Below the pieces are notes generated by a model. That model did not search any database. It worked only from the letters and a program-made list of their open reading frames with translations, and had not been told where the DNA came from. The position numbers and the translations under genes are program-made. DNA of 64,000 bases from Bremerella sp. P1. GTDB lineage: Bacteria; Planctomycetota; Planctomycetia; Pirellulales; Pirellulaceae. Positions 1-64,000 of this stretch are shown piece after piece (the stretch's first letter is position 1; every line of letters starts with the position of its first letter). The DNA lies in the NCBI RefSeq assembly GCF_028748185.1, contig NZ_CP118164.1:558001-622000 (forward strand), given 5' to 3'.

Positions 1-2
1 GC

Positions 3-446
3 GAACCGCGCGAGCGCGACGAAGCCACGCGGGCTCGTGAACGCGAGCTCTATCGGCTGAAGCGACCTCTGCGAGAACCACTCACTTACGAAGCTGCCCG
101 GCTGTTCGCCTACACGTACTACCGCCTGCAGGCCCTCGACCGGCAACTGCATCGCGAGATTTGCGAGAAGCAGGAAGAGATCGACGCGCTGCAGCGGGAA
201 CTGGATGGCCTGAAGAAAACACCTTCGCACGGAGAACCTCCACAACGCACGAAGCAGGTAAAGGTTCGTCTTCATCACGAGCCCAAGAAGTTGATCACGC
301 CAGCGCGACGAGATCGTGTTCGCCAAGCGATTCAAAGACACGCCCAAGCGGACTTGGGCGTGGCACCAGGACGAGTTGGCGATGCGAAGGTCTTCGAAGC
401 GGAAACGCAGAAAACAAGTGAAGCCCACGAACGCGGACCACCATAA
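3..446 (+). CDS. C-terminal part of an unrecognised coiled-coil protein (partial)
   Basis: The third reading frame is open from the first bases of the window to TAA at 444-446, giving about 147 residues with no start, so the gene begins upstream. The protein is highly charged and looks helical: an Arg/Glu-rich stretch, then a Tyr/Leu-rich segment around residues 30-50 (FAYTYYRLQALDRQL), then a heptad-like region with alternating Glu, Leu, Lys and Gln. The tail is basic and Pro-rich and ends HERGPP. No catalytic motif or domain family is recognised. Codon choice (C/G at third positions, GAG/GAA mixture, CTG) fits the neighbouring genes, which supports it being real. It ends just before an interspersed repeat at 452-492. 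Confidence 0.55.
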   Translation, partial: EPRERDEATRARERELYRLKRPLREPLTYEAARLFAYTYYRLQALDRQLHREICEKQEEIDALQRELDGLKKTPSHGEPPQRTKQVKVRLHHEPKKLITPARRDRVRQAIQRHAQADLGVAPGRVGDAKVFEAETQKTSEAHERGPP

Positions 447-451
447 CAATC

Positions 452-625
452 CTGTCCCCTCTCCCTCGCAGGGAGAGGGCTAGGGTGAGGGTTTATCGAG
501 CGTCCTTAACCCAACATCGCCAGACGAAGATTCCGCAACGACCGGAACTCCGCTCGCGCTTGCGCTGCCAATAGGCGAACTGTCCCCTCACCCTAACCCT
601 CTCCCCTAAGGGGCGAGGGGACAAG
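452..625. repeat. Pair of inverted interspersed repeats (LVPSPLRGEG type)
   Basis: Two copies of one repeat face each other. Copy A (452-492) read on the minus strand and copy B (582-625) read on the plus strand share the pattern CCCTCACCCTA.CCCTCTCCC followed by a short palindromic core and GAGGGGACA. Each copy folds on itself (CCTCTCCCT...AGGGAGAGG in copy A, CCCCT.AAGGGG in copy B), and together they can form a larger stem around about 90 bp of unique sequence. A third copy lies at 58588-58631. The stop codon of the SRPBCC gene lies inside copy B. Confidence 0.8.
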
Positions 626-1090
626 ATTTTGCTGCGCACTGCGGTCGATGTAATCGCGTAGCGCATGCAACCGCTTTCTTGTCTCACGCAGCAGCAAGCA
701 GTTGACGATCGGCTCACTTAGCCATCCCAACCATTTCGGTCGACAAGCAAACGAATAGATGTATATCACCCGCGATCGATTTTCGGTAATCGTTTCGTGG
801 CGGATTGTGGCATGAAAGCTTTCAAATAGCCACGGCCGGTTGATCAGCGTCACCGCGGCTACGCGGCCTCGGTCGAAGCTCACGTACCGGGTGTCCATCA
901 CCATCCAGCCCGAGGACCATTTGCCAACACAACGGGTACAGACCCCAACCGCGGCCTGCGTGTTGGGCTCGAGAACTTGAGCCTTCGATAGCAGCGAATC
1001 CCAATCCAACCGCCGTTGGTAGTCGTGGATGATGTCAAACACCAACCAACTGGGGGCATCGATTTCGATCTGAAAGGTTTGTTTTCGCAC
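593..1090 (-). CDS. SRPBCC-family (polyketide cyclase/dehydrase-like) protein
   Basis: The product is 165 residues and resembles small START/SRPBCC ligand-binding proteins. It opens with a beta strand into the typical entry (IEIDAPSWLVFDIIHDYQRR), where a conserved helix follows the first strand, then W-rich strands (GKWSSGWMVMDTRYV), and ends with a long C-terminal helix (LLLRETRKRLHALRDYI). These folds bind hydrophobic ligands; nothing shows which ligand or whether it is an enzyme. The last ten residues (LVPSPLRGEG) and the stop are encoded by an interspersed repeat copy, so the original C-terminus has probably been replaced. The ATG is followed by MRKQTF, and no strong ribosome-binding site is seen upstream. 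Confidence 0.72.
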   Translation of the reverse strand: MRKQTFQIEIDAPSWLVFDIIHDYQRRLDWDSLLSKAQVLEPNTQAAVGVCTRCVGKWSSGWMVMDTRYVSFDRGRVAAVTLINRPWLFESFHATIRHETITENRSRVIYIYSFACRPKWLGWLSEPIVNCLLLRETRKRLHALRDYIDRSAQQNLVPSPLRGEG

Positions 1091-1322
1091 GGTTCGTGTT
1101 TCGGTGGGGCGAGTTCTCGCGATAACTTTCTATCCGTAAATCGGAAGATCGTTAACTCGTTTTCCCCTAAACCCGTCCACAACCCCCACCCGTGAACTTG
1201 TCCTTCTGCTTGCTTCGCTGACGTAACTTCTCTACGCTACGGGAAAGAAATAACGCCTGACGCGAGCGGAATTTAGCTCGGCGTAATGGATTCCTGAATC
1301 GGCGGCTAAAGACTTCTCTAGT

Positions 1323-3980
1323 ATGGCATCAACATTCGACTCAGCGCGAAACGACTTCACTGGGTTGTGGGCGACTCCTTTGCGCCGCAACTGGACGGCC
1401 GCATTTCTTCTTTTCTGCATGCTGGGCACGACCGGCTGTTCCGGCTGCTTCGACCCGGCCGAGACGCTGGAGGAACGAAAGGAGCGGCTGGCCAAAGAAG
1501 AGACCAAGGACGACTTCGAGCCCCCGAAGCTGAACGTCTTGCCGTCGGACGATCGCAGCACGCGGCTTAACCGCGTTAAGCCTGGCCACTGGGTCAATGT
1601 CAGTACGTTGATGAAGGCCAACAACTATGACTTCCGCGGCGAGCTTTACGCGTCGACGGTTGATTCCAACAATCGCCCTGTGCCGATCACCGACACCGAT
1701 TACTACTTCTCGGCAACGCGCCCTCTGGCACTGCCCAAAGGGCAAGAGCGTTGGTCCGATTTGTTGTTTTACCCGCCGCTGTTCGACCGCAACATTTCGC
1801 AGACGCGACTGTTTGCCTGCGACCTTCGTCCAGTCGGTGGAGGCCGCCCTGTGTTGGTCGATCGCCTGGCCACCACGCGGATGCATCCGCAAGAGTACTA
1901 CATGGTGGTGCTGGCCAGTGCTTCGGACGAGTACCAGTTTCTGGAAGTGACCGACGTCGTTCGCCCGCTGCATCCGCCACTGTCCCAGTCCGAGACCGCC
2001 CCGCATTACCGCCTGGTTTTGCCGAAGACGGTCGACCGCGTTTCCGTTCCCGAAAACTCGATGGCCTGGACATCGATCGCTTACGTCTTTTGGGACGGGA
2101 TCGACCCTGAACTGTTGTCGCTCGATCAACAACAAGCCATGCTCGACTGGCTGCACTTCGGTGGGCAGTTGATCATCAGCGGGCCGGACTCGCTCGATCG
2201 TCTAAAACTGAGCTTCCTCGGCGACTACTTGCCCGCCGATGACGCCGGCAGCGTCGAACTGGGGCAAGACCGTTTCCAAGAGTGGAACGACGAATTCGTC
2301 GAAACCGAACGCATTTACGAAAGCAACAAGTGGCAAGACCTGCGGTACGAGGTCGACCTGCGTGCCGGAGCACTGCGAGGCGCGGACTTGAAGCTTCGTC
2401 CTGAGGGCGAGTTCATTCCCAAGACAGGCGACCTGGTCGCTGAGCGGCGCGTGGGACGCGGGCGGATTGCCGTCACGGCGTTTCAGATTCGCTCGCCGGA
2501 CATCTCTCGCAATTGGAAGAACTTCGATTCGTTCCTCAACGGCGTTCTCCTGCGAAGAGAGCCGCGGAGGTTCATCAAGACCGATGACGAACAGCCGGTC
2601 AACGGCTGGGCCGATTCCTACGGCGTGAACGATCCCCGACTGGTCACCTCGCTCCGTTTCATGAGCCGCGACCTGGCCAACTTGATGCCTGCCTACCAGC
2701 AGCGCGACGCCACCCTGGTTCGGGAGCTTGCCCCGAGTGAGCCGGAAAGCGAGGGCTTTGAACCCCTGGAAACTGAGGAACCGGTATCCGACGAACAGAA
2801 GCTCGAAGGTCTCGATGCCCAGATCCGAAAGGCCGAAAAGGAATTGAATATCGATGCCTTCTCCGGATTCACCTACGACAACCAGTCCGGCGTGGCCGGG
2901 TGGAGCGATTCGGGTGGGATCTCGACCGCCGCACGGGCTTGCTTGCGAGACGCGGCCGGTATCAGCATTCCCAACGGCAACTTCGTCCTGCGTGTCACCG
3001 CCGGCTATCTGCTGGTACTGGTGCCGCTCAACTGGCTCGTTTTCTGGATCATGGGCCGCGTCGAGTGGGCCTGGATCGCGGCTCCGGTGATTGCCATCAT
3101 TGGTGCTGTCTGTGTGATCAAGCTGGCCGAGTTGGACATCGGTTTTGCGCGCAGCCGAACGGAGATTGCCTTCCTCGAGGCGCACGCCGGCTATCACCGG
3201 GCTCACCTGACGCGGTTCACTTCGCTGTACACCTCGCTGAGCACGACGTACGACATGACCTTTTCAGAGTCGACCGCCGTCGCCTTGCCGTTTGGTCGCG
3301 GGGCCGATTCGTTCAGCAATCAGTCGCGCCGCTTTGGCGATGGCGTCAGCGAAGTTCGCTATCACCAGGAAGGGGGCGACATCCAACTGAGCGGCGTTCA
3401 GGTTGCCTCGAACTCGTCGACCATGATCCACAGCGAATACTTCCTTTCGACGTCGATCCAGCCGATGTTTTCGTATGAGACCGATACCTCCGGGCTAGGC
3501 AGTATCGAGTACGCCTCGACGCAGACCCTGCACGACGTCGGTGTCATTCGCCGCAATGCCCAGTCGAACCAGATCGAAGTCGCCTGGCTGGGGGACTTGG
3601 TCCCAGAAACCAAACGCGAAGTTCGCTTTGGCAAGGCGGACGACGAGTGGCTGTTGTTTGACGAGTGGACCGAGTCGCCGGTCCTTTCGCTGACGCCCAC
3701 CGAAGGCGAAGTCAATTTGCGGCACCTGCTGAATACGGTCAAAGACGTTCGCCAACTGAAAAAGGGCGAGACGCGGCTGATCGGCTGGACCGAGGAAGAC
3801 ATGCCTGGCATGACCCTCACGCCGGCATCCAACCAGCGCACGATCCGCACGATGGTGGTCGCGCATCTGAAGCATGCCAACCTGCCTGCTCCGAAGGCCG
3901 ATGCCAACACGCGGCGTTTCCTGGGCCAGGAACCGGCTCAGATCCAACTGATGGAACTCGATGCCATCGACGCACTGTAA
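1323..3980 (+). CDS. Large lipoprotein/membrane protein with GATase-like domain, partner of ABC ATPase
   Basis: The product is 885 residues. A hydrophobic N-terminal segment ends in a lipobox (CMLGTTGC, about residues 32-39), after a long basic n-region; a later start is possible. The middle carries a segment like the class-I-amidotransferase-like domains of GldG/DUF4350 proteins (DQQQAMLDWLHFGGQLIISG, about residues 263-283), with no obvious catalytic triad. Two adjacent transmembrane helices follow at about 560-605 (TAGYLLVLVPLNWLVFWIM and APVIAIIGAVCVIKLAEL), then a long beta-rich C-terminal domain. It is followed 31 bp later by an ABC ATPase, so the pair probably acts together at the membrane. 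With only two or three membrane segments it is not a canonical permease; the true permease may be elsewhere. The exact family is not recognised. Confidence 0.8.
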   Translation: MASTFDSARNDFTGLWATPLRRNWTAAFLLFCMLGTTGCSGCFDPAETLEERKERLAKEETKDDFEPPKLNVLPSDDRSTRLNRVKPGHWVNVSTLMKANNYDFRGELYASTVDSNNRPVPITDTDYYFSATRPLALPKGQERWSDLLFYPPLFDRNISQTRLFACDLRPVGGGRPVLVDRLATTRMHPQEYYMVVLASASDEYQFLEVTDVVRPLHPPLSQSETAPHYRLVLPKTVDRVSVPENSMAWTSIAYVFWDGIDPELLSLDQQQAMLDWLHFGGQLIISGPDSLDRLKLSFLGDYLPADDAGSVELGQDRFQEWNDEFVETERIYESNKWQDLRYEVDLRAGALRGADLKLRPEGEFIPKTGDLVAERRVGRGRIAVTAFQIRSPDISRNWKNFDSFLNGVLLRREPRRFIKTDDEQPVNGWADSYGVNDPRLVTSLRFMSRDLANLMPAYQQRDATLVRELAPSEPESEGFEPLETEEPVSDEQKLEGLDAQIRKAEKELNIDAFSGFTYDNQSGVAGWSDSGGISTAARACLRDAAGISIPNGNFVLRVTAGYLLVLVPLNWLVFWIMGRVEWAWIAAPVIAIIGAVCVIKLAELDIGFARSRTEIAFLEAHAGYHRAHLTRFTSLYTSLSTTYDMTFSESTAVALPFGRGADSFSNQSRRFGDGVSEVRYHQEGGDIQLSGVQVASNSSTMIHSEYFLSTSIQPMFSYETDTSGLGSIEYASTQTLHDVGVIRRNAQSNQIEVAWLGDLVPETKREVRFGKADDEWLLFDEWTESPVLSLTPTEGEVNLRHLLNTVKDVRQLKKGETRLIGWTEEDMPGMTLTPASNQRTIRTMVVAHLKHANLPAPKADANTRRFLGQEPAQIQLMELDAIDAL

Positions 3981-4011
3981 CTTTTCCTAAGCACCTTCAG
4001 GACGTACCTCG

Positions 4012-4938
4012 ATGATTGAATTAGTCGACTTCGGCAAAGACTATGGCGATTTCACCGCAGTCAAATGCCTAAACCTGAAGATCGACGCAGGCGAGATGTT
4101 CGGCTTCATCGGCCCCAACGGTGCCGGCAAAAGCACCAGCATCCGCTTCCTGGCCACGCTGCTGCGGGCTTCACGCGGGCAAGGCTTTGTCAACGGTTTC
4201 AACGTGGCCGATCAGCCCATGGACGTTCGGCATAGCGTGGGTTACATGCCCGATAACTTCGGCGTGTACGACGGGATGAAGGTTTGGGAGTTCCTCGACT
4301 TCTTCGCTGTCGCCTACAAGATCCCCCGCAGCCGACGCAAGGCGGTTATCACCGACGTGTTGGAATTGTTGGACCTGACCCACAAACGAAACGACTTTGT
4401 GAACGGCCTGTCACGCGGGATGAAGCAGCGGCTGTGCCTGGCCAAGACGTTGGTGCACGATCCGCCGGTGCTGATCCTGGACGAACCGGCCAGTGGTCTC
4501 GACCCTCGGGCTCGTTTGGAAGTGAAGGCGCTGCTCAAAGAGCTTCGCAAGATGGGCAAGACGATTCTCATCTCGAGTCACATCCTCACGGAGCTTGCCG
4601 ACTGCTGTACTTCGATCGGCATCATCGAGCGAGGTGAACTGCTGATGAGCGGCAGCATCGAAGACGTTTATCGCCGCATTCGCAAGAACCGGATTATCAA
4701 CATCAAGTTCGTCGACGGCATGGACGCTGGCCTCTCGATTATCCGCAGCATGCCCGAATGCGTGGATGTCGATGTCGATCGCGGTCAGGTGACCTGCGAA
4801 CTGCAAACCGACGACCAAGGGGTCGCTTCGCTGTTGAAGAAGCTGGTCGACAATCAGATCACCATTCGGAACTTTTCCGAAAAAGATCCGACGCTGGAAG
4901 ATGTTTTCATGATGGTGACCAAAGGTTTGGTGACCTAG
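4012..4938 (+). CDS. ABC transporter ATP-binding protein (ABC-2/CcmA type)
   Basis: The product is a 308-residue cytoplasmic ATPase with all nucleotide-binding motifs: Walker A GPNGAGKST (about residue 34), signature LSRGMKQRL (about 133), Walker B LILDEP (about 155), D-loop SGLDPRAR and the switch histidine in ILISSHIL. The C-terminal 90 residues form the small alpha/beta extension usual in ABC-2 type drug, Nos or gliding-type exporters. It follows the large lipoprotein gene by 31 bp in the same direction, which suggests co-transcription. No permease gene with six transmembrane helices is adjacent, so the transported substrate cannot be named. Confidence 0.93.
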   Translation: MIELVDFGKDYGDFTAVKCLNLKIDAGEMFGFIGPNGAGKSTSIRFLATLLRASRGQGFVNGFNVADQPMDVRHSVGYMPDNFGVYDGMKVWEFLDFFAVAYKIPRSRRKAVITDVLELLDLTHKRNDFVNGLSRGMKQRLCLAKTLVHDPPVLILDEPASGLDPRARLEVKALLKELRKMGKTILISSHILTELADCCTSIGIIERGELLMSGSIEDVYRRIRKNRIINIKFVDGMDAGLSIIRSMPECVDVDVDRGQVTCELQTDDQGVASLLKKLVDNQITIRNFSEKDPTLEDVFMMVTKGLVT

Positions 4939-5052
4939 AACGAACAACCTTCCGTCTTACACCGGCTAACGCAGCTCCGCAGGATGACGATAGGAGAGAA
5001 TACGTAGCCGCCCAAAGCAATTCGATCCTTACCTACTAAGTATGGGAGCACT

Positions 5053-5538
5053 ATGCGGTATGTGATCCGGGAGAAATTCTGGTCGTGGGGAGACGACTTT
5101 TACGTCTACGACGAGAAGCAGCAGCCCGTCTATCAGATCAAAGGAAAAGTATTTTCGTGGGGCGATCAGCTTGCCTTCTGCGATATGCGTGGCAATGAGC
5201 TGGCATTCATCAAGCAGCGACTGCTGACTTTCATGCCGTGCTACGAGATCTTTCACGGCGGCAAGCTGTTCGCCAAGATGCACAAAGAATTCACCTGGTT
5301 CAAGCAGAAGTTCACGCTCGATGTGCCAGGCCCCAACGACTACACGATCGACGGCAGCTTCTGGCTGCACGACTATCAATTCAAAAGAAGAAGCCGTACG
5401 GTCGCGGATGTCTCCAAGACATTCTGGACATGGAACGACACCTATGGCGTCGAGACGGTGAGCGAGGAAGACGATGTCACCATCTTGTGTGCGTGCATCG
5501 TCATCGATCAGATTCTTCACGACGAGCGTAATGACTAA
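5053..5538 (+). CDS. LURP-one-related (Tubby-like/YxjI) family protein
   Basis: The product is 161 residues. The opening strands MRYVIREKFWSWGDDFYVYD and the repeating pattern of short aromatic beta strands (VYQIKGKVFSWGDQLAF, YEIFHGGKLFAKMHKEF) match the LURP-one-related/YxjI barrel, related to the Tubby and scramblase folds. A late segment KTFWTWNDTYGVETV and hydrophobic CACIVIDQILH complete the barrel and central helix. Bacterial members have no established biochemical role; phospholipid binding is a structural guess. The full family length is present. It stands alone, 114 bp after the ABC ATPase gene and convergent with the next gene. Confidence 0.82.
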   Translation: MRYVIREKFWSWGDDFYVYDEKQQPVYQIKGKVFSWGDQLAFCDMRGNELAFIKQRLLTFMPCYEIFHGGKLFAKMHKEFTWFKQKFTLDVPGPNDYTIDGSFWLHDYQFKRRSRTVADVSKTFWTWNDTYGVETVSEEDDVTILCACIVIDQILHDERND

Positions 5539-5556
5539 CCAGCGCGGTTAGCAACA

Positions 5557-6096
5557 CTACATCAAGATGATCTGCGGCGAGTCCCCTTCCTGGTCGCGGC
5601 GTTCCCATTCGCGGCGGACTTCGCCCAGGCCGTAAGCGCACAGTTCAAACTCGTGGCTCAGCTTATGGAGCAGTTCGGCTTCCTGGTCCGAGTGTTCTTC
5701 GGCCGACAGTTCACTCGCTTTCGAGTAGGCCTGTTTGCCGACGACCCAGTAGTTCAGCAGGTGATCTTTGCGATCGGCCTTCTGCATCCGGGTCAGGCTT
5801 TCCGGGTAGACGCCGCTCCAGAAGAGCAGAAAGTCGCCCACGTGTTGGTGGACAGATTGCTTGGCCTGGCCAATCCTGGCTTCGGCTTCGATCAGCATAT
5901 CGGCCACTTCGGTCAGCGGCTTGCCGGTCAAGCTGCGGACCTTGAAGACCATGTCGCTATGAATAAACCGGGTCAGAAGGCCGGTTAGATAATCGATCAG
6001 ATCGGTATCCGGAACGCCGAGCTTGGCCTGAAAGGTCTGCTCGGTGATGCCTGCAAAGAAGCGGTGCATCTTGGTGCTGTCATCGTCGGCATGCAT
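5557..6096 (-). CDS. Conserved protein of unknown function, mostly helical
   Basis: The product is 179 residues with no signal peptide and no membrane segment. It starts MHADDDSTKMHRFFAG, continues with a helical core containing TDLIDYLTGLLTRFIHSDMV and a long amphipathic stretch, and ends PQIILM. The sequence has the feel of a conserved planctomycete protein (Leu/Glu-rich helices, VGDFLLFWSGVYPESL), but I do not recognise a domain. It is convergent with the LURP-one-like gene, the two stops being 18 bp apart. Codon use matches the surroundings. Confidence 0.7.
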   Translation of the reverse strand: MHADDDSTKMHRFFAGITEQTFQAKLGVPDTDLIDYLTGLLTRFIHSDMVFKVRSLTGKPLTEVADMLIEAEARIGQAKQSVHQHVGDFLLFWSGVYPESLTRMQKADRKDHLLNYWVVGKQAYSKASELSAEEHSDQEAELLHKLSHEFELCAYGLGEVRREWERRDQEGDSPQIILM

Positions 6097-6440
6097 GGTT
6101 GGTTCCCCTCCCGTACAGTGAAGTCGGTCAGCAAAACCCGTCAGGCCTTGGCTTGTTTGCCAAGCGATGCCGTAGTAGTGGCCCGCATTGTTGCCCGAAG
6201 GGTGAAGTTAAGTCCACACGCATGATGGGGCAAGATTGCGAAAGGGGGTGCCACTTGGCTGCCTTTCGCAAACGCTCTAAAGCTACATTAATTTCGGCTT
6301 ATAGTCTGAGTCAAGTTCAGTAATTTGCCTAATACAATTGTAGCTCGAAAAAAGCCAGAGAGTAGCTTTTGATTGCCGAACCCCGATTTGTTTCGAGTGT
6401 CCGTCGATGGACTCATTAACGCCCACTCAGGGAAAGATCG
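6097..6440. other. Intergenic region with a perfect hairpin, divergent genes on both sides
   Basis: This 344-bp gap lies between two genes read away from each other, so it should hold both promoters. It contains a perfect 10-bp inverted repeat, TTGCGAAAGG at 6236-6245 and CCTTTCGCAA at 6262-6271, with a 16-nt loop and no T-tract. The part from 6290 to 6365 is AT-rich compared with its surroundings. No promoter could be assigned with confidence and no gene is supported. Confidence 0.5.
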
Positions 6441-7079
6441 ATGCCACTGAACTACGACATCTGGCGTGACCAAGTCTTTGGACAAGCCGAAGACCTGAGC
6501 CCAGCTGACGCCGAGTTTCCAGAAGAAACAGTCGACGCGGTCAACACAACCAACTTCGACCACATCGATCAGGCCTTGGCTGATGCCGAAGTCCACCAGC
6601 GTTACTCGCCCAAACAGATTGGGATCGGGCTGCAGTTGATCTACTCGAACTGCTGCAGCAATCTTTGTTTCTGCTACCTTCAAGCCGGCGACGATGCCCG
6701 GCGTGTGCAAGGGATTCGGCAGATGAAGCTGCTGTATCGCAACTACTTCGATCGCTACTGCACGCAGCCGGTGAGCAGCATCGGCAACGACGGCGAAGGA
6801 TGGCTCGACTTCACATGCTACATGCTGTGGGACGTCTTCGTGCTGTATCCCGGAAGCGCCTCACCGGCGATGATTCACGCTAGTTTAGAAGTGATGTCCG
6901 ACGCGTTAACGCTGACCAACGATAACTGCCTGGTATCCGCACTGCACGGACTTGGGCATTGGGCTTTCGAGGTCCCCGAGGCCAGTTCGATTATCACGCA
7001 GTGGCAACGAAAGCCGACGACAAAAAACCCTGAGGTCCTACAGTACGCGGCTCAGGCGGCGACCGGTTGCATCCTTTAG
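6441..7079 (+). CDS. Protein of unknown function (212 aa)
   Basis: No family is recognised. The 212-residue product lacks a signal peptide and has a Cys-containing patch in its middle (YSNCCSNLCFCYLQAG, about residues 70-86), then helical stretches with W and Y (DGEGWLDFTCYMLWDVF) and a Gly/His segment SALHGLGHWAFEV. The alternation of short helices suggests a TPR- or HEAT-like solenoid, but the repeat is not clear. The ATG follows GGGAAAGATCG, with a weak Shine-Dalgarno-like GGGAAAG at 6430-6436. Its neighbour, read towards it, is another small unknown protein. Confidence 0.68.
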   Translation: MPLNYDIWRDQVFGQAEDLSPADAEFPEETVDAVNTTNFDHIDQALADAEVHQRYSPKQIGIGLQLIYSNCCSNLCFCYLQAGDDARRVQGIRQMKLLYRNYFDRYCTQPVSSIGNDGEGWLDFTCYMLWDVFVLYPGSASPAMIHASLEVMSDALTLTNDNCLVSALHGLGHWAFEVPEASSIITQWQRKPTTKNPEVLQYAAQAATGCIL

Positions 7080-7141
7080 CCGCTCAACGGATCCTGCCGC
7101 GAGCGGCACGCCCACCATCGTTGATGGGGGACTCGGGTGAA

Positions 7142-7483
7142 TCACCAAACCCGACCACTTTGAGGATCAAAGACAGATAGGTCGTGCGTACGGGCGATCG
7201 CCAGAATTCGAGGGCATACCGTCTCAACTTTGCTCCAGCTGACCGAAACGGTCACCCAATTGGCAGGCACACCGTGGAAGTCGCACACATCGTAAAGAAA
7301 GGGACTCTCTGGCTCCTCGTTGACGGAACCAAACTCGTCTCTGAGGGATGACTCAAACGCGGCCATGTCAAACCGAGTTAGGGCTTCGTGAGCGTTGTCC
7401 TGAGAAATCGCTTCTACAACCTCCTCAACATCAGCGGTCACCTGACGGTCTGCCCACTTCCAGATAACGAGGTCGAAAGCCAT
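7142..7483 (-). CDS. Small protein of unknown function, FDLVIWKW type
   Basis: The start is placed at the ATG whose first base is 7483, because AGGAG lies nine bases upstream on the minus strand; a longer reading to 7516 would include that ribosome-binding site. The product is 113 residues and begins MAFDLVIWKWADRQVTADV, a beginning shared by many small orphan proteins of the type found near polymorphic toxins (MxxDLxxWK). No catalytic motif is seen. The C-terminus is VFDPQSGRVW. It lies 36 bp downstream of trpA on the same strand, so it could be cotranscribed, but nothing links it to tryptophan synthesis. Confidence 0.68.
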   Translation of the reverse strand: MAFDLVIWKWADRQVTADVEEVVEAISQDNAHEALTRFDMAAFESSLRDEFGSVNEEPESPFLYDVCDFHGVPANWVTVSVSWSKVETVCPRILAIARTHDLSVFDPQSGRVW

Positions 7484-7519
7484 GGATAGTGCTCCTAGCT
7501 GCAAGCAATCATGCAACCA

Positions 7520-8323
7520 CTAGCCGTTGAGTGCATCCAGTAATGAGTCGGCGTATTCACCCACTTCCTGGATGACTTGCTCCTGCGGCTTGCTTTCCGC
7601 TTCGCACAGACGTCGCACGATCGCCGAACCGACGATCACTCCGTCGCATGCTTCCTTCAGCATATGCACGTGCTCAGGCTTGTTGATACCGAAACCGATG
7701 CAGATCGGCAGGTCGGTCTGGCTCTTGAGCCATTTGACGTTGTCGACGATATCAGGCGGCAGCTCGGTGCGTTCGCCGGTGATACCCGCGACCGAGACGT
7801 AGTAGATGAAGCCGGTCGACGTTTCGACGATCTTCTTGGCTCGCTCTTTGGAGGTAGTCGGCGTGACCAATTGAATCAGGCTGAAGTCGCGTTCCTTGCA
7901 CAGCTTGGCAAACGCATCCGACTCTTCGACCAATAGGTCTGGTACGATCGCACCACTGACGCCCGCGGCTTGGGCCATATCGAGGAACTTCTCTGGGCCA
8001 TGACGGTGAATGATCGCGTAGCTGATCATCGTCACGACAGGGCAGGGGAGGGTCGGCGTGACGCTGCCAATCGTTTCGAGGATCGACTTCAGCTTGATCT
8101 TCTTATCGAGTGCCCGCGTGTATGAAGCCTGAATGACAGGTCCATCGGCGATCGGGTCGCTGTAAGGAATGCCCACTTCGCACACGGCCGCGCCACGCTT
8201 GCCCAGTTCGGTCAGTGCCGCCGCGGTGATCTCCAAAGAAGGATCGCCGGCGGTGACAAACGGAACCAGGGCCTTTTTGTTTTGCGAACGCAGGGCTTCA
8301 AAAGCTCGATCGACGGCGGACAT
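7520..8323 (-). CDS. trpA: Tryptophan synthase alpha subunit
   Basis: The 267-residue product cleaves indole-3-glycerol phosphate to indole and glyceraldehyde 3-phosphate, passing indole to TrpB through the tunnel of the alpha2beta2 complex. The TIM-barrel landmarks are present: VPFVTAGDPS near the start, the catalytic Glu in CEVGIPYSDPIADGP and the catalytic Asp in the same stretch (DPIADGP), then GFIYYVSVAGITGERT for the phosphate-binding loop and CIGFGINKPEHV. Length matches the family. It lies 139 bp downstream of trpB; the gap holds a palindromic repeat that could uncouple the two subunits. Confidence 0.97.
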   Translation of the reverse strand: MSAVDRAFEALRSQNKKALVPFVTAGDPSLEITAAALTELGKRGAAVCEVGIPYSDPIADGPVIQASYTRALDKKIKLKSILETIGSVTPTLPCPVVTMISYAIIHRHGPEKFLDMAQAAGVSGAIVPDLLVEESDAFAKLCKERDFSLIQLVTPTTSKERAKKIVETSTGFIYYVSVAGITGERTELPPDIVDNVKWLKSQTDLPICIGFGINKPEHVHMLKEACDGVIVGSAIVRRLCEAESKPQEQVIQEVGEYADSLLDALNG

Positions 8324-8364
8324 CGGGGCGTAACCTTTGTAGTGATGGCTAAGAGGTGACTTAC

Positions 8365-8442
8365 GTGTGCCACTGGCTTCTAGCCAGTGCCTAATGCAAT
8401 CCGAGTACCCAGTTCACACTGGCCAGAGGCCAGTGGCACACG
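8365..8442. repeat. Palindromic repeat between trpB and trpA
   Basis: Two arms of about 30 bp face each other: GTGTGCCACTGGCTTCTAGC at 8366-8385 continues into CAGTGCC, and the reverse complement of 8415-8442 reads GTGTGCCACTGGCCTCTGGC before CAGTGTGAAC. Each arm also contains its own small palindrome (CACTGGC...GCCAGTG). The element sits in the trpB-trpA gap and could form a long stem in the mRNA. It has no T-tract, so it is not a classical terminator, and looks like an interspersed repeat. Confidence 0.8.
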
Positions 8443-8462
8443 GATCGAGCCTTGTGCTTCGG

Positions 8463-9689
8463 TTAATACTTCACGCCTTTGAGGCGGGCGATTTCGGCGG
8501 CGTCTTTGTCTCCGCGACCTGACAGGCAGACCAAGACAACCTGATCCTTCGGCATCTTGGCAGCCAGTTCCATCGCCTTGGAAACCGCATGCGAAGATTC
8601 CAGTGCTGGCAGAATACCTTCGGCAGCGGCCAGTGCGTCGAAACCTTTCATCGCGTCATCGTCTTCGCAGCAGGTGTACTGGACGCGGCCGGTGGCCTTC
8701 CAGTAGCTGTGCTCGGGGCCAACGCCTGGGTAGTCCAAGCCTGCCGACATCGAATGGACATCGCACGTTTGGCCGTCTTCGTCCTGCATGACAAAGCTGT
8801 AGCTACCATGCAGCACGCCTGGCTCTCCGTAGGTCAGCGGCGATGCGTGTTCGCCGGCACTGGGGCCGCGTCCGCCAGCTTCAACGCCGATCAGCTCAAC
8901 GTCTTTGTCTTCCACAAACGGATAGAACATGCCAGCCGCATTGCTACCACCGCCGACACAGGCGACGACCTTGTGAGGCAATCGGCCCAGACGCTCGAGG
9001 CTTTGCGCGCGGGCTTCTTCGCCGATCACGGCTTGGAAGTCGCGGACGATACGTGGGAACGGATGAGGACCGACAACACTGCCCAGGATGTAATGGGTGT
9101 CTTCGACCGAAGCCATCCAATCTCGCATCGCTTCGTTGATCGCATCACGCAGCGTGCGGGAACCGGTCGTCACAGGACGCACTTCCGCGCCCAAAAGTTT
9201 CATGCTGAAGACGTTCGGAGCCTGGCGACGAATGTCTTCTTCGCCCATGTAAACAACACATGGGATGCCGAAGTGAGCACAGGCCGTTGCCGTAGCGACG
9301 CCGTGCTGGCCGGCACCTGTTTCGGCGATGACTCGCTTCTTGCCCATTCGCAAGGTCAGCAAAGCCTGTCCGAGCGTGTTATTGATTTTGTGAGCACCGG
9401 TGTGGTTGGTGTCTTCGCGCTTCAGCCAGATCTGAGCACCACCGACTTGCTCGCTCAGCCGCTTGGCATGATAGAAGGGGGACGGACGCCCGACGAAGTC
9501 CCGCAGCAGGACCTTCAGTTCTTCGAAGAAGGTCGGATCCTTGACGGCTTTTTCGTATTCAACCGTAAGCTGGTCGAGGGCCTGCGTTAGCGTTTCAGGG
9601 ACGTATCGCCCCCCGAACGGACCAAAGCGGCCAGCAGAATCTGGAACGTTACGACTGGCGGTACCTAGACTTTCCATCAGCGGATCCAT
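8463..9689 (-). CDS. trpB: Tryptophan synthase beta subunit
   Basis: The 408-residue PLP enzyme joins indole and serine to make tryptophan. The PLP lysine lies in [10 protein letters not shown] (about residue 102), the phosphate-binding loop is [12 protein letters not shown], and the allosteric/catalytic region [15 protein letters not shown] is intact. [14 protein letters not shown] and [16 protein letters not shown] are the usual TrpB1 signatures, so this is the canonical beta subunit rather than TrpB2. The ATG at 9689 has a second Met four codons in; both are plausible. It is the first gene of trpB-trpA; the other trp genes are not in this window. Confidence 0.97.
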
Positions 9690-9846
9690 GTGTCACGATT
9701 TGGGGAATGACGTCGCAGCGGGATCGCTCCCATTATGCGACGCAGGTGCCTGCGTGATAAACCTTTGAGTATCCGGGCAACCTGTAAGGGGGTCAAGTGG
9801 ACGCGATAACCGCGATCGGGCTCGAAATTCAACGGAGATCAACTCA

Positions 9847-10686
9847 TTGCCGGAACTTCCTGAAGTCGAAACGATGCGTCGCGGCGTTTTAGGGCTGATT
9901 GGCGGGCGGATCGAGACCTTTGAAAAACTTCCTTGCGAGCGTCGTCCGATCGGCATTACCCCCACCGCGGGTGTGCTGAAAAAAAAGCTGGTTGGGCGGA
10001 AGGTCGAGCGGATCGATCGCCTCGGAAAGCGGGTTCTGCTAGTCCTGGACGACCAATCGCGGCTCATGTTCGAGCCCCGTATGACCGGGCTGGTGCTCAT
10101 TTCCGATCCCCCCACGCTCGATCATTTGCGTGTGCGGCTGACGTTCTCCGGCGTAAAGCATCCCGAGCTTTTGTACTGGGACCGCCGGGGACTGGGATCG
10201 GTTCGGTGGTTTTCGGCCGAGCAGTTTGAAAACGAATTCCACCAGGGGCGGCTCGGGCCGGATGCTTTGGATGTCGACGTGGCGACCTTCCGCGAGAAGT
10301 TTTCCACCACGCGTCAGCCGATTAAGGTCGCTTTGCTCGATCAACGCCGGATCGCTGGCATCGGCAATCTGTACGCGTCCGAGATACTGCATCTGGCGAA
10401 AGTCCACCCAGCCAAGCCGTGCAATCAGCTTTCTGCTCAGGCCTGGAAGCGGATTCATGCTTGCATGGTCGAAGTGCTGGAACTGGCCATTCGTTACGAA
10501 GGATCGACGTTGAACGACGGGACCTATCGCAACGCGTTGAATCAAAACGGCAGCTATCAGAACGAGCACCGCGTGTATGCCAAGGCCGGGGATGTGTGTC
10601 GTTCGTGCGGCAAGGCGGTCATTGTGCGGACGGTTCAAGCACAGCGTGCGACGTTCCATTGCCCCCGCTGCCAGAAGTCGAAATAG
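9847..10686 (+). CDS. mutM: Formamidopyrimidine-DNA glycosylase (Fpg), TTG start
   Basis: The 279-residue base-excision repair enzyme removes 8-oxoguanine and ring-opened purines and nicks the abasic site. The start is a TTG at 9847: it puts the catalytic Pro directly after the initiator (PELPEVETMRRG), as the mechanism requires, and a GGAG lies about nine bases upstream. Other landmarks are the catalytic Glu3, the Lys in RLGKRVLL, the helix-two-turn-helix IAGIGNLYASEIL and a C-terminal zinc finger with CRSCG and CPRCQ, including the Arg in QRATFHCPRC. Length is normal. It is divergent from trpB. Confidence 0.96.
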   Translation: MPELPEVETMRRGVLGLIGGRIETFEKLPCERRPIGITPTAGVLKKKLVGRKVERIDRLGKRVLLVLDDQSRLMFEPRMTGLVLISDPPTLDHLRVRLTFSGVKHPELLYWDRRGLGSVRWFSAEQFENEFHQGRLGPDALDVDVATFREKFSTTRQPIKVALLDQRRIAGIGNLYASEILHLAKVHPAKPCNQLSAQAWKRIHACMVEVLELAIRYEGSTLNDGTYRNALNQNGSYQNEHRVYAKAGDVCRSCGKAVIVRTVQAQRATFHCPRCQKSK

Positions 10687-10783
10687 GCAGAATCGACATT
10701 TCGATTGTTTTCTATGGGTCAGGTCTGTTAAAAATAGGGAAGTGCGCTCCTCATTTTTCCTCTCCCTTCCTGGAGGTCCTTCC

Positions 10784-11806
10784 ATGCCTAATCGTCTTCC
10801 TCTGGTTCCGCCCAATCGACGCGATTTTCTCCAAACGGCTGCCGCCACCACGGCAGGTCTCGCAATGGGTGGCACGTCGCTCTTTGCTGCGGATGAATCC
10901 GCGAAGAAAGATACGCCTGAGTCACTCGTCAAGGTTCTGTACGAATCGCTGAGCGACAAGCAGAAGAATGACATTACTTTCGATTGGGACCACGAGACGG
11001 TCTTCGAAGGGAAGCTGCGAACCCACGTCGAAAACAACTGGCATATCGTCGACCAAACGATCGCCGGCAATTATTACACCAAGGATCAACAGCATCTCAT
11101 TCGGCAAATCTTTGTCGGTATGGTCAATCCAGAGTGGGTCGAAAAGTTTGATCAACAGCTGAAAGACGATGCAGGCGGATTCGGCAAGCAACAGAACATC
11201 GCCATTTTCGGCAAGCCGGGCGAGGGCAAATTTGAATTGGTGATCACCGGTCGTCACATGACGATGCGATGCGATGGCAACTCGGCCGAACACGTCGCGT
11301 TTGGCGGACCTATCTTCTACGGTCACGCGGCCAAAGGTTTCAACGAAAAGCCTGGCCATCCTGGCAACGTCTTCTGGCATCAAGCCCTCGCCGCCAACAA
11401 GGTGTATGAAATCCTGGATGGCAAGCAGCAGGAGGTTGCGTTGGTGAAGAAGAGCCCGGTCGAACAGAAGAACGGGTTCCAAGGTCCCGAGGGCAAGTTC
11501 AGTGGCATCAAAGTCGGTGACCTTTCCGACGACCAGAAGGAAGCCGTGCAAAACGTACTGAAGCTGTTGATCGAGCCATACCGTCAAAGCGATCAAGACG
11601 AAGTGGTTGCCTGCTTGAACAAGTACGGCGGTCTCGATGCGTGCCACCTGTCGTTCTACGAAGACTCCGACGTGGGCAAAGACAAGGTGTGGGACAACTG
11701 GCGTCTGGAAGGGCCTAGCTTCGTCTGGTACTTCCGTGGCAAGCCGCATGTTCACTGCTGGGTGAACGTGGCCGACTCGCACAAAGTTCCTTTCAACGCT
11801 GCCTAA
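10784..11806 (+). CDS. Tat-exported DUF3500-like protein
   Basis: The start is set at ATG 10784, preceded by GGAGG at 10772-10776; the open frame extends further upstream but overlaps mutM. The 340-residue product begins with a twin-arginine signal (NRRDFLQTAAATTAGLAMGG) and an Ala-rich cleavage region. The mature part has the layout of DUF3500 proteins: a segment like FGKPGEGKFELVITGRHMT, where the family reads FGxPG...W...GHH, then GGPIFYGHA and a conserved C-terminal WYFRGKPHVHCWVNV. Assignment is by resemblance only, and function is unknown. It is followed 13 bp later by the DUF1570 protein, so the two are probably cotranscribed and both act outside the cytoplasm. Confidence 0.78.
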   Translation: MPNRLPLVPPNRRDFLQTAAATTAGLAMGGTSLFAADESAKKDTPESLVKVLYESLSDKQKNDITFDWDHETVFEGKLRTHVENNWHIVDQTIAGNYYTKDQQHLIRQIFVGMVNPEWVEKFDQQLKDDAGGFGKQQNIAIFGKPGEGKFELVITGRHMTMRCDGNSAEHVAFGGPIFYGHAAKGFNEKPGHPGNVFWHQALAANKVYEILDGKQQEVALVKKSPVEQKNGFQGPEGKFSGIKVGDLSDDQKEAVQNVLKLLIEPYRQSDQDEVVACLNKYGGLDACHLSFYEDSDVGKDKVWDNWRLEGPSFVWYFRGKPHVHCWVNVADSHKVPFNAA

Positions 11807-11819
11807 TCGAGGGCTGTTT

Positions 11820-13220
11820 GTGACGTCCGTTGCGAGAATAGCTGGGCTAACTTTGGCGGCAATGTCGTTGATGGCATTGCCGCTGTGGGCTCAGCCGAAA
11901 GACCCCCTTCGCAATCAGTCGACCGACCGTCTTGTGCTAAAAGACGGTACGGAGCTGCGGGGCATGCTACTTGAGGAATCACCTCGCGGACTCGAGTTTC
12001 TCGAGATCAATCGCCCGCCTGGCAAGCCGATGTTCGCCGTGATTCACACAATCAATGCGAACAAAAAGAAAGGTCTCGAAAAGGTCAGCGGCGACGATCG
12101 CAAGCGTCTGGAGAAGCTCGCCGATCGGCTCAGGAACCACACGCAAATCCGAGCAGCCGAGAAAGACTCGCTGACACTCAAGCGAACCAAGTCCGCGATT
12201 CTCGAAACCGATCAGGCATGGCAGTACGAAGGGGATCGCTTCGTCTTGATCAGCCCCCTGAACGAAGACATGACGCGAACATTCGCTGTTCGTGTCGATC
12301 AGATCTTTCAAGCCTTTGAACATTGGCTGCCCCCCAAGCAGAAACCCAACAGCCCGATCCAGATTGTGCTGTTCCATTCAATCGGCAGCTACTCAGCCTA
12401 CTTGAAGAAGATTGGCTTGCAGATCGACAACCCGGCGGTTTACGTACCGCATACCAACCAGGTTCTGATTGGCTCGGACCTTGGCTCGTTTCTCGACCGC
12501 CTGGAAGTGGCTCGAGCCGGGCACGAGGCCATCCTGGCGCAATGGACCGAGCAAGAGAAAAAGCTGCCGGAGGACCTGAACCAGTTGGCCAAGCGATTGA
12601 AAGAGGCTGGCTGGGCGCCCGATGCGGTGGTCACCGAAGTTCAGACGCGGCGCGAAGCATGGCAGCGTGACTTCAAGAAGACGCTGGGGCAAGTCCAGGT
12701 GATCGATCGCCGCAATCAAGCGACGCTCGACACAATGATGAACCAGGCCACCCAGCATTTGTGCCACGAATCGTTTCATGCCTACGTCGAAAACTACCTC
12801 TATCCGCAAGGCGAGTACGAGGTACCGATCTGGCTGAACGAAGGCCTGGCGCAGTTGTTCGAGCACGCTCAGTTCGAGAACGGCACGTTCCGCATCGACC
12901 TGCCGCCGCAGGAGATTCTGGCCAGCTTAAAGGACCGGCTGGAGCGCGATCACGGGATGAGCCTGCAACGGATCCTGCAAACCGAAGCAGGCAGCTTTAT
13001 CCTGTTCGAGAACCTGCATGAAGGCCGGCTCGACTATGACGTGGCGTGGGGCTTGGCCTGGTACCTGGTGTTTCAAAAGCAACTCTTCGCGCCGGGAAGC
13101 CTCGACCGCTACGTCCATCGGCGCAATCAGCCAGCCCCCACCGTGGAAGAAACCTTCGGCGAGAGCGTGTCTCGCGTTCAGGCCGAGTGGGTCGCTTTTA
13201 TCCGCCAGCTGGAATCGTGA
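11820..13220 (+). CDS. Secreted DUF1570 gluzincin-like protein
   Basis: The 466-residue product starts at GTG 11820 and has a signal peptide ending around PLWAQ. A coiled, charged middle region (about 215-290) precedes a metallopeptidase-like core: HESFHAYVENYL at about residue 315 gives the HExxH zinc motif, and WLNEGLAQLFEHAQ about 23 residues later supplies the third ligand Glu of a gluzincin. This is the DUF1570 arrangement common in planctomycetes. Proteolytic activity is likely from the motifs but not established. It lies 13 bp behind the Tat-exported gene and ends 6 bp from the convergent glnD stop. Confidence 0.85.
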   Translation: MTSVARIAGLTLAAMSLMALPLWAQPKDPLRNQSTDRLVLKDGTELRGMLLEESPRGLEFLEINRPPGKPMFAVIHTINANKKKGLEKVSGDDRKRLEKLADRLRNHTQIRAAEKDSLTLKRTKSAILETDQAWQYEGDRFVLISPLNEDMTRTFAVRVDQIFQAFEHWLPPKQKPNSPIQIVLFHSIGSYSAYLKKIGLQIDNPAVYVPHTNQVLIGSDLGSFLDRLEVARAGHEAILAQWTEQEKKLPEDLNQLAKRLKEAGWAPDAVVTEVQTRREAWQRDFKKTLGQVQVIDRRNQATLDTMMNQATQHLCHESFHAYVENYLYPQGEYEVPIWLNEGLAQLFEHAQFENGTFRIDLPPQEILASLKDRLERDHGMSLQRILQTEAGSFILFENLHEGRLDYDVAWGLAWYLVFQKQLFAPGSLDRYVHRRNQPAPTVEETFGESVSRVQAEWVAFIRQLES

Positions 13221-13226
13221 CCGGCC

Positions 13227-15863
13227 CTACGATGCCTGCTCGACGAGGGCTTCGCCCAAGGTGCGTTTGATCGCCTCGAGTCGCTCTTCGTCGAAGATCT
13301 TCTTGCCATCCGAATCGGTAACGTAAAACACGTCAACGACCTGATCCAAGTGCGTCGTGATCCGGGCCACGTGAACGCTCAGGTCGATATCGTAGAGCAT
13401 TCGTGAAATCAGGTAGAGCAGTCCCTGGCGGTCCTGCGTAAAGACCTCGACGATCGTAAACTGATCGGACGTCTCGTTGTCGATTTTGATTTCCGTAGGA
13501 ATCGGAATCGCTTCTTCTGCCAGCCGCTGAACGCGCGAGGTCCACGTCGATGTGAACGTCGGGGCTTTCTCCTCCGAGGCCGTCAGGTATTTACGAATGC
13601 GTTGGCAAATATCCTCCATCCGCTCAGGCGGCGACTGGCCATCGTGATCTTGGTCTTGCACGAAGTACCGGTCGAGAACCAGCCCATCGGCGAGCGTGTT
13701 GATCTCGGCGGCGAGAATCGTCATCCGCTGGCTGGTCACTGCGGCGGTCAGGCGATGGAAGACACCTTGCATCAGGGCTTCCCGCGTACCGATCGTAATC
13801 TCTAGCACGCCGCGATCTTCGCGGTACTGACACGCGACCATCGGCGAGTCGTCCTTCATCGCGTGCAGCTGTTCCAAGTCGCGAACAATCTGCGTGGCGG
13901 GCGTTTCCTGGAGGAAGCCTTCAGGCAACGAATCGATCACGTGGCGGTACCACTCTTCGTTTTCGTGGCCGCGAACCAGCGATGCCAGTCGATCGAGTTT
14001 CTTACGCCGCTGGGCAACCGTATCGACCGTGTCGTCCCCGCCCAGGTTCTGCATCGAACGTCGATAAAGATCGGTGAGGACTCGCACTTTCCAGTCGTTA
14101 AGCGTGCCGGGGCCGACGCCAGCGAAGTCAGCACACGTCAGCACGAACAGCATCCGCATTCGCTCGGCCGGACCGTTCTCCATGGCGAAGCTCAGCACCA
14201 ACTGTTCATCGGAAGTGTCGCGACGAAACGCCAGGTGCGACATGGTCAGGTGATGCAGCACCAGGTGCACGAGCGTCTCTTTGTCCTGTGGAGACAACCA
14301 GAGCCGATCGGCAACTTCCGCAGCGATGCGAGCCCCTACGATGCTGTGATCTTCGGAAAACCCTTTCCCCAGATCGTGAATCAGCAGGGCCAGGTGCAGT
14401 AGCCACTTTTTCTTGATCTTCATGTACACCGCCCCCAGCGTATCGTCCCGCTCGAGGAACTGGGTGGCACACTCGACCGTCTTAATGCAATGGGCGTCGA
14501 CGGTGTACTTGTGATACTGATTGAACTGCAACAGGCACCGGGCGTGAGCCATGCCGGGGACAATCTTTTCCAACAGCCGCAATTCATGCAATCGACGCAG
14601 CAGTTCACCCAGTCGACCAGGCTCGGACAAGAACGTCAAAAACGCCTTGCGAGTCGCTTCGGTCATTTCGATTTCGCCTTGACCCTGCATCTTGCTGCGG
14701 ATCACTTCCCAGGTCGGGTGATCGATCTGACGGTTAAACCGACTGGCCGCAATCATCAGCTCCAAGACCTGGTCAATCTGACCAGCGCGGTGCTGCTTCC
14801 ATCGCTTCGACGTACTGATGCGATAAGGCCCCACATGAAAATCACGATCGACACGGCGGGTCATGATCGGGCCGAAGATCGTCGTGATGGGGGACTGAGG
14901 TCGGATCGAGGCGATGAAGTGCCGGGCCGCGTCGCGGACGCCACCGGTCTGCTCGAAGTAGGTCTGCATGAACTGCTCGACCGGCAACAGCCCATCGGTT
15001 CCTTTGAATCCATACAACTCGGCAATGCGAATCTGCTCGGCGCGATCGAGCAAGTCAGACGACTTGCCGGCATGGAAGTGCAGTTCGTTTCTCAGTCGCA
15101 AAAGATACTCACGGGCGTCTCGCAGTATCTTGCGATCGCGGTCTGAGATCGCACCGATGCGATTGAGTGCGTCCATATCATTTTCGCCAAACTTGGCGAA
15201 GCCGAGCCAACGCACCATCTGGATTCCACGCAAAGCTCCACTCGAGCGTTTAATGTTCGGCTCGAGCAGGTGGACGATCTCGCCATACTGGGCGCGTTCT
15301 TCGTCTCGCGACGCCATGATCGCGTGATAGAGTCTCCGGAAGTGAAGCTTTCCCTTTCGACGAAAGGGCTCGGCAAAGTCGCGGAACAGTCCGACACTAC
15401 CAGCGAGGAAGCGATTCTCGGCCAGCGAAGTGAAGATCGTTGCATCGGAAAGTGCCGCCGAGATCGCCTGCTTCGGCGTTCTCAGACTATGTCCCAAAAT
15501 CAGCCCTACGTCGAACACGTCTTGCTGCAGCCGCTTGGTGAACTGTATCGCCGGTTCGCGAAAGGTTGGCGAGTGCATGATCATCAAGTCGATGTCGGAG
15601 TACGGAGCCGTGTCACGTCGTCCATAACCACCATGCGGAACGATCGTGATGTTGCTCAATACGCGCTCGGAGGTGAACCCCGGCACGTCTTCCGCTGCGG
15701 CGTTGACCAGTTCCAAAAGGATGGCATCGAAGCAATCGGTGATTTGCGCGCATAACTGAACACCAGGCGTACCGGCCTGATGCTGGCGTTTGAGTTTTTC
15801 TCGGTCCGCTGCGAGCTTCTGTTTTGCTGCGATAACCGATTCACGAAGGCGCAGTGCTGCCAT
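13227..15863 (-). CDS. glnD: Bifunctional PII uridylyltransferase/uridylyl-removing enzyme
   Basis: GlnD senses glutamine and adds or removes UMP on Tyr51 of PII. The frame can begin at a TTG at 15887, but ATG 15863 (MAALRLRES) is chosen because the TTG sits right at the T-tract of a terminator. The 878-residue product has the nucleotidyltransferase motif HGGYGRRDTAPYSDIDLMI (about residue 90), an HD domain (VDAHCIKTVE and LLIHDLGKGF, around 450-510) for UMP removal, and two C-terminal ACT domains (ITIGTREALMQGVFHRLTAA and EVFTQDRQGLLYLISRMLYD) that bind glutamine. Length matches the family. It follows amtB-glnB on the same strand but is separated from glnB by an intrinsic terminator. Confidence 0.96.
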   Translation of the reverse strand: MAALRLRESVIAAKQKLAADREKLKRQHQAGTPGVQLCAQITDCFDAILLELVNAAAEDVPGFTSERVLSNITIVPHGGYGRRDTAPYSDIDLMIMHSPTFREPAIQFTKRLQQDVFDVGLILGHSLRTPKQAISAALSDATIFTSLAENRFLAGSVGLFRDFAEPFRRKGKLHFRRLYHAIMASRDEERAQYGEIVHLLEPNIKRSSGALRGIQMVRWLGFAKFGENDMDALNRIGAISDRDRKILRDAREYLLRLRNELHFHAGKSSDLLDRAEQIRIAELYGFKGTDGLLPVEQFMQTYFEQTGGVRDAARHFIASIRPQSPITTIFGPIMTRRVDRDFHVGPYRISTSKRWKQHRAGQIDQVLELMIAASRFNRQIDHPTWEVIRSKMQGQGEIEMTEATRKAFLTFLSEPGRLGELLRRLHELRLLEKIVPGMAHARCLLQFNQYHKYTVDAHCIKTVECATQFLERDDTLGAVYMKIKKKWLLHLALLIHDLGKGFSEDHSIVGARIAAEVADRLWLSPQDKETLVHLVLHHLTMSHLAFRRDTSDEQLVLSFAMENGPAERMRMLFVLTCADFAGVGPGTLNDWKVRVLTDLYRRSMQNLGGDDTVDTVAQRRKKLDRLASLVRGHENEEWYRHVIDSLPEGFLQETPATQIVRDLEQLHAMKDDSPMVACQYREDRGVLEITIGTREALMQGVFHRLTAAVTSQRMTILAAEINTLADGLVLDRYFVQDQDHDGQSPPERMEDICQRIRKYLTASEEKAPTFTSTWTSRVQRLAEEAIPIPTEIKIDNETSDQFTIVEVFTQDRQGLLYLISRMLYDIDLSVHVARITTHLDQVVDVFYVTDSDGKKIFDEERLEAIKRTLGEALVEQAS

Positions 15864-15887
15864 GGAATGCTTCGCCTGTCTCTTCAA

Positions 15888-15925
15888 GTAAAAAAACGGC
15901 GCCGACTCAACTCGGTGGCGCCGTT
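15888..15925 (-). terminator. Intrinsic terminator between glnB and glnD
   Basis: On the minus strand the sequence reads AACGGCGCC (15925-15917), a 13-nt loop region, GGCGCCGTT (15903-15895), then a run of seven T (15894-15888). The nine-base perfect GC-rich stem plus T-tract is a textbook rho-independent terminator. It would end the amtB-glnB transcript immediately before glnD, so glnD depends on read-through or on its own promoter. Confidence 0.85.
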
Positions 15926-15961
15926 CCTAGTTTAGTCCAATTAGTTATCCGTGCCGGTCAT

Positions 15962-16321
<360 letters not shown>

Positions 16322-16404
16322 TTAGTTCTGTTCGATGGACCGAGCCAGTCACGCCTGGCCCGGTCGTAAAATATGAAAATGCATCGCCCTGATGGCGTGC
16401 GACG

Positions 16405-17880
16405 TTAGCTGAAGATGTAGCCTTCTTCCCCGTGTTCGGAGATATCCAGACCACGGATTTCGCTTTCCTGGGTCACTCGCAGGCCGATGACAATATCAAT
16501 CAGCTTCAGCAAGATCACGGTAGCCACCACCGAAAAGGCGATCGTTACCAACACGGCAACCACCTGGCCGATGACAAGCGAAACACCGCCCCCTTCGTAC
16601 AAGCCGATCGGTTCGCCACCGGTCAAGTCGCCACAAACGTGACGCGAAGCAAAGACACCGGTGAGCACGGCTCCCAAGGTTCCACCAACGCCGTGAACGC
16701 CAAACGCGTCCAGCGAGTCGTCGTAGCCCATGCTTTGTTTCAGCACAGCACATGCGTAGTAGCAAACAATCCCTGCGGCGGCTCCCATGGCCAGTGCGGG
16801 CATCGGCAAAACGAAGCCAGCGGCCGGGGTAATACAAACCAGACCGGCAACCGCACCCGAAGCACATCCGAGCACGCTCGGCTTGCCACGCAGGATCCAT
16901 TCCATCAGCGACCAAGCCACCGCACCGGCAGCAGCCGAGAAGTGCGTGACGGCAAATGCGTTCGAGGCCAGGCCATTCGCGGCACCAGCACTACCGGCAT
17001 TGAAGCCAAACCAACCGACCCACAGCATGGCGGCACCTAGCGTGGTGTAGGTCAAGTTGTGCGGACGCATGTCGTCGTGGCCAAAGCCCAAACGCTTTCC
17101 AACAAAGATCGCACAAACCAACGCCGAGATCCCGGAGCTGATATGCACCACGGTACCACCAGCAAAGTCCAGCGCGCCACCGGCCAGCGAATCGGCTTCT
17201 CCGTAGGCGAGAATCCCGCCGTCCCACACCCAGTGACAAAGCGGGCAGTAGACCAGCGTTCCCCACAGGACCGAGAAGACCGCCATCGCCGAGAACTTCA
17301 TCCGTTCGGCAAACGCACCGCAGATCAGTGCCGGAGTGATGATAAAGAACATCCCTTGGAACAACATGAACGTGTATTCCGGAATGGTTCCGTGCATCGG
17401 AGTAACCGGCTCGCCCAGTTCGGCATCCCAGGCCGGTTGGACGTTGTTCATAAACAGAAACTCAAGATCGCCGAAATAGGGATTCGAGCCACCGAAGCAA
17501 AGGGTGTACCCCCACAGGCTCCAGACGACCGTCATCAGGCCCATCAGGAAGAGACACTGCATCATCACGCCCAAGACATTCTTTTTGCGAACCAAGCCGC
17601 TGTAGAACATCGCCAGACCAGGGGCGGTCATGAATAGAACCAGCGCACTGGAAGTCAGCATCCAGGCATTGTCGCCGGTATCGAGCCCAGGGGTCTCTTC
17701 TTCAGGGACCTCCACTTCGCCAGCGTTGCCGGCTTCGACCGGGACGTTCTTCTCTTCAGCCGGCGGTTGCTCGTTCGTCTCAGGAGCGAGTTGGGCCGCC
17801 AACGGCTGACATAGGATGAGTCCGACTAACATAGTGATCAGCGCGCAAGCCGATCGTCCTCGAAGGAAATACGTGCGCAT
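16405..17880 (-). CDS. amtB: Ammonium transporter, bacterial AmtB type, with acidic N-terminal extension
   Basis: The 491-residue product has a signal peptide (ACALITMLVGLILCQPLAAQ), an acidic Pro/Glu linker of about 40 residues, then the Amt core of eleven membrane helices. The core opens with the standard LDTGDNAWMLTSSALVLFMT. The pore histidines are in GTVVHISSGISALV and DAFGVHGVGGTLG; the C-terminal tail EIRGLDISEHGEEGYIF carries the PII-contact region. GGAG is six bases before the ATG. It is the first gene of amtB-glnB. I found no sigma-54 type promoter in the 230 bp upstream, unlike the second amt gene. The linker before the channel is longer than in E. coli AmtB. Confidence 0.95.
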   Translation of the reverse strand: MRTYFLRGRSACALITMLVGLILCQPLAAQLAPETNEQPPAEEKNVPVEAGNAGEVEVPEEETPGLDTGDNAWMLTSSALVLFMTAPGLAMFYSGLVRKKNVLGVMMQCLFLMGLMTVVWSLWGYTLCFGGSNPYFGDLEFLFMNNVQPAWDAELGEPVTPMHGTIPEYTFMLFQGMFFIITPALICGAFAERMKFSAMAVFSVLWGTLVYCPLCHWVWDGGILAYGEADSLAGGALDFAGGTVVHISSGISALVCAIFVGKRLGFGHDDMRPHNLTYTTLGAAMLWVGWFGFNAGSAGAANGLASNAFAVTHFSAAAGAVAWSLMEWILRGKPSVLGCASGAVAGLVCITPAAGFVLPMPALAMGAAAGIVCYYACAVLKQSMGYDDSLDAFGVHGVGGTLGAVLTGVFASRHVCGDLTGGEPIGLYEGGGVSLVIGQVVAVLVTIAFSVVATVILLKLIDIVIGLRVTQESEIRGLDISEHGEEGYIFS

Positions 17881-18213
17881 GAATCTCCACCTCGAAAAAA
17901 GGATTTACCAGATTGTGAGTACTACGCGCGCCGCCTGATGATTTGCCTGGATCATCGCGCTCGTGGTGCTCTGCGATCCCGCCACTGGTCCGGGAGAGAC
18001 GTCCCAGTGTCTTGCCTGATGCGGAAGTTGCACAAAGTCAGTACAAAAAATAGGGGTCGACGGGCTCCGCGTAAAGTAGATAACTCCAGTTCTCGTAACT
18101 TTTTTCGGTAGGAGATGACGCATCAAGACCGGACGGAGGGTGGCAAGCTGCCTATAATGGACGAAAACCCTTCCGCGTTTGTCGTTTGCCTACCACATCT
18201 GGGAGCCGCCTCG
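17881..18213. other. Divergent intergenic region between amtB and the propeller gene
   Basis: This 333-bp gap must hold the promoters of amtB (leftward) and the TolB-like gene (rightward). I searched both strands for a TGGCAC-N5-TTGC element and found none with correct GG/GC spacing. A longer reading of the rightward gene starts at 18115, but the signal peptide and ribosome-binding site favour 18214. Nothing else is recognised. Confidence 0.5.
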
Positions 18214-19305
18214 ATGCTGATGCGTTTGCACACCATTTTACCGCTTGCCACCCTTGTTTCGATCTTCACTACTATCTCACTAGTACATGCCCAAGAGCAG
18301 GCCGACACCCCATCGGTCGAATCCGGATACCTTGCCAACGTCCGCCAGGTTACCTCCGGCATGGTTAAGGCCGGGGAAGGATACTTCTCGCCCGATGGCG
18401 AGCGAATCGTCTACCAGGCCGTTCCTCCCCAGTACCCGTTCTATCAAATCTATACCCAGCCCCTGGCCGGCGGCGAGCCAGAACTGGTCAGCACTGGTCG
18501 TGGTCGCACGACGTGCGCTTACTTCACGGTCGACGGCAAGAACATCCTGTTCGCCAGCAGCCATAGCGACCCGAACATGAAGCAGACCGAAGACGAAGAA
18601 GTCGCCAAGCAGGAAGAAGAACGTCGCACGGGACAGCGTCGTCGGTACTCGTGGGACTTTGATCCTTACACCGACATCTACCTCAAAGATATGAAGTCGG
18701 GCAAGCTTACCCGTCTGACGACCGCCAAAGGCTACGACGCCGAAGGGGCCTTCTCGTACGACGGCAAGAAGATTGCCTTCTGCAGCGACCGCGACGGCGA
18801 CCCCGACCTGTACATCATGGATGCCGACGGCGCGAACCTGAAGCAGTTGACCAACGCCAAAGGATACGACGGGGGACCGTTTATCTCGCCCAACGGCAAA
18901 TGGATTGTCTTTCGCAGCGATCGCAAGCAAGAAGGCTTCCTGCAGATTTACGTGATTTCGGTCGATGGCGAAAAAGAGTTTCAGCTGACCGATAACGTCG
19001 GGGTGAACTGGGCTCCCTATTGGCATCCGACCAAGCCGTATATCATTTGGGCCGGTGCCGATCACTCGAAGCCAGGGCGTCCTAACTACGACCTGTGGCT
19101 GATGAAGTACGAAGAAACGGACGACGCCATCAAGCCGGGTCCGATCTGGCGTATCACCGACAGCCCAGCGGCCGACGTGCTGCCTGTCTTTTCGCCTGAT
19201 GGCAAGAAGTTGATGTGGACCAGCACCCGCACCGATGATCACAGCAGCCAGCTCTTCATCGCGGACTTCACGTTCCCGGAAGACAAACCCACGGAAGAAA
19301 AGTAA
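18214..19305 (+). CDS. Exported TolB-like beta-propeller (PD40/WD40-like) protein
   Basis: The start ATG 18214 has GGGAG eight bases upstream and opens the signal peptide MLMRLHTILPLATLVSIFTT, cleaved near VHAQ. The 363-residue product carries at least five PD40 blades with the pattern F/YSPDGxxIxF: GYFSPDGERIVYQA, YFTVDGKNILFASS, FSYDGKKIAFCSDRDGD, ISPNGKWIVFRSDR and FSPDGKKLMWTSTR. Such propellers, as in TolB, bind other proteins or peptides in the periplasm. An acidic/basic insertion (KQTEDEEVAKQEEERRTGQR) lies between blades two and three. The Nudix gene follows by 8 bp, suggesting an operon without an obvious functional link. Confidence 0.86.
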   Translation: MLMRLHTILPLATLVSIFTTISLVHAQEQADTPSVESGYLANVRQVTSGMVKAGEGYFSPDGERIVYQAVPPQYPFYQIYTQPLAGGEPELVSTGRGRTTCAYFTVDGKNILFASSHSDPNMKQTEDEEVAKQEEERRTGQRRRYSWDFDPYTDIYLKDMKSGKLTRLTTAKGYDAEGAFSYDGKKIAFCSDRDGDPDLYIMDADGANLKQLTNAKGYDGGPFISPNGKWIVFRSDRKQEGFLQIYVISVDGEKEFQLTDNVGVNWAPYWHPTKPYIIWAGADHSKPGRPNYDLWLMKYEETDDAIKPGPIWRITDSPAADVLPVFSPDGKKLMWTSTRTDDHSSQLFIADFTFPEDKPTEEK

Positions 19306-19313
19306 CGAGCAAC

Positions 19314-19757
19314 ATGACGGATCAATCCATGCCGCAGACCAAGGCCTGCGGCTTTCTGATTGTCAAAGGGAACCCGATCGAGTCGTTTCTGTTGATGAAG
19401 CACCCCAAGCGTTGGGACCTGCCCAAGGGGCACGTCGACGAGGGGGAAACGGAAATGGAGTGCGCCCTGCGGGAATTGGAAGAAGAGACCGGCATTACGG
19501 CCCAGGACATCACGGTCGATCCAGACTTCCGGTACGAGCTGCAATATGTGGTCAACTACAAACGGAAGTTTGGCGGCGTCGATGCCTTGAAGACTGTTGT
19601 CTATTTTCTGGCGCGACTCGAGAACGAGGTCGAACTCAAACTCACCGAGCACGGCGACGCCCAGTGGTTTGATTGGGATCCGCCCCACATCATTCAAGAG
19701 CAAACCATCGACGGACTCTTGGCGGCGGTGGCCCAGCATGTGGGTGACGAATCTTAG
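19314..19757 (+). CDS. Nudix hydrolase, Ap4A hydrolase-like
   Basis: The 147-residue product contains a full Nudix box starting at GHVDEGE, continuing through seven residues to RELEEETGI (about residues 38-60), with the metal-binding Glu residues in place. LPKGHVDEGET just before it, and KTVVYFLARL before the C-terminal part, resemble bis(5'-nucleosyl)-tetraphosphatases, so removal of Ap4A is the best guess. The start ATG is 8 bp downstream of the propeller gene. An alternative Met lies five codons in (MPQTKACGFLIV), which fits family N-termini well. Confidence 0.9.
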   Translation: MTDQSMPQTKACGFLIVKGNPIESFLLMKHPKRWDLPKGHVDEGETEMECALRELEEETGITAQDITVDPDFRYELQYVVNYKRKFGGVDALKTVVYFLARLENEVELKLTEHGDAQWFDWDPPHIIQEQTIDGLLAAVAQHVGDES

Positions 19758-19766
19758 TTCACCCTC

Positions 19767-19924
19767 CTAAGGGCCGGAGGCCCGACCGAATGTAGCCAGG
19801 GGCGCGAGCCCCTGGTATCAGCGAACAGAAAAGAAGAAAGCCCTGGAAGGGCTAACTTTTTTCGCATTTCATAACCAGGGGTTATTACCCCTGGTTACAT
19901 TCGACAGGCCTTCTAGGCCTTAAG
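19767..19924. repeat. Large inverted repeat with nested hairpins
   Basis: Two arms of about 50 bp face each other (19767-19817 and 19873-19924). The shared features are a GGCC-rich palindrome at the outer end, the string GAATGTA.CCAGGGG, and an inner small hairpin (CCAGGGGCGCGAGCCCCTGG on the left, CCAGGGGTTATTACCCCTGG on the right). Between the arms lies AGCCCTGGAAGGGCT, another palindrome. It separates the Nudix gene from the convergent transglutaminase gene. The long stem could block transcription from either side. Confidence 0.82.
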
Positions 19925-19953
19925 ATGAATGAATCGAAATCACAAGGGGAACT

Positions 19954-21507
19954 CTACTTCGCCACATCGATCTCGAGCTGACCGATGACCTGCGTTACCG
20001 GCAGGAATGCGGCGAATGCTCCGGAGCCGCTCAGGTCGGTATCGGTTACTTTGATGTACTGGACGCCGATGCCTCCTTTGCCTCGGGTCGCATCCAACGG
20101 CATCCAGCGGTCGCCGATCCAGGCTTCCGTCCACATGTGATAGGCGAAGCCTTTCTTATCGCCGTAGTCGACATACACCAGGCCGAGCGCCCCGCGGGCA
20201 GGAAAGTTCTTCGCACGCAAGAGAGCCATCAGCAAAACAGCGTGCTCCGTGCAATCGCCCGTCTTCCCTTGCGCAACTTCGGCAGCGGAAAGAAATCCCT
20301 GCGAGAAGTTTTTCTCCTCGATCGTATCGTGGACGAACTTTTCCAGGAGGATTGCCTGCTGGGTGGCATCTGCCCCGGGAAAGGCGGTCTTATGCAGCAG
20401 TGCCTGAACGGCCGGATCTTGGAACTGAACCAACGGGCTGGGTGCCAGGTCGGCTTCGGTCGGCTTGCTACTTTTCGGCAATCCGGCAGGCAGGGGAGTC
20501 TCAGGACGGATTCGCCACACTTGCAGCTTGGCAGAATGCCCGTCGCCGGGGGTGACCTTTTGATTACTGGCACTCGCGAAAATCTTGGCCGGGTCGCCTG
20601 ACTTCAGTTTCAACTGATAGGTCAATTCCTTAAAGTCATCCAGACCAGCCTCCGGCATGCCCTCGACCGGGACAATCGTATCGAGTGCCAGATCAAACGA
20701 AACCGTCTTGTTGGGGCTCAGGGCGAACTCTTGGGAGCAGCGGTAGATCTCGAAGTTTTGAACCGGGGAGGTCATCTTCACGATTTCGCCGGCATCATCG
20801 ACCCAGGCCGTCGATTCCAGGGGTGGCTGCCCCTGAATCTCGGTCAGGTACTTCGTTTTCAGAAGAGTGATGGTCGAGCCGTCCAGCATGGTCACGGCTT
20901 CACTTTTCTGTCCCTCAATGGTGTGCTTAGCGATACGATTCATCGTGGGCACAAGGGCCATCACGGAACGCTCTTGGCCCGCTTTAATAGGAGGCTTTTG
21001 AAATAAGCGATACACCGCATGCAGCCCGCCGTAGTCTGGCTGCCAGCCGATTTGGTCGCTTGAGGCCGCTTGATTCTGCCCTCCCTGAGTCGAGATCGAC
21101 AACGTTTTGCCGTCGCTGGAGGTCTGGCCGGTGAACCGCGTCACGGAACCGGCTTGATCGATCTTGGTGGTGAACTGCTTTAATGCACCGTCCTCGGATG
21201 CCAGAAATACGTTCTCGACGGTCATCTTCAGTGGCTGACCAGCCCGTTGGATCTGAAGCTGCTCGACCGTGGTGGTCCGGACGTACTTGGTCTGACCGTG
21301 CGTAAGATGCTCGACCTTCTCCATCGTGTGACCGATTTTCTCGCCCTGAAGAACGATCGCCCCCCAACTTTCCTGCGAGGAATTAATTTTTTCCGAATTC
21401 TGTTTCGGCGGCTGGGGCGCAGATGGGTCCGGACAACCGGTACATCCGATACAGATCAGCCCAAACGAAATCATCCATGCAATGCGTTGATTGGGGCGTG
21501 GCATCAT
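19954..21507 (-). CDS. Lipoprotein with transglutaminase-like (papain fold) domain
   Basis: The 517-residue product is taken from ATG 21507; a TTG eight codons upstream is possible. The N-terminus has a hydrophobic segment and a Cys-rich lipobox region (ISFGLICIGCTGC), so it is probably a membrane-anchored lipoprotein. The C-terminal third is a transglutaminase-core domain: the nucleophile in GDCTEHAVLLMALLR (about residue 419), His in FAYHMWTEAW (about 456) and Asp in LDATRGKGG (about 469) form the Cys-His-Asp triad. The first 300 residues are beta-rich and unassigned. A protease, amidase or cross-linking role in the cell envelope is possible; the substrate is unknown. Confidence 0.87.
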   Translation of the reverse strand: MMPRPNQRIAWMISFGLICIGCTGCPDPSAPQPPKQNSEKINSSQESWGAIVLQGEKIGHTMEKVEHLTHGQTKYVRTTTVEQLQIQRAGQPLKMTVENVFLASEDGALKQFTTKIDQAGSVTRFTGQTSSDGKTLSISTQGGQNQAASSDQIGWQPDYGGLHAVYRLFQKPPIKAGQERSVMALVPTMNRIAKHTIEGQKSEAVTMLDGSTITLLKTKYLTEIQGQPPLESTAWVDDAGEIVKMTSPVQNFEIYRCSQEFALSPNKTVSFDLALDTIVPVEGMPEAGLDDFKELTYQLKLKSGDPAKIFASASNQKVTPGDGHSAKLQVWRIRPETPLPAGLPKSSKPTEADLAPSPLVQFQDPAVQALLHKTAFPGADATQQAILLEKFVHDTIEEKNFSQGFLSAAEVAQGKTGDCTEHAVLLMALLRAKNFPARGALGLVYVDYGDKKGFAYHMWTEAWIGDRWMPLDATRGKGGIGVQYIKVTDTDLSGSGAFAAFLPVTQVIGQLEIDVAK

Positions 21508-21984
21508 GCAGGCGGGGAGAAAAGCTTCCAAAAGGGGACATCGAGACTACCGGGAAGTATACCAAACACCACATGCGTTTCGCCAAGGAATCATCTCGAA
21601 AGCAATTCACACCATCCGAGCCCATGCGGCGACGTATTTGGGACGGTCGTAACGATCAAGGCAAGGATCGACCACCGGCATAGGTTGCGATTGGGCGCCG
21701 CGAGCGCCAAGGAAATTGATTTGTTTGATTTCAAAGATTGTCACCTAAGCCTCGAAAGTGGCCCGTTTTACGGTGCTATGTTCTCGGTAGATTCGCGTGA
21801 AACACCGCTGGTCGTGCCTCGCTAAGCAGGCCCAATCAGCGGACGCCCTTTGCGGGAAACACATCCCCAAGAAAAGGCGTCACACGACCAGAATCCAACC
21901 TAGGATTTGAAAAGAACCAGAGAACAACTCGGGCGAGACACTCAAGCGTCTTCACCGAGCAAGATCACCGGAGCAGAGGCACTC
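21508..21984. other. Intergenic region between divergent genes
   Basis: This 477-bp gap contains no gene that I can support; the open frames in it are short and overlap each other. It should hold promoters for the transglutaminase lipoprotein (leftward) and the 230-residue unknown (rightward). A possible upstream extension of the rightward frame from 21907 lacks a ribosome-binding site. No repeat or hairpin of note was found. Confidence 0.4.
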
Positions 21985-22677
21985 ATGGGCTTCTTGAAGA
22001 ATTTTTTCAAAAGTGTTTTCCACGAGAACGAAATGGGCCATATCGCCAATAGTTTCGAACAACTCTCGGAAGAGCAATTAGAAGCACACCTGGACGTTGG
22101 AAGCTACAACGGCTTTGAATTAACCGATGCGGTTCGCCCGTCGTTTGATTTGAAGGTGGTTCCTACGCAAGGCTTCCGCCGAGAAACGTACCGCGACGAA
22201 CAAACTGGCAGCACGGTTCCTGTCCTGATGGGAAGTGCCACGCGGTCAAACCTATTCGATACATTCATGGATCTGCTGGATCCGCTGGGAACCGAAGTCG
22301 ATGTCGTCCTCGAATCGAGTCATCACGCCGATGGCCGACCTGGCGGCGACATGTACCGCGAACATATCGATCTTCCCGTTCTCAAGAGCATTCTTTGGGA
22401 CTACGAAGATCTGCTGCTGAACGACGGTTGCACGGGGATCGCTGTTTTGAATCCCCACCAGCCGCTGGAAGTTCAGTTCGACGAGCACAAACTGCTGATC
22501 GTCTACGGCAACGAGTTGAAGCACTTTGAACAGGCCTTCATCGACCGAGACGTTTACCCCAGCCCCGAGATGAAGTTCATCACGGAAGCCGAGCACGTCC
22601 ACTCCTCGTCGCAGCAATACCAGCAGCAGTTCGAGGAACTTCGGATGCGATTGGGTATGGACGAGAACTACGGTTAA
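21985..22677 (+). CDS. Protein of unknown function (230 aa)
   Basis: The start ATG 21985 is preceded by AGAGG at 21975-21979; the frame continues upstream to 21907 without support. The 230-residue cytoplasmic protein begins MGFLKNFFKSVFHENEMG, has a mixed alpha/beta core (TEVDVVLESSHHADG, DGCTGIAVLNPHQPLEVQFD, HKLLIVYGNELKHFEQ) and ends in a Gln-rich helix (SSSQQYQQQFEELRMRLG). The core looks like a complete globular domain, but no family is recognised. A strong hairpin follows the stop. Confidence 0.72.
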   Translation: MGFLKNFFKSVFHENEMGHIANSFEQLSEEQLEAHLDVGSYNGFELTDAVRPSFDLKVVPTQGFRRETYRDEQTGSTVPVLMGSATRSNLFDTFMDLLDPLGTEVDVVLESSHHADGRPGGDMYREHIDLPVLKSILWDYEDLLLNDGCTGIAVLNPHQPLEVQFDEHKLLIVYGNELKHFEQAFIDRDVYPSPEMKFITEAEHVHSSSQQYQQQFEELRMRLGMDENYG

Positions 22678-22705
22678 GCGTCCTTGCCAAAAACCACCAG
22701 AAAAC

Positions 22706-22743
22706 GCACCTCAGGCCGTGATGTATGTCACGGCCTGAGGTGC
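22706..22743 (+). terminator. Strong hairpin after the 230-aa unknown
   Basis: GCACCTCAGGCCGTGA (22706-22721) pairs perfectly with TCACGGCCTGAGGTGC (22728-22743) around a six-base loop. The 16-bp GC-rich stem is followed by CTTCTTGCC, only weakly T-rich. It lies 29 bp after the stop, so a terminator role is likely, perhaps helped by Rho. Confidence 0.75.
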
Positions 22744-22843
22744 TTCTTGCCTGCATGCTAGCAAGTCGGTGATTTGACCTTGCTGTCGTCAGGTCGATTC
22801 GTCAAACTCTCGCTCCCTCTATTTAGTCGACAGGAGCGCAACC

Positions 22844-23488
22844 TTGGCGAGGTGGATACCTCTAATTTGCTCGCTGCTTTTAGGCAGTATTGGCTGTAGC
22901 AGTTTCGTACCGATGCTGCATCACGCTGGGCATGCGCCGGAGGCCCCGGTCGATAATCCCCACTTTGTCCCCATCCGTGATCATGAACTGATGTGGGAAC
23001 AGATTGTCGATGCGGTCGATACCCACTTCAAAATTCGTACCGAACAACGCGTCCGCGTCGTTGCCGGACAACTCACCGAAGGCCGCCTGGAAACCTATCC
23101 GCGAATCGGCAGCACCATGCTCGAACCGTGGCATACCGATTCCACTCGTGGCTACGAAAAACTGGAGAGCACCCTGCAAACGATCCGCCGCCGCTGCATC
23201 GTGCGCGTCACGCCAGAGCAGGGGGGCTACTTCATCGGGGTCGAAGTTCACAAAGAGATGGAAGACGTCACCGGACCTTCCAACACCCAAATGGCCCTGG
23301 ATGGCGTTCGCTTCGACGGCACGCTACGTAGCCAGGAGTCGACCAGCGAACTGGGACCTCAAACCGACGGTTGGATTCCCCTTTGCCGCGATGTCCTACT
23401 CGAACAGCGTATCCTGCAAGACATTCTCGCGCGGCTCAATGGCATTGAATCGGAACGGCCTAGAACGCCGTTCACGATTCATCAGTAG
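22844..23488 (+). CDS. Lipoprotein of unknown function, TTG start
   Basis: The gene starts at TTG 22844 with AGGAG seven bases upstream. The 214-residue product has a short signal and lipobox (ICSLLLGSIGC), so it should be anchored at a membrane. The mature part contains HELMWEQIVDAVDTHFKI, a segment ETYPRIGSTMLEPWHTDS and RRRCIVRVTPEQGGYFIGVE, which looks like an alternating alpha/beta fold of the type seen in small periplasmic planctomycete lipoproteins. No enzyme motif is present. It is convergent with the aminotransferase, the stops being 2 bp apart. Confidence 0.74.
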   Translation: MARWIPLICSLLLGSIGCSSFVPMLHHAGHAPEAPVDNPHFVPIRDHELMWEQIVDAVDTHFKIRTEQRVRVVAGQLTEGRLETYPRIGSTMLEPWHTDSTRGYEKLESTLQTIRRRCIVRVTPEQGGYFIGVEVHKEMEDVTGPSNTQMALDGVRFDGTLRSQESTSELGPQTDGWIPLCRDVLLEQRILQDILARLNGIESERPRTPFTIHQ

Positions 23489-23490
23489 TT

Positions 23491-24609
23491 TTAACTGCCG
23501 CCTTCTTTGGCCAGCTTTCGCAGCACTTCGATTCCGCGATCGATTGTTTCGTTGGTCGCTGCGTACGAAATACGGAAGTGTGTGTTCTGGTTGCTAAAGA
23601 TATTGCCGGGGATGATCAACAGGTTATTCTCGATCGCCTTGGTAACGAACTCGGTACCGGTTCCCCAGGGGGCTTTCGGGAAGACGTAGAACGCACCGCC
23701 TGGCTTCGAGATCTCGTACAGATCCGAGATGCCGTCAATCAATCGATCACGCTTCTTACCGTAGTCTGCGACGTGCGAGGACATATCGACTTCCATCGCG
23801 GCTGCACCGGCCCATTGGACCGGTTGCGGAGCACACACGAACGTGTACTGCTGCAGCTTGATCATCGTATCGATGACCGCCGACGGTCCATGCACAAAAC
23901 CCAAACGCCAGCCCGTCATGCCGTAGCTCTTGGAGAACCCATCGATCACGATCGTGTTCTCGTTGTAGGTCGCCGGCGAGCAGAAGCTGTCGTCGTACGT
24001 GAACACGCGATAGATCTCATCCGAGACGATCGCAATATTCTTTTCCTGGGCCAGTTTCGATACGGCCTCGACGACTTCCTTTTTGGCGACCACACCGGTC
24101 GGATTGGCCGGGCTATTGAGCAGGATCAGCTTCGTCTTGTCGGTGATCGCATCGGCCACCTTCTGGACGTCGATCTGGAAGTCGGGGTAGGTGCTCAGCA
24201 CCACCGGCACGCCACCCACCAGCTTGACCAGTGAGGTGTACATAACGAAGTAGGGATCGAAGATGATCACCTCGTCGCCTGGGTTGACCATGGCCAGCAT
24301 CGATAGAACGAGCCCGCCACTGGTGCCTGAGGAAACGAAAACCTTGCGGTCCTCGTGACCATATTCGTCGTTGATCTGGGCCTGCAGCTTTTCCCGCAGA
24401 ATGGGCATGCCCTGGGTCAGAGCATAGCCGTTCTTGCCTCCTTGGATCGCATCGATCGCCGCGTCCTTGACCTCTTGCGGAACGTCAAAGTCCGGCTGAC
24501 CGATCGAAAGATTGATCGGATCGGTCATGTTCGCCGCAAGATCAAAGACCTTACGGATTCCGCTCGAGTCGAAAGAAGCTGTACGTTCGGCAATCCAGGG
24601 ATGGGTCAT
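23491..24609 (-). CDS. Class I/II PLP-dependent aminotransferase (aspartate aminotransferase-like)
   Basis: The 372-residue product is a fold-type I aminotransferase. The PLP lysine is in DGFSKSYGMTGWRLGF (about residue 227), the Asn/Asp pair in LNSPANPTGVV and IVSDEIYRVF, and the substrate-carboxylate Arg in FRISYAAT near the C-terminus. The N-terminal LSIGQPDFDVPQEVK and FVSSGTSGGLVLSMLAM are typical of the AspC/PatA subgroup. It transfers amino groups between an amino acid and a 2-oxo acid; the exact substrate cannot be read from sequence. No operon partner is evident; RNase R lies 96 bp upstream on the same strand. Confidence 0.92.
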   Translation of the reverse strand: MTHPWIAERTASFDSSGIRKVFDLAANMTDPINLSIGQPDFDVPQEVKDAAIDAIQGGKNGYALTQGMPILREKLQAQINDEYGHEDRKVFVSSGTSGGLVLSMLAMVNPGDEVIIFDPYFVMYTSLVKLVGGVPVVLSTYPDFQIDVQKVADAITDKTKLILLNSPANPTGVVAKKEVVEAVSKLAQEKNIAIVSDEIYRVFTYDDSFCSPATYNENTIVIDGFSKSYGMTGWRLGFVHGPSAVIDTMIKLQQYTFVCAPQPVQWAGAAAMEVDMSSHVADYGKKRDRLIDGISDLYEISKPGGAFYVFPKAPWGTGTEFVTKAIENNLLIIPGNIFSNQNTHFRISYAATNETIDRGIEVLRKLAKEGGS

Positions 24610-24705
24610 GGAATGGATCGATCATCTAGTTGGGGAAAATCAAACGAATACCGACCCGCAAGTATTACCGACCAGGGGAAAACCCACAAGAACCGCCTGG
24701 AATCG

Positions 24706-27060
24706 CTACCGTCCCCGTCGTTTCGAGCGTTTATCCTTCTTCGGGCGAGACGGCGAAGTCCCTTGCTTCGACTTATGACCATCCCGGCCACCCTTCTTGG
24801 GACGGCTTGATTGGGCCGAGAACTTCATGCTCGAGCTCTGCACCTTCGGCTTGTACTTACTGCCGCCAGACCGGCCCCCGCCCAGCGACTTGGCCGGTTG
24901 CTTGGAGCTTTGCTCGCCCGTCTTTTCGATGAACTGGTAGTCGAGTTCGCGTCGATCGAGGTCGACCCGGGCGATCCGCACCGTCAGGACATCGCCCAGT
25001 CGGAACGAATTCCCTTCGTGATGTCCCACCAAGCTATGGGTGGTCTGATCGTAACGGTAGAAGTCATCGTTGAGCGAATCGATCCGGACCAGACCGTCGG
25101 CCGGGACATCCAAGGCCTGGACGAAGAGCCCAAACGATTCGACCCCAGTCACCACGGCATCGACTTCTTCACCGATGCGGGTGCTCATGTAGGTGAGCAG
25201 TTTGATTTTGACCAGTTCCCGCTCGGCATCGGCGGCCCGTTGCTCGCGTTCGCTGCAGTGCTCTCCTTCGAGCTGCATCTGGCCGAAGTCTTGCGGCGGC
25301 CGGACGCCATGCTCGATCAAGTCGAACATGCGATGGATCGTCAGGTCAGGGTAGCGGCGAATCGGCGAGGTGAAGTGGCAATAGTGCTCACTCGCCAAGG
25401 CGTAGTGACCGATCTCGTCAGGACTGTACACCGCCTTCTGCATGCTTCGCAGCACGGCATAGTTGACCGCGGCTTGCTCTGGCTTTCCTTTGACTTCGTT
25501 CAAGACTCGGATGATCTCGAACCGGCTTTCCAGGCTATCGCACTCAATGCCCAGATCGCGGACGAACTCGGTCAGGTCGGCTAGTTTCTTCGGGTCAGGC
25601 GAAGCATGGGCACGACGCAGGAAGAACAAATCACGGTCGAACAGCGCCTCGGCCACCGCTTCATTGGCCGCCAGCATGAACTCTTCGATGATCTGATGGC
25701 TCTCGGTGTTTTCGACCGTGTGCGCGCCGATCACTTCGCCATCTTTGTTGATGTCGAGCTTCAATTCCGGCATGCTCAGTTCCATGCTGCCACGAGCGAA
25801 TCGACGCTTGCGGAGCATCATCGCGAGTTCGTGCATACGGCCGAGCAAGCCGAAGACTTCCGGCGTCAGCTTTTCCTTCCACGGCTCGCGATCGGCCAGA
25901 TACTCGTCCACTTCTTCATAGGCGAAGCGGCGTTTGCTGAGGATTGCTCCCTTGCAAACTTCACAGTTCACGCGGGCACCTTCCGGAGTGAACTCGATGA
26001 TCGCCGTTCGCGTGTACCGCACCTTGTCCGGTTGCAAGCTGGCCAGGTTGTTGCTGATCGTTTCCGGCAACATCGGAATGACTTTGTCCGGCAAGTAGAC
26101 ACTGGTCGCACGGTCACGGGCTTCGACATCCAACGCACTTCCTTCGGGAACGAAGTGCGAAACGTCGGCGATATGCACACCGAGGATCCAGTGACCGTTG
26201 TCGAGCCGTTCTAAACTGATCGCGTCGTCGAAGTCGCGGGCATCGATCGGATCGATCGTGATGACCGTGTCCGGGGTGAAGTCTCGCCGACCTTCGGGGA
26301 TCGACTCGTCAAACAACTCGGCTTGTTCGCGGGCAACGTCCAACGCTGCTTCGGGGAACTCGCGTGGCAGATCGTATTCGACGATGATCGACATCAAGTC
26401 GACGCCGGGTTCGCCACGCTTGCCCAGCACTTCCACGAGGACCGCTTCGCCATCATGGGCATGCGAAGGAAAGCGGACCATTTCGATCACGACTTTGTCT
26501 TCCGGCTGGGCATTCTTCGCGCCGGGATCTCCTACCGGGATCGGCTCGGCGAAGATGCGTCCATCGACCTGTACCAGGGCCATGCCATGGGTCTCGTAGT
26601 ACGTTCCCACGAAACGATGCGTTTCGCGTTCGACCACCTCGACGACTTCGCCGCACAGGCGTTGGTCGCCGCCAGGACCCCGTCCCAGGTAAGTACGAAT
26701 GAGCACCAGGTCGCCGGTGGCGGCATCCATTCCTCGCCGCGGCGGGACAAAGATATCGGCTTCGCGACCTTTGGAGGGAGCAACACCTTGCGGGCGGACG
26801 AATCCAAATCCTTTGGCGTTGCGTTGATAACGGCCAACAATCCGCTTGTCGCCATCTTCAGCCGAGGGCTTTTTGACCAGATGATTAGCTCCGTAGCGAA
26901 CCAATCCTTTCCGAATGAGCCGCTTCAGGGCTCGTTTGAAGGGCTTCCGATCATCCTCGGTTAGGCCCAACTTTTTGGCGATGACTTTTGGTTTGACCGG
27001 TTGGTAGTTCGGTCCGTTTACGTGATGAAGTAACTTTGCTTCGATTTCTTCTATTTCCAT
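24706..27060 (-). CDS. rnr: Ribonuclease R
   Basis: The 784-residue 3'-5' exoribonuclease degrades structured RNA. Domains in order: N-terminal winged helix (KPKVIAKKLGLTEDDRKPFKRAL), cold-shock OB folds (GRYQRNAKGFGFVRPQ), the RNB catalytic domain with TIDPIDARDFDDAISLERL (the Asp cluster binding Mg, about residues 275-290) and HFTSPIRRYPDLTIHRM, an S1 domain (EEVDAVVTGVESFGLFVQ), and a Lys/Arg/Ser-rich tail of about 60 residues (ending KDKRSKRRGR). The full length and tail argue for RNase R rather than RNase II. The adjacent gene upstream is a glycosyltransferase separated by a hairpin. Confidence 0.95.
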   Translation of the reverse strand: MEIEEIEAKLLHHVNGPNYQPVKPKVIAKKLGLTEDDRKPFKRALKRLIRKGLVRYGANHLVKKPSAEDGDKRIVGRYQRNAKGFGFVRPQGVAPSKGREADIFVPPRRGMDAATGDLVLIRTYLGRGPGGDQRLCGEVVEVVERETHRFVGTYYETHGMALVQVDGRIFAEPIPVGDPGAKNAQPEDKVVIEMVRFPSHAHDGEAVLVEVLGKRGEPGVDLMSIIVEYDLPREFPEAALDVAREQAELFDESIPEGRRDFTPDTVITIDPIDARDFDDAISLERLDNGHWILGVHIADVSHFVPEGSALDVEARDRATSVYLPDKVIPMLPETISNNLASLQPDKVRYTRTAIIEFTPEGARVNCEVCKGAILSKRRFAYEEVDEYLADREPWKEKLTPEVFGLLGRMHELAMMLRKRRFARGSMELSMPELKLDINKDGEVIGAHTVENTESHQIIEEFMLAANEAVAEALFDRDLFFLRRAHASPDPKKLADLTEFVRDLGIECDSLESRFEIIRVLNEVKGKPEQAAVNYAVLRSMQKAVYSPDEIGHYALASEHYCHFTSPIRRYPDLTIHRMFDLIEHGVRPPQDFGQMQLEGEHCSEREQRAADAERELVKIKLLTYMSTRIGEEVDAVVTGVESFGLFVQALDVPADGLVRIDSLNDDFYRYDQTTHSLVGHHEGNSFRLGDVLTVRIARVDLDRRELDYQFIEKTGEQSSKQPAKSLGGGRSGGSKYKPKVQSSSMKFSAQSSRPKKGGRDGHKSKQGTSPSRPKKDKRSKRRGR

Positions 27061-27138
27061 AATCCAAGTTTACGGCTCGCCCTTCAGACGAGCAATCATA
27101 AGAACCGCCCTAGCGGCGATTTAGAGAGAATTGCTTTC

Positions 27139-27190
27139 AAGAGCCTGGGATCCTCTTGGGGCCTGGCAACCATTGCCAGGATGGGCTCTT
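27139..27190. terminator. Nested hairpin at the end of the glycosyltransferase gene
   Basis: The outer arms AAGAGCC (27139-27145) and GGGCTCTT (27183-27190) enclose an inner perfect stem CCTGGCAA (27162-27169) and TTGCCAGG (27173-27180) with a three-base loop. The structure overlaps the stop codon of the leftward glycosyltransferase gene (27189-27191) and lies 79 bp before the RNase R start. There is no T-tract. It may reduce read-through or stabilise the mRNA end. Confidence 0.6.
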
Positions 27191-28277
27191 ACACTAATGT
27201 TGTCGACGGCAGATGCTTGCGAATGGCAGCCAATGCCGGAGGATTCCCGTTGGTTTGACCCTGATATTGGGCCAGGTTCTCGCGGAACTTCGAGAGTCCG
27301 TCGAGAAACGAAACGAGGTTGGACTTGGCGAACGATTCAATCGCCGTCCAGCTTCCCACGCCCATCTCTTTCAGGTAGTGGGAATTGATCATCTGCTCGT
27401 GATGCGAGGACTCCGGCAGTGCCAACACAGGCTTGCCCAGGTAAATCGCCTCGCCGAGCGATTGATTGCCTGCGGCGCCGATCAACGCGTCGCAGTGAAT
27501 AAAGTCGTCTGTAAATCTTTGCTCATCAATTTCATGAAAGGTCATGGGACCGTCGGCGGGTCGTTTTCCCAGGCCATAGACCTTCACAGGTCGATCGCAC
27601 GCTTTGAGCAGTTCAAGCGTGTCGTCGGTGGTCGCTTTTCGCACGTACGACAGGATGAACCCTTCTTGCGACGGCTGCGCCTCGCACACATCGGGGCGGA
27701 GCAGGGGACCAACCTGAACAACATCCTGGTAGCCGGGCCGAAGCTTGGGCGTGAAGAACGACGAAACGACCGTCGCTTGCTTCTCGACATGGTGTGCCTT
27801 GACGACAAACCCCATGGCCCATGCATACCACTGCAAACTGGACGGTAGCGACGACAAATCGTAGGCCAGCAGGAAATCCTGATGATTCAGGCTGACCACC
27901 GGGATGTCGCACTTGCTAGCCGCCTTGGGCAGGATGGGCTCGAAATCGGAAACGATCAGATCCGGCTTTTCGCTCTTGAGGACCTCGGTCGTTTCGCGAA
28001 TGTTCTTCTTCAACTGCCCTAGGAACTTGAATCCCTCGTAAATCGATTTCGAGAGATCGAGCCGCCGCTGGGTGTAATAAAACTTCAGCCCCGGCAATTT
28101 GCGAACTTCCACGCCAGGAAACTCTGGCTTGTTATAGATGGGGGCAAGGAAGTCGTATGCTTCATTGGGCGCGAACAGGACGAGTTCATGTTCGTGGCGG
28201 AGATGCTCCGTCATCGTCCGAACTCGGGCCGCGTGTCCACGCCCCTCACCCGACATGCTGTAGAAGATTTTCGCCAT
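27189..28277 (-). CDS. Glycosyltransferase of the TIGR00661/MJ1255 (GT-B, family 28-like) type
   Basis: The start is set at ATG 28277 (MAKIFYSMSGEGRGHAARV), which matches the family beginning; the longer frame to 28337 adds an unlikely leader. The 362-residue cytoplasmic product has the GT-B features: a Gly/His-rich first loop (GEGRGHAAR), LIVSDFEPILPKAAS at the end of the N-terminal domain, and a C-terminal nucleotide-sugar site (DALIGAAGNQSLGEAIYLGKPVLALPE). Such proteins resemble MurG and monogalactosyldiacylglycerol synthases. The gene lies downstream of an LpxH-like phosphoesterase on the same strand (179-bp gap), an association that suggests a glycolipid or lipid A-like pathway. Confidence 0.85.
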   Translation of the reverse strand: MAKIFYSMSGEGRGHAARVRTMTEHLRHEHELVLFAPNEAYDFLAPIYNKPEFPGVEVRKLPGLKFYYTQRRLDLSKSIYEGFKFLGQLKKNIRETTEVLKSEKPDLIVSDFEPILPKAASKCDIPVVSLNHQDFLLAYDLSSLPSSLQWYAWAMGFVVKAHHVEKQATVVSSFFTPKLRPGYQDVVQVGPLLRPDVCEAQPSQEGFILSYVRKATTDDTLELLKACDRPVKVYGLGKRPADGPMTFHEIDEQRFTDDFIHCDALIGAAGNQSLGEAIYLGKPVLALPESSHHEQMINSHYLKEMGVGSWTAIESFAKSNLVSFLDGLSKFRENLAQYQGQTNGNPPALAAIRKHLPSTTLV

Positions 28278-28456
28278 AACTACTTGGGGAAGAATCTCTC
28301 GGCGGAACTTAAGAGGGCTGATCCTCAACCCCGTCAAACACTCCGCTCAAATGTCGCTGCGTTTGCAGTGATTGTAATGTATATGCTCCCGCGCTGCTGC
28401 GAGACAAGACAATTCCCATGAATTCGAGGTTCATCCTTGAAACGTGGAAGATGCTC

Positions 28457-29362
28457 TTAACGGCTCTCGTCAGCATGGAAAGGAACTGCCAGTACGGGGG
28501 CTTCATCCGATCCCCGCAAGTCGACGCCTAGTGCCGCGGCCATCAGTTCCTGTCGGCGTCGTTCGACCTCTGCCGGATCCAAAGGGATTACCTGGGCGGC
28601 ATCTGGATTGGTTTCATGCGGCACATCAATTATTTCGTAGCGACCGTCGGTATATTCCAACAACGCCGTACTATTTTCGATCCAATCGCCGGTGTTGTAG
28701 TACGTGATGCCATGCTTTTCAACGACGATCGGCGTATGGATATGGCCGCAAATCACGCCCTGACACTCCAGTGACTTGGCATGCAACATCAGGCTGTCTT
28801 CAAAGTCGCTAACGAACTGGACTGCCGATTTGACGTTCTTTTTGATGGTCGCCGCCAACGGCCAGCGGCTGAGGTTGTAATGCCGACGCCAACGATTGAC
28901 GCGTTGGTCTGCCCAGCAAATCGAGTCGTACAGGAACGACCCCATCACCGAAATCCACTTGGCCTTCTTTTCGACCTGGTCGAACTTGTCGCCGTGGGTG
29001 ACCAAGATCCGACGGCCGTTAGGGCAGTGGTGGATGAACTGGTCGGCGATCTCGACGAAATCGAACTTGAAGCGGAAACTACGCAGGAAATCGTCGTGAT
29101 TGCCAGGCGTGTAGAAGATCTTCGTTCCGGTCTGAGACATCTCGAACAATCGGCTCAGGATGGCATTGTATACCGGCTCCCAGTGCCAACGCTTGCGAAG
29201 ACGCCATCCATCGATGAAGTCTCCCACAATGTAGATGTATTGTGGTTCGTGTTGATTCAGCAGATCTAAAAAGGGTTCAACTCGGGCGTAGGGACAACCC
29301 AAGTGAAGATCGCTGAAAAATAAGGTTCTAACCCGATTTCGATTGCGCGACATGGCACCCAT
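28457..29362 (-). CDS. LpxH-like metallophosphoesterase (UDP-2,3-diacylglucosamine diphosphatase type)
   Basis: The 301-residue product has the calcineurin-like motif set: FSDLHLG (Asp-His), IVGDFIDG (GDxxD-type), TPGNHDD, LVTHGDKFD and CGHIHTPIV, which together form the di-metal site. LRKRWHWEPVYNAILSRL is characteristic of the larger LpxH/UDP-diacylglucosamine diphosphatase-like group found in many Gram-negatives. The C-terminal part is a Glu/Asp/Pro-rich tail after residue 250. ATG 29362 or the ATG three codons later is the start. It precedes the GT-B glycosyltransferase, so the two may work on the same envelope lipid. Confidence 0.85.
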   Translation of the reverse strand: MGAMSRNRNRVRTLFFSDLHLGCPYARVEPFLDLLNQHEPQYIYIVGDFIDGWRLRKRWHWEPVYNAILSRLFEMSQTGTKIFYTPGNHDDFLRSFRFKFDFVEIADQFIHHCPNGRRILVTHGDKFDQVEKKAKWISVMGSFLYDSICWADQRVNRWRRHYNLSRWPLAATIKKNVKSAVQFVSDFEDSLMLHAKSLECQGVICGHIHTPIVVEKHGITYYNTGDWIENSTALLEYTDGRYEIIDVPHETNPDAAQVIPLDPAEVERRRQELMAAALGVDLRGSDEAPVLAVPFHADESR

Positions 29363-29801
29363 AATTTGACAGGCTCCATCCTGATCGAAGTTCTAAGGGA
29401 CTCGAAGGCCTTAGCCGTGGGGCCATTGCAACTGAAAGGGATCCTGCGAAGTTGCGATGGAAGCTTAAGGAAACCTTTCGGAACATTGCCTTTTATGGCA
29501 GAGAAACGTTGAGATGGAGTGAATAGGGGGTAAAGGTATCATAAATGTGAGCTTCTCAGATTCCTAGAGAAATCGTCCGTAGGACGGTCACTGCAACTTC
29601 GAGCCCCAAGCCACAAAACCAATAACAACAAGAACTTACAACTTACACGACGCATTCTTCCCCGCAGATTTCAGGGCGAATTCCTCTGAAAACGAGTGCG
29701 CGACGACGCGTGGGGGCCCCAAAATTATCGACATTGCATCGACAATTGCCCCTCGTGGAAAAGATGTCGTTGAAAATGATTCATCGTACGATACGGCCCT
29801 T
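29363..29801. other. Intergenic region, no gene seen
   Basis: This 439-bp gap separates two leftward genes: it contains the 3' end of the YhaM-like gene and the promoter of the phosphoesterase gene. A small hairpin CGTCC.GTA.GGACG lies near 29575-29590. The part 29600-29660 is A-rich and repetitive (CCAATAACAACAAGAACTTACAACTTACAC). No tRNA or other RNA gene was recognised. Confidence 0.4.
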
Positions 29802-30770
29802 TTACGAGTGCCCACCCTTGTAAAGCTTCCGGCCGAACTGAGGACTATAGGTCGTCCAGCGGCTGTCAGTGTTCACATCGTCGGCAAGCAGCTTCTCGAA
29901 GCCGTGCATGTGGGCATCCAGGCTATCGATGTAGTGCAAAGCGAGCGCTTCCGCCGTCATCGGAACCTTCGGGCTGCCATACTCAAGCTTCCCATGGTGG
30001 CTGACGACCATGTGCTTGATCCGCAGGGCAAGCTCTTCAGGGAAAGGCTCACCACCCAGCTTTTCGGCTTCCTTGGTCAGTCGATCGACGATACTTACCC
30101 CGCTCACCAGGTGCCCGATCAACTGGCCTTCGTCACTGTAAGCAAGGCCCTTACCGGAACTTAGTTCGTCGACTTTGCCCAGGTCGTGGAACAGAATGCC
30201 CAAGACCAACAGATCTTCGTCGACCTGCGGGTAGAACGGCACAATTGCCTTGCCGACCTTGATCAGATTGACGACATGCTCCAGCAAACCGCCTTCGTAG
30301 GCGTGGTGGTTCTTTACCGCGGCCGGCGATTTACGGAAGCGAGCAATTAGTGCCTCGTCGATCAGGAAGCACTCGGCCAAGTTTCGCAGATGAATATTGC
30401 GGATCGACCGCAAATGCTCGGCGAGTTCCTTGAGCATGGCATCCATGCGTTGGGGACTGACCTGCATGAAGTCGGATTCATCAACATCGCGGGCATCGAC
30501 TTTCTCGATATGTGAAACGATGACCTGCATGGCCCCATTGTAGAACTGCGATGTCCCTTGGATTCGGATGTAATCACCATCTTCAAAACGCTTGTAGATG
30601 CCTTCGTTGGCGTTCCACATCATTGCGTTGACGGCACCCGACTTGTCGGAGAGTTGCATTTGCAGATAGAGGTTACCCTGGCGATTGGGACGAAGCTGCT
30701 TACTGGAGGCGACGTAAACCTCGTTGATGCTTTCATTTTCACCCAACTGCGTAATGCTTCTTCTGGCCAT
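29802..30770 (-). CDS. YhaM-like 3'-5' exoribonuclease (OB fold plus HD domain)
   Basis: The start is ATG 30770 (MARRSITQLGENESINEVY), with AGGA shortly upstream; the longer frame to 30878 is not supported. The 322-residue product has an N-terminal OB nucleic-acid-binding fold (YLQMQLSDKSGAVNAMMWN, DYIRIQGTSQFYNGAMQVIV) and an HD domain: NHHAYEGGLLEHVVNLI, ILFHDLGKVDEL and RIKHMVVSHHGKLEYGSPKV. This is the YhaM/CBF1 layout, metal-dependent nucleases of RNA and DNA ends, known mainly from Firmicutes. The gene is divergent from proS. Confidence 0.88.
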   Translation of the reverse strand: MARRSITQLGENESINEVYVASSKQLRPNRQGNLYLQMQLSDKSGAVNAMMWNANEGIYKRFEDGDYIRIQGTSQFYNGAMQVIVSHIEKVDARDVDESDFMQVSPQRMDAMLKELAEHLRSIRNIHLRNLAECFLIDEALIARFRKSPAAVKNHHAYEGGLLEHVVNLIKVGKAIVPFYPQVDEDLLVLGILFHDLGKVDELSSGKGLAYSDEGQLIGHLVSGVSIVDRLTKEAEKLGGEPFPEELALRIKHMVVSHHGKLEYGSPKVPMTAEALALHYIDSLDAHMHGFEKLLADDVNTDSRWTTYSPQFGRKLYKGGHS

Positions 30771-31012
30771 TCCGGGTCCTATCTTGTCTATTCCAACATC
30801 TGCTGTTCCGCAAAGCGCTCGCCCCCCCCAATAGAGAAGGTTGGAGGCGATTCTAGAGACACCCCCTAGTCTGAACAAGGACCCGCAAATGTAGTTGCAT
30901 GTAAACGCAGAACTACCTCGGCTGTCCGCAGCAGGCAGATTTTTTTAGAATGCCGGTCCACCCAATGGTGCAAATTTGCCCTCATAAAAGACATAGGAAC
31001 ATAGGGATCCCG

Positions 31013-32533
31013 ATGGCCAAGGCGCCCAAGAATGCAATTAGCCCGACTCGCGAAGCGGACTATCCCGAGTGGTATCAACAGGTGATCAAGGCCGCTGATC
31101 TGGCCGAGGTATCTCCCGTACGCGGATGCATGGTGATCAAACCGTGGGGCTGGGGTATTTGGGAGAACATGCAGAAAGTTCTCGATGGCATGTTCAAGGA
31201 CACCGGCCACGAGAATGCGTATTTCCCCCTCTTTATCCCGATGAGCTTTTTGGAAAAAGAGGCCGAGCACGTCGAAGGCTTTGCCAAGGAATGTGCAGTC
31301 GTCACGCATCACCGCCTGGAACCTGGCCCAGACGGAGGCCTGGTACCGGCCGGCAAACTGGATGAACCACTGATTGTGCGTCCAACCAGTGAAACGATCA
31401 TCGGCGCCATGTACGCCAAGTGGGTCCAGTCGTACCGCGATTTGCCTATCCTGATCAATCAGTGGGCCAACGTCGTTCGTTGGGAACTGCGTACCCGCAT
31501 GTTTCTGCGGACAGCCGAGTTCCTGTGGCAAGAAGGTCACACGGCGCATGCCACCAAGGAAGAGGCCCTGTTTGAAACGCGTCAGATGCTCGACGTCTAC
31601 GCCGACTTCGCCGAAAACTACATGGCCATGCCGGTCATCAAAGGCGAGAAGCCATCGTGGGAACGCTTCCCGGGGGCTGACATGACGGTCAGCATCGAAG
31701 CCATGATGCAGGACCGCAAAGCCCTGCAAGCAGGCACATCCCACTTCCTGGGCCAGAACTTCTCAAAGGCCCAGGAGATCAAGTTCCAGTCGGCCGAAGG
31801 GACCGAGGAATTTGCCTGGACCACGTCGTGGGGCGTTTCGACGCGTCTGGTCGGCGGTCTGATTATGACCCACAGCGACGACGATGGCTTGGTCGTCCCG
31901 CCGCGACTGGCCCCAAAACACATCGTGATCCTGCCGATCTACCGCAGCGATGAAGAGAAGGCTACGGTTCTCGCGTTCTGCGATGAATTGGAAGCTAAGC
32001 TCAAGGCGCAGTCCTACGACGGTGCCCCGGTTCGCGTGATGATGGACGATCGTGACCTGCGAGGCGGTGAGAAGACTTGGTATCACATCAAACGTGGCGT
32101 GCCGGTTCGCGTTGAAGTTGGCCCGCGTGATGTGGCCTCGGGAAGTGTGTTCGTTGGCCGCCGTGACCAAACGCCGAAAGACAAGCAGGGCATCCCGGTC
32201 GATCAGTTCGTCGCAGGGATTGCCGACATGCTTTCCGAGATTCAAGATGGCTTGTTCGAGAAAGCGAAGAAGCTACGCGAGGACAACACGCGTAAGGTCG
32301 ACTCGATCGATGAACTGAAGAAGTGGTTCACTCCGAAAAGCGACGATAAGCCTGAAATCCATGGTGGCTTCGCTTACGTCCACTGTGCCGATGTGAAAGA
32401 AGTCGAGGAAGAGCTGAAGAAGCTGAAACTAACGGCCCGCTGCATTCCTGTTGACGGTGACGACGAACCAGGGAAGTGCTTGTTCACCGGGCAGGATGTT
32501 GCCCGCAGGATGGTGATCGCCAAGGCTTACTAA
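31013..32533 (+). CDS. proS: Prolyl-tRNA synthetase, short archaeal/eukaryotic type
   Basis: ATG 31013 (MAKAPKNAISPTREADYPEW) with AGGGAT upstream is chosen over the longer frame from 30950. The 506-residue product is a class II synthetase that charges tRNA-Pro. Motif 1 lies in the region of NMQKVLDGMFKDTGHENAYF, motif 2 in WELRTRMFLRTAEFLWQEGH, motif 3 in the stretch of WGVSTRLVGGLIMTHSDDDG. The anticodon-binding domain (VILPIYRSDEEKATVLAF) and the zinc-like C-terminal domain are followed by the final Tyr (VIAKAY), all features of the ProS type 3 form. It lacks the bacterial editing insertion. A strong terminator follows. Confidence 0.96.
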   Translation: MAKAPKNAISPTREADYPEWYQQVIKAADLAEVSPVRGCMVIKPWGWGIWENMQKVLDGMFKDTGHENAYFPLFIPMSFLEKEAEHVEGFAKECAVVTHHRLEPGPDGGLVPAGKLDEPLIVRPTSETIIGAMYAKWVQSYRDLPILINQWANVVRWELRTRMFLRTAEFLWQEGHTAHATKEEALFETRQMLDVYADFAENYMAMPVIKGEKPSWERFPGADMTVSIEAMMQDRKALQAGTSHFLGQNFSKAQEIKFQSAEGTEEFAWTTSWGVSTRLVGGLIMTHSDDDGLVVPPRLAPKHIVILPIYRSDEEKATVLAFCDELEAKLKAQSYDGAPVRVMMDDRDLRGGEKTWYHIKRGVPVRVEVGPRDVASGSVFVGRRDQTPKDKQGIPVDQFVAGIADMLSEIQDGLFEKAKKLREDNTRKVDSIDELKKWFTPKSDDKPEIHGGFAYVHCADVKEVEEELKKLKLTARCIPVDGDDEPGKCLFTGQDVARRMVIAKAY

Positions 32534-32560
32534 GCCTGGCAGGTCGTTGATAGACAACGA

Positions 32561-32600
32561 AAAAGGGAGTGCAACCTTGGGCTGCACTCCCTTTTCTTTT
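32561..32600. terminator. Bidirectional terminator between proS and the DUF1559 gene
   Basis: AAAAGGGAGTGCA (32561-32573) pairs perfectly with TGCACTCCCTTTT (32583-32595) around a nine-base loop. It has TTTT followed by CTTTTTG on the plus side and an A-run on the other, so it can end transcripts from both convergent genes. Confidence 0.88.
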
Positions 32601-32626
32601 TGTAGCGTCGACTCGACCGGACTTAC

Positions 32627-33649
32627 TTAGTTGATCACGGTTCCGTCAGCCATGGCCGTCAATTGCATCCAGACGGCGTGATCGGTCGTCAGTGGCAACG
32701 ATTTGACCGATCCATCACCCATGACGCACTGTTCGACGTTGTGTGCCGTACAGGCACTGTTCCGGTTCGTGTTGATGGACTCTCCGGAAATGAAAACAGG
32801 GGCAAACAATCCCGCACCCGGGGTCGCAGTTCCGCCTGGTTCATAACCCGAGGTACTGACGCTACCCACGGTTACTCCGGAGCCGCTGTAATAGACCCCA
32901 ATCAAGGCCGACCGAGCGTGACCCGAGCTCGACGTAATAAACGCGGATTCACCCGAGTCAGTCTGCGTAACGTCCGAGCTGCCGGTAAAGCCAGCGGCCG
33001 TCACCTCGGCAACCAATACCGTGTTGGAAAGGCCGTCCGATACTTTGGCTAGGTTGGTTGGCAGATTTGGCCGAAAGACACCACCCAAGTCAACCTTCTT
33101 GCTTGCATAAGGCGCGGCCGCAACGAATGGGGGACGCGAAAGTGACCCTGAGACTGCGGTGGCGGAACCACCATTGAATTGCTGGGCGTCGACACCGCAA
33201 AGGTAACCTTGCGAACCCGCGTAGTTCGTGATGCCTACGTCAGATACCGACGCGTTATCACCCATTTCCGGGTCGGAAGGGCATTGGAGCATTTCCAATT
33301 GCGTCTCCAGGAACGGCGCGTTCGCGGCGGCCGAAGCACTGACGGTAAGATTCAGGGTATCGTACAGGTTGCCCTGTTCCAACTCAGGCAGAATTTTCGC
33401 GATCCATGTGAAATTGTTGGAATCGACGGCGATGGGCAATGAACCCTTTTCAGATTCCGAGTTGATCAGCGCGAGGCCAATCTGCTTCAAATTGTTCTGA
33501 CACTGGGCACGACGGGCCGCTTCGCGGGCTGCTTGCACGGCAGGAAGGGTCAAACCAACCAGAATCCCAATAATCGCAATCACGACGAGGAGCTCCACAA
33601 GCGTGAAGCCGCGACGTACGCTCGTCGCGCGAGAGACATTACTTTTCAT
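32627..33649 (-). CDS. DUF1559 prepilin-like protein
   Basis: The 340-residue protein carries a type IV pilin-like N-terminus: a basic leader, then [20 protein letters not shown] with the prepilin cleavage site between Gly and Phe and Glu at +5, then the alpha-helical [21 protein letters not shown] that defines DUF1559. The C-terminal domain ends with a typical H-X9-DG segment ([14 protein letters not shown]). Planctomycete genomes encode dozens of these major-pseudopilin-like proteins; their assembly partners and roles are unknown. The C-terminus is full length. A terminator shared with proS lies downstream. Confidence 0.95.
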
Positions 33650-34215
33650 ACGAATAGACCTTCCGAACGAAACGATGAGCCGGCACAGAGGAGTTTGTGG
33701 CTGAGAAAGCTGGCTGCATTCCTTAATCCAATTTGATTGTTACCGAACTGTGCCCATAACTCAAGGGATTTGTCGACTTAGGACGTTTCAAATCGACATC
33801 TGTACATCTCTCTTAGGCAAATATCCCCACCATTGGACTGTCCCTAGAGCCAAATCGGGCGAATCTGGCTCCCGAGCGTAATCTTAGGCAAGAGAGGCAG
33901 ACCTTGCGGATATGGCAAAGATGTCGGCCTGAATATAGCAGACTGAATTTCCGCAGCGACTGTATCGATAAACCAACTAAACCTGGACTAGCTGCGAGAC
34001 GCTACGCACCTCCTATCGTGCCCCTTGGCGGCGATAGACTTCCTGGTTTCGCCCTGACCGGCGAGTCACCAAAGAGGTCGAAAAGAGGTTCGATGGGGAA
34101 GCGTAAGTTTTATTACCCGCCCCGATGGACACGGGCGTTTAGGCATCCGAGCGGCGGTTGGGTAGTTCGCGTTATGGACGCTCACGAATTCCTGGGAATT
34201 GGAGGGAGTTTTACG
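33650..34215. other. Long leader and promoter region of the porin gene
   Basis: This 566-bp gap separates the divergent DUF1559 and porin genes. The porin frame stays open upstream to 33904, but a strong GGAGGGAG at 34201-34208 and a perfect signal peptide place the start at 34216. The segment 33960-34200 is rich in GGCGG/CCGCC elements and could be a structured 5' leader. I do not recognise a known riboswitch class in it. Confidence 0.45.
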
Positions 34216-35568
34216 ATGAAAATGGATTGGAAGGCCGCCATGTTGGCAGCCGCAATGATGGTCGGCGGTTCGACCGTCGCTTCGGCTCAGGAAGCTGGTA
34301 TTTATGATGCCAGCCAGGTGAGCTACAACGCAATCGCTTCCGATTGTGGTTGTGCGACGGATGTAGCTTGTGGCTGCGATGCTGCTCCGACCTGTGGTTC
34401 GACTTGTGGCTGCTACAGCGATTGCTGCTGTGGTGGCATGGATTGGTTCGGTTGCTGTGAACACGGCGACGCTTGGACCCTGTTTGGCGAAAACGACTGC
34501 GGTGTCACCATCGGTGGTTGGGTTTCGGCTGGTTACTATGGCAACTTCCGTGGTGTTAACACCAACAACGGAAATGCCCCGGTTGCCTTCCGTCAAATCT
34601 CCAACGCTCCGACGCTGAACCAAGCTTGGTTGTACGTCGAAAAGGCCGCTGACGCTGAAACCTACTGCTTCGATCTCGGTTACCGAGTTGACGCTATGTG
34701 GGGTGCTGACGGTCCTGACACGCAATCTTTCGGTTACGGCGATCGTTACCGCTGGGACAACGGCTGGAACTCGGCCACGACCGCTGACGGCGAAGCCCTC
34801 TACGGTTCGGCTATTCCTCAAGCTTACCTGACCGCCGCTTGGGGCGACTGGGAAGTTAAGGTCGGTCACTTCTACACCATCATTGGTTACGAAGTCGTTA
34901 CCGCTCCGGACAACTTCTTCTACAGCTACGCCTACACGATGAACTACGGCGAGCCGTTCACCCACGGTGGTATCCTCGCTACCTACAGCGGTGTCGAAGA
35001 CACGACTCTGTGGGGCGGTTACACCCAAGGTTGGGACACGGCTTTCGACAACTGGGAAGCTCAAGCGACCTTCCTCGGTGGTATCAGCCGTGACCTGTCC
35101 GACAGCACCAGCTTCACTTGGGCTGTTAACGTCGGCGACTGGGGTAAGACCAACGGCGGTAACATCTACATGAACAGCTTCGTGCTGACTCATGACATGG
35201 GATGTGGTTGGAGCTACGTGTTCCAGCACGACCTGGGTGTTCAGTCGAACTTGGGTACCGGTAACGAAAACAACTACTGGTACGGTGTGAACCAATACCT
35301 GTTCAAGGAAATCAACGATTGCTGGGCATTCGGTGGTCGTGCTGAATGGTTCTGCGACGAAGACGGCTCGCGTGTTGGCTTCGGTCCAGGCAACTACTAT
35401 GCCTTGACCCTCGGTGCGAACTGGAAGCCAAATGCGAACGTGATCGTTCGTCCAGAAGTTCGCCTCGAGAAGTTTGATGACCTGGACAACGGTGGCGGCA
35501 CGCCATACGCCGAAGGCACGCACGATGACTGTGTGTTCTACGGTGTCGACGCTATCTTCACCTTCTAA
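34216..35568 (+). CDS. Outer-membrane beta-barrel porin (BBP2 type) with Cys-rich N-terminal region
   Basis: The start ATG has GGAGGGAG seven bases upstream. The 450-residue product has a signal peptide (AAMLAAAMMVGGSTVASAQ) and then a remarkable region, about residues 37-80, with 12 cysteines (CGCATDVACGC, CGSTCGCYSDCCCGG, FGCCEHG). The rest is a repeating amphipathic beta pattern rich in Trp, Tyr and Gly (WEVKVGHFYTIIGYEVV) that ends in Phe (DAIFTF), as outer-membrane barrels do. It resembles putative porins of the BBP2/OmpL-like group. Codon use is strongly biased to GGT, GCT, GTT, TTC and AAC, unlike most neighbours, so it is probably one of the most abundant proteins. The Cys region may form disulfides or bind metals. 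Confidence 0.88.
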   Translation: MKMDWKAAMLAAAMMVGGSTVASAQEAGIYDASQVSYNAIASDCGCATDVACGCDAAPTCGSTCGCYSDCCCGGMDWFGCCEHGDAWTLFGENDCGVTIGGWVSAGYYGNFRGVNTNNGNAPVAFRQISNAPTLNQAWLYVEKAADAETYCFDLGYRVDAMWGADGPDTQSFGYGDRYRWDNGWNSATTADGEALYGSAIPQAYLTAAWGDWEVKVGHFYTIIGYEVVTAPDNFFYSYAYTMNYGEPFTHGGILATYSGVEDTTLWGGYTQGWDTAFDNWEAQATFLGGISRDLSDSTSFTWAVNVGDWGKTNGGNIYMNSFVLTHDMGCGWSYVFQHDLGVQSNLGTGNENNYWYGVNQYLFKEINDCWAFGGRAEWFCDEDGSRVGFGPGNYYALTLGANWKPNANVIVRPEVRLEKFDDLDNGGGTPYAEGTHDDCVFYGVDAIFTF

Positions 35569-35601
35569 GGTGTAGAAAGAGTCGAAAGATGCTTACAAAA
35601 G

Positions 35602-35636
35602 TGCCGCGGGTGGAAACATCCGCGGCATTTTTTATT
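35602..35636 (+). terminator. Intrinsic terminator after the porin gene
   Basis: TGCCGCGGGTG (35602-35612) pairs with CATCCGCGGCA (35617-35627) around a GAAA tetraloop, with one G-T wobble, followed by TTTTTTATTTC. This is a classical rho-independent terminator, as expected for a highly expressed gene. Confidence 0.93.
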
Positions 35637-35697
35637 TCTTGTAAGATGAGGGAAGCGTTCAACACTTCCCCAGATATATCCTTCGAAAGAGCATCCC

Positions 35698-36234
35698 TTG
35701 GGAGAGATCCAAGATCCACGCAAGATCTTACCGATTGTCGCCGCATTTAGTTGCCATAGCGAAGCCCTCGAATGGGGCAAATCGCAGGCCGAAGCCGCCT
35801 GGGGCGAGATCGCCCTGGTCAGCGAACCCTTCTTGTTGACCGAAACAACGTACTACGACCAGGAAATGGGGCCCGGTCAATACAAGCAGTTCTGGGCCTT
35901 TTCTCAGCTGCGATCTCCCGGCGATCTTCCCGATTGGAAACGAAAGTCCAACGGTTGGGAAGAACAATACGCTCAAACAGGCCAGTGGCCTGAAGAGCGT
36001 CCTTTGAACCTCGACCCAGGGTACATTTCCGAGGCCAAGCTGGTCTTAGCGACTACCAAGGATCGTGATCACCGCATTTATTTGCGGGATGGGATCTATG
36101 CCGAGGTCACGCTGCACTTTCGCCGAAAGGCCTGGACCTCGTGGCCGTGGACCTATCCCGATTACCAACGGCCGGAGTACCACGAGTTCTTCGATCGTTG
36201 CCGGGCCTACCTGCGACAGCAAATGACCTCTTAG
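35698..36234 (+). CDS. DUF4416 family protein, TTG start
   Basis: The 178-residue product is taken from TTG 35698 (MGEIQDPRKILPIVAAF). Its layout matches DUF4416: an N-terminal strand KILPIVAAFS, then EPFLLTETTYYDQEMGPG with the conserved YY...EMG motif, LNLDPGYISEAKLVLATTKD and a C-terminal WPWTYPDYQRPEYHEFF. The family has no known function; members often sit near nucleotide or cofactor genes, which is not the case here. No other start in frame fits better. A hairpin with T-tract follows the stop. Confidence 0.88.
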   Translation: MGEIQDPRKILPIVAAFSCHSEALEWGKSQAEAAWGEIALVSEPFLLTETTYYDQEMGPGQYKQFWAFSQLRSPGDLPDWKRKSNGWEEQYAQTGQWPEERPLNLDPGYISEAKLVLATTKDRDHRIYLRDGIYAEVTLHFRRKAWTSWPWTYPDYQRPEYHEFFDRCRAYLRQQMTS

Positions 36235-36240
36235 AAAGAG

Positions 36241-36272
36241 AAAGGGCGGTCTACGAATTGCCGCCTTTTTAA
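36241..36272 (+). terminator. Terminator after the DUF4416 gene
   Basis: AAAGGGCGGT (36241-36250) can pair with TGCCGCCTTT (36259-36268) with one bulged G, followed by TTTAAA. The stem is shorter than the other terminators here, but position and T-run support the call. Confidence 0.65.
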
Positions 36273-36325
36273 ATAGAATGGACTCTTTGCTCTTCCATCC
36301 TTAAGTCTTCTGCCTAGGAAAAACT

Positions 36326-37492
36326 GTGACCTGGAGCCCTGGCATTGCCTTTGCTTTTATCGTCGCGGCGATGTTGCCGGGGTTGATTCTGTCGCTCATC
36401 ACGACCTTTTTGGTACGTCGCTGGGCCCCGAAACTGGGCCTGGTCGATCTTCCTAATGAGCGAAAAGTGCACGTGATTCCCACGCCACTTGGGGGCGGCA
36501 TCGGCATTTGGGTCGGTCTCGTTGTTCCATTCGCCATCGCCCAGGCCATCGTCTGGTACGCATCGAATCACCCCGACATGACCTTTAGTTCCAGTTGGCT
36601 GCAGCGTGGCTGGGACTTTGCACAGCCCCACCTGGCTGGGTATCAAGAGAAAGCGGTTCCGCTTTGGACCCTTTTGACCCTGGCAACCGTCCTGTTCACG
36701 GTAGGGCTACTCGACGATTTGACCGGCCTGGGCTGGAAGATTCGTCTTGCCGTTCAGTTTGCTGTTGCCGCGACAGTCGTTTGGTTTCTCGATTGGAAAC
36801 TCAGTTTTTTCATCGATATTCCTTGGATACCGGAAATCGTCACGTTGTTCTGGATCGTGGCGTTGATCAACTCGTTCAACATGCTCGACAACATGGACGG
36901 GCTTTCGGCGGGAATCGCCGGAATTGGATCGTTCATGTTGGCCTCGGTCCTTTTATTAGCCCCTGATCCAACCACGGCCGGCCCCCAGCTTTTTGTCGGT
37001 GGTTTTTTGCTGGTGCTTACCGGATCGATCCTTGGCTTTCTTTACCACAATCGACCGCCAGCGAAGATCTTTATGGGAGACGCCGGCAGTTACCTGATTG
37101 GTTTTTGCATGGCCGTGATGACCATCCTGGCGACTTTCGGCAGCTACGAAAATAACCGCCAGCATGCGATCCTAGCTCCCCTGTGCATTCTGGCAGTGCC
37201 GCTGTACGACTTGATCACCGTGCTCTACATCCGCATTCGGCAAGGACGCAGTCCGTTCGAGGCCGACAAGTGCCATTTTTCCCACCGCCTGGTCGAGATG
37301 GGCTTCAGCAAGACCAGCGCCGTTTTAGTGATCTACTTGCTGACGATGACATGCGGCCTGGGTGCGTTGCTGCTGCACATGGTCAATTTGATTGGGGCCG
37401 TGTTTGTCTTACTGTTGGTGTTTTGTGTACTCTGTCTGATCGCCTTGATCGAAAAGGCGGCCCGTCGTAAAGAACGGAATCGAAGCGAATAG
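36326..37492 (+). CDS. Undecaprenyl-phosphate sugar-1-phosphate transferase (WecA/TagO-like)
   Basis: The gene starts at GTG 36326 with AGGA upstream. The 388-residue integral membrane protein has about ten helices and the signatures of the MraY/WecA/TagO family: LPNERKVHVIPTPLGGGIGI (His/Pro/Gly motif), VGLLDDLTGLGWKIRL (the DDxx metal-binding pair), NSFNMLDNMDGLSAGIA and MGDAGSYLIGF, where the catalytic Asp lies. Such enzymes transfer HexNAc-1-phosphate to undecaprenyl phosphate at the start of surface polysaccharide synthesis. HFSHRLVEMGFSKTSAVL is the cytoplasmic substrate loop. The next gene, an O-antigen-ligase-like protein, starts at the base after this stop, so the two act together. 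Confidence 0.93.
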   Translation: MTWSPGIAFAFIVAAMLPGLILSLITTFLVRRWAPKLGLVDLPNERKVHVIPTPLGGGIGIWVGLVVPFAIAQAIVWYASNHPDMTFSSSWLQRGWDFAQPHLAGYQEKAVPLWTLLTLATVLFTVGLLDDLTGLGWKIRLAVQFAVAATVVWFLDWKLSFFIDIPWIPEIVTLFWIVALINSFNMLDNMDGLSAGIAGIGSFMLASVLLLAPDPTTAGPQLFVGGFLLVLTGSILGFLYHNRPPAKIFMGDAGSYLIGFCMAVMTILATFGSYENNRQHAILAPLCILAVPLYDLITVLYIRIRQGRSPFEADKCHFSHRLVEMGFSKTSAVLVIYLLTMTCGLGALLLHMVNLIGAVFVLLLVFCVLCLIALIEKAARRKERNRSE

Positions 37493-39757
37493 ATGGCAGC
37501 CAAACCCAAGAAAGATCGACGTCCGACCAACGAGCCCTCCGGCAGTTCGATACTGCCCAACTTCGTGGGAACCGGTATCGCATTTCTAGCCGTCGTCACT
37601 CCGCTTGTTTCAAGCGAAGGCTCTCCCGATCGGGGCGCAGAGCTATGGCTCGCGGTCGCGTGGTGTTTGCTGTTGGTGCTCTGGGGCGCGACCGCCCTGA
37701 TGAAGCCGAAGCTTGAGATCCGCTGGAGCTGGACCGAAACCTGCCTGGCAGGCTTCCTGATCTGGCTGGCCATTTCCACCTGGTTTGTCGCCGGCGAAGG
37801 AAATCTCCGAGCAGCATTCAACAGCTTCTGGGACTACGCCCATTTATTGATTGCGTACTTTCTGATTCGGCAATGGGTGGTAAACGATGCGCAGCGTCAT
37901 GCGATGCTTTCGACAATGATCTGTCTCGCTGTGTTTGTTTCCTCGTTTGCCGTCTATCAATACCTGGTCGAGATGCCCGCGCAGCGTGCGGCCTATGCGG
38001 CCAGCCCCGAACAGTTTCTGCTGGACAACGGCATCGATCCCACCCCAGGCAATCCCCTTCGATCCCTATTCGAGAATCGCCTGAACAGTACCGAACCGAC
38101 CGCTACGTTCACGCTGACCAACTCTTTGGCCGGCTTCCTCGTACCGTGGATTTTGATTTCGCTTGGTTGGTTGAAGAACTCGTTTTCAGTCGAGACGAAT
38201 TGGAAACGGGTTGGCGGTCTGGCTTTAGCCATCGTGCTATTGGGGATCTGTCTACTGCTAACCAAAAGCCGTACCGCCTGGCTAGCGACTCTATTTGGAC
38301 TGACCTTATTGGGACTGTACGGAACGTCGATGGGCCGACGCGTCTCATGGATCATTCCGGCCGCAGGCCTGAGCATCTTTCTGGGCCTGTTCATGCTGGG
38401 CTTCGTTACCGGAGTGCTGGATGTCGAGGTCTTGAGCGAAGCACCCAAGTCCGTGCTCTATCGACTTCAGTATTGGCAAGGAGCAGCGGCGATCATTGCG
38501 GACCATCCGGTCTTTGGTTGCGGGCTCGCCAACTTCCAGGGTTACTACCCGGAGTTCATGCTGCCGATGGCTAGTGAAACCGTGGCCGACCCGCACAACT
38601 TTATCTTTGAAGTCTGGGCATCCGCTGGTACGCCGGCACTTTTGCTGCTGGTGGCGGCGATGGTTTTCTGGACGCTTCGTATTGCTCGTGATCCGCAGCC
38701 CACGGATGAGACCACGGAGACCTCCAAACCCGACAACGAAGAGGACGCACAGTCCGCCTTGCCACTCTGGCTTGGTGCTGGGTTGGCACTGGTTTTTGCA
38801 CCGCTGCTGCAGATGATCATGCAGGAAGTTCCGCCTGACTTCATGCCGCTCTTTATTGGAATCATCCCGACCGGATTCGTCGCGTGGACGCTTTGGGGCA
38901 AGCCGATCACACAAAACCTGCGCTTGTGGCTGAGCATTGCGGTAGCTGCGTTGGTGATCAATTTACTGGCGGCCGGCGGCATCAGCTTTCCAAGCGTCGC
39001 CGGGTCTCTGTACCTGCTCGCGGCGATTGCGTCGCCGGCACGTCCGAGTGTCCTGCTGGAAGACTTCCAACGGAAGCTTGTTCCGCTTGGCATCGGGGCT
39101 ATTGGGCTGATGGTCGTGACGCTGTGGGGCATTCAACCTTCGCAGGCACGCCGAACCCAGATGAGCCTATCAACGCTTGCCGCACGCCGCGGCGATTGGC
39201 GGGCCATGGAACAGCACGCCAAACTGGCGACCGCGGCCGATACCTGGAGCAAAGAAGGACCATCCGCGCTGGCCAATGTGTACTATCAAGGTTGGGTGAA
39301 CAACGCGGATGCCAGCCTCGAGGCCCGGCAACCACTCTTGGATAGTTTTGAGGATGCGTTAGCCGTTACCTTCACACGTGCCGGTCACTCGTTTCCGCTT
39401 CACGCTTCGGCAGGTCAGTGGATGTTGGACATCTATCGCCAGTCGGACGATCCCGATCATTTGCTTTCGGCCATCGACCATTATCGCGAAGCGGCACGCC
39501 TGTTTCCCAATCGAGCGATTCACCATGCCGAGCTGGCTTGGGCCCTTCATTTGGCGGGTTTGAAAGAAGAAAGTGTCGCTCATGCTGAAGAAGCGTTACG
39601 GCTGGACAAATTGAATCCGCACGCCGAACGCGACCTCGAACGCCTAAAAGTCCATGATCCTGGCCCCTGGAAAACCGTCGAGAACCAGAAGCCGGGGCCC
39701 GATCCGGAACTTTCTGCCAAACAAGTTGTTGAGAATCTGCGTACAATGGGAGGGTAG
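37493..39757 (+). CDS. O-antigen ligase-like (Wzy/WaaL family) protein with C-terminal TPR region
   Basis: The ATG follows the stop of the transferase gene without a spacer, indicating translational coupling. The 754-residue product has about twelve membrane helices. The Wzy_C-type ligase core includes LLLTKSRTAWLATLFGL (Arg conserved for polymer binding) and the periplasmic loop HPVFGCGLANFQGYYPEFM with DPHNFIFEVWASAGTPALLL, where the conserved His-Asn lies. After about residue 560 a soluble part with TPR-like helices follows (SAIDHYREAARLFPNRAIHH, ESVAHAEEALRLDK). It probably polymerises or attaches surface polysaccharide outside the inner membrane. DUF1573 and cytochrome genes follow on the same strand. 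Confidence 0.88.
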   Translation: MAAKPKKDRRPTNEPSGSSILPNFVGTGIAFLAVVTPLVSSEGSPDRGAELWLAVAWCLLLVLWGATALMKPKLEIRWSWTETCLAGFLIWLAISTWFVAGEGNLRAAFNSFWDYAHLLIAYFLIRQWVVNDAQRHAMLSTMICLAVFVSSFAVYQYLVEMPAQRAAYAASPEQFLLDNGIDPTPGNPLRSLFENRLNSTEPTATFTLTNSLAGFLVPWILISLGWLKNSFSVETNWKRVGGLALAIVLLGICLLLTKSRTAWLATLFGLTLLGLYGTSMGRRVSWIIPAAGLSIFLGLFMLGFVTGVLDVEVLSEAPKSVLYRLQYWQGAAAIIADHPVFGCGLANFQGYYPEFMLPMASETVADPHNFIFEVWASAGTPALLLLVAAMVFWTLRIARDPQPTDETTETSKPDNEEDAQSALPLWLGAGLALVFAPLLQMIMQEVPPDFMPLFIGIIPTGFVAWTLWGKPITQNLRLWLSIAVAALVINLLAAGGISFPSVAGSLYLLAAIASPARPSVLLEDFQRKLVPLGIGAIGLMVVTLWGIQPSQARRTQMSLSTLAARRGDWRAMEQHAKLATAADTWSKEGPSALANVYYQGWVNNADASLEARQPLLDSFEDALAVTFTRAGHSFPLHASAGQWMLDIYRQSDDPDHLLSAIDHYREAARLFPNRAIHHAELAWALHLAGLKEESVAHAEEALRLDKLNPHAERDLERLKVHDPGPWKTVENQKPGPDPELSAKQVVENLRTMGG

Positions 39758-39799
39758 TTTTCTCTCTCCATCATTCCGCCTCTTTTCCTTATCAATGCC

Positions 39800-40978
39800 A
39801 TGAAACCTATTGCCCTTGTGATTGTCTGTCTGCTAATTGGCTCCGCAGCCGGTTATGGCGTCGCCTACCGCGACGCGACACTCCCCAATCACTTCGGTCC
39901 GATTACCGATCCGGATCAAGCGTGGAAGTCGATTCCCATTTCGGAAGACGCCCCTCAGGCAGTCGTTCAAGGGGGCCCGGTCTTCGTATTTGGTCGCATG
40001 GAACTGAACTCGGTCGGCAAGCACACGTTTGTTGTGAAAAACGAAGGGAAGGGGATGCTTGAATTGACCATGGAAGGCACCACCTGCAAGTGTACCATGG
40101 CTGACCTGGAAGAAGGGGACACGCTACAAGTTCCCCCAGGCGAGTCGACCGACATCAAACTGGAGTGGCGTCCCAAGAGTTATTCTGAAGACTTCGCCCA
40201 GACGGCCCGCATCGCAACCAACGATCCGCGAAACACGCTGCTCGAATTGCGCATCACCGGCAGCGTGGTGAAGGCCATTGTTCTCGATCCGACCGAAGTC
40301 CGCTTCACCAACCTGGCTGCCGGCGAAACACGTAAAGCAGCGGCCAAAGTCTTGAGCTTCAAGGAAGACGCGTTTGAGATCAAAGACCTCAGCATAACGG
40401 GTAGCCAGTCCGAACTGCTCACAGCGACCCAACGTCCTTTGACGGAAGAAGAACTGAAACAGTCCAATGGGGCCCTGGCCGGGTATTTAGTGGAAGTCGA
40501 AGTAAAGCCGGGTCTGCCGCTGGGTACGAATCGCCATACGATTGTGGCCCACACCACCAGCGAATTCGCTCCTGAGCTTGAGATTCCCGTCACCAGCTTC
40601 CTGGTGGGCGATATCTCAGTCATCGCGATTAAGAAGTACGATCGCGACAAATCGGTTCTCTACCTCAATAAGCTGAAGAAGGCTGAAGGAACTACGACCA
40701 AACTATTCCTGATTGTGAAAGGCCCGCACCGTAACGACGTTAATGTGAAAGTCGCTGAGACGTTTCCTGACTACATGAAGGTCGAAGTTGGTGAGCCTGA
40801 GTCGATCAACAACGGCAGTGTCCGCAAGATCCCTCTTTCGGTTGACATTCCTGCTGGCGTGCCGGAAGGCAATTTCCTGGGACCAGAGCGTAAGGATTTG
40901 GGGAAAATCGCTCTATCTGTGGAAGGACACCCTGAGATCCAAGAGGTCAATATTGGTGTTTATTTCTCAGTCGAGTAG
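39800..40978 (+). CDS. Exported DUF1573 protein
   Basis: The 392-residue product has an N-terminal hydrophobic anchor (IALVIVCLLIGSAAGYGVAY). The first domain contains GKHTFVVKNEGKGMLELTMEG, then CKCTMADLEEGDTLQVPPGE, the hallmark of DUF1573 (Ig/ASH-like fold, with the CxC pair). Two more beta-sandwich segments follow (LDPTEVRFTNLAAGETRKAA; LEIPVTSFLVGDISV). These are extracytoplasmic proteins of unknown role, very abundant in planctomycetes. It stands 42 bp after the ligase gene and 93 bp before the cytochrome fusion, so it may be part of the same unit. Confidence 0.87.
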   Translation: MKPIALVIVCLLIGSAAGYGVAYRDATLPNHFGPITDPDQAWKSIPISEDAPQAVVQGGPVFVFGRMELNSVGKHTFVVKNEGKGMLELTMEGTTCKCTMADLEEGDTLQVPPGESTDIKLEWRPKSYSEDFAQTARIATNDPRNTLLELRITGSVVKAIVLDPTEVRFTNLAAGETRKAAAKVLSFKEDAFEIKDLSITGSQSELLTATQRPLTEEELKQSNGALAGYLVEVEVKPGLPLGTNRHTIVAHTTSEFAPELEIPVTSFLVGDISVIAIKKYDRDKSVLYLNKLKKAEGTTTKLFLIVKGPHRNDVNVKVAETFPDYMKVEVGEPESINNGSVRKIPLSVDIPAGVPEGNFLGPERKDLGKIALSVEGHPEIQEVNIGVYFSVE

Positions 40979-41071
40979 ATTCATCGATGTAACTCATGTC
41001 GCTTAGAACCGGTCACCAGGATAGAAGGGGACCGGTAAGCGCTTCGTCGAACCAACAACCCCCTCAATGGT

Positions 41072-42781
41072 ATGCGTCACGAAACTGGTCACCTGGCCTC
41101 CTTCCTCTCGGCAGCGACCTTCCTGCTAGCGGCCACCTTGGGCTGTAGCAACTCAACCGAAGTCAGCCAAGCCAATCCCTCTGCCCAGCAAGCTCCTGGG
41201 AAAAATCGAGTCGATGTCGGCGCCGTGACGCCAATTCCCGTTAACGAGGCATCGCCAGCGGGGTCTTCCGAGATTGTCCGCACAGGCGCCGAGATGCCCC
41301 TGAATCCCAATGGCTCCGGCACGTCGAACGTTCAGCCCGTGGCAATGCCGTCCGAAATCGCCATGATGGATGCCTCGGAAGAAGAAGCCGAGAAGCCCAA
41401 GTTCTCGCGCCGCGAACTGTTCGAGGGCTGGAACAAGCCGCAAATCGCCCTGTTTCTCACTGGGCAGCAGCACGGATACATCGAACCTTGTGGATGCACG
41501 GGTCTCGACAATCAAAAAGGGGGGCTGATGCGGCGTCAGACCTTCCTGAATCAGTTGCGTAACGATCGCGGCTGGGATGTTGTCGCTTTGGATGTCGGTA
41601 ACCAGGTCCGCCGCTTTGGACGTCAGGCCGAGATCAAGTTCCAGACCACCGCCGAAGGTCTGAAGAAGATGGACTACGAAGCGGTCAGCTTCGGCCCCGA
41701 TGACCTGCGGCTCTCGGTCGACGAAGTCTTTGCAGCGGTAGCGTCCGAAGACCCCGACAACATTAAGTACATCTCCAGCAATGCCAGCCTCCTCGGTTTC
41801 ACGCCGAAGCACCGGATTGTCGAAGCTGGCGGAAAGAAGATCGGCATCACGGGCGTTCTGGGCTCTAAGGAACAACAGAAGATCTCGAACTCGGAAGTTG
41901 AGATGGGCGATCCCATGCAAGAGTTGGAAGCCAGTTGGAACGCCTTGAAGGCCGAGAACTGTGATCTGTACGTTCTCCTTTCGCATGCCACGCTGGAGGA
42001 AAGCCGACAATACGCCAAGGCCTTCCCGGGATTCCAGATCGTGGTTACCGCAGGCGGGGCAGGGGAGCCCACGCTGAAACCTGAAAACATCGAAGGCACC
42101 AACACCCAGATGATTCAAGTGGGTACCAAAGGGATGTATGTTGGTGTGGTTGGCCTATTCAACGATCCACAACAGCCCATTCGGTATGAACGGGTTGCCC
42201 TGGATGCTCGCTTCGAGGACTCGGAAGAGATGCTTCGTCTCTTGGCCAGCTACCAAAAGCAGTTGGAAACGCTCGGCCTCGACGGGCTGGGCATTCGTCC
42301 ACAGCCGCATAGCAGTGGACACTCGTTTGTCGGTTCCGAAACGTGCGCCGAGTGCCACTCGGAAGCTTACGAAGTGTGGGAAAACTCCAAGCATAGCCAC
42401 GCCACCGATACGCTGGTTCATCCACCAGAACGCTTCGAAGTACCGCGGCACTTCGATCCCGAGTGCCTGGCATGTCACGTGACAGGGTGGAATCCAGAGC
42501 TTTACCTGCCGTATCGTTCTGGCTACCTCGGTCTGGAAGCGACTCCGAATATGAAGAGTGTCGGCTGTGAAAACTGCCACGGTCCTGGTTCGCATCACGT
42601 TGCCTCCCAAAATGGAGAAGGGGGCTTCTCGGATGAGCAGACGGCGATGTTCGTCGATCAGATGAAGCTGCCACTGGAAGCGGCCCGCGACACTTGTCTG
42701 AAGTGTCACGACCTCGACAACAGCCCCGACTTCCACGTCAAAGGCGCATTTGAGAAGTACTGGGAAGAGATTAAGCACTAG
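41072..42781 (+). CDS. Lipoprotein: metallophosphatase-like domain fused to four-haem cytochrome c
   Basis: The 569-residue product begins with a lipobox signal (LLAATLGC). Residues about 125-400 resemble the UshA/SoxB-type metallophosphatase fold in its PCGC form (TGQQHGYIEPCGCTGLDNQK, VVALDVGNQV, VSFGPDDL, LLSHATLEES). Several metal ligands of true 5'-nucleotidases are not evident, so catalysis is doubtful. Residues about 420-560 hold four CxxCH haem sites: CAECH, CLACH, CENCH and CLKCH, with CENCHGPGSHH as in cytochrome c554-like proteins. It should sit on the outer face of a membrane and carry electrons. It lies just upstream of the nitrite reductase gene but is separated from it by a terminator and a sigma-54 promoter. 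Confidence 0.87.
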   Translation: MRHETGHLASFLSAATFLLAATLGCSNSTEVSQANPSAQQAPGKNRVDVGAVTPIPVNEASPAGSSEIVRTGAEMPLNPNGSGTSNVQPVAMPSEIAMMDASEEEAEKPKFSRRELFEGWNKPQIALFLTGQQHGYIEPCGCTGLDNQKGGLMRRQTFLNQLRNDRGWDVVALDVGNQVRRFGRQAEIKFQTTAEGLKKMDYEAVSFGPDDLRLSVDEVFAAVASEDPDNIKYISSNASLLGFTPKHRIVEAGGKKIGITGVLGSKEQQKISNSEVEMGDPMQELEASWNALKAENCDLYVLLSHATLEESRQYAKAFPGFQIVVTAGGAGEPTLKPENIEGTNTQMIQVGTKGMYVGVVGLFNDPQQPIRYERVALDARFEDSEEMLRLLASYQKQLETLGLDGLGIRPQPHSSGHSFVGSETCAECHSEAYEVWENSKHSHATDTLVHPPERFEVPRHFDPECLACHVTGWNPELYLPYRSGYLGLEATPNMKSVGCENCHGPGSHHVASQNGEGGFSDEQTAMFVDQMKLPLEAARDTCLKCHDLDNSPDFHVKGAFEKYWEEIKH

Positions 42782-42934
42782 AGCGCATTCTCTGGTGCTC
42801 ACTGCGTCGTATGCTCGCAAAGACGCTAGATCCATTGAAAAAAGCGTCGTCAAAGTCCGCTGATTGAAGGACTCTCAGCGGTTGGCCTTCTCTTGTCCTG
42901 ACTCGCTCTTCCCATTGCGAGAGACGCCTGCATC

Positions 42935-42967
42935 TGCCTGCGCAGGGGCGCAGCAGGCACCTTTTTA
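42935..42967 (+). terminator. Probable terminator after the cytochrome gene
   Basis: TGCCTGC (42935-42941) pairs with GCAGGCA (42953-42959) around an 11-base loop, followed by CCTTTTTATTT. The stem is short but GC-rich and the T-tract is clear. It lies 150 bp downstream of the stop and upstream of the nirBD promoter. Confidence 0.68.
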
Positions 42968-43094
42968 TTTGCCGATCATTTCTTTGCCATGGGTGGACTA
43001 AACGAATCCACTTTTCTGTTGGCTTCTCGTAAGTCTTTTCCCTTACGTCATTTATGCGCACGCGATTTTCGACGAAAGATTCCACCTCTCATCT

Positions 43095-43109
43095 GGGCAC
43101 ACCGCTTGC
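43095..43109 (+). promoter_or_regulatory. Sigma-54-type promoter of nirBD
   Basis: The sequence GGGCACACCGCTTGC matches the RpoN consensus TGGCACG-N4-TTGC with GG and GC exactly ten bases apart; only the first and seventh positions differ. It ends 54 bases upstream of the nirBD ATG. A transcript start about 12 bases downstream would give a leader of roughly 43 nt containing GAGGAA nine bases before ATG. Confidence 0.8.
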
Positions 43110-43163
43110 GTTCTACGAGGCGGCAAACTGCGCAAGTGCATCCTAAACGAGGAAATCCAACTC

Positions 43164-46100
43164 ATGGTGACAGACGATCAGCAAACCATCGTGGTGATCG
43201 GTAATGGTATGGTCGGGCACCGTTTCGTTGAGAAACTGGTCGACTTCGATCAAGCACGACAATACAAGATTGTCACCTTCTGCGAAGAACCACGGGCCGC
43301 CTACGACCGCGTCGGGCTCACCTCGTTCTTCGCCCATCGCGACGCTGAAAAGCTGATGATCGCTCGGCTTGAGTGGTATCAGGAACACGGCATCGAGCTT
43401 CACCTGGGTGATCGGGCTCACAAGATCGACCGCGATAACCAGGTCGTCTACTCCGAGAACGGCGCGGAGATCAAATACGACTACGTGGTTCTCGCCACGG
43501 GATCTTATCCATTCGTGCCGCCCGTCGAAGGTATCAACAAGCACGGCGTGTACGTTTACCGTACGATCGAAGACCTCGAGAAGATTATCGAGCACGGCAA
43601 GACGGCCCAGACCTGTGCCGTGATCGGTGGCGGTCTGCTCGGTCTGGAAGCGGCCAAGGCGGCTTTCGACCTGGGCATGAAAACCCACGTGATCGAATTC
43701 GCCCCGCGGCTGATGCCCCGCCAGGTTGACGATCGCGGCTCGAAGCTACTGGTTCAAAAGATCGAAGAACTGGGCGTTGATGTTCACCTGAACAAGGGAA
43801 CCAAGGAAGTCCTAGGAGACGGCAAAGTCGAGAAGATGATCTTCACCGACGATACCGACCTGGATGTCGACATGATCATCGTCTCGGCCGGTATTCGCCC
43901 ACGTGACGATGTCGCCAAGGAAGCAGGAATCGATATCGGACCGCGCGGCGGTGTTTCGGTCGACGATCACTTGCGGACGTCTGACCCCAAGATCTTCGCC
44001 ATCGGCGAAGTCGCGCTGCACTCCGGCATGATCTATGGCCTGGTTGCTCCCGGATACGAGATGGCCGAGATCGTCGCCGGTAATCTCTGTGGGCAAGACC
44101 TGAAGTTTTGCGGGACCGACCTTTCGACCAAGCTGAAACTGATGGGTGTCGACGTCGCCAGTTTTGGCAACTACGAAGCCAGCGAAGACGTCAGTACGTC
44201 GCTGGTCGTCGAAGATCCCTTCCAAGGAAATTACAAGAAGCTGTTGTTCAGCAAAGATGGCAAGACCTTGCTAGGTGGAATCCTGGTAGGCGATGCCTCG
44301 GAATACGGCACGCTGTCTGTCTTCGCGAAGAGTGGTGATCCGTTACCCTGTTCCCCCAGCGAGTTAATGGGTACCAGCGGAGACGGCGGCGGTGCTGCCG
44401 CACTGGGTGGTGCCGAGAGCATGCCCGACAGCGCTCAGATCTGTTCCTGCAACAACGTGACCAAGGGTCAGATCTGCACGGCGATTCGCGATAACGATTT
44501 GATGACGCCTGCGGAAGTAAAGAAGTGCACTTCGGCCGGGGGTGGTTGTGGTGGCTGTATGCCGCTGGTCACCGATATCCTGACCGCCGAACTTGCCGCT
44601 GCCGGCAAGACATTGAGCAAGGACCTGTGCGAACACTTTGCCTACTCGCGGCAAGAGCTGTTCGAGATCGTCAAAATCAAAGAGATCAAAACGTTCGACG
44701 ATCTGCTGGCTTCGCACGGTAAGGGCGAAGGTTGCGAGATCTGCAAGCCGGCCGCTGCTTCGATCTTTGCCTCGCTCTGGAACGACCATATTCTGGAAAC
44801 ATCGCACAAAACGCTGCAAGACACCAACGACCGCTTCCTGGCCAACATCCAACGCGATGCCACTTACAGCGTGGTTCCTCGCGTAGCAGGCGGTGAAATC
44901 ACGCCCGACAAGCTGATTGTCCTGGGTGAGGTGGCCAAGAAGTACAACCTGTACACCAAGATCACCGGTGGCCAGCGTGTCGACCTGTTTGGAGCTAAGG
45001 TGCAGGACCTGCCGGACATCTGGTCCGAATTGATCGACGCCGGCTTCGAGAGCGGCCACGCTTACGGTAAAGCCGTGCGAACCGTGAAAAGCTGCGTCGG
45101 TAGTACTTGGTGTCGCTACGGGGTGGGCGATTCGGTCGGCTTTGCGATCCAGATTGAAAATCGTTACCGAGGCATCCGCGCCCCGCATAAGCTGAAGTTC
45201 GCGGTCAGCGGTTGCGTTCGCGAATGTGCCGAAGCTCAGGGCAAAGACGTCGGCCTGATTGCTACCGAGAACGGCTATAACTTGTACGTCTGCGGCAACG
45301 GCGGTGCGAACCCTCGCCACGCTGACCTTTTGGTCGCCGACATCGACGAGGAAACGGCCGTGAAGTACATGGACCGCTTCCTGATGTACTACATCATGAC
45401 CGCCGACAAGCTGACTCGAACCAGCGTTTGGCTGGAAAAGATGGAAGGGGGGCTCGACCATATTCGCGACGTGGTCATCAACGACTCGCTGAATATCTGC
45501 GAGGAACTCGAAGCCCGGATGCAGATGCTCGTCGATACCTATCAGTGCGAATGGAAGACGGTCGTCGAAGATCCGGAGAAGCGAGCCTTCTTCAAGCAGT
45601 TCGTCAACACCGACGAAAGCGAACTGGGTATCGAGATCATCACCGAACGCGACCAACAGCGTCCCGCCGATTGGCCGGAAAGCAGCGTCAACCTGGTCGA
45701 ACTTAAAGGACTCAACGGCGAAACGATTTCGCACGACCTACCGGCCGAGGAAGACCTCACCTGGGTTAGCATGGGCAACGAGGCCGACTTCCCCGTTAAC
45801 GGCGGTTCCGCGGTCAAATATGGTGACGTGCAAATCGCCATCTTCCGAGCCACGACCCACAGCGACTGGTATGCCTGCCAAAACATGTGCCCGCACAAGA
45901 ACGCGTTCGTCCTTTCCCGCGGCATTATCGGTGATGCCGGAGGCGTACCGAAGGTGGCCTGTCCGCTGCACAAGAAGACCTTCTCGCTCGAGTCAGGAGA
46001 ATGCTTGTCAGGCGAAGACTTCAAGCTGCAAACCTTCAAAGTCAAGGTAGAAGAGGGAACGGTCTTCGTGCAACTTCCACCACAAGAAACATTGAATGCC

Positions 46101-46178
46101 AGCCTGGCAACCAAGCTTCACTGCATTTCAGCGTGCGATGCAGAAAAGAGCCGTCAGATGGCATGCGTCGGGGGTTGA
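43164..46178 (+). CDS. nirBD: Assimilatory nitrite reductase, NirB and NirD fused in one polypeptide
   Basis: The 1004-residue product reduces nitrite to ammonium with NAD(P)H. The N-terminal FAD/NAD part starts at IVVIGNGMVGHRFVEKL (GxGxxG) with VLATGSYPFVPP and CAVIGGGLLGLEAAKAA. BFD-like [2Fe-2S] regions follow (ICSCNNVTKGQIC, CGGCMPLV). The sirohaem/[4Fe-4S] domain has CVGSTWC and CVREC, the usual C-x5-C and C-x3-C. A NirD-like Rieske domain ends the protein, with CPHKN and CPLHKKTF forming a complete CxH..CxxH set. A tail of about 30 residues with three Cys follows. NirB and NirD are normally separate genes in enterobacteria. It is driven by a sigma-54 promoter; nitrate reductase is not in the window. 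Confidence 0.94.
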   Translation: MVTDDQQTIVVIGNGMVGHRFVEKLVDFDQARQYKIVTFCEEPRAAYDRVGLTSFFAHRDAEKLMIARLEWYQEHGIELHLGDRAHKIDRDNQVVYSENGAEIKYDYVVLATGSYPFVPPVEGINKHGVYVYRTIEDLEKIIEHGKTAQTCAVIGGGLLGLEAAKAAFDLGMKTHVIEFAPRLMPRQVDDRGSKLLVQKIEELGVDVHLNKGTKEVLGDGKVEKMIFTDDTDLDVDMIIVSAGIRPRDDVAKEAGIDIGPRGGVSVDDHLRTSDPKIFAIGEVALHSGMIYGLVAPGYEMAEIVAGNLCGQDLKFCGTDLSTKLKLMGVDVASFGNYEASEDVSTSLVVEDPFQGNYKKLLFSKDGKTLLGGILVGDASEYGTLSVFAKSGDPLPCSPSELMGTSGDGGGAAALGGAESMPDSAQICSCNNVTKGQICTAIRDNDLMTPAEVKKCTSAGGGCGGCMPLVTDILTAELAAAGKTLSKDLCEHFAYSRQELFEIVKIKEIKTFDDLLASHGKGEGCEICKPAAASIFASLWNDHILETSHKTLQDTNDRFLANIQRDATYSVVPRVAGGEITPDKLIVLGEVAKKYNLYTKITGGQRVDLFGAKVQDLPDIWSELIDAGFESGHAYGKAVRTVKSCVGSTWCRYGVGDSVGFAIQIENRYRGIRAPHKLKFAVSGCVRECAEAQGKDVGLIATENGYNLYVCGNGGANPRHADLLVADIDEETAVKYMDRFLMYYIMTADKLTRTSVWLEKMEGGLDHIRDVVINDSLNICEELEARMQMLVDTYQCEWKTVVEDPEKRAFFKQFVNTDESELGIEIITERDQQRPADWPESSVNLVELKGLNGETISHDLPAEEDLTWVSMGNEADFPVNGGSAVKYGDVQIAIFRATTHSDWYACQNMCPHKNAFVLSRGIIGDAGGVPKVACPLHKKTFSLESGECLSGEDFKLQTFKVKVEEGTVFVQLPPQETLNASLATKLHCISACDAEKSRQMACVGG

Positions 46179-46200
46179 GGGGAACCCTTCGATCGTCTCA

Positions 46201-46386
46201 AGGGGCAGATGGGTTGATTTGCCGTTGCCGCCTGGTGGCGACAAATCGCTTCGTACCGCACCCATCTGCCTCTTGATGGAACACTTTCCTCTGCCTGGAT
46301 CGAGAACACACGGCGACGCCGTAGCGCTGCCTCACCCCAGCCGTTGTACCTCGATCCCTCCGAGGCGAATGGGCAGGGTGGGGCAG
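46201..46386. repeat. Two imperfect inverted repeats downstream of nirBD
   Basis: The first pairs AGGGGCAGATGGGT (46201-46214) with ACCCATCTGCCTCT (46260-46273), 13 of 14 bases, and encloses GATTTG...CAAATC (46216-46221, 46242-46247) and an innermost small stem, giving a long branched hairpin. The second pairs CTGCCTCACCC (46327-46337) with GGGTGGGGCAG (46376-46386), 10 of 11. A palindrome ACGGC-GAC-GCCGT lies between them near 46310. The 324-bp gap 46179-46502 holds no gene. The repeats could end the nirBD transcript. Confidence 0.72.
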
Positions 46387-46502
46387 GTTTCGCTCTTGGT
46401 TCCAAGAAACCTCGGGGCGCGCAAAAGCTTTGGAGATAGGGCCTCGACGACGCTACATTAGATAGCGTTGACTTCCCACTCTTCTCGTCACCGGTATTCA
46501 CC

Positions 46503-46907
46503 ATGGCAACGACACCCTGCCGCGATTGCGGCAACGACGTTAGCTATTCCGCACGCGCCTGCCCCAAATGCGGAGCTCCGTATCCCTATCTCGAAAAGTG
46601 GGACGGCTATGGCTTCGAGTACAAGTCGAACGCCAAACTGTTCGGGCTTCCACTTTTGCACATCTCGTTCAAGTATCGTAAGAACGGTACTCCGGTCATT
46701 GCCAACGGCGTGGTTGCGATTGGTCAGTTTGGTTATGGCATCATCACGATCGCCCAGTTCGGGATCGGCATGATCACGCTGGGACAGTTTACGTTTGCCG
46801 GCGCTACCATCGCGCAGTTTACAATTGCCGCCTACGGGATTTGTCAGATGGGCATCCTCTACGAAGGCATTGGTCAGTTGGTCTTTCCTTTGGACAAGAT
46901 TCTCTGA
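46503..46907 (+). CDS. Zinc-ribbon protein with decapeptide repeat
   Basis: The 134-residue product begins with a zinc ribbon of two CxxC knuckles (CRDCGNDVSYSARACPKCG). After a short linker (KWDGYGFEYKSNAK) comes a regular ten-residue repeat built on I-G/A-Q-F: AIGQFGYGII, TIAQFGIGMI, TLGQFTFAGA, TIAQFTIAAY and GICQMG. Five successive units with the QF pair exactly ten residues apart suggest a narrow beta-solenoid or membrane-inserted sheet. Related DUFs with this repeat exist in planctomycetes and other bacteria, but no function is known. Followed 46 bp later by another zinc-ribbon protein. Confidence 0.85.
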   Translation: MATTPCRDCGNDVSYSARACPKCGAPYPYLEKWDGYGFEYKSNAKLFGLPLLHISFKYRKNGTPVIANGVVAIGQFGYGIITIAQFGIGMITLGQFTFAGATIAQFTIAAYGICQMGILYEGIGQLVFPLDKIL

Positions 46908-46953
46908 CCCCGGCAAGTGACAAGATTAGGTCATCTTAGGAAAGCATCCCATC

Positions 46954-47247
46954 GTGTCCGCGAATCCATACGAGTCACCGGTCGAAGCCACTCTCGCTGA
47001 AGAATCGACCTCCACGGAAAACACGCGGACTTGCCCCGACTGTGGCAACACGATGGTTCGCGGCCTCGTCCGCAACACGCACATCAACTGGGACGACAAC
47101 ACGCGATCTTGGCTTCGCAAGTTCTTCTTTGGGTGTCAGAATCTGACTCCCATTTATTTCATTCAGATCGGGACCCATAAGATCCCTGGCTATTACTGCC
47201 AAGCTTGCCAGATCCTGACGATGGACCTGGATCCCAAGAAGCGTTAG
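46954..47247 (+). CDS. Small zinc-ribbon protein (DUF6487-like), GTG start
   Basis: The 97-residue product starts at GTG 46954. It has two CxxC knuckles 50 residues apart (CPDCGNTMVRG and YYCQACQ) around a region with DDNTRSWLRKFFFGCQ, resembling small zinc-ribbon proteins of the DUF6487 type. It begins with the string SANPYESPVE common in planctomycete small proteins. It overlaps the end of the convergent gene 47244-47969 by four bases. Function unknown. Confidence 0.76.
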   Translation: MSANPYESPVEATLAEESTSTENTRTCPDCGNTMVRGLVRNTHINWDDNTRSWLRKFFFGCQNLTPIYFIQIGTHKIPGYYCQACQILTMDLDPKKR

Positions 47248-47969
47248 TGGCTACGAGACTGGTTCAAGCGACGACGCAAGGCGTTGAGCCGCTCTTCCGC
47301 TTCGGCCAGGCGATCGTTGGTGGGAGAGCTTGTCGATTCCGGCAGATCAGGAATTGAACCGAGGGTATGCCGGCTGTTGTTGGCGATGTCGCGGATGCCG
47401 CCCAGTTGATTCTGGACGTCAGCCAGCCACTTCTGTGTTTCGGCCTGCTTTCCGGACGCATCTTGAAAGAAAAGACACGCCGCCAATGCCATACAGGCGA
47501 GCGAAATGACAGCGATCGGAAAGCCAATGTTGAACAGTTCCGGACGCTTCGCGACCACGCTCCACACGACCAGGAAACAACCACACACAAGCAGCATCAC
47601 GCCGCCAGCCAAGCTAAGCGAGGCGAGCAGTGGAAAACTATCGTCCGAGTCGGGTGAATCTGCCGGATCAGGAAGTGCCTGGGGCTGAGAAGCACGCTTC
47701 GCAGGAATCCGCTGAGCAACCTCTTGGAAATCCGCCGTTTCGCCGAAGCGCTGCACCAACTGATCGACTCGGCTGAGCGTTGCCTGCATGCGATGGGTAT
47801 CCAATCGCATCCCCGGCAGCGGCACAGAGGCCTCAGAGCTGGGCCGTGTGTCGGACGTTGACTTCGAGTCGGTCGAGAGTCGTGTTTGGCACTTCGCGCA
47901 GACCAGGGCCGACTGCTCTCGTGGCGAGGCAATTCCGGCAACTTGGGTCTGACACTGTGGGCACCACAT
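47244..47969 (-). CDS. Membrane protein with N-terminal zinc ribbon
   Basis: The 241-residue product begins MWCPQCQTQVAG and continues to CAKCQTRL, a zinc ribbon. A Ser/Pro-rich linker follows, then two adjacent membrane helices at about 120-175 (LLASLSLAGGVMLLVCGCFL and IGFPIAVISLACMALAACLF) and a charged coiled-coil tail (TNDRLAEAEERLNALRRRLN). The arrangement suggests a cytoplasmic zinc ribbon, a membrane hairpin and a cytoplasmic coiled coil. No family is recognised. The stop overlaps the convergent zinc-ribbon gene. Confidence 0.8.
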   Translation of the reverse strand: MWCPQCQTQVAGIASPREQSALVCAKCQTRLSTDSKSTSDTRPSSEASVPLPGMRLDTHRMQATLSRVDQLVQRFGETADFQEVAQRIPAKRASQPQALPDPADSPDSDDSFPLLASLSLAGGVMLLVCGCFLVVWSVVAKRPELFNIGFPIAVISLACMALAACLFFQDASGKQAETQKWLADVQNQLGGIRDIANNSRHTLGSIPDLPESTSSPTNDRLAEAEERLNALRRRLNQSRSH

Positions 47970-48104
47970 GTGCTAGCAACTCTCTGGTGATACGTGAGTG
48001 GGTTCTCACTCGTTATCGGCACCAGCGAGCGTACGGATTGAATCGATTTGGCGAGCTAGGAAAAAGATCGGGGCAGGGTCGATGCGATCCGTTGAGCTAG
48101 CGGA

Positions 48105-49106
48105 TTAACCCATCGCCTTTTCGGTCGCTTCCAGCAGCATCGAAACCACCTCATCCAGTGGCTTTTTCACCAAGGCCCCTGCGGCCGCGACGTGCCCGCC
48201 ACCGCCGAACTGCTGGGCAAGCTTGGCCACATCGAGCGACGATCGACTTCGGAAACTGGCTTTGACCCCGTCTCCGTTGGGCAACTCGACAAATAAGATC
48301 GCGGCCTCTACGCCCGCGACGGCCATCGTTTTATTGATGGCATCTTCGGTATCGCTGGGGGTAGCGCCCGTTTCTTCAAAGTCCTGCTGGGTCGCCATGC
48401 TATAGGCCAGCTTGCCGTCGTGAATGATTTTGGCGCTGGCCAGGATTCGTCCCCGCAGGTTGACCCGTTGCAGCCGTTCGTTCTCGAACAGATTTCCATA
48501 GACTTCACTGGGCACGGCCCCGGCGTCCATCAGATCGCCAATCGCTCGATAGGTAGATCCGCTGACCGAAGGAAAGCGAAACCAACCGGTGTCGGTGGCA
48601 ATGGCCGTAAACATCACGGTTGCCATCTCCTTGGTGATTGGCACGCCCCAGGCCTTGGCGGCTTCATATACCAGGCGTCCGGTCGCTTCACACTTCGCGT
48701 CTTTGAACATCTCGCCCCCCAGGTCGTCCTGGCTGACGTGATGATCCAATACCAGCTTGACGCCACGAAACTCTTTCATCGCGTCCGCCATTTCGCCCAA
48801 TTGAATCCAGGCACTCGTATCCACCACCATGAACGCATCGAAGCCGTCTTGGATCTCTTCGCGCGTGATGTCTTTACCTAACTGCTTGATCTCGCCGGCT
48901 GGATCGATGAATTCAAGATGCGTCGGCGTCTCGGAATCATTGACGATCGTGACGTCTTTGCCCATTTGACGAAGAATGGCCGCCATGGCCAATTCGCTGC
49001 CCAACGCATCGCAGTCGGGGCGAACGTGGCTAGTGAGAACAAATCGCTGGGGAGCTTCGATCGCCGCTTTCAGTGCGGCCCAGTCAATACTCATGGGAGT
49101 GTCCAT
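48105..49106 (-). CDS. nrnA: Bifunctional oligoribonuclease/PAP phosphatase NrnA (DHH)
   Basis: The 333-residue DHH/DHHA1 enzyme degrades short RNA oligomers and, in many species, 3'-phosphoadenosine 5'-phosphate. The motifs are TSHVRPDCDALGSELAMA (motif with Asp ligands), MVVDTS, the DHH signature VLDHHVSQDD, and in the DHHA1 domain GGGGHVAAAGALVKK for substrate binding. Length agrees with the family. Two ATGs (49106 and 49094) are possible; AAGGA lies just in front of the first. It is followed upstream on the same strand by ribF (15 bp), a common pairing in bacteria (nrnA-ribF). Confidence 0.94.
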   Translation of the reverse strand: MDTPMSIDWAALKAAIEAPQRFVLTSHVRPDCDALGSELAMAAILRQMGKDVTIVNDSETPTHLEFIDPAGEIKQLGKDITREEIQDGFDAFMVVDTSAWIQLGEMADAMKEFRGVKLVLDHHVSQDDLGGEMFKDAKCEATGRLVYEAAKAWGVPITKEMATVMFTAIATDTGWFRFPSVSGSTYRAIGDLMDAGAVPSEVYGNLFENERLQRVNLRGRILASAKIIHDGKLAYSMATQQDFEETGATPSDTEDAINKTMAVAGVEAAILFVELPNGDGVKASFRSRSSLDVAKLAQQFGGGGHVAAAGALVKKPLDEVVSMLLEATEKAMG

Positions 49107-49121
49107 CGTCCTTCAGGCAGT

Positions 49122-50072
49122 CTAACGCGAAGTCTGCGACTGATAATTTTGAAAAGTCTGGATCGTTGTTTGAATGTCTTGATCGAGTTGCTTCTTGAGT
49201 GCCTCGGCATTTGGAAAGGTAGTCACTTCCCGCAGCCGCGAGAGAAACGAGACCTCCAACGGCTCACCATACAGTGACCCCTGAAAACCGATCAGGTGGA
49301 TCTCGATCTTGCGTGCCTTCTCGCCAAACGTTGGATTCGGGCCGATGTTGATCGCGGCGGCATACACGTCGTCTCCGCGATAACTCATCCCGGCATAAAC
49401 GCCCATCTCTGGCACCAGCGTATCGACTGCTTCCAAGTTAGCGGTGGCAAACCCAAGCTGAGCGCCGCGGCCTGCTCCGTGGGTCACCATCCCGCGAATG
49501 CGATAGGGCTGCGTTAACATCTCGCAGGCCAACTGAACGTTTCCTTGAGCGATCAGCTTGCGGATACGACTGCTCGAAACGTACTCGGTTTCGCCCGGCC
49601 TGGTCAGCGGCTCGACGATGTCCAGCATGATGCCGTTCGTCTGGCACAAAGCTTCCAATGTTTTAACGTCGCCGGCGCGGTCTTTTCCGAAATTGAAATT
49701 AGGGCCTTCCACCATCGCTTTGGCAGCCATCTTCTGCACGATGATCTGCTGGAAGAATTCGTCCGGCGTTAACTGCAGAAGCTCAGGCGTCGTGGGATAA
49801 GCGATGACAGCGTCGATACCAAGTTGACCGAGAAGCTCGACCTTGCGCCGTGTCCAGGTAAGGGGTGGTGGCGCCAACTCAGGACGAAGAAGTCGAACCG
49901 GGTGGGGATCGAACGTAAACACAACCGCCGGGCCCCCGACTTCGTCGGCTCGCTGTCGCACTTGCTGCGCAATCTTGGCGTGTCCCAAGTGAACGCCATC
50001 GAAGTTGCCGATCGTTAGCGCTCCGCTTCGGATTTCTGTCGAAAGCGAATCCAAGTCCCGATAAAGTTGCAC
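49122..50072 (-). CDS. ribF: Bifunctional riboflavin kinase/FAD synthetase
   Basis: The start is put at GTG 50072 (VQLYRDLDSLS), giving 316 residues, the usual RibF length; the longer frame to a TTG at 50171 has no family equivalent. The N-terminal nucleotidyltransferase has IGNFDGVHLGH (the GNFDGVHxGH motif), VVFTFDPHPVRLL and the ISSxxIR-like SSSRIRKLI. The C-terminal kinase domain has RGMVTHGAGRGAQLGFATAN, NIGPNPTFGEKARKIEIHL and GEPLEVSFLSRLREVTTFPN. It makes FMN and then FAD from riboflavin. Pairs with nrnA downstream. Confidence 0.95.
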   Translation of the reverse strand: MQLYRDLDSLSTEIRSGALTIGNFDGVHLGHAKIAQQVRQRADEVGGPAVVFTFDPHPVRLLRPELAPPPLTWTRRKVELLGQLGIDAVIAYPTTPELLQLTPDEFFQQIIVQKMAAKAMVEGPNFNFGKDRAGDVKTLEALCQTNGIMLDIVEPLTRPGETEYVSSSRIRKLIAQGNVQLACEMLTQPYRIRGMVTHGAGRGAQLGFATANLEAVDTLVPEMGVYAGMSYRGDDVYAAAINIGPNPTFGEKARKIEIHLIGFQGSLYGEPLEVSFLSRLREVTTFPNAEALKKQLDQDIQTTIQTFQNYQSQTSR

Positions 50073-50407
50073 AGTTCGCCTTTGCCCAGGGGCGACGTGG
50101 CCTGCATATTTTGCCCAGCCACTCGTAGGAAAACTCGTATTTTGCTTGGTTCCTAACCGTATGACAACCAAACCTTCTTCCGAATTCTAGCTAACTTGCT
50201 TCACTGGTTGACGTTAAATCGAGACAATCGATACAAGTGCGCCTAGATCCTCTTCCTGGTTCCTGGCCGGCAGCAGCGATCTATGCAATATCGACGCACG
50301 TTTTCCGAAGTGCCAAGAAAGCAAAAGCCAACGGGTATTTCTGATTTTCTGCGTTAAAATAGAAATCGCTTAGCCCTACGTTGCCCATCTGCTAGAGAGT
50401 CCCTCTC
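50073..50407. other. Divergent intergenic region with a possible -35/-10 promoter
   Basis: This 335-bp gap separates ribF (leftward) from a zinc-ribbon membrane protein (rightward). TTGACG at 50208-50213 lies 17 bases before ATACAA at 50231-50236, a weak sigma-70-like pair for the rightward gene. Nothing else is recognised. Confidence 0.35.
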
Positions 50408-51586
50408 GTGACTGAGCCTTCTTATTCCCATTTCAAGACGCACGTGGTGACATGCCCTGTCTGCTCGACTCGCATCTCGGTTCGCTCCATGGATGTGGGT
50501 CGCAAGACCGAGTGCCCTGATTGCCACCATCGCTTCACGATCGAAAAGTCTGAGATCAAGTTGGATGTCCCTGAGCCAATTGTGCCAGAGGATGAATACG
50601 GCTTGAAAGACGTGGCCCATGATCATGATGAGGCCCGCAAAAAGATGGGGCAGGAAATCATGTCCCAGGCCGAGAAGGAGATGAAGGAACAAGCCGAACG
50701 CAAGGACCTGAACAAGCGAACGCAAGGCGCGTTTGAAGAACGCAAGCCACGCGGCTACCAAGACTCGGACGAGGAAGAAAAAAAACCGCGCGAACAACTC
50801 ACCCCAATCGACTACGATCCCCGCGAAGAGTTGGTTGACTACCCACTGACCTTCGCGCCCAAAGAGATCCAGCGGGACATCTTGTTGTTCTCGGATGTGG
50901 GCTTATTGATGCGATGGGTCTTCCTTTCTGTATTCGCTTCGGTAACGATCTACTTCGCGACCAATGCCATCTACTACGGCCTACAGCCCGACGAGTCGAT
51001 CATGAACTACATGTATAGTCTGGCTGGCACCGCCTTTTCGGTGGTCCTCGGTGCTGGTACGACCATATTCCTAGGAAGCCATTTCCTGTTCCTCGTCATG
51101 TCGATCTCAAGCGGACAGGAGGAATGGGACTGGCCAGAACTCGGCATCTTCGACCGCATGATGGAAGCCCTCTTCCTGGTGATCGCCGTCTTGCTGAGCA
51201 TCGTCCCGTTTGGACTTATGGCCACCATCGACCAATGGTCGGCGCTACCGCTGTTAGCGTTTACGTTTCTGGGCTTCCCGGTCATTTACCTATCGATGCT
51301 CGACCAAGGCTCGGTCGTGACGCCGTGGAGTTCTTCGGTCGTCGCTTCCCTTTTCAAACTTCCCGGGAAGTGGCTGCTATTCTACATCGCGACGTTTGTC
51401 CTAATTTCCGCGATCATGGCTACCGGTGCGGCAATCTTCTTCTTCGCCGGTATCGAACGCCTGGCCTATATCGCTCTGCCTGCCGGCGTGATGCTCGTGG
51501 GTGGTACGTTCATCTATGCTCTGTGGCTAGGCCGCTTGAGCTGGGAGATTGCTGAGCTGAGCACAAAAGAGCGTGAGGAAGAGTAA
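50408..51586 (+). CDS. Multi-pass membrane protein with N-terminal zinc ribbon, GTG start
   Basis: The 392-residue product starts at GTG 50408. Residues 16-42 form a zinc ribbon of MJ0042 type (CPVCSTRISVRSMDVGRKTE continuing to CPDC). A long charged linker (residues about 55-150) rich in Glu/Lys follows, then about seven membrane helices (VGLLMRWVFLSVFASVTIYF, LFLVIAVLLSIVPFGLMATI, WLLFYIATFVLISAIMATGA, LPAGVMLVGGTFIYALWLG). No transporter motif or active site is visible. Planctomycete genomes hold many such proteins of unknown function. It stands alone. Confidence 0.82.
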   Translation: MTEPSYSHFKTHVVTCPVCSTRISVRSMDVGRKTECPDCHHRFTIEKSEIKLDVPEPIVPEDEYGLKDVAHDHDEARKKMGQEIMSQAEKEMKEQAERKDLNKRTQGAFEERKPRGYQDSDEEEKKPREQLTPIDYDPREELVDYPLTFAPKEIQRDILLFSDVGLLMRWVFLSVFASVTIYFATNAIYYGLQPDESIMNYMYSLAGTAFSVVLGAGTTIFLGSHFLFLVMSISSGQEEWDWPELGIFDRMMEALFLVIAVLLSIVPFGLMATIDQWSALPLLAFTFLGFPVIYLSMLDQGSVVTPWSSSVVASLFKLPGKWLLFYIATFVLISAIMATGAAIFFFAGIERLAYIALPAGVMLVGGTFIYALWLGRLSWEIAELSTKEREEE

Positions 51587-51634
51587 CGCACAGCAACAGC
51601 TTGGCGTATTCCGAGAGAGCAATCACACAGGCGC

Positions 51635-51667
51635 AAAAAAACCTCTCTTCCACACATGAAAGAGAGG
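51635..51667 (-). terminator. Intrinsic terminator of the Gfo/Idh/MocA gene
   Basis: Read on the minus strand, CCTCTCTT (51667-51660) pairs with AAGAGAGG (51649-51642) around ten bases and is followed by seven T (51641-51635). It lies 29 bp downstream of the leftward oxidoreductase gene. Confidence 0.82.
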
Positions 51668-51695
51668 CTCTTGCTGTTTTGTTTGCATCTAGGGT

Positions 51696-53006
51696 CTACA
51701 CGTTCCAGATGCGATCGGGACGCGAGGCCAGGCCATTGGCATCGGCGTCGTCAATGAAGACTTCCTTCTGCGGATCGATCGTCAATTTGCGATCAAAGAT
51801 CCAAGCCGCAGCAGCTGCGTGACAGGCAATGTGCGACTTGCGCATCACGTTTTGGTTGGCAGCGGTCAGCTTGCGAGAGCGAATGCAATCGAGGAAGTTT
51901 CGCGAGTGACTGGCGACATCCAAACCGCGAACGCGCGAGGTGTCTTCGGTGATCTCTTTCTGGAGTGCCGGCGAAGAGCAGACGATCTCGCCGCTGTCAC
52001 CCGTTTCAACCCAGCCTTCGCTGCCGATGAACCTGACGGGGCATGTTCCCAGTCGCGTGATGTAGTCAGGCGAGCGATCACCGAACGGATCGTCCAGGAA
52101 ATCGATTTCCAACTTCACGCCGTTCTCGTACTGACAGGTGATGCCTTCCTTGTGCGGCTGATACTCAACCGGCATGGTCGCGTCGGCCTTGTTCGCCCAC
52201 TGGCAAAGGTCGACGGTATGGGCACCCCAGTCCAACAGCCGGGCACCGGAATCAAAGTCCCACTGACCACGCCATCTGCCTTGCACGTACGCCAGGTTGA
52301 AGGGACGCCATGCGGCTGGGCCGAGCCACAAGTTCCAATCAATCTCGTCCTGCGAAGGCTGAGCCTGGGCTGGTAACCAACTGTTATCGAGGACCGGTCG
52401 ATAAACGGACGCATGTAGCGTTTGCAGTTCACCGAGCTTACCGGAGTGAGCCAACTCGATTGCCTTGATAAAGTTGGGCACGCTACGCCGCTGGGTACCA
52501 GCTTGAAAAACCTTTTGCTCGGCAGTGATCGTATCGGCCAGTTGCTGGCAGTCTTCGATCGTGATACCGCATGGTTTTTCGCTGTAGACATCTTTGCCGG
52601 CCTTGGCTGCCAGGATCGATGCTGCCGCGTGCCACCGATCTCCGGTCGCGATCAGCACGGCATCGATATCCTTTCGATCAAGCAACTCACGAAAGTCACG
52701 CATCGTCTCGCAGTCGGTATTGCCGTAGTGCTTGTCGACGATCGCCTTGCCGTCGTCACGATGCTTCGACCAGACGTCGGCGATGGCGATACATCGCACG
52801 TCCTCATGCGGCAGCGTGCCACCCATGACGTATTTGCAGCGGTTACCAAAACCGATTACGCCCAGGTTCACTTTCTCATTGGCACTCGGCACGCCGTCGG
52901 CCCCCAGGACATGTCGGGGCACGTAGCTGGCAACCCCAGCGACTGCCGCCGCGGTGCCGGCTGCTTTCAGGAAGTGACGACGCGAAGATTTTTGCGGGTG
53001 ATTCAT
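51696..53006 (-). CDS. Tat-exported Gfo/Idh/MocA-family oxidoreductase
   Basis: The ATG at 53006 has GAGGAA eight bases upstream; the longer frame to 53225 is unsupported. The 436-residue product has a Tat signal (SSRRHFLKAAGTAAAVAGVA), the NAD(P) Rossmann motif VNLGVIGFGNRCKYVMGG, the family signature EKPCGITIEDCQQL and a C-terminal alpha/beta domain with DWGAHTVDLCQWANKAD. Tat export of folded, NAD-bound oxidoreductases of this family is common in planctomycetes. They act on sugars or inositols; the substrate is unknown. It stands apart from its neighbours, ending in a terminator. Confidence 0.92.
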   Translation of the reverse strand: MNHPQKSSRRHFLKAAGTAAAVAGVASYVPRHVLGADGVPSANEKVNLGVIGFGNRCKYVMGGTLPHEDVRCIAIADVWSKHRDDGKAIVDKHYGNTDCETMRDFRELLDRKDIDAVLIATGDRWHAAASILAAKAGKDVYSEKPCGITIEDCQQLADTITAEQKVFQAGTQRRSVPNFIKAIELAHSGKLGELQTLHASVYRPVLDNSWLPAQAQPSQDEIDWNLWLGPAAWRPFNLAYVQGRWRGQWDFDSGARLLDWGAHTVDLCQWANKADATMPVEYQPHKEGITCQYENGVKLEIDFLDDPFGDRSPDYITRLGTCPVRFIGSEGWVETGDSGEIVCSSPALQKEITEDTSRVRGLDVASHSRNFLDCIRSRKLTAANQNVMRKSHIACHAAAAAWIFDRKLTIDPQKEVFIDDADANGLASRPDRIWNV

Positions 53007-53193
53007 AGAACGATTCCTCGAAGAGGGCAGGGGGGCATTTGGTGGGATAATTTGGTGCCAGAACACCCTATTAAACCACGATCCACTAGGGATTGTCCAA
53101 AAAGAATTTCGGCCCAGCCCCAAGTAGGGACTATTTCGTATAATCAAACGTTTTGCTTTGCCCCAATTTCGAAAACCACTGATCTCGATCTCC

Positions 53194-53964
53194 ATGAAAC
53201 GCCACGAACTGGAACGCCTTGCCAAGCACTACCGCGCCGGAAAAGTAACCCTCGCTGACTTCTGTTCGCAAGTCATGCAGCCTAAGTCCGAGCAGCTCTC
53301 CGATACGACCCTCGACATCGATCGCGCTCGCCGCTGCGGCTTTCCCGAAGTTGTTTTCGGCGAAGGCAAATCAGTGGAAACGATCGTCGAGATCTTCAGC
53401 AAGCAACAGCAGCGCGGGGATAAATCGCTGGCAACGCGAATCGACGACGCGAAAGGTGCGGCTCTTAAGGAGCTGTTGCCGGAAGGAATCTACCACGAGA
53501 AAGCGCGTACGTTTCGCATGCCTAGCGACGAGCCAACCTGGGGCAATGTTGGCCTGGTGACAGCCGGCACGAGTGATTTGCCGGTAGCGGAAGAAGCACG
53601 CGAGACATTACGCTGGATGGGTATCGAGCCTGTGTTCATCCAAGATGTCGGTGTGGCTGGCCCTCATCGCTTCGGAGAGCAAGCTCACCTGTTGAGTAAT
53701 GCCGACGCGGTTATTGTGGTGGCTGGAATGGAAGGCGCCTTGCCGAGTGTCGCTGGTGGTCACTTGGCCTGCCCGGTGATAGCGGTACCGACGAGCGTCG
53801 GCTACGGAGCGAGCTTCCAAGGCGTTGCTGCACTGCTAGGCATGCTCAACAGCTGTGCCTCGAACGTCACGGTCGTGAACATTGACGCTGGCTTCAAGGG
53901 TGCTTACCTGGCCGGCCTCATTTCGCTACGCGTACTGCAAGCCAAATCACAACCCGAAGGTTAA
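53194..53964 (+). CDS. larB: Nickel-pincer cofactor biosynthesis protein LarB
   Basis: The start is ATG 53194 (MKRHELERLAKHYRAGK), an N-terminus typical of LarB; the longer frame from 53158 is not. The 256-residue product is a PurE-like carboxylase/hydrolase: the C-terminal half has VGLVTAGTSDLPVAEEA, VAGPHRFGEQ and the final GAYLAGLISLRVL, and VIVVAGMEGALPSVAGG and AVPTSVGYGASFQG match the AIR-carboxylase core. LarB carboxylates and hydrolyses nicotinic acid adenine dinucleotide to start the nickel-pincer nucleotide of lactate racemase and related enzymes. larA, larC and larE are not in the window. It is followed 16 bp later by nnrD. Confidence 0.92.
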   Translation: MKRHELERLAKHYRAGKVTLADFCSQVMQPKSEQLSDTTLDIDRARRCGFPEVVFGEGKSVETIVEIFSKQQQRGDKSLATRIDDAKGAALKELLPEGIYHEKARTFRMPSDEPTWGNVGLVTAGTSDLPVAEEARETLRWMGIEPVFIQDVGVAGPHRFGEQAHLLSNADAVIVVAGMEGALPSVAGGHLACPVIAVPTSVGYGASFQGVAALLGMLNSCASNVTVVNIDAGFKGAYLAGLISLRVLQAKSQPEG

Positions 53965-53980
53965 GACGACGGAACCATTC

Positions 53981-54868
53981 ATGCCCACTCAACCCTTGCC
54001 ATCCGGTTTGCCGATCATCACGCCACGCGCAGCCGATTCGCACAAAGGAACCTTTGGCAGGGCGTTACTGGTTGGTGGCTCGGTGGGTATGCCTGGTTCG
54101 ATCAGCCTATCGGGGCAAGCGTGCCTCAAAGGAGGAGCAGGCTTGGTGACGCTGGCCGTTCCCGATGCGATCATCAACACGGTCGCCAACTTTGAACCGT
54201 CCTACATGACGTGGGCCTTGCCGACGGATCGTCATGGACACATTCCTTTTCATGCCAAGGCACGCTTAAGCGAAAAACTTCAACCGGCGGATTGCCTGGG
54301 CGTAGGACCAGGCTTGGGGCAATCGCGCGGCTTGTTTCATCTTGTGGCTTATCTGTATGAAACGTTTGCGAAACCGATGATCATCGATGCCGATGGTTTG
54401 AATCTTTTGTCGCAGCGCGAAGATCCACTTGCTGGTCATGCTGGCCCACGTGTCATTACGCCTCACCTTGGCGAATTCCAACGTCTTGTCGGCAAACCGC
54501 ACCTCTCGATGGAAGACGCGCGAAGTATGGCCGTCGAGTTGGCAAGCCGGCAAGAGATCGTTGTTGTTTTGAAAGGTCCCAACACGCTTGTTACCGATGG
54601 ACAACGCCAATGGCACAATCCCACTGGCAATCCTGGCTTGGCAACCGGAGGCACCGGCGACGTGCTCACCGGTTTGATCACGGCACTTCTTGCTCAGTCG
54701 CTTGTTGTTTATGACGCGGCTGTTCTTGCGGTTTTCCTTCATGGATTAGCAGCCGATCTAGCAATCCAAGAGACAACACAGGCAGGCCTCACGGCATCTG
54801 ACTTGCTGTCTTTCGTGGAAGAAGCGTGGCGCGATTACGAGTCGCGACGCGATGTTCCTTCCACCTAA
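53981..54868 (+). CDS. nnrD: ADP/ATP-dependent NAD(P)H-hydrate dehydratase
   Basis: The ATG 53981 (MPTQPLPSGLPIITPRAADS) is chosen; the open frame continues upstream inside larB. The 295-residue ribokinase-like enzyme repairs hydrated NAD(P)H. Motifs: HKGTFGRALLVGGSVGMPGS (first Gly-rich motif), IIDADGLNLLSQ, ITPHLGEFQRLVGKP and the ATP-binding GLATGGTGDVLTGLITALL with the catalytic Asp. The epimerase (NnrE) part is not fused. Position 16 bp after larB suggests cotranscription; both act on nicotinamide-type cofactors. Confidence 0.93.
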   Translation: MPTQPLPSGLPIITPRAADSHKGTFGRALLVGGSVGMPGSISLSGQACLKGGAGLVTLAVPDAIINTVANFEPSYMTWALPTDRHGHIPFHAKARLSEKLQPADCLGVGPGLGQSRGLFHLVAYLYETFAKPMIIDADGLNLLSQREDPLAGHAGPRVITPHLGEFQRLVGKPHLSMEDARSMAVELASRQEIVVVLKGPNTLVTDGQRQWHNPTGNPGLATGGTGDVLTGLITALLAQSLVVYDAAVLAVFLHGLAADLAIQETTQAGLTASDLLSFVEEAWRDYESRRDVPST

Positions 54869-55161
54869 ATCAAACGTCCATGCAACAGTGGTTGTTTGCA
54901 CGACTATTGCTTCCGATGCAGCGAGAAACGTCACGGTTCAATAGTCATCCGCTAAACGCGGATTAGCGTGTACGGATATCCACAACGATTTTGCAATTGG
55001 TTCGTGTCGATGAAGTGAGTATTCTTTGACAAGGTTTAACGGAACTTCGACATGAATTTTCACGTCGGAGTTGTTCACCGAGGATTCGTTCAACAATCAC
55101 TTAACATCGCGACTTGCTGGAACAGAGGCAAAAAGAGGCAGGACGCGAAGGAGGGCGACCT

Positions 55162-55395
55162 ATGGTAACGATGAACGCAGTCGTTTACGAAAAGGATGGT
55201 CAGACCTACGTCTGGGCATTCCGCGAAGGGGAAGAAGAGCGTGCCCTGGAAGCGATTTGTCAATCTGCTAATAGCAACGAGACAAATCTCGACTGGGACG
55301 ATGCCAATACGATTTGGCAACGTATGGCTGACGCCCCGGATCAAGTCGATGTACGTGAGATTGGTGCTTTTCTAACCCGCGGCTCGCGTCGCTAA
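55162..55395 (+). CDS. Small protein of unknown function (77 aa)
   Basis: The ATG at 55162 has GGAGG seven bases upstream, which overrides the longer frame from 55114. The 77-residue acidic product reads [20 protein letters not shown], then helical segments ([30 protein letters not shown]) and ends LTRGSRR. No family is recognised. The gene precedes the MBL-fold hydrolase by 154 bp on the same strand. Confidence 0.72.
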
Positions 55396-55549
55396 TACCA
55401 TCTCTCTGGTGAGAGCGCCTACGCAGTCTATGAGCTTAGGTGCTCGATCTTCCTCAGCAGGTCAACCTCTGGTTGTGACTGAACTGGGGGGGCGGTTAAG
55501 ATGGGGACATTATCTAAATCCCAATTCCGCCCAAGGTAATTTGCCTGTC

Positions 55550-56332
55550 ATGCAGCCTCGCAAAGAAATCTTCCCAAACGTTATCGAACTCAACTACCAG
55601 GCAGGTGAGCTGCTCGGCTGCAATGTCTACCTGGTATACGAGGGAAACGAGTGGATTCTTATCGATATCGGGTTCGATGAAACGGTCGAAGACTACATCG
55701 ACGTGATCCGAAACATCGATTTTCCCCTGGCAAACTGCAAAACGCTGATCGCAACCCATGCGGACGTCGATCACATTCAGGGGCTCGCAAAGGCCAAGCA
55801 GATTCTCGGAACGACGGTCACCTCCCATCCATTGGCTGTGAAGGCCTTGGAGTCGGGCGACAAGCTGCAAACATTCGCCGAGATTGCGTTGCAAGATATT
55901 CACCTGGACATGCCCCCCGTAAAGATCGAACATCAGATCGTCGACGGCGATACGCTGACGGTCGGCAAGCTCGAACTGGAAGTCTGGCACACGCCAGGCC
56001 ACACTAACAGCCAATTGAGCTTCCGTATGGGGGACTTGTTGTTCTCCGGCGATAATATCTACCGCGATGGCTGCGTCGGTGCGATCGATGCTCACCACGG
56101 CAGCGATATTCCTGACTTCATCAAATCGCTCGAGCGAATTCGTCAGAGCGACGTGAAGTGGCTTCTTCCCAGTCATGGCCCCATCTTCCGAAAAGATGAC
56201 GCCATGCTCGACAAGACGATTGCCCGGCTCAATGGCTATCTTCACATGGCCGACTTTGGAACGTGTGCGATTGACTGGCCTCTGATGGACGAATGGGAAG
56301 ACGAAATCGTCAAAGGCGTTCTGCCCAAGTAA
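55550..56332 (+). CDS. Metallo-beta-lactamase fold hydrolase
   Basis: ATG 55550 ([20 protein letters not shown]) is preferred because the leader of the longer frame from 55409 has no homologous look. The 260-residue product has the metal-binding motif [10 protein letters not shown] (HxDxDH), a second His in [13 protein letters not shown], the Asp in FSGDNIY and a final His in LPSHGPIF, all needed for a di-metal site. It resembles the glyoxalase II-like hydrolases that act on thioesters or phosphodiesters; the substrate is unknown. A strong terminator follows. Confidence 0.92.
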
Positions 56333-56369
56333 GAACGTCATCGCAAAGCCAACCAGCAAAATAAGCGGC

Positions 56370-56405
56370 TAGAGGGACCTTTCATTAAGGTTCCTCTATT
56401 TTTTT
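56370..56405 (+). terminator. Intrinsic terminator after the MBL-fold gene
   Basis: TAGAGGGACCTT (56370-56381) pairs with AAGGTTCCTCTA (56387-56398), with one wobble and a five-base loop, followed by seven T. This is a classical terminator and isolates amtB2 from upstream transcription. Confidence 0.92.
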
Positions 56406-56442
56406 GCGCATTTTCTTACAGGCATCGCATGCTGGCGTTTGT

Positions 56443-56461
56443 CGCAATGATTCTCATTGCG
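56443..56461. promoter_or_regulatory. Perfect inverted repeat, candidate activator site of amtB2
   Basis: CGCAATG (56443-56449) and CATTGCG (56455-56461) form a perfect dyad with a five-base spacer, about 250 bp upstream of the sigma-54 promoter, at the distance usual for enhancer-binding proteins. The upstream gap (56406-56709) also holds ATGCGCGCAT at 56562-56571, a self-complementary decamer. No activator gene is in the window. Confidence 0.45.
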
Positions 56462-56709
56462 GCGATCGATGAGCCATTATTAGGGCGATTGCGTATGCCA
56501 AGGGCGTTCCAAACGGAGGGAACCGCGCCAAGCAAAAGTGCTGAGAATCGTAGCAAGCTTCATGCGCGCATTCTTTGCATGCTGAGGCCTTCGCAAAAAC
56601 GTCCAGTGAAAAGCTTAAATTCCCGCCATCTCATAAGTCGTTCGTAGAACACGACATAGAACGCCACATTTTCTTGGCCGAGGCTTTTCATTGGCATAGT
56701 CGGAACTAA

Positions 56710-56724
56710 TGGCACAACGCTTGC
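56710..56724 (+). promoter_or_regulatory. Sigma-54-type promoter of amtB2
   Basis: TGGCACAACGCTTGC differs from the RpoN consensus TGGCACG-N4-TTGC only at the seventh base, with GG and GC at correct spacing. It lies 133 bases upstream of the amtB2 start at 56858, leaving a leader of about 120 nt. Confidence 0.88.
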
Positions 56725-56857
56725 GATCAGGGGTGCGTTGTGCACACGACCCTGCGTGGGAAGGCGCACTCAGAGATGTCCCACGTTGGATCGATTCCTG
56801 GCCCTGGCATATAGCTGGCTGATGTTTGTTTCATCTTATGTAAAAGGTACGAATCAC

Positions 56858-58360
56858 ATGGTAAGTTCCCTCTCCCTCCCCAACCGAGTGTGGTTTGCGA
56901 TGCTCGCAATCGCCCTCGGCCTCATGATCTCTTACCCGCTTTCGGCGCAAGACGCCGGAACGCCGGCATCGGAAGATGCTCCGATGGCTGAAGCCGGCGA
57001 ACCCAAAGCTGAAGAAGCCGCCACCGAAGAAGGCCCTGCTGAAGAAGAGGAAGCTGAAGAACCTCTCACCGCAGACGCCGTGCTTGGCGACGTTGACACG
57101 CTTTGGACCTGCCTGGCAGCGTTCCTCGTGTTCTTCATGCAGGCTGGTTTCGCTTTAGTCGAAGCTGGTTTCACGCGTGCTAAGAACGCTTGTAACATCG
57201 TTATGAAAAACCTGATGGACTTCTCCATCGGTTCTTTGTCTTTCTGGTTGATTGGTTTCGGCCTGATGTTCGGTCACACCAACGGCTTCCTCGGAACGGA
57301 CATGTTCCTGTTCGACGGTGGTAGTGAAGCTGCCATGGAAGTCAACTCGAACGTTGGTTTCAACTGGGCCTTCCTGATCTTCCAAACCGTGTTCTGTGCT
57401 ACTGCCGCGACGATTGTTTCGGGTGCAATGGCTGAACGAACCAAGTTCACCGCTTACCTCGTCTACTCGGTTCTGATCACCGTGATCGTTTACCCGATCT
57501 TCGGTAGCTGGGCTTGGGGTGGTCTTTACGCTGGTGGCGGCTGGCTCGAAGGCATGGAAACTGGTTTCTACGACTTCGCTGGTTCGACCGTGGTTCACTC
57601 GATCGGTGGTTGGGCTGCTTTGGCCGGTGCCATCACGATCGGTCCACGTATCGGTAAGTACACTGCTGACGGTAAGGTTAAGCCAATTCCAGGTCACAGC
57701 ATTCCGCTGGGTGCCTTGGGTGTGTTCATCCTCTGGTTGGGTTGGTTCGGCTTTAATCCTGGTTCGACCACGGCTGTTGGTGGTGGTTCGTTCGCTTACA
57801 TCGCTGTCACCACGAACCTGGCTGCTGCAGCCGGTGTGGTTGGTGCCATGATCACTTCGTGGATCATGTTCAGCAAGCCTGACACCTCGTTCACCTTGAA
57901 CGGTGCTCTCGCTGGTCTGGTCTCCATTACCGCTGGTTGTGATGCCCTGAGCCCAGCTTGGGCAGCTGTTGCCGGTTTGATCGGTGGCGTGATCGTGGTT
58001 CTCTCCTGTGTGATGTTCGACAAGCTGAAGATTGACGATCCCGTCGGTGCTGTCTCGGTCCACGGTGTTTGTGGTGCCTGGGGTACGCTGGCAGTTGGCC
58101 TGTTCATGACCGATGGCGGTCTGGTCAACGGTGGTGGTCCTGCTCAGCTGATCACCCAAATCATTGGTGTCGCAGTCGGCTTCGTCTGGGCCTTCGGCGT
58201 CAGCTTTGTGATCTTCAACCTGATCAAGTTCACCATGGGCTTGCGAGTCAGTGCTGAAGAAGAAATGGCCGGTCTCGATATCCACGAGCACGGCATGTAC
58301 GCCTACCCAGCTCACCTGGTTTCCGAAGGAACCCAGCAAGCTGGCCACGTCGCCTCCTAA
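56858..58360 (+). CDS. amtB: Second ammonium transporter, different Amt subtype
   Basis: ATG 56858 (MVSSLSLPNRVWFAMLAIAL) opens a signal peptide cleaved near PLSAQ. The 500-residue product then has an acidic linker rich in Glu and Ala (about 30-70), and the channel proper, whose first helix reads TLWTCLAAFLVFFMQAGFAL followed by VEAGFTRAKNA. This start is that of the cyanobacterial/plant-like Amt subtype and differs from amtB1. The pore histidines lie in GSTVVHSIGGWAALAG and VSVHGVCGAWGTLAVG; the C-terminal tail has EEEMAGLDIHEHGMYAY for PII contact. Codons are biased to GGT, GCT and GTT, suggesting high expression. A sigma-54 promoter precedes it. Confidence 0.95.
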   Translation: MVSSLSLPNRVWFAMLAIALGLMISYPLSAQDAGTPASEDAPMAEAGEPKAEEAATEEGPAEEEEAEEPLTADAVLGDVDTLWTCLAAFLVFFMQAGFALVEAGFTRAKNACNIVMKNLMDFSIGSLSFWLIGFGLMFGHTNGFLGTDMFLFDGGSEAAMEVNSNVGFNWAFLIFQTVFCATAATIVSGAMAERTKFTAYLVYSVLITVIVYPIFGSWAWGGLYAGGGWLEGMETGFYDFAGSTVVHSIGGWAALAGAITIGPRIGKYTADGKVKPIPGHSIPLGALGVFILWLGWFGFNPGSTTAVGGGSFAYIAVTTNLAAAAGVVGAMITSWIMFSKPDTSFTLNGALAGLVSITAGCDALSPAWAAVAGLIGGVIVVLSCVMFDKLKIDDPVGAVSVHGVCGAWGTLAVGLFMTDGGLVNGGGPAQLITQIIGVAVGFVWAFGVSFVIFNLIKFTMGLRVSAEEEMAGLDIHEHGMYAYPAHLVSEGTQQAGHVAS

Positions 58361-58465
58361 GACTGAATGTTTGAAAGCCAACCTCGCGGGCTTTGCCCTG
58401 GGCATTGCCCGCGATGTTAATGAAGACACTTCGGCCTTTGCCTGGGCCAGAAGTTCTACCCCAAT

Positions 58466-58512
58466 GACTTGGAAGGGTGTTCCGCCTCGCTCTTCCAAGT
58501 CGGGGTTTTTTT
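58466..58512 (+). terminator. Intrinsic terminator after amtB2
   Basis: GACTTGGAAG (58466-58475) pairs with CTTCCAAGTC (58492-58501); flanking CCCC (58459-58462) and GGGG (58502-58505) can extend the stem across a small bulge. Seven T follow (58506-58512). It lies between amtB2 and the second PII gene, so that gene is not simply the second cistron of an uninterrupted operon. Confidence 0.88.
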
Positions 58513-58531
58513 ATGCGCGGTGCTCAGTTTG

Positions 58532-58685
58532 AAGTTTTCAGTATTCAGTTTTCAGCAAGACGTGCATGTTCAAGCTGACACCTCGTTCGCCCCTCACTCT
58601 AGCCCTCTCTCCAAAGGGGCGAGGGGACAAGAGTGGTCGCGAAACGGCAGGTTTTGTCTTACTTAAAACTGAACGCTGAAAACTT
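58532..58685. mobile_element. MITE-like element with 21-bp terminal inverted repeats
   Basis: AAGTTTTCAGTATTCAGTTTT at 58532-58552 (21 bp) is the reverse complement, with two mismatches, of 58665-58685. The 112 bp between them contain a copy of the LVPSPLRGEG-type repeat (58588-58631) also seen at 452-625. The whole 154-bp unit has no coding capacity and sits between the amtB2 terminator and the second PII gene. The terminal repeats suggest a non-autonomous mobile unit; no target-site duplication was established. Confidence 0.55.
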
Positions 58686-58812
58686 GATATCCACCCCAAC
58701 GCTAAAAGCTCTTCTTTTCCCAGTCTGCTGGCTGGCACTTGCCCCATAAGGGCCCTCGGTTTACATTCGACGGTTTGGACTCCCATCGAACATTCGATCT
58801 GGACCCCTCTCT

Positions 58813-59160
58813 ATGAAACTTGTGATTGCCATCATTCAGCCAAGCCGCTTGGAAGCCGTCAAGGAAGCCTTGACCGAGGTAGAGGTTTTTCGTCTGACGG
58901 TGATGGATTGCCAGGGTTTCGGCCGCCAAAAGGGGCAAACCGAGGTCTATCGAGGGCACGAGTTCACGGTCAACCTGCTTCGTAAGGTCCAGCTGCAGAT
59001 CGCGGTGAACGAGGATTTCGTCGAACCCACCATCGACGCGATCGTGAAGGGGGCTCGATCGAGCGACAAGGGAGAAATCGGAGACGGCAAAATCTTCGTC
59101 GTGCCGATGGATGACTGTATCCGAATTCGCACCGGCGAACGCGGTCCAGAAGCAATCTAA
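58813..59160 (+). CDS. glnK: Second PII protein, with Phe at position 51
   Basis: The 115-residue product is a complete PII protein: start MKLVIAIIQPSRLEAVKEAL, ligand-loop residues GFGRQKGQTEVYRGHEFTVN, GDGKIFVVPMDDC and the C-terminal IRIRTGERGPEAI. Counting from Met1, position 51 is Phe (TTC at 58963-58965), where GlnB-1 has Tyr, so UMP cannot be attached at the canonical residue. Tyr46 remains. The protein can still bind ATP and 2-oxoglutarate and probably gates the adjacent amtB2 through its T-loop. Its gene lies 452 bp behind amtB2, with a terminator and a repeat element between, so it may have its own promoter. Confidence 0.96.
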   Translation: MKLVIAIIQPSRLEAVKEALTEVEVFRLTVMDCQGFGRQKGQTEVYRGHEFTVNLLRKVQLQIAVNEDFVEPTIDAIVKGARSSDKGEIGDGKIFVVPMDDCIRIRTGERGPEAI

Positions 59161-59177
59161 CGGGTCTTCAGTCTGGC

Positions 59178-59846
59178 CTACTCTTGGCCAGCCTCCAGTT
59201 CGGCACGAATCGCTTTGGAAATCGGGGTAAGATCGCCACCATATCCGACCCATACCGCTTTGATCATGCCATCGCGACCTACCAGGAAATTGGTTGGGTA
59301 GCCGAACTGAGGGCTCGTCTTTATCAGTTCTCGCCGAAGGTCGGCATTCATGTCGACGTAGACAGGCATCGCCGAATTGTATTGGGCCAGAACCAACTGC
59401 GAATCGTGCTTCAGCTGCTCGGTCTCTTCTTCAAACAATCCAGGCTGGCCAGGCATCCACCTTCCATCGGACGAGATCGGAATCAGCTCGAAGTCTGGGT
59501 TGTCCGAATAACGCTCGCGAATCTGTAGCAGTTCGGGGAGCTCCATCAGGCAAGGACCACACCACGGCCCCCAGAAGTTCACGAGCGTCACCTTCCCGGC
59601 AAATTGATCGGTATCTACGGCCGCATCCGCGTTTAGCAGTGGTTGAAGCTGAGCCATTGGGACTGGTTGCCCCACCCAGGGATGTGAAGTGGCCGGACCA
59701 CTGCCCCCGGGACCAAAAAGCAATGCGAGCAATATGACGGCCAAGCCTGCCAAGACACACAGCAAGACAAATAGGCCGACATTGCCCCTTCGAGGTCCCA
59801 TACTTCGTCTGGGCGGGGCCGTAAATCGAGAATAAAGTCGTGGCAT
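59178..59846 (-). CDS. Membrane-anchored TlpA/ResA-like thioredoxin
   Basis: The 222-residue product has a basic N-terminus, one membrane anchor (GLFVLLCVLAGLAVILLALL) and a thioredoxin domain facing the periplasm. The active site is FWGPWCGPCLMELPELL (WCGPC), with the usual preceding strand KVTLVNFWG and the cis-Pro region YPTNFLVGRDGMI. TlpA-like proteins keep cytochrome maturation or copper-binding cysteines reduced, which fits an organism with multihaem cytochromes. It is convergent with the second PII gene, stops 17 bp apart. Confidence 0.93.
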   Translation of the reverse strand: MPRLYSRFTAPPRRSMGPRRGNVGLFVLLCVLAGLAVILLALLFGPGGSGPATSHPWVGQPVPMAQLQPLLNADAAVDTDQFAGKVTLVNFWGPWCGPCLMELPELLQIRERYSDNPDFELIPISSDGRWMPGQPGLFEEETEQLKHDSQLVLAQYNSAMPVYVDMNADLRRELIKTSPQFGYPTNFLVGRDGMIKAVWVGYGGDLTPISKAIRAELEAGQE

Positions 59847-60117
59847 GACAAGTTCGTATTAAGGTCGTATGAAGGGACATGCGTGGCCCAGGGCCACCTC
59901 ATTCTATCGGGCGAGACCGGCATCGTGGGGCCCTAGGCACCGACAAAACAAGGGACTTTCGGCTTGTCTTGGGCTTCCCTGGATCAGATCGCTCTGGCAA
60001 CAACTGCCCCATAAGGAAATAATAGGTCATTGTGTTCCCGTCAGCCTGTTGTACAACATCGGCTGATAGCTTCCCGATTTTGGAAGCATTCCGCTGCTTG
60101 AAGGATTCACTTGTGCG

Positions 60118-60669
60118 ATGAAATTTGAGGTTGAATTAAAATTTCCGGTCGACAACCTGGCGCCCATCGAGTCGCAGTTGGAGGAATTGGGCGGAATCAT
60201 CGAGGTTCCCAAGCGTCAGGCAGACAAGTATTACAGCCATCCTTCCCGGAATTTCGCCGAGACGGATGAGGCACTGCGGATTCGTCGCGTTGGCGACCAA
60301 AACTACATCACCTACAAAGGCCCGAAAGTCGATGATTCGACGAAAACCCGGCGTGAAATTGAAGTTCCGCTGATTTCTGGCAAGACAGGGGCGGCCAACA
60401 TCGTCGACATGTTTGAATCACTTGGTTTCACCCATGTTGCCGAAGTGACCAAGGATCGCCGCAAGTCACACATTCAGTATGAAGGTTTTGACGTGATGGT
60501 CGCCATGGACGAAGTGCTCAACCTGGGCAAGTTCGTCGAGCTTGAGATCACCTCAGGCGAAGAAGACATGGAAGCGGCCAAAGACGCGATTGCCAAATTG
60601 GCCGATCAACTCGGACTCTCCAATAGCGAGCGTCGAAGTTACCTGGAATTGATTCTGGGCGACACCTAG
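60118..60669 (+). CDS. CYTH-domain protein (CyaB/thiamine triphosphatase type)
   Basis: The 183-residue product starts MKFEVELKFPVDNL, giving the ExExK signature of the CYTH (triphosphate tunnel) fold. The tunnel's charged strands follow: YYSHPSRNFAETDEALRIRR, NYITYKGPKVDDSTKTRREI, KDRRKSHIQYEGFDVMVAMD and FVELEITSGEED. These enzymes bind triphosphates (ATP, thiamine triphosphate or polyphosphate); the CyaB name implies adenylate cyclase activity only in some members. The size and order match CyaB. It has a possible ribosome-binding site AAGGA ahead of ATG 60118. Confidence 0.92.
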   Translation: MKFEVELKFPVDNLAPIESQLEELGGIIEVPKRQADKYYSHPSRNFAETDEALRIRRVGDQNYITYKGPKVDDSTKTRREIEVPLISGKTGAANIVDMFESLGFTHVAEVTKDRRKSHIQYEGFDVMVAMDEVLNLGKFVELEITSGEEDMEAAKDAIAKLADQLGLSNSERRSYLELILGDT

Positions 60670-60801
60670 GGAAGAAAACTCCCCTTAGAACTTTCCCGGA
60701 TTTTTTCCGATTCCGCCAAAACCTTACCGGATTACCGGGGTTTTACCTCTCACCGCGACAATTTTCTGCGTGAAGATCCTCTCTTCATGTAGCGATTGTT
60801 T

Positions 60802-60860
60802 GAGGAAGCCCTGGGTCGTTAAGTTACCGCGCACTCGATCTGGGGCTTCCTCTTTTCTTG
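60802..60860 (+). terminator. Hairpin with T-tract before the MFS gene
   Basis: GAGGAAGCCC (60802-60811) pairs with GGGCTTCCTC (60843-60852), with a 31-base loop, followed by TTTTCTT. It lies 130 bp after the CYTH stop, so it may end that transcript or a short RNA starting in the 60670-60800 gap. Nothing else in the 250-bp gap was recognised. Confidence 0.65.
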
Positions 60861-60919
60861 CCCCTAGCCCATTTTGGCCCCCGTCGTCGGTCCTTAAGGC
60901 CAGTTCTATAATGAGTTAG

Positions 60920-62302
60920 ATGAGCGCAAACCCTCTTTCCTCGACTGCCGCGGAGCCAGAAGACGACCGGCAGGCCTCCCAACCCAAGGCAGACGCGTCA
61001 TCTGGCATCCAATTCGAAGAGGGCGTCTCTCGGAATTTTACCCTGCTTACGATTTACCAAATCGTCCTGCGGTGCGGTTGGATCTTCAAAACCGAGAGCA
61101 TCATCATTCCAGCTGTACTTGATCTGATTGCCGGATCTGGCTGGGTGCGTGGCTTTCTTCCTATCCTCGGCCGAATTGGCCAAAGCTGCCCGCCGCTGCT
61201 CTATGCGGATCGGCTGCGTAGTCTGCCACTGAAGAAATGGTCACTCTTTGGGACCTCGTTGGCGATGTCGGTCGCATTTGCCGGCCTGGCTGCCATGTTT
61301 ATTCCTGGCGTCGATTCGACGATTGGCCAATCGGCTATGGTCGTTGGCTTCCTCGGCTTCTACTTTCTCTTCTTCTGTGCCACCGGCCTCAATCAACTCG
61401 GCTTCGGAACCTCCCAAGGCAAGCTCATTCCGCCCCATCTTCGCGGGCGACTGATGCTGGCCTCGAACGTGATCGGGGCGGTCATTGCCATCTCACTGGC
61501 AGCTTGGCTGCTGCCGAAGTGGCTGGAAGGAAACACGATTCAGGTTAACTGGATCTTCGGGTTTGCGGCGTTTGCGTTTGTCCTCAGCGCGTTGAGCGTT
61601 ATTGGCCTGAGGGAAAACCGCGATCAACATGAGAAGAAGATATTCTCGGCCAAGCATCTGTTTTTGGAGTCATTCCTGGTTGTAAGGAACGACCTGCGTT
61701 TTCGCTGGGTGTGTCTGATCGCGGCGGCGTTTGGTTTTTCGTTGATGCTCTTCCCACACTATCAAGCACTGGCTCGCGAACGACTGGATGTCGATCTTTC
61801 GCGGATGATCTTCTGGGTCATCATCCAGAATGCCGGCACAGCCATTTTCAGTTTGCTGGGCGGTCCCTTGGCCGACTGGAAAGGGAATCGCCTGGTCCTG
61901 CGAACGATGCTCTTCGGCGTGATGATCTTACCGCTGGGCTCGATTGCTTTGGTTCACTCAGGCAACATGGGACTCTACCTGTTTGACTGGCTCTTCCTGT
62001 TTGTGGGAGTGACGCCAATCACGTTCCGTGCGTTTACCAACTACACCCTGGAACTCGTCCCCTCAGAATTGCACCCGCGTTACCTGGCCACGCAAAGCTT
62101 GTGTATCGCGGTGCCGATGGTGCTTTCGCCGTTTGTGGGCCTACTGATCGACCTGACGAGCTTTGAAATTGTCTTCAGCGGTATCGCTGTCATCTTGTTT
62201 ATCGGGTGGATCATGACCTGGTTCTTGGTCGAACCACGACACGAACCGGGGCACCATGTGCAATACGGCGAGATGGATGTCGACCCGGACGACGAAGTCT
62301 AA
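60920..62302 (+). CDS. Major facilitator superfamily transporter
   Basis: The 460-residue product has a soluble N-terminal tail of about 35 residues, then about twelve helices. MFS features include GSGWVRGFLPILGRIGQSCP, the region LNQLGFGTSQGKLIPPHLRG with the loop Arg (RGRLMLASNVIGAV), and LLGGPLADWKGNRLVLRTML (the G-x3-D-x2-G-R-K-like motif). The likely substrate is not evident. It is convergent with the ABC-2 permease: the stop codons overlap (TCTAAC contains both). Confidence 0.87.
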   Translation: MSANPLSSTAAEPEDDRQASQPKADASSGIQFEEGVSRNFTLLTIYQIVLRCGWIFKTESIIIPAVLDLIAGSGWVRGFLPILGRIGQSCPPLLYADRLRSLPLKKWSLFGTSLAMSVAFAGLAAMFIPGVDSTIGQSAMVVGFLGFYFLFFCATGLNQLGFGTSQGKLIPPHLRGRLMLASNVIGAVIAISLAAWLLPKWLEGNTIQVNWIFGFAAFAFVLSALSVIGLRENRDQHEKKIFSAKHLFLESFLVVRNDLRFRWVCLIAAAFGFSLMLFPHYQALARERLDVDLSRMIFWVIIQNAGTAIFSLLGGPLADWKGNRLVLRTMLFGVMILPLGSIALVHSGNMGLYLFDWLFLFVGVTPITFRAFTNYTLELVPSELHPRYLATQSLCIAVPMVLSPFVGLLIDLTSFEIVFSGIAVILFIGWIMTWFLVEPRHEPGHHVQYGEMDVDPDDEV

Positions 62303-63156
62303 CTACTCGCGCTTCGGTAGCTCTTCAAAGACATCTTGAAGACCCAACGCGAGAACAGAAGACTCAGCGCTGTGGCAACAAGCATGTAGGCGGACAGAAG
62401 CCATTTGTCGGTCGGATCGACGCCCATCGGCTGGGCCAGAATTCGTGCTGGGACGTTCACCACAATCAGAATCGGAATGGCGAACGTGAAAATCATCTTG
62501 AGCGTCAGCCCCAGGGTACCGGCGTTGTAGATCTCCATCGGGTAACGCGAGAAGCTCGTGATGTAAAACCAGAAGTCGTACAGCGACGTGTTCCTGCCCA
62601 GCCAAATGCTGGATGCAGCCAGGACGATCATAAGACTGTAAAGGATCGCCACACCACACAGCAAAAAGACCAGGTACACCGCCACCATACCCACGGTCAA
62701 TTCAATGGCATCGCTCGGCCGATGCGTTAATTGGTAAAGACTGATCGACATCAACAAGATGCCGAACAGAAAGTTGGCGGTGGAAGGCCAGTTCACTTTC
62801 TCGAAGCTAATCAGGAACTGGGTATCGATTGGCTTGAGCAAAGCGAAGTCGAGTTTCCCGGTACGGATCAACTCGGAAAACTCTTGGATGTTCGGCATGA
62901 AGAACATCTGTACCAGGCTATTCACCAACAGTGTCGTCGCCAGGAAGACAAAGAATTCCCACTTGCCCCAACCAGTGTCGTTACCAATCGAGTTGGTATA
63001 GCTGAAGATGAGCAAGTAGAAGCCCAGGTTCATGATCACCCAGGACAGGCTCGAGACACATTCGACCCAGAAGTTCGAGCGAAAGCTCAAGTCTCGGACC
63101 AGGCTGTTTCGCAGGAACATGAAGAATACGCTGCTGTAGGAAGGTCGGTCGTTCAT
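62299..63156 (-). CDS. ABC-2 type permease (ABC2_membrane_6-like)
   Basis: ATG 63156 (MNDRPSYSSVFFMFLRNSLV) has GGAGG nine bases upstream, so the longer frame to 63582 is not real. The 285-residue permease has about six helices and a conserved FSELIRTGKLDFALLKPIDT loop, typical of this DUF990/ABC2_membrane_6 family. It starts 5 bp after the stop of a second permease of the same type, an arrangement of two half-permeases that usually shares an ATPase. The ATPase is not in the window and should lie beyond its right end. The substrate is unknown. Confidence 0.9.
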   Translation of the reverse strand: MNDRPSYSSVFFMFLRNSLVRDLSFRSNFWVECVSSLSWVIMNLGFYLLIFSYTNSIGNDTGWGKWEFFVFLATTLLVNSLVQMFFMPNIQEFSELIRTGKLDFALLKPIDTQFLISFEKVNWPSTANFLFGILLMSISLYQLTHRPSDAIELTVGMVAVYLVFLLCGVAILYSLMIVLAASSIWLGRNTSLYDFWFYITSFSRYPMEIYNAGTLGLTLKMIFTFAIPILIVVNVPARILAQPMGVDPTDKWLLSAYMLVATALSLLFSRWVFKMSLKSYRSASS

Positions 63157-63161
63157 CGAGA

Positions 63162-64000
63162 TCAACCTCCGTAAGCGCTGTACTGCTTCACGCCGTAATG
63201 AAATGCGAGGCGTGATGCGATAATGAAGAAGACAACCCAGCCGACCTGCACGATCAGCCCCCACATCAATTCCGCGCCGGTGATCTTCTCGAGAAACACA
63301 GCCGCGGGGAAATACGCCAGGTACATCAGCGGCAACGACTTCACAATCGTCGACCAGGGGCCACCCAGTTCGTTCAGCATATCCAAGGGAAACATGTGCC
63401 CGGACAGGAAGAACGTGAACAGCATGTACACAAACAGCAGCGAGCGCACTTCCAGAAACCAGAAACCGATCATGCCGATCGTCGCTTCCATGAAGAAGCC
63501 CAGCATGAAGGAAAGAATCAGCGAGAAGAAATACGCACACAGCACCTGAGCCGGCGGCCATCCTTCGAAGTAACCACGGCAAACGAAGAACACAATCGCA
63601 AACGGCACGGCAGCCACGATGTAATAGGTCAGTTTGTGGGCCACGCGATTGAGCAGAAAGAAGGAAATCAGATCCAATGGCTGGATCAGGTACTTCTTGA
63701 TTTCTCCTTCACGGATCTGCAAGGCAATGCCAGAAGCCAGGCCTGGCATGCTGGAAAATGCCCGAGATACGGTCGATAGCAGGTAGTAAGCGACGATGTT
63801 GTAGTACGTGTACCCAACGATCTCTTCGCCTGTGCTGTCCCCACCACCTCGGGCGGAGAAAATCGCCGACCATAGAAAGATTTGCGTGACGATCGGCAGG
63901 AAACGCATCAGCGTCCCCAGCATGAAATCGCCCCGATAGACGAGCTTCTCGTAGAAGTTGATCTGAAAGATGGCCCACCAGGTGGAGGCCCGTGCGGCGA
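63162..64000 (-). CDS. ABC-2 type permease, partial (start beyond window)
   Basis: The frame is open through 64000, reading ...AARASTWWAIFQINFYEK before MLGTLMRFLPIVTQIFLW, so the true start lies outside the window and the ATG at 63923 is internal. The visible 279 residues have about six helices and the loop LQIREGEIKKYLIQPLDLIS, the same family as its downstream partner, which starts 5 bp after this stop. Together they probably form a heterodimeric export permease. Confidence 0.9.
   Translation of the reverse strand, partial: AARASTWWAIFQINFYEKLVYRGDFMLGTLMRFLPIVTQIFLWSAIFSARGGGDSTGEEIVGYTYYNIVAYYLLSTVSRAFSSMPGLASGIALQIREGEIKKYLIQPLDLISFFLLNRVAHKLTYYIVAAVPFAIVFFVCRGYFEGWPPAQVLCAYFFSLILSFMLGFFMEATIGMIGFWFLEVRSLLFVYMLFTFFLSGHMFPLDMLNELGGPWSTIVKSLPLMYLAYFPAAVFLEKITGAELMWGLIVQVGWVVFFIIASRLAFHYGVKQYSAYGG

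Follow-up and report, generated by a model that had tools for sequence, protein, structure and literature searches.

Control of ammonium transporters by PII proteins that are not covalently modified is already known, in archaea and in mutants. The Tyr51Ala mutant of E. coli GlnK associates with AmtB and leaves it in response to nitrogen (excerpts of PMC4274968 and PMC4285133), and its response is faster after ammonium shock (excerpt of PMC4274968); among archaea, the GlnK of A. fulgidus is stated to be without Tyr51 (excerpt of PMC10714827). Because the mutant still cycles on AmtB and a natural GlnK does without the residue, blindness to GlnD would be workable rather than exotic. The same excerpt of PMC10714827 gives M. 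mazei GlnK1 as carrying Tyr51 where no GlnD exists, so that a tyrosine need not mean modification. A standing question is what covalent modification contributes to PII function beyond direct sensing of effectors; in E. coli it has been approached with engineered Tyr51 mutants. In Bremerella sp. P1 (Pirellulaceae), both kinds of PII occur naturally in one cell, as they do in most of the family; some relatives keep the tyrosine, and others lack the enzyme. With both kinds side by side, a glnD deletion or a single residue change could separate the two inputs. Across the titles and abstract openings of the open-licence PMC literature, we found no report of a natural, lineage-wide Tyr51-less PII paralogue beside GlnD and a Tyr51 PII, and no study of PII control in planctomycetes. 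We describe such a paralogue, PII-3, from a stretch of 64,000 nucleotides of this genome (hereafter, the window; coordinates refer to it unless a locus is named).

PII-3 and the other PII, GlnD and Amt genes of the genome

The genes of the window that bear on PII modification are as follows.

58813–59160, forward strand: PII-3, a GlnK-like P-II protein (translation, PF00543 match and orthologue alignment)
15962–16300, reverse strand: PII-1, of GlnB/GlnK type, with Tyr51 and linked to glnD (genome PII search and alignment)
13227–15887, reverse strand: GlnD, PII nucleotidyltransferase of 886 aa; no second GlnD was found in the genome
16405–17880, reverse strand: amt1, the ammonium transporter adjoining PII-1 (Amt domain search)

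The forward frame at 58813–59160 translates to a P-II protein of 115 aa that matches Pfam PF00543 with 96.3 bits (cut-off 25), which places it in the PII (GlnB/GlnK) family by its domain, and its scores lie below the NCBIfam GlnK/GlnB equivalog cut-offs (115.5 vs 181 for NF007946; 113.7 vs 202 for NF008111). Among solved structures, M. mazei GlnK1 matches it best (8tge, 131.7 bits), and its B-loop exceeds that of PII-1 by three residues. In the T-loop, Tyr46 and Arg47 are kept and residue 51 is phenylalanine, encoded by TTC at 58963–58965, as the first-pass annotation had read it. That annotation had also raised a sequencing error at these three bases. Because the PII-3 protein of a same-genus genome (G043) is 100% identical, such an error at codon 51 is unlikely, and we reject it as an explanation. 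Named relatives, for example Blastopirellula marina (92% identical), point to the Pirellulaceae; in B. marina DSM 3645, whose genome has GlnD, locus L089 also reads Phe51. PII-3 lacks the Tyr51 expected of a GlnD-modified PII in a genome that does encode a GlnD (one, at 13227–15887).

The count of two PII proteins in the first-pass annotation did not stand: a search of the whole genome (one contig, 6.96 Mb) gave five PII-family genes (C1 positions 573983, 616813, 2070196, 2802666 and 4844006), and PII-1, PII-2 and PII-4 all have Tyr51. PII-4 (L037:6004–6351, forward strand) is the sister of PII-3, with 50% identity and Phe46 next to its Tyr51, and has none of the genome's five Amt domains nearby; in relatives, 17 of 18 PII-4 rows have Tyr51. 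PII-5 (L038:5628–6011, forward strand) is a distant PII-like protein with the T-loop YSESEY, and it faces, about 1.8 kb off on the opposite strand, the GlnE-like frame, which is the only one of the genome (1046 aa, two PF08335 matches). There is likewise one RpoN gene. Two of the five Amt domains lie beside PII genes; the remaining three (L045, L046 and L047) are probably fused to other domains, because their open frames measure 1270, 1298 and 775 aa.

The Tyr51 PII had been placed by glnD in the first-pass annotation, and PII-1, GlnD and amt1 were indeed found clustered (13227–17880, reverse strand), in an arrangement like the actinobacterial amtB-glnK-glnD operon.

Residue 51 in the family and in the phylum

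PII-3 orthologues were found in 54 of 60 family genomes at 71–100% identity, one of them as a partial match, and residue 51 was read in 53 rows, one per genome and including the window. It is Phe in 33 rows, Leu in seven, Ile in four, Val and Gly in two each, Pro, Met and Ser in one each, and Tyr in two; Tyr51 is absent from 51 of the 53 orthologues. The glnD-linked PII-1 has Tyr51 in all 38 rows read (37 genomes, G045 twice). Of the 60 family genomes, 56 gave a GlnD of nearly full length; the other four comprise two without a match (78% and 86% complete), one with fragments only (72% complete) and one (91% complete) with only a weak match, which falls in a frame as long as GlnE. Nearly all genomes thus kept the enzyme although one paralogue lost Tyr51, and every glnD-linked PII that was read still has the tyrosine. 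The alignment of Pirellulaceae PII proteins at residue 51, which the first-pass annotation had put forward as a check, thus extends its claim that PII-3 lacks the canonical GlnD target from one genome to the lineage: it supports a loss of Tyr51 that is shared across the lineage and is no isolated oddity, and speaks against a recent point change, which we reject. There are exceptions, as two family genomes (G053 and G045) and one of the same order (G225) carry PII-1 yet have a PII-3 with Tyr51, which is also found in the PII-3-type proteins of the named loci L113 and L120.

For a wider comparison, residue 51 was tallied in 155 rows, which count some genomes twice (L143 = G115, L153 = G229) and omit the copies of window genes (L007, L039, L041, L043 and L044). 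Rows were also sorted into four groups by GlnD and PII-1. Tyr51 is found in 40 of 40 rows of glnD-linked PII-1 (39 genomes, G045 read twice) and in 26 of 26 rows of PII-3-type proteins from genomes with GlnD and without PII-1 (24 genomes, two read twice). For PII-3 in genomes taken to have PII-1, the count is 3 of 57; here 33 of the 53 family genomes with a PII-3 reading also have a PII-1 reading, PII-1 was taken as present in the other 20, as it was for L089, L098 and L121, and G022, G024 and G050, among the 53, have no full GlnD match. Finally, Tyr51 is found in none of the 27 rows of PII-3-type proteins from genomes without GlnD, three of which have Glu51 that may be an alignment shift. L123, with a partial GlnD and Phe51, was kept outside the last group, and L071, whose frame is broken beside unknown bases, reads Ile51.

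GlnD itself was searched in 40 planctomycete genomes, of which 27 had a match and no PII-1 was found in them, and 11 had none. With G169 and G285 (Tyr) and G224 (non-Tyr) added, Tyr51 is present in 26 of these 27 genomes with GlnD and without PII-1. In six of them (G191, G123, G176, G206, G265 and G095) the PII-3-type gene adjoins glnD; GlnD is fragmentary in G202, G138 and G095. GlnD was likewise not found in 12 of 13 examined genomes of Isosphaeraceae/Gemmataceae type (seven so named, the rest placed by the tree). Its absence is not certain in each of these genomes, because the 11 are 81–99% complete and the completeness of the Isosphaeraceae/Gemmataceae-type genomes is not stated. An excerpt of PMC10714827 describes bacterial carriers of sP36, including Isosphaeraceae, as being without GlnD.

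Several genomes have further PII proteins. PII-3-type copies number two in G199 and three in G123, all with Tyr51, and G285 has an additional PII with Ile at residue 51. The further matches read in G115, G120, G191, G199 and G229 are distant PII-like proteins (≤42% identity to PII-3, ≤48% to PII-1); those of other genomes score ≤58 bits. The planctomycete G224 (L250, L307, L308 and L270) has a very divergent GlnD, two PII-3-like proteins with Val and Phe at residue 51, one with a scrambled T-loop, and a distant PII-like protein with Tyr at the place of residue 51.

In a PII tree of 208 rows (T-loop columns removed, PII-5 [L038] left out, many forks unresolved), most Tyr51-less proteins fall into one group of 138 rows (SH-aLRT 91), which also takes in PII-4 and the Tyr51 rows L018, L065, L113, L120 and L177. 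Outside it are the Tyr51-less L194 and L235 and Tyr51 relatives from genomes that belong to other classes of the phylum. In a GlnD tree of 21 rows (without outgroup), the nine GlnDs encoded next to PII-1 group in a single clade (SH-aLRT 100). The GlnD of the distant genome G063 falls in this clade, a sign that the amt1–PII-1–glnD cluster may be a cassette moving as a unit; G063 has a PII-3-like protein with Phe51 and an adjacent Amt. The contrasts between GlnD, PII-1 and Tyr51 rest on few independent changes of residue 51, two on starred branches and five on the whole best tree, and these are too few for a pairs test to reach significance (two pairs: the GlnD-based label went in the same direction once and showed no difference once).

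The pattern fits a loss of Tyr51 upon loss or replacement of the original GlnD. The PII-3 lineage would once have been a GlnD substrate, since Tyr51 is kept in 26 of the 27 sampled genomes with GlnD and without PII-1, and the tyrosine would have been lost where GlnD was lost or where another GlnD arrived with PII-1 as its own substrate. A strict rule by which Tyr51 persists only where GlnD acts is weakened by G053, G045, G225, L113, L120, G224, PII-4 and M. mazei GlnK1.

The amt3 neighbourhood and a conserved RNA element

Upstream of PII-3 lie three features on the same strand.

56710–56724, forward strand: sigma-54 −24/−12 type site, TGGCAC-N5-TTGC (motif search; about 150 bases before the amt3 ATG)
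56858–58360, forward strand: amt3, an ammonium transporter (PF00909, 408 bits; start codon inferred)
58412–58511, forward strand: conserved structured RNA element (a hairpin, a long hairpin with conserved loop letters and a T run)

The amt3 frame with an ATG start and a signal-like N-terminus is shorter than the mechanical open reading frame (56738–58360), and it ends 452 bases before the start of PII-3. The first-pass link between PII-3 and a different Amt is borne out in the window, where amt3 adjoins, and only in part elsewhere: of 54 family PII-3 loci, 23 are preceded by an Amt gene in the same orientation (22 of 53 relatives plus the window; flanks of 1.5–3 kb, some short or ending at a contig edge). 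Linkage of PII-3 to Amt is common, not universal.

The site at 56710–56724 is the only perfect sigma-54-type match in the window; with one mismatch allowed, there are eight matches vs 5.3 expected, no more than chance. Among 31 amt/PII-3 arrangements of relatives, a site with at most one mismatch precedes amt in 22 (vs 2.1% of letter shuffles) and a perfect one in 11 (vs 0% of letter shuffles). This sigma-54-type site suggests that amt3 may be expressed under nitrogen limitation.

The stretch between amt3 and PII-3 holds the RNA element, whose terminator-like stem spans 58465–58502. Because this element separates the genes, co-transcription of amt3 and PII-3 is only putative. In a 56-row alignment fitted to the model, all 14 modelled pairs change on both sides, and 95.3% of cells are paired (80.5% in shuffles). 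The covariation score, 0.644 vs 0.324, was reached by none of 500 shuffles, and the signal is lost once the pairing is slid. A covariance model gave 48 matches, many of them training sequences. They are spread over 43 of the 60 family genomes, 39 of which have a single match; under strict filters, there was none in 243 non-family genomes of the 246 searched in the phylum. The setting of 30 of the 48 matches was established: 18 lie between amt and PII-3, seven beside amt only and five beside PII-3 only, one of the last at a contig edge. In G004, G018 and G019 the element lies beside amt, with PII-3 on the same contig 14 kb, 83 kb and 2.1 Mb off. In G021, PII-3 and the RNA element are doubled, about 7 kb apart on one contig (G021:C12:192776–193120 and 199921–200265). 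We also considered a conserved small protein like M. mazei sP36 between amt3 and PII-3 and found no convincing small frame, the stretch being RNA structure.

The element could serve as the terminator of amt3 or an attenuator of PII-3, or it could yield a small RNA from the 3' end, in the way that glnA gives rise to GlnZ (excerpt of PMC9731577). In Rfam it matched only anti-hemB (16.7 bits, below the cut-off of 49.5), and no family reached its cut-off in six loci. An older motif that has no Rfam number, such as 'Rhodopirellula-1' of Weinberg et al. 2010 (excerpt of PMC2864571), could be the same element. No report of an RNA motif near ammonium transporters was found among the titles and abstract openings of the open-licence PMC literature, and the element may be the newest item here; if functional, it would give a nitrogen-linked RNA to a phylum in which no PII-control study came up.

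A proposed role for PII-3 and its relation to known systems

Twelve effector positions (29, 37–39, 41, 58, 90–93, 104 and 106), which we take to be the ATP and 2-oxoglutarate contacts of PII proteins, are invariant in all 53 PII-3 rows, and in PII-1 too, which agrees with the first-pass suggestion that PII-3 may report ligand binding. Variation in PII-3 is concentrated in the T-loop (residues 42–54: 1.21 bits per column vs 0.30 in PII-1), and outside it PII-3 is more conserved (0.44 vs 0.69 bits). Arg47, which presumably faces Amt as in known complexes, is lost in four of 53 orthologues, and several orthologues have scrambled T-loops. We tried to tie the loss of Arg47 to the loss of Amt linkage; all four lack an Amt within 3 kb, but they form a single clade, and the association therefore counts as one event.

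We consider it likely that PII-3 is a GlnK-like regulator of Amt3 that answers only to ATP, ADP and 2-oxoglutarate, with the GlnD/glutamine signal carried by PII-1. PII-3 would be a GlnK-type trimer that binds these effectors like other PII proteins, docks on the neighbouring Amt3 via its T-loop and comes off it with 2-oxoglutarate and ATP; with Tyr51 missing, the model has no covalent step on PII-3. The glutamine signal would pass through GlnD to PII-1 (perhaps also to PII-2 and PII-4), so that a PII-1-type sensor would hear glutamine and 2-oxoglutarate, and PII-3 only 2-oxoglutarate and the energy state. Residue 51, its lineage-wide loss, the invariant effector positions, the Amt neighbourhood and the sigma-54-type site are seen directly; from them we infer GlnD blindness of PII-3, blocking of Amt3 and induction under nitrogen limitation.

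The strongest competing explanation, which we hold to be rather unlikely, is that PII-3 mainly regulates a partner other than Amt3, for example glutamine synthetase, and lost Tyr51 as the partner surface changed. Its closest solved relative is such a regulator, since M. mazei GlnK1 stabilises and activates glutamine synthetase through the T-loop (excerpt of PMC10651883); moreover, no Amt was seen upstream in 31 of 54 PII-3 loci (fetched flanks, some short), and the T-loop letters drift on a frozen body. However, Amt recurs as the neighbour of PII-3 together with a shared sigma-54-type site and the RNA element, and genes for GlnK and AmtB frequently occur as pairs in prokaryotes (excerpt of PMC3831643), both of which argue for Amt3 as the partner. 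Considerably less probable is continued modification of PII-3, at Tyr46 or elsewhere in the T-loop, in which case it would still respond to GlnD or a different modifier. Tyr46 is retained in 48 of 53 family orthologues, but five lack it and several T-loops are scrambled, and proteins of PII-3 type with Tyr46 and without Tyr51 are also found in no-GlnD genomes, so Tyr46 need not be kept for GlnD. The excerpts of PMC4274968 and PMC4285133 name Tyr51 as the target. Tyr46 is not known to be used in E. coli. Simple decay, in which PII-3 loses function and its T-loop drifts, is very improbable: the T-loop is about four times as variable as in PII-1, but the body varies less than in PII-1, the effector positions are invariant, and orthologues persist across the family (54 of 60 genomes, at the identities given above).

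Beyond the likely role of PII-3 as an effector-only regulator of Amt3, we tentatively propose a GlnD-independent nitrogen module of the Pirellulaceae, which would comprise a Tyr51-less GlnK, a sigma-54-driven Amt and a structured RNA outside Rfam, either set free from the 3' region of amt3 or acting there. It would stand beside a separate amt1–PII-1–GlnD cassette, with the glutamine and 2-oxoglutarate signals on different PII proteins.

Among known systems, E. coli GlnK–AmtB is alike in having PII beside amt, a sigma-54-type promoter, Arg47 at the tip of the T-loop and the same effector positions. E. coli GlnK has Tyr51 and is uridylylated by GlnD, whereas PII-3 has Phe51 and a B-loop three residues longer, and its locus has a conserved RNA element with a terminator between amt and PII. 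The actinobacterial amtB-glnK-glnD operon (excerpt of PMC4285133) has the gene content of the amt1, PII-1 and glnD cluster, and so concerns PII-1, not PII-3. With the archaeal GlnD-free GlnKs (A. fulgidus, M. mazei GlnK1), PII-3 has in common a lengthened B-loop, partly shared with M. mazei GlnK1, and the expectation of no modification; in contrast to them, its genome has GlnD and Tyr51 PII proteins, and M. mazei GlnK1 keeps Tyr51. The E. coli GlnK Tyr51Ala mutant (excerpt of PMC4274968) is likewise a PII that is not uridylylatable at the known site, whereas PII-3 is natural, lineage-wide and a separate paralogue, mostly with Phe, Leu, Ile or Val at that residue.
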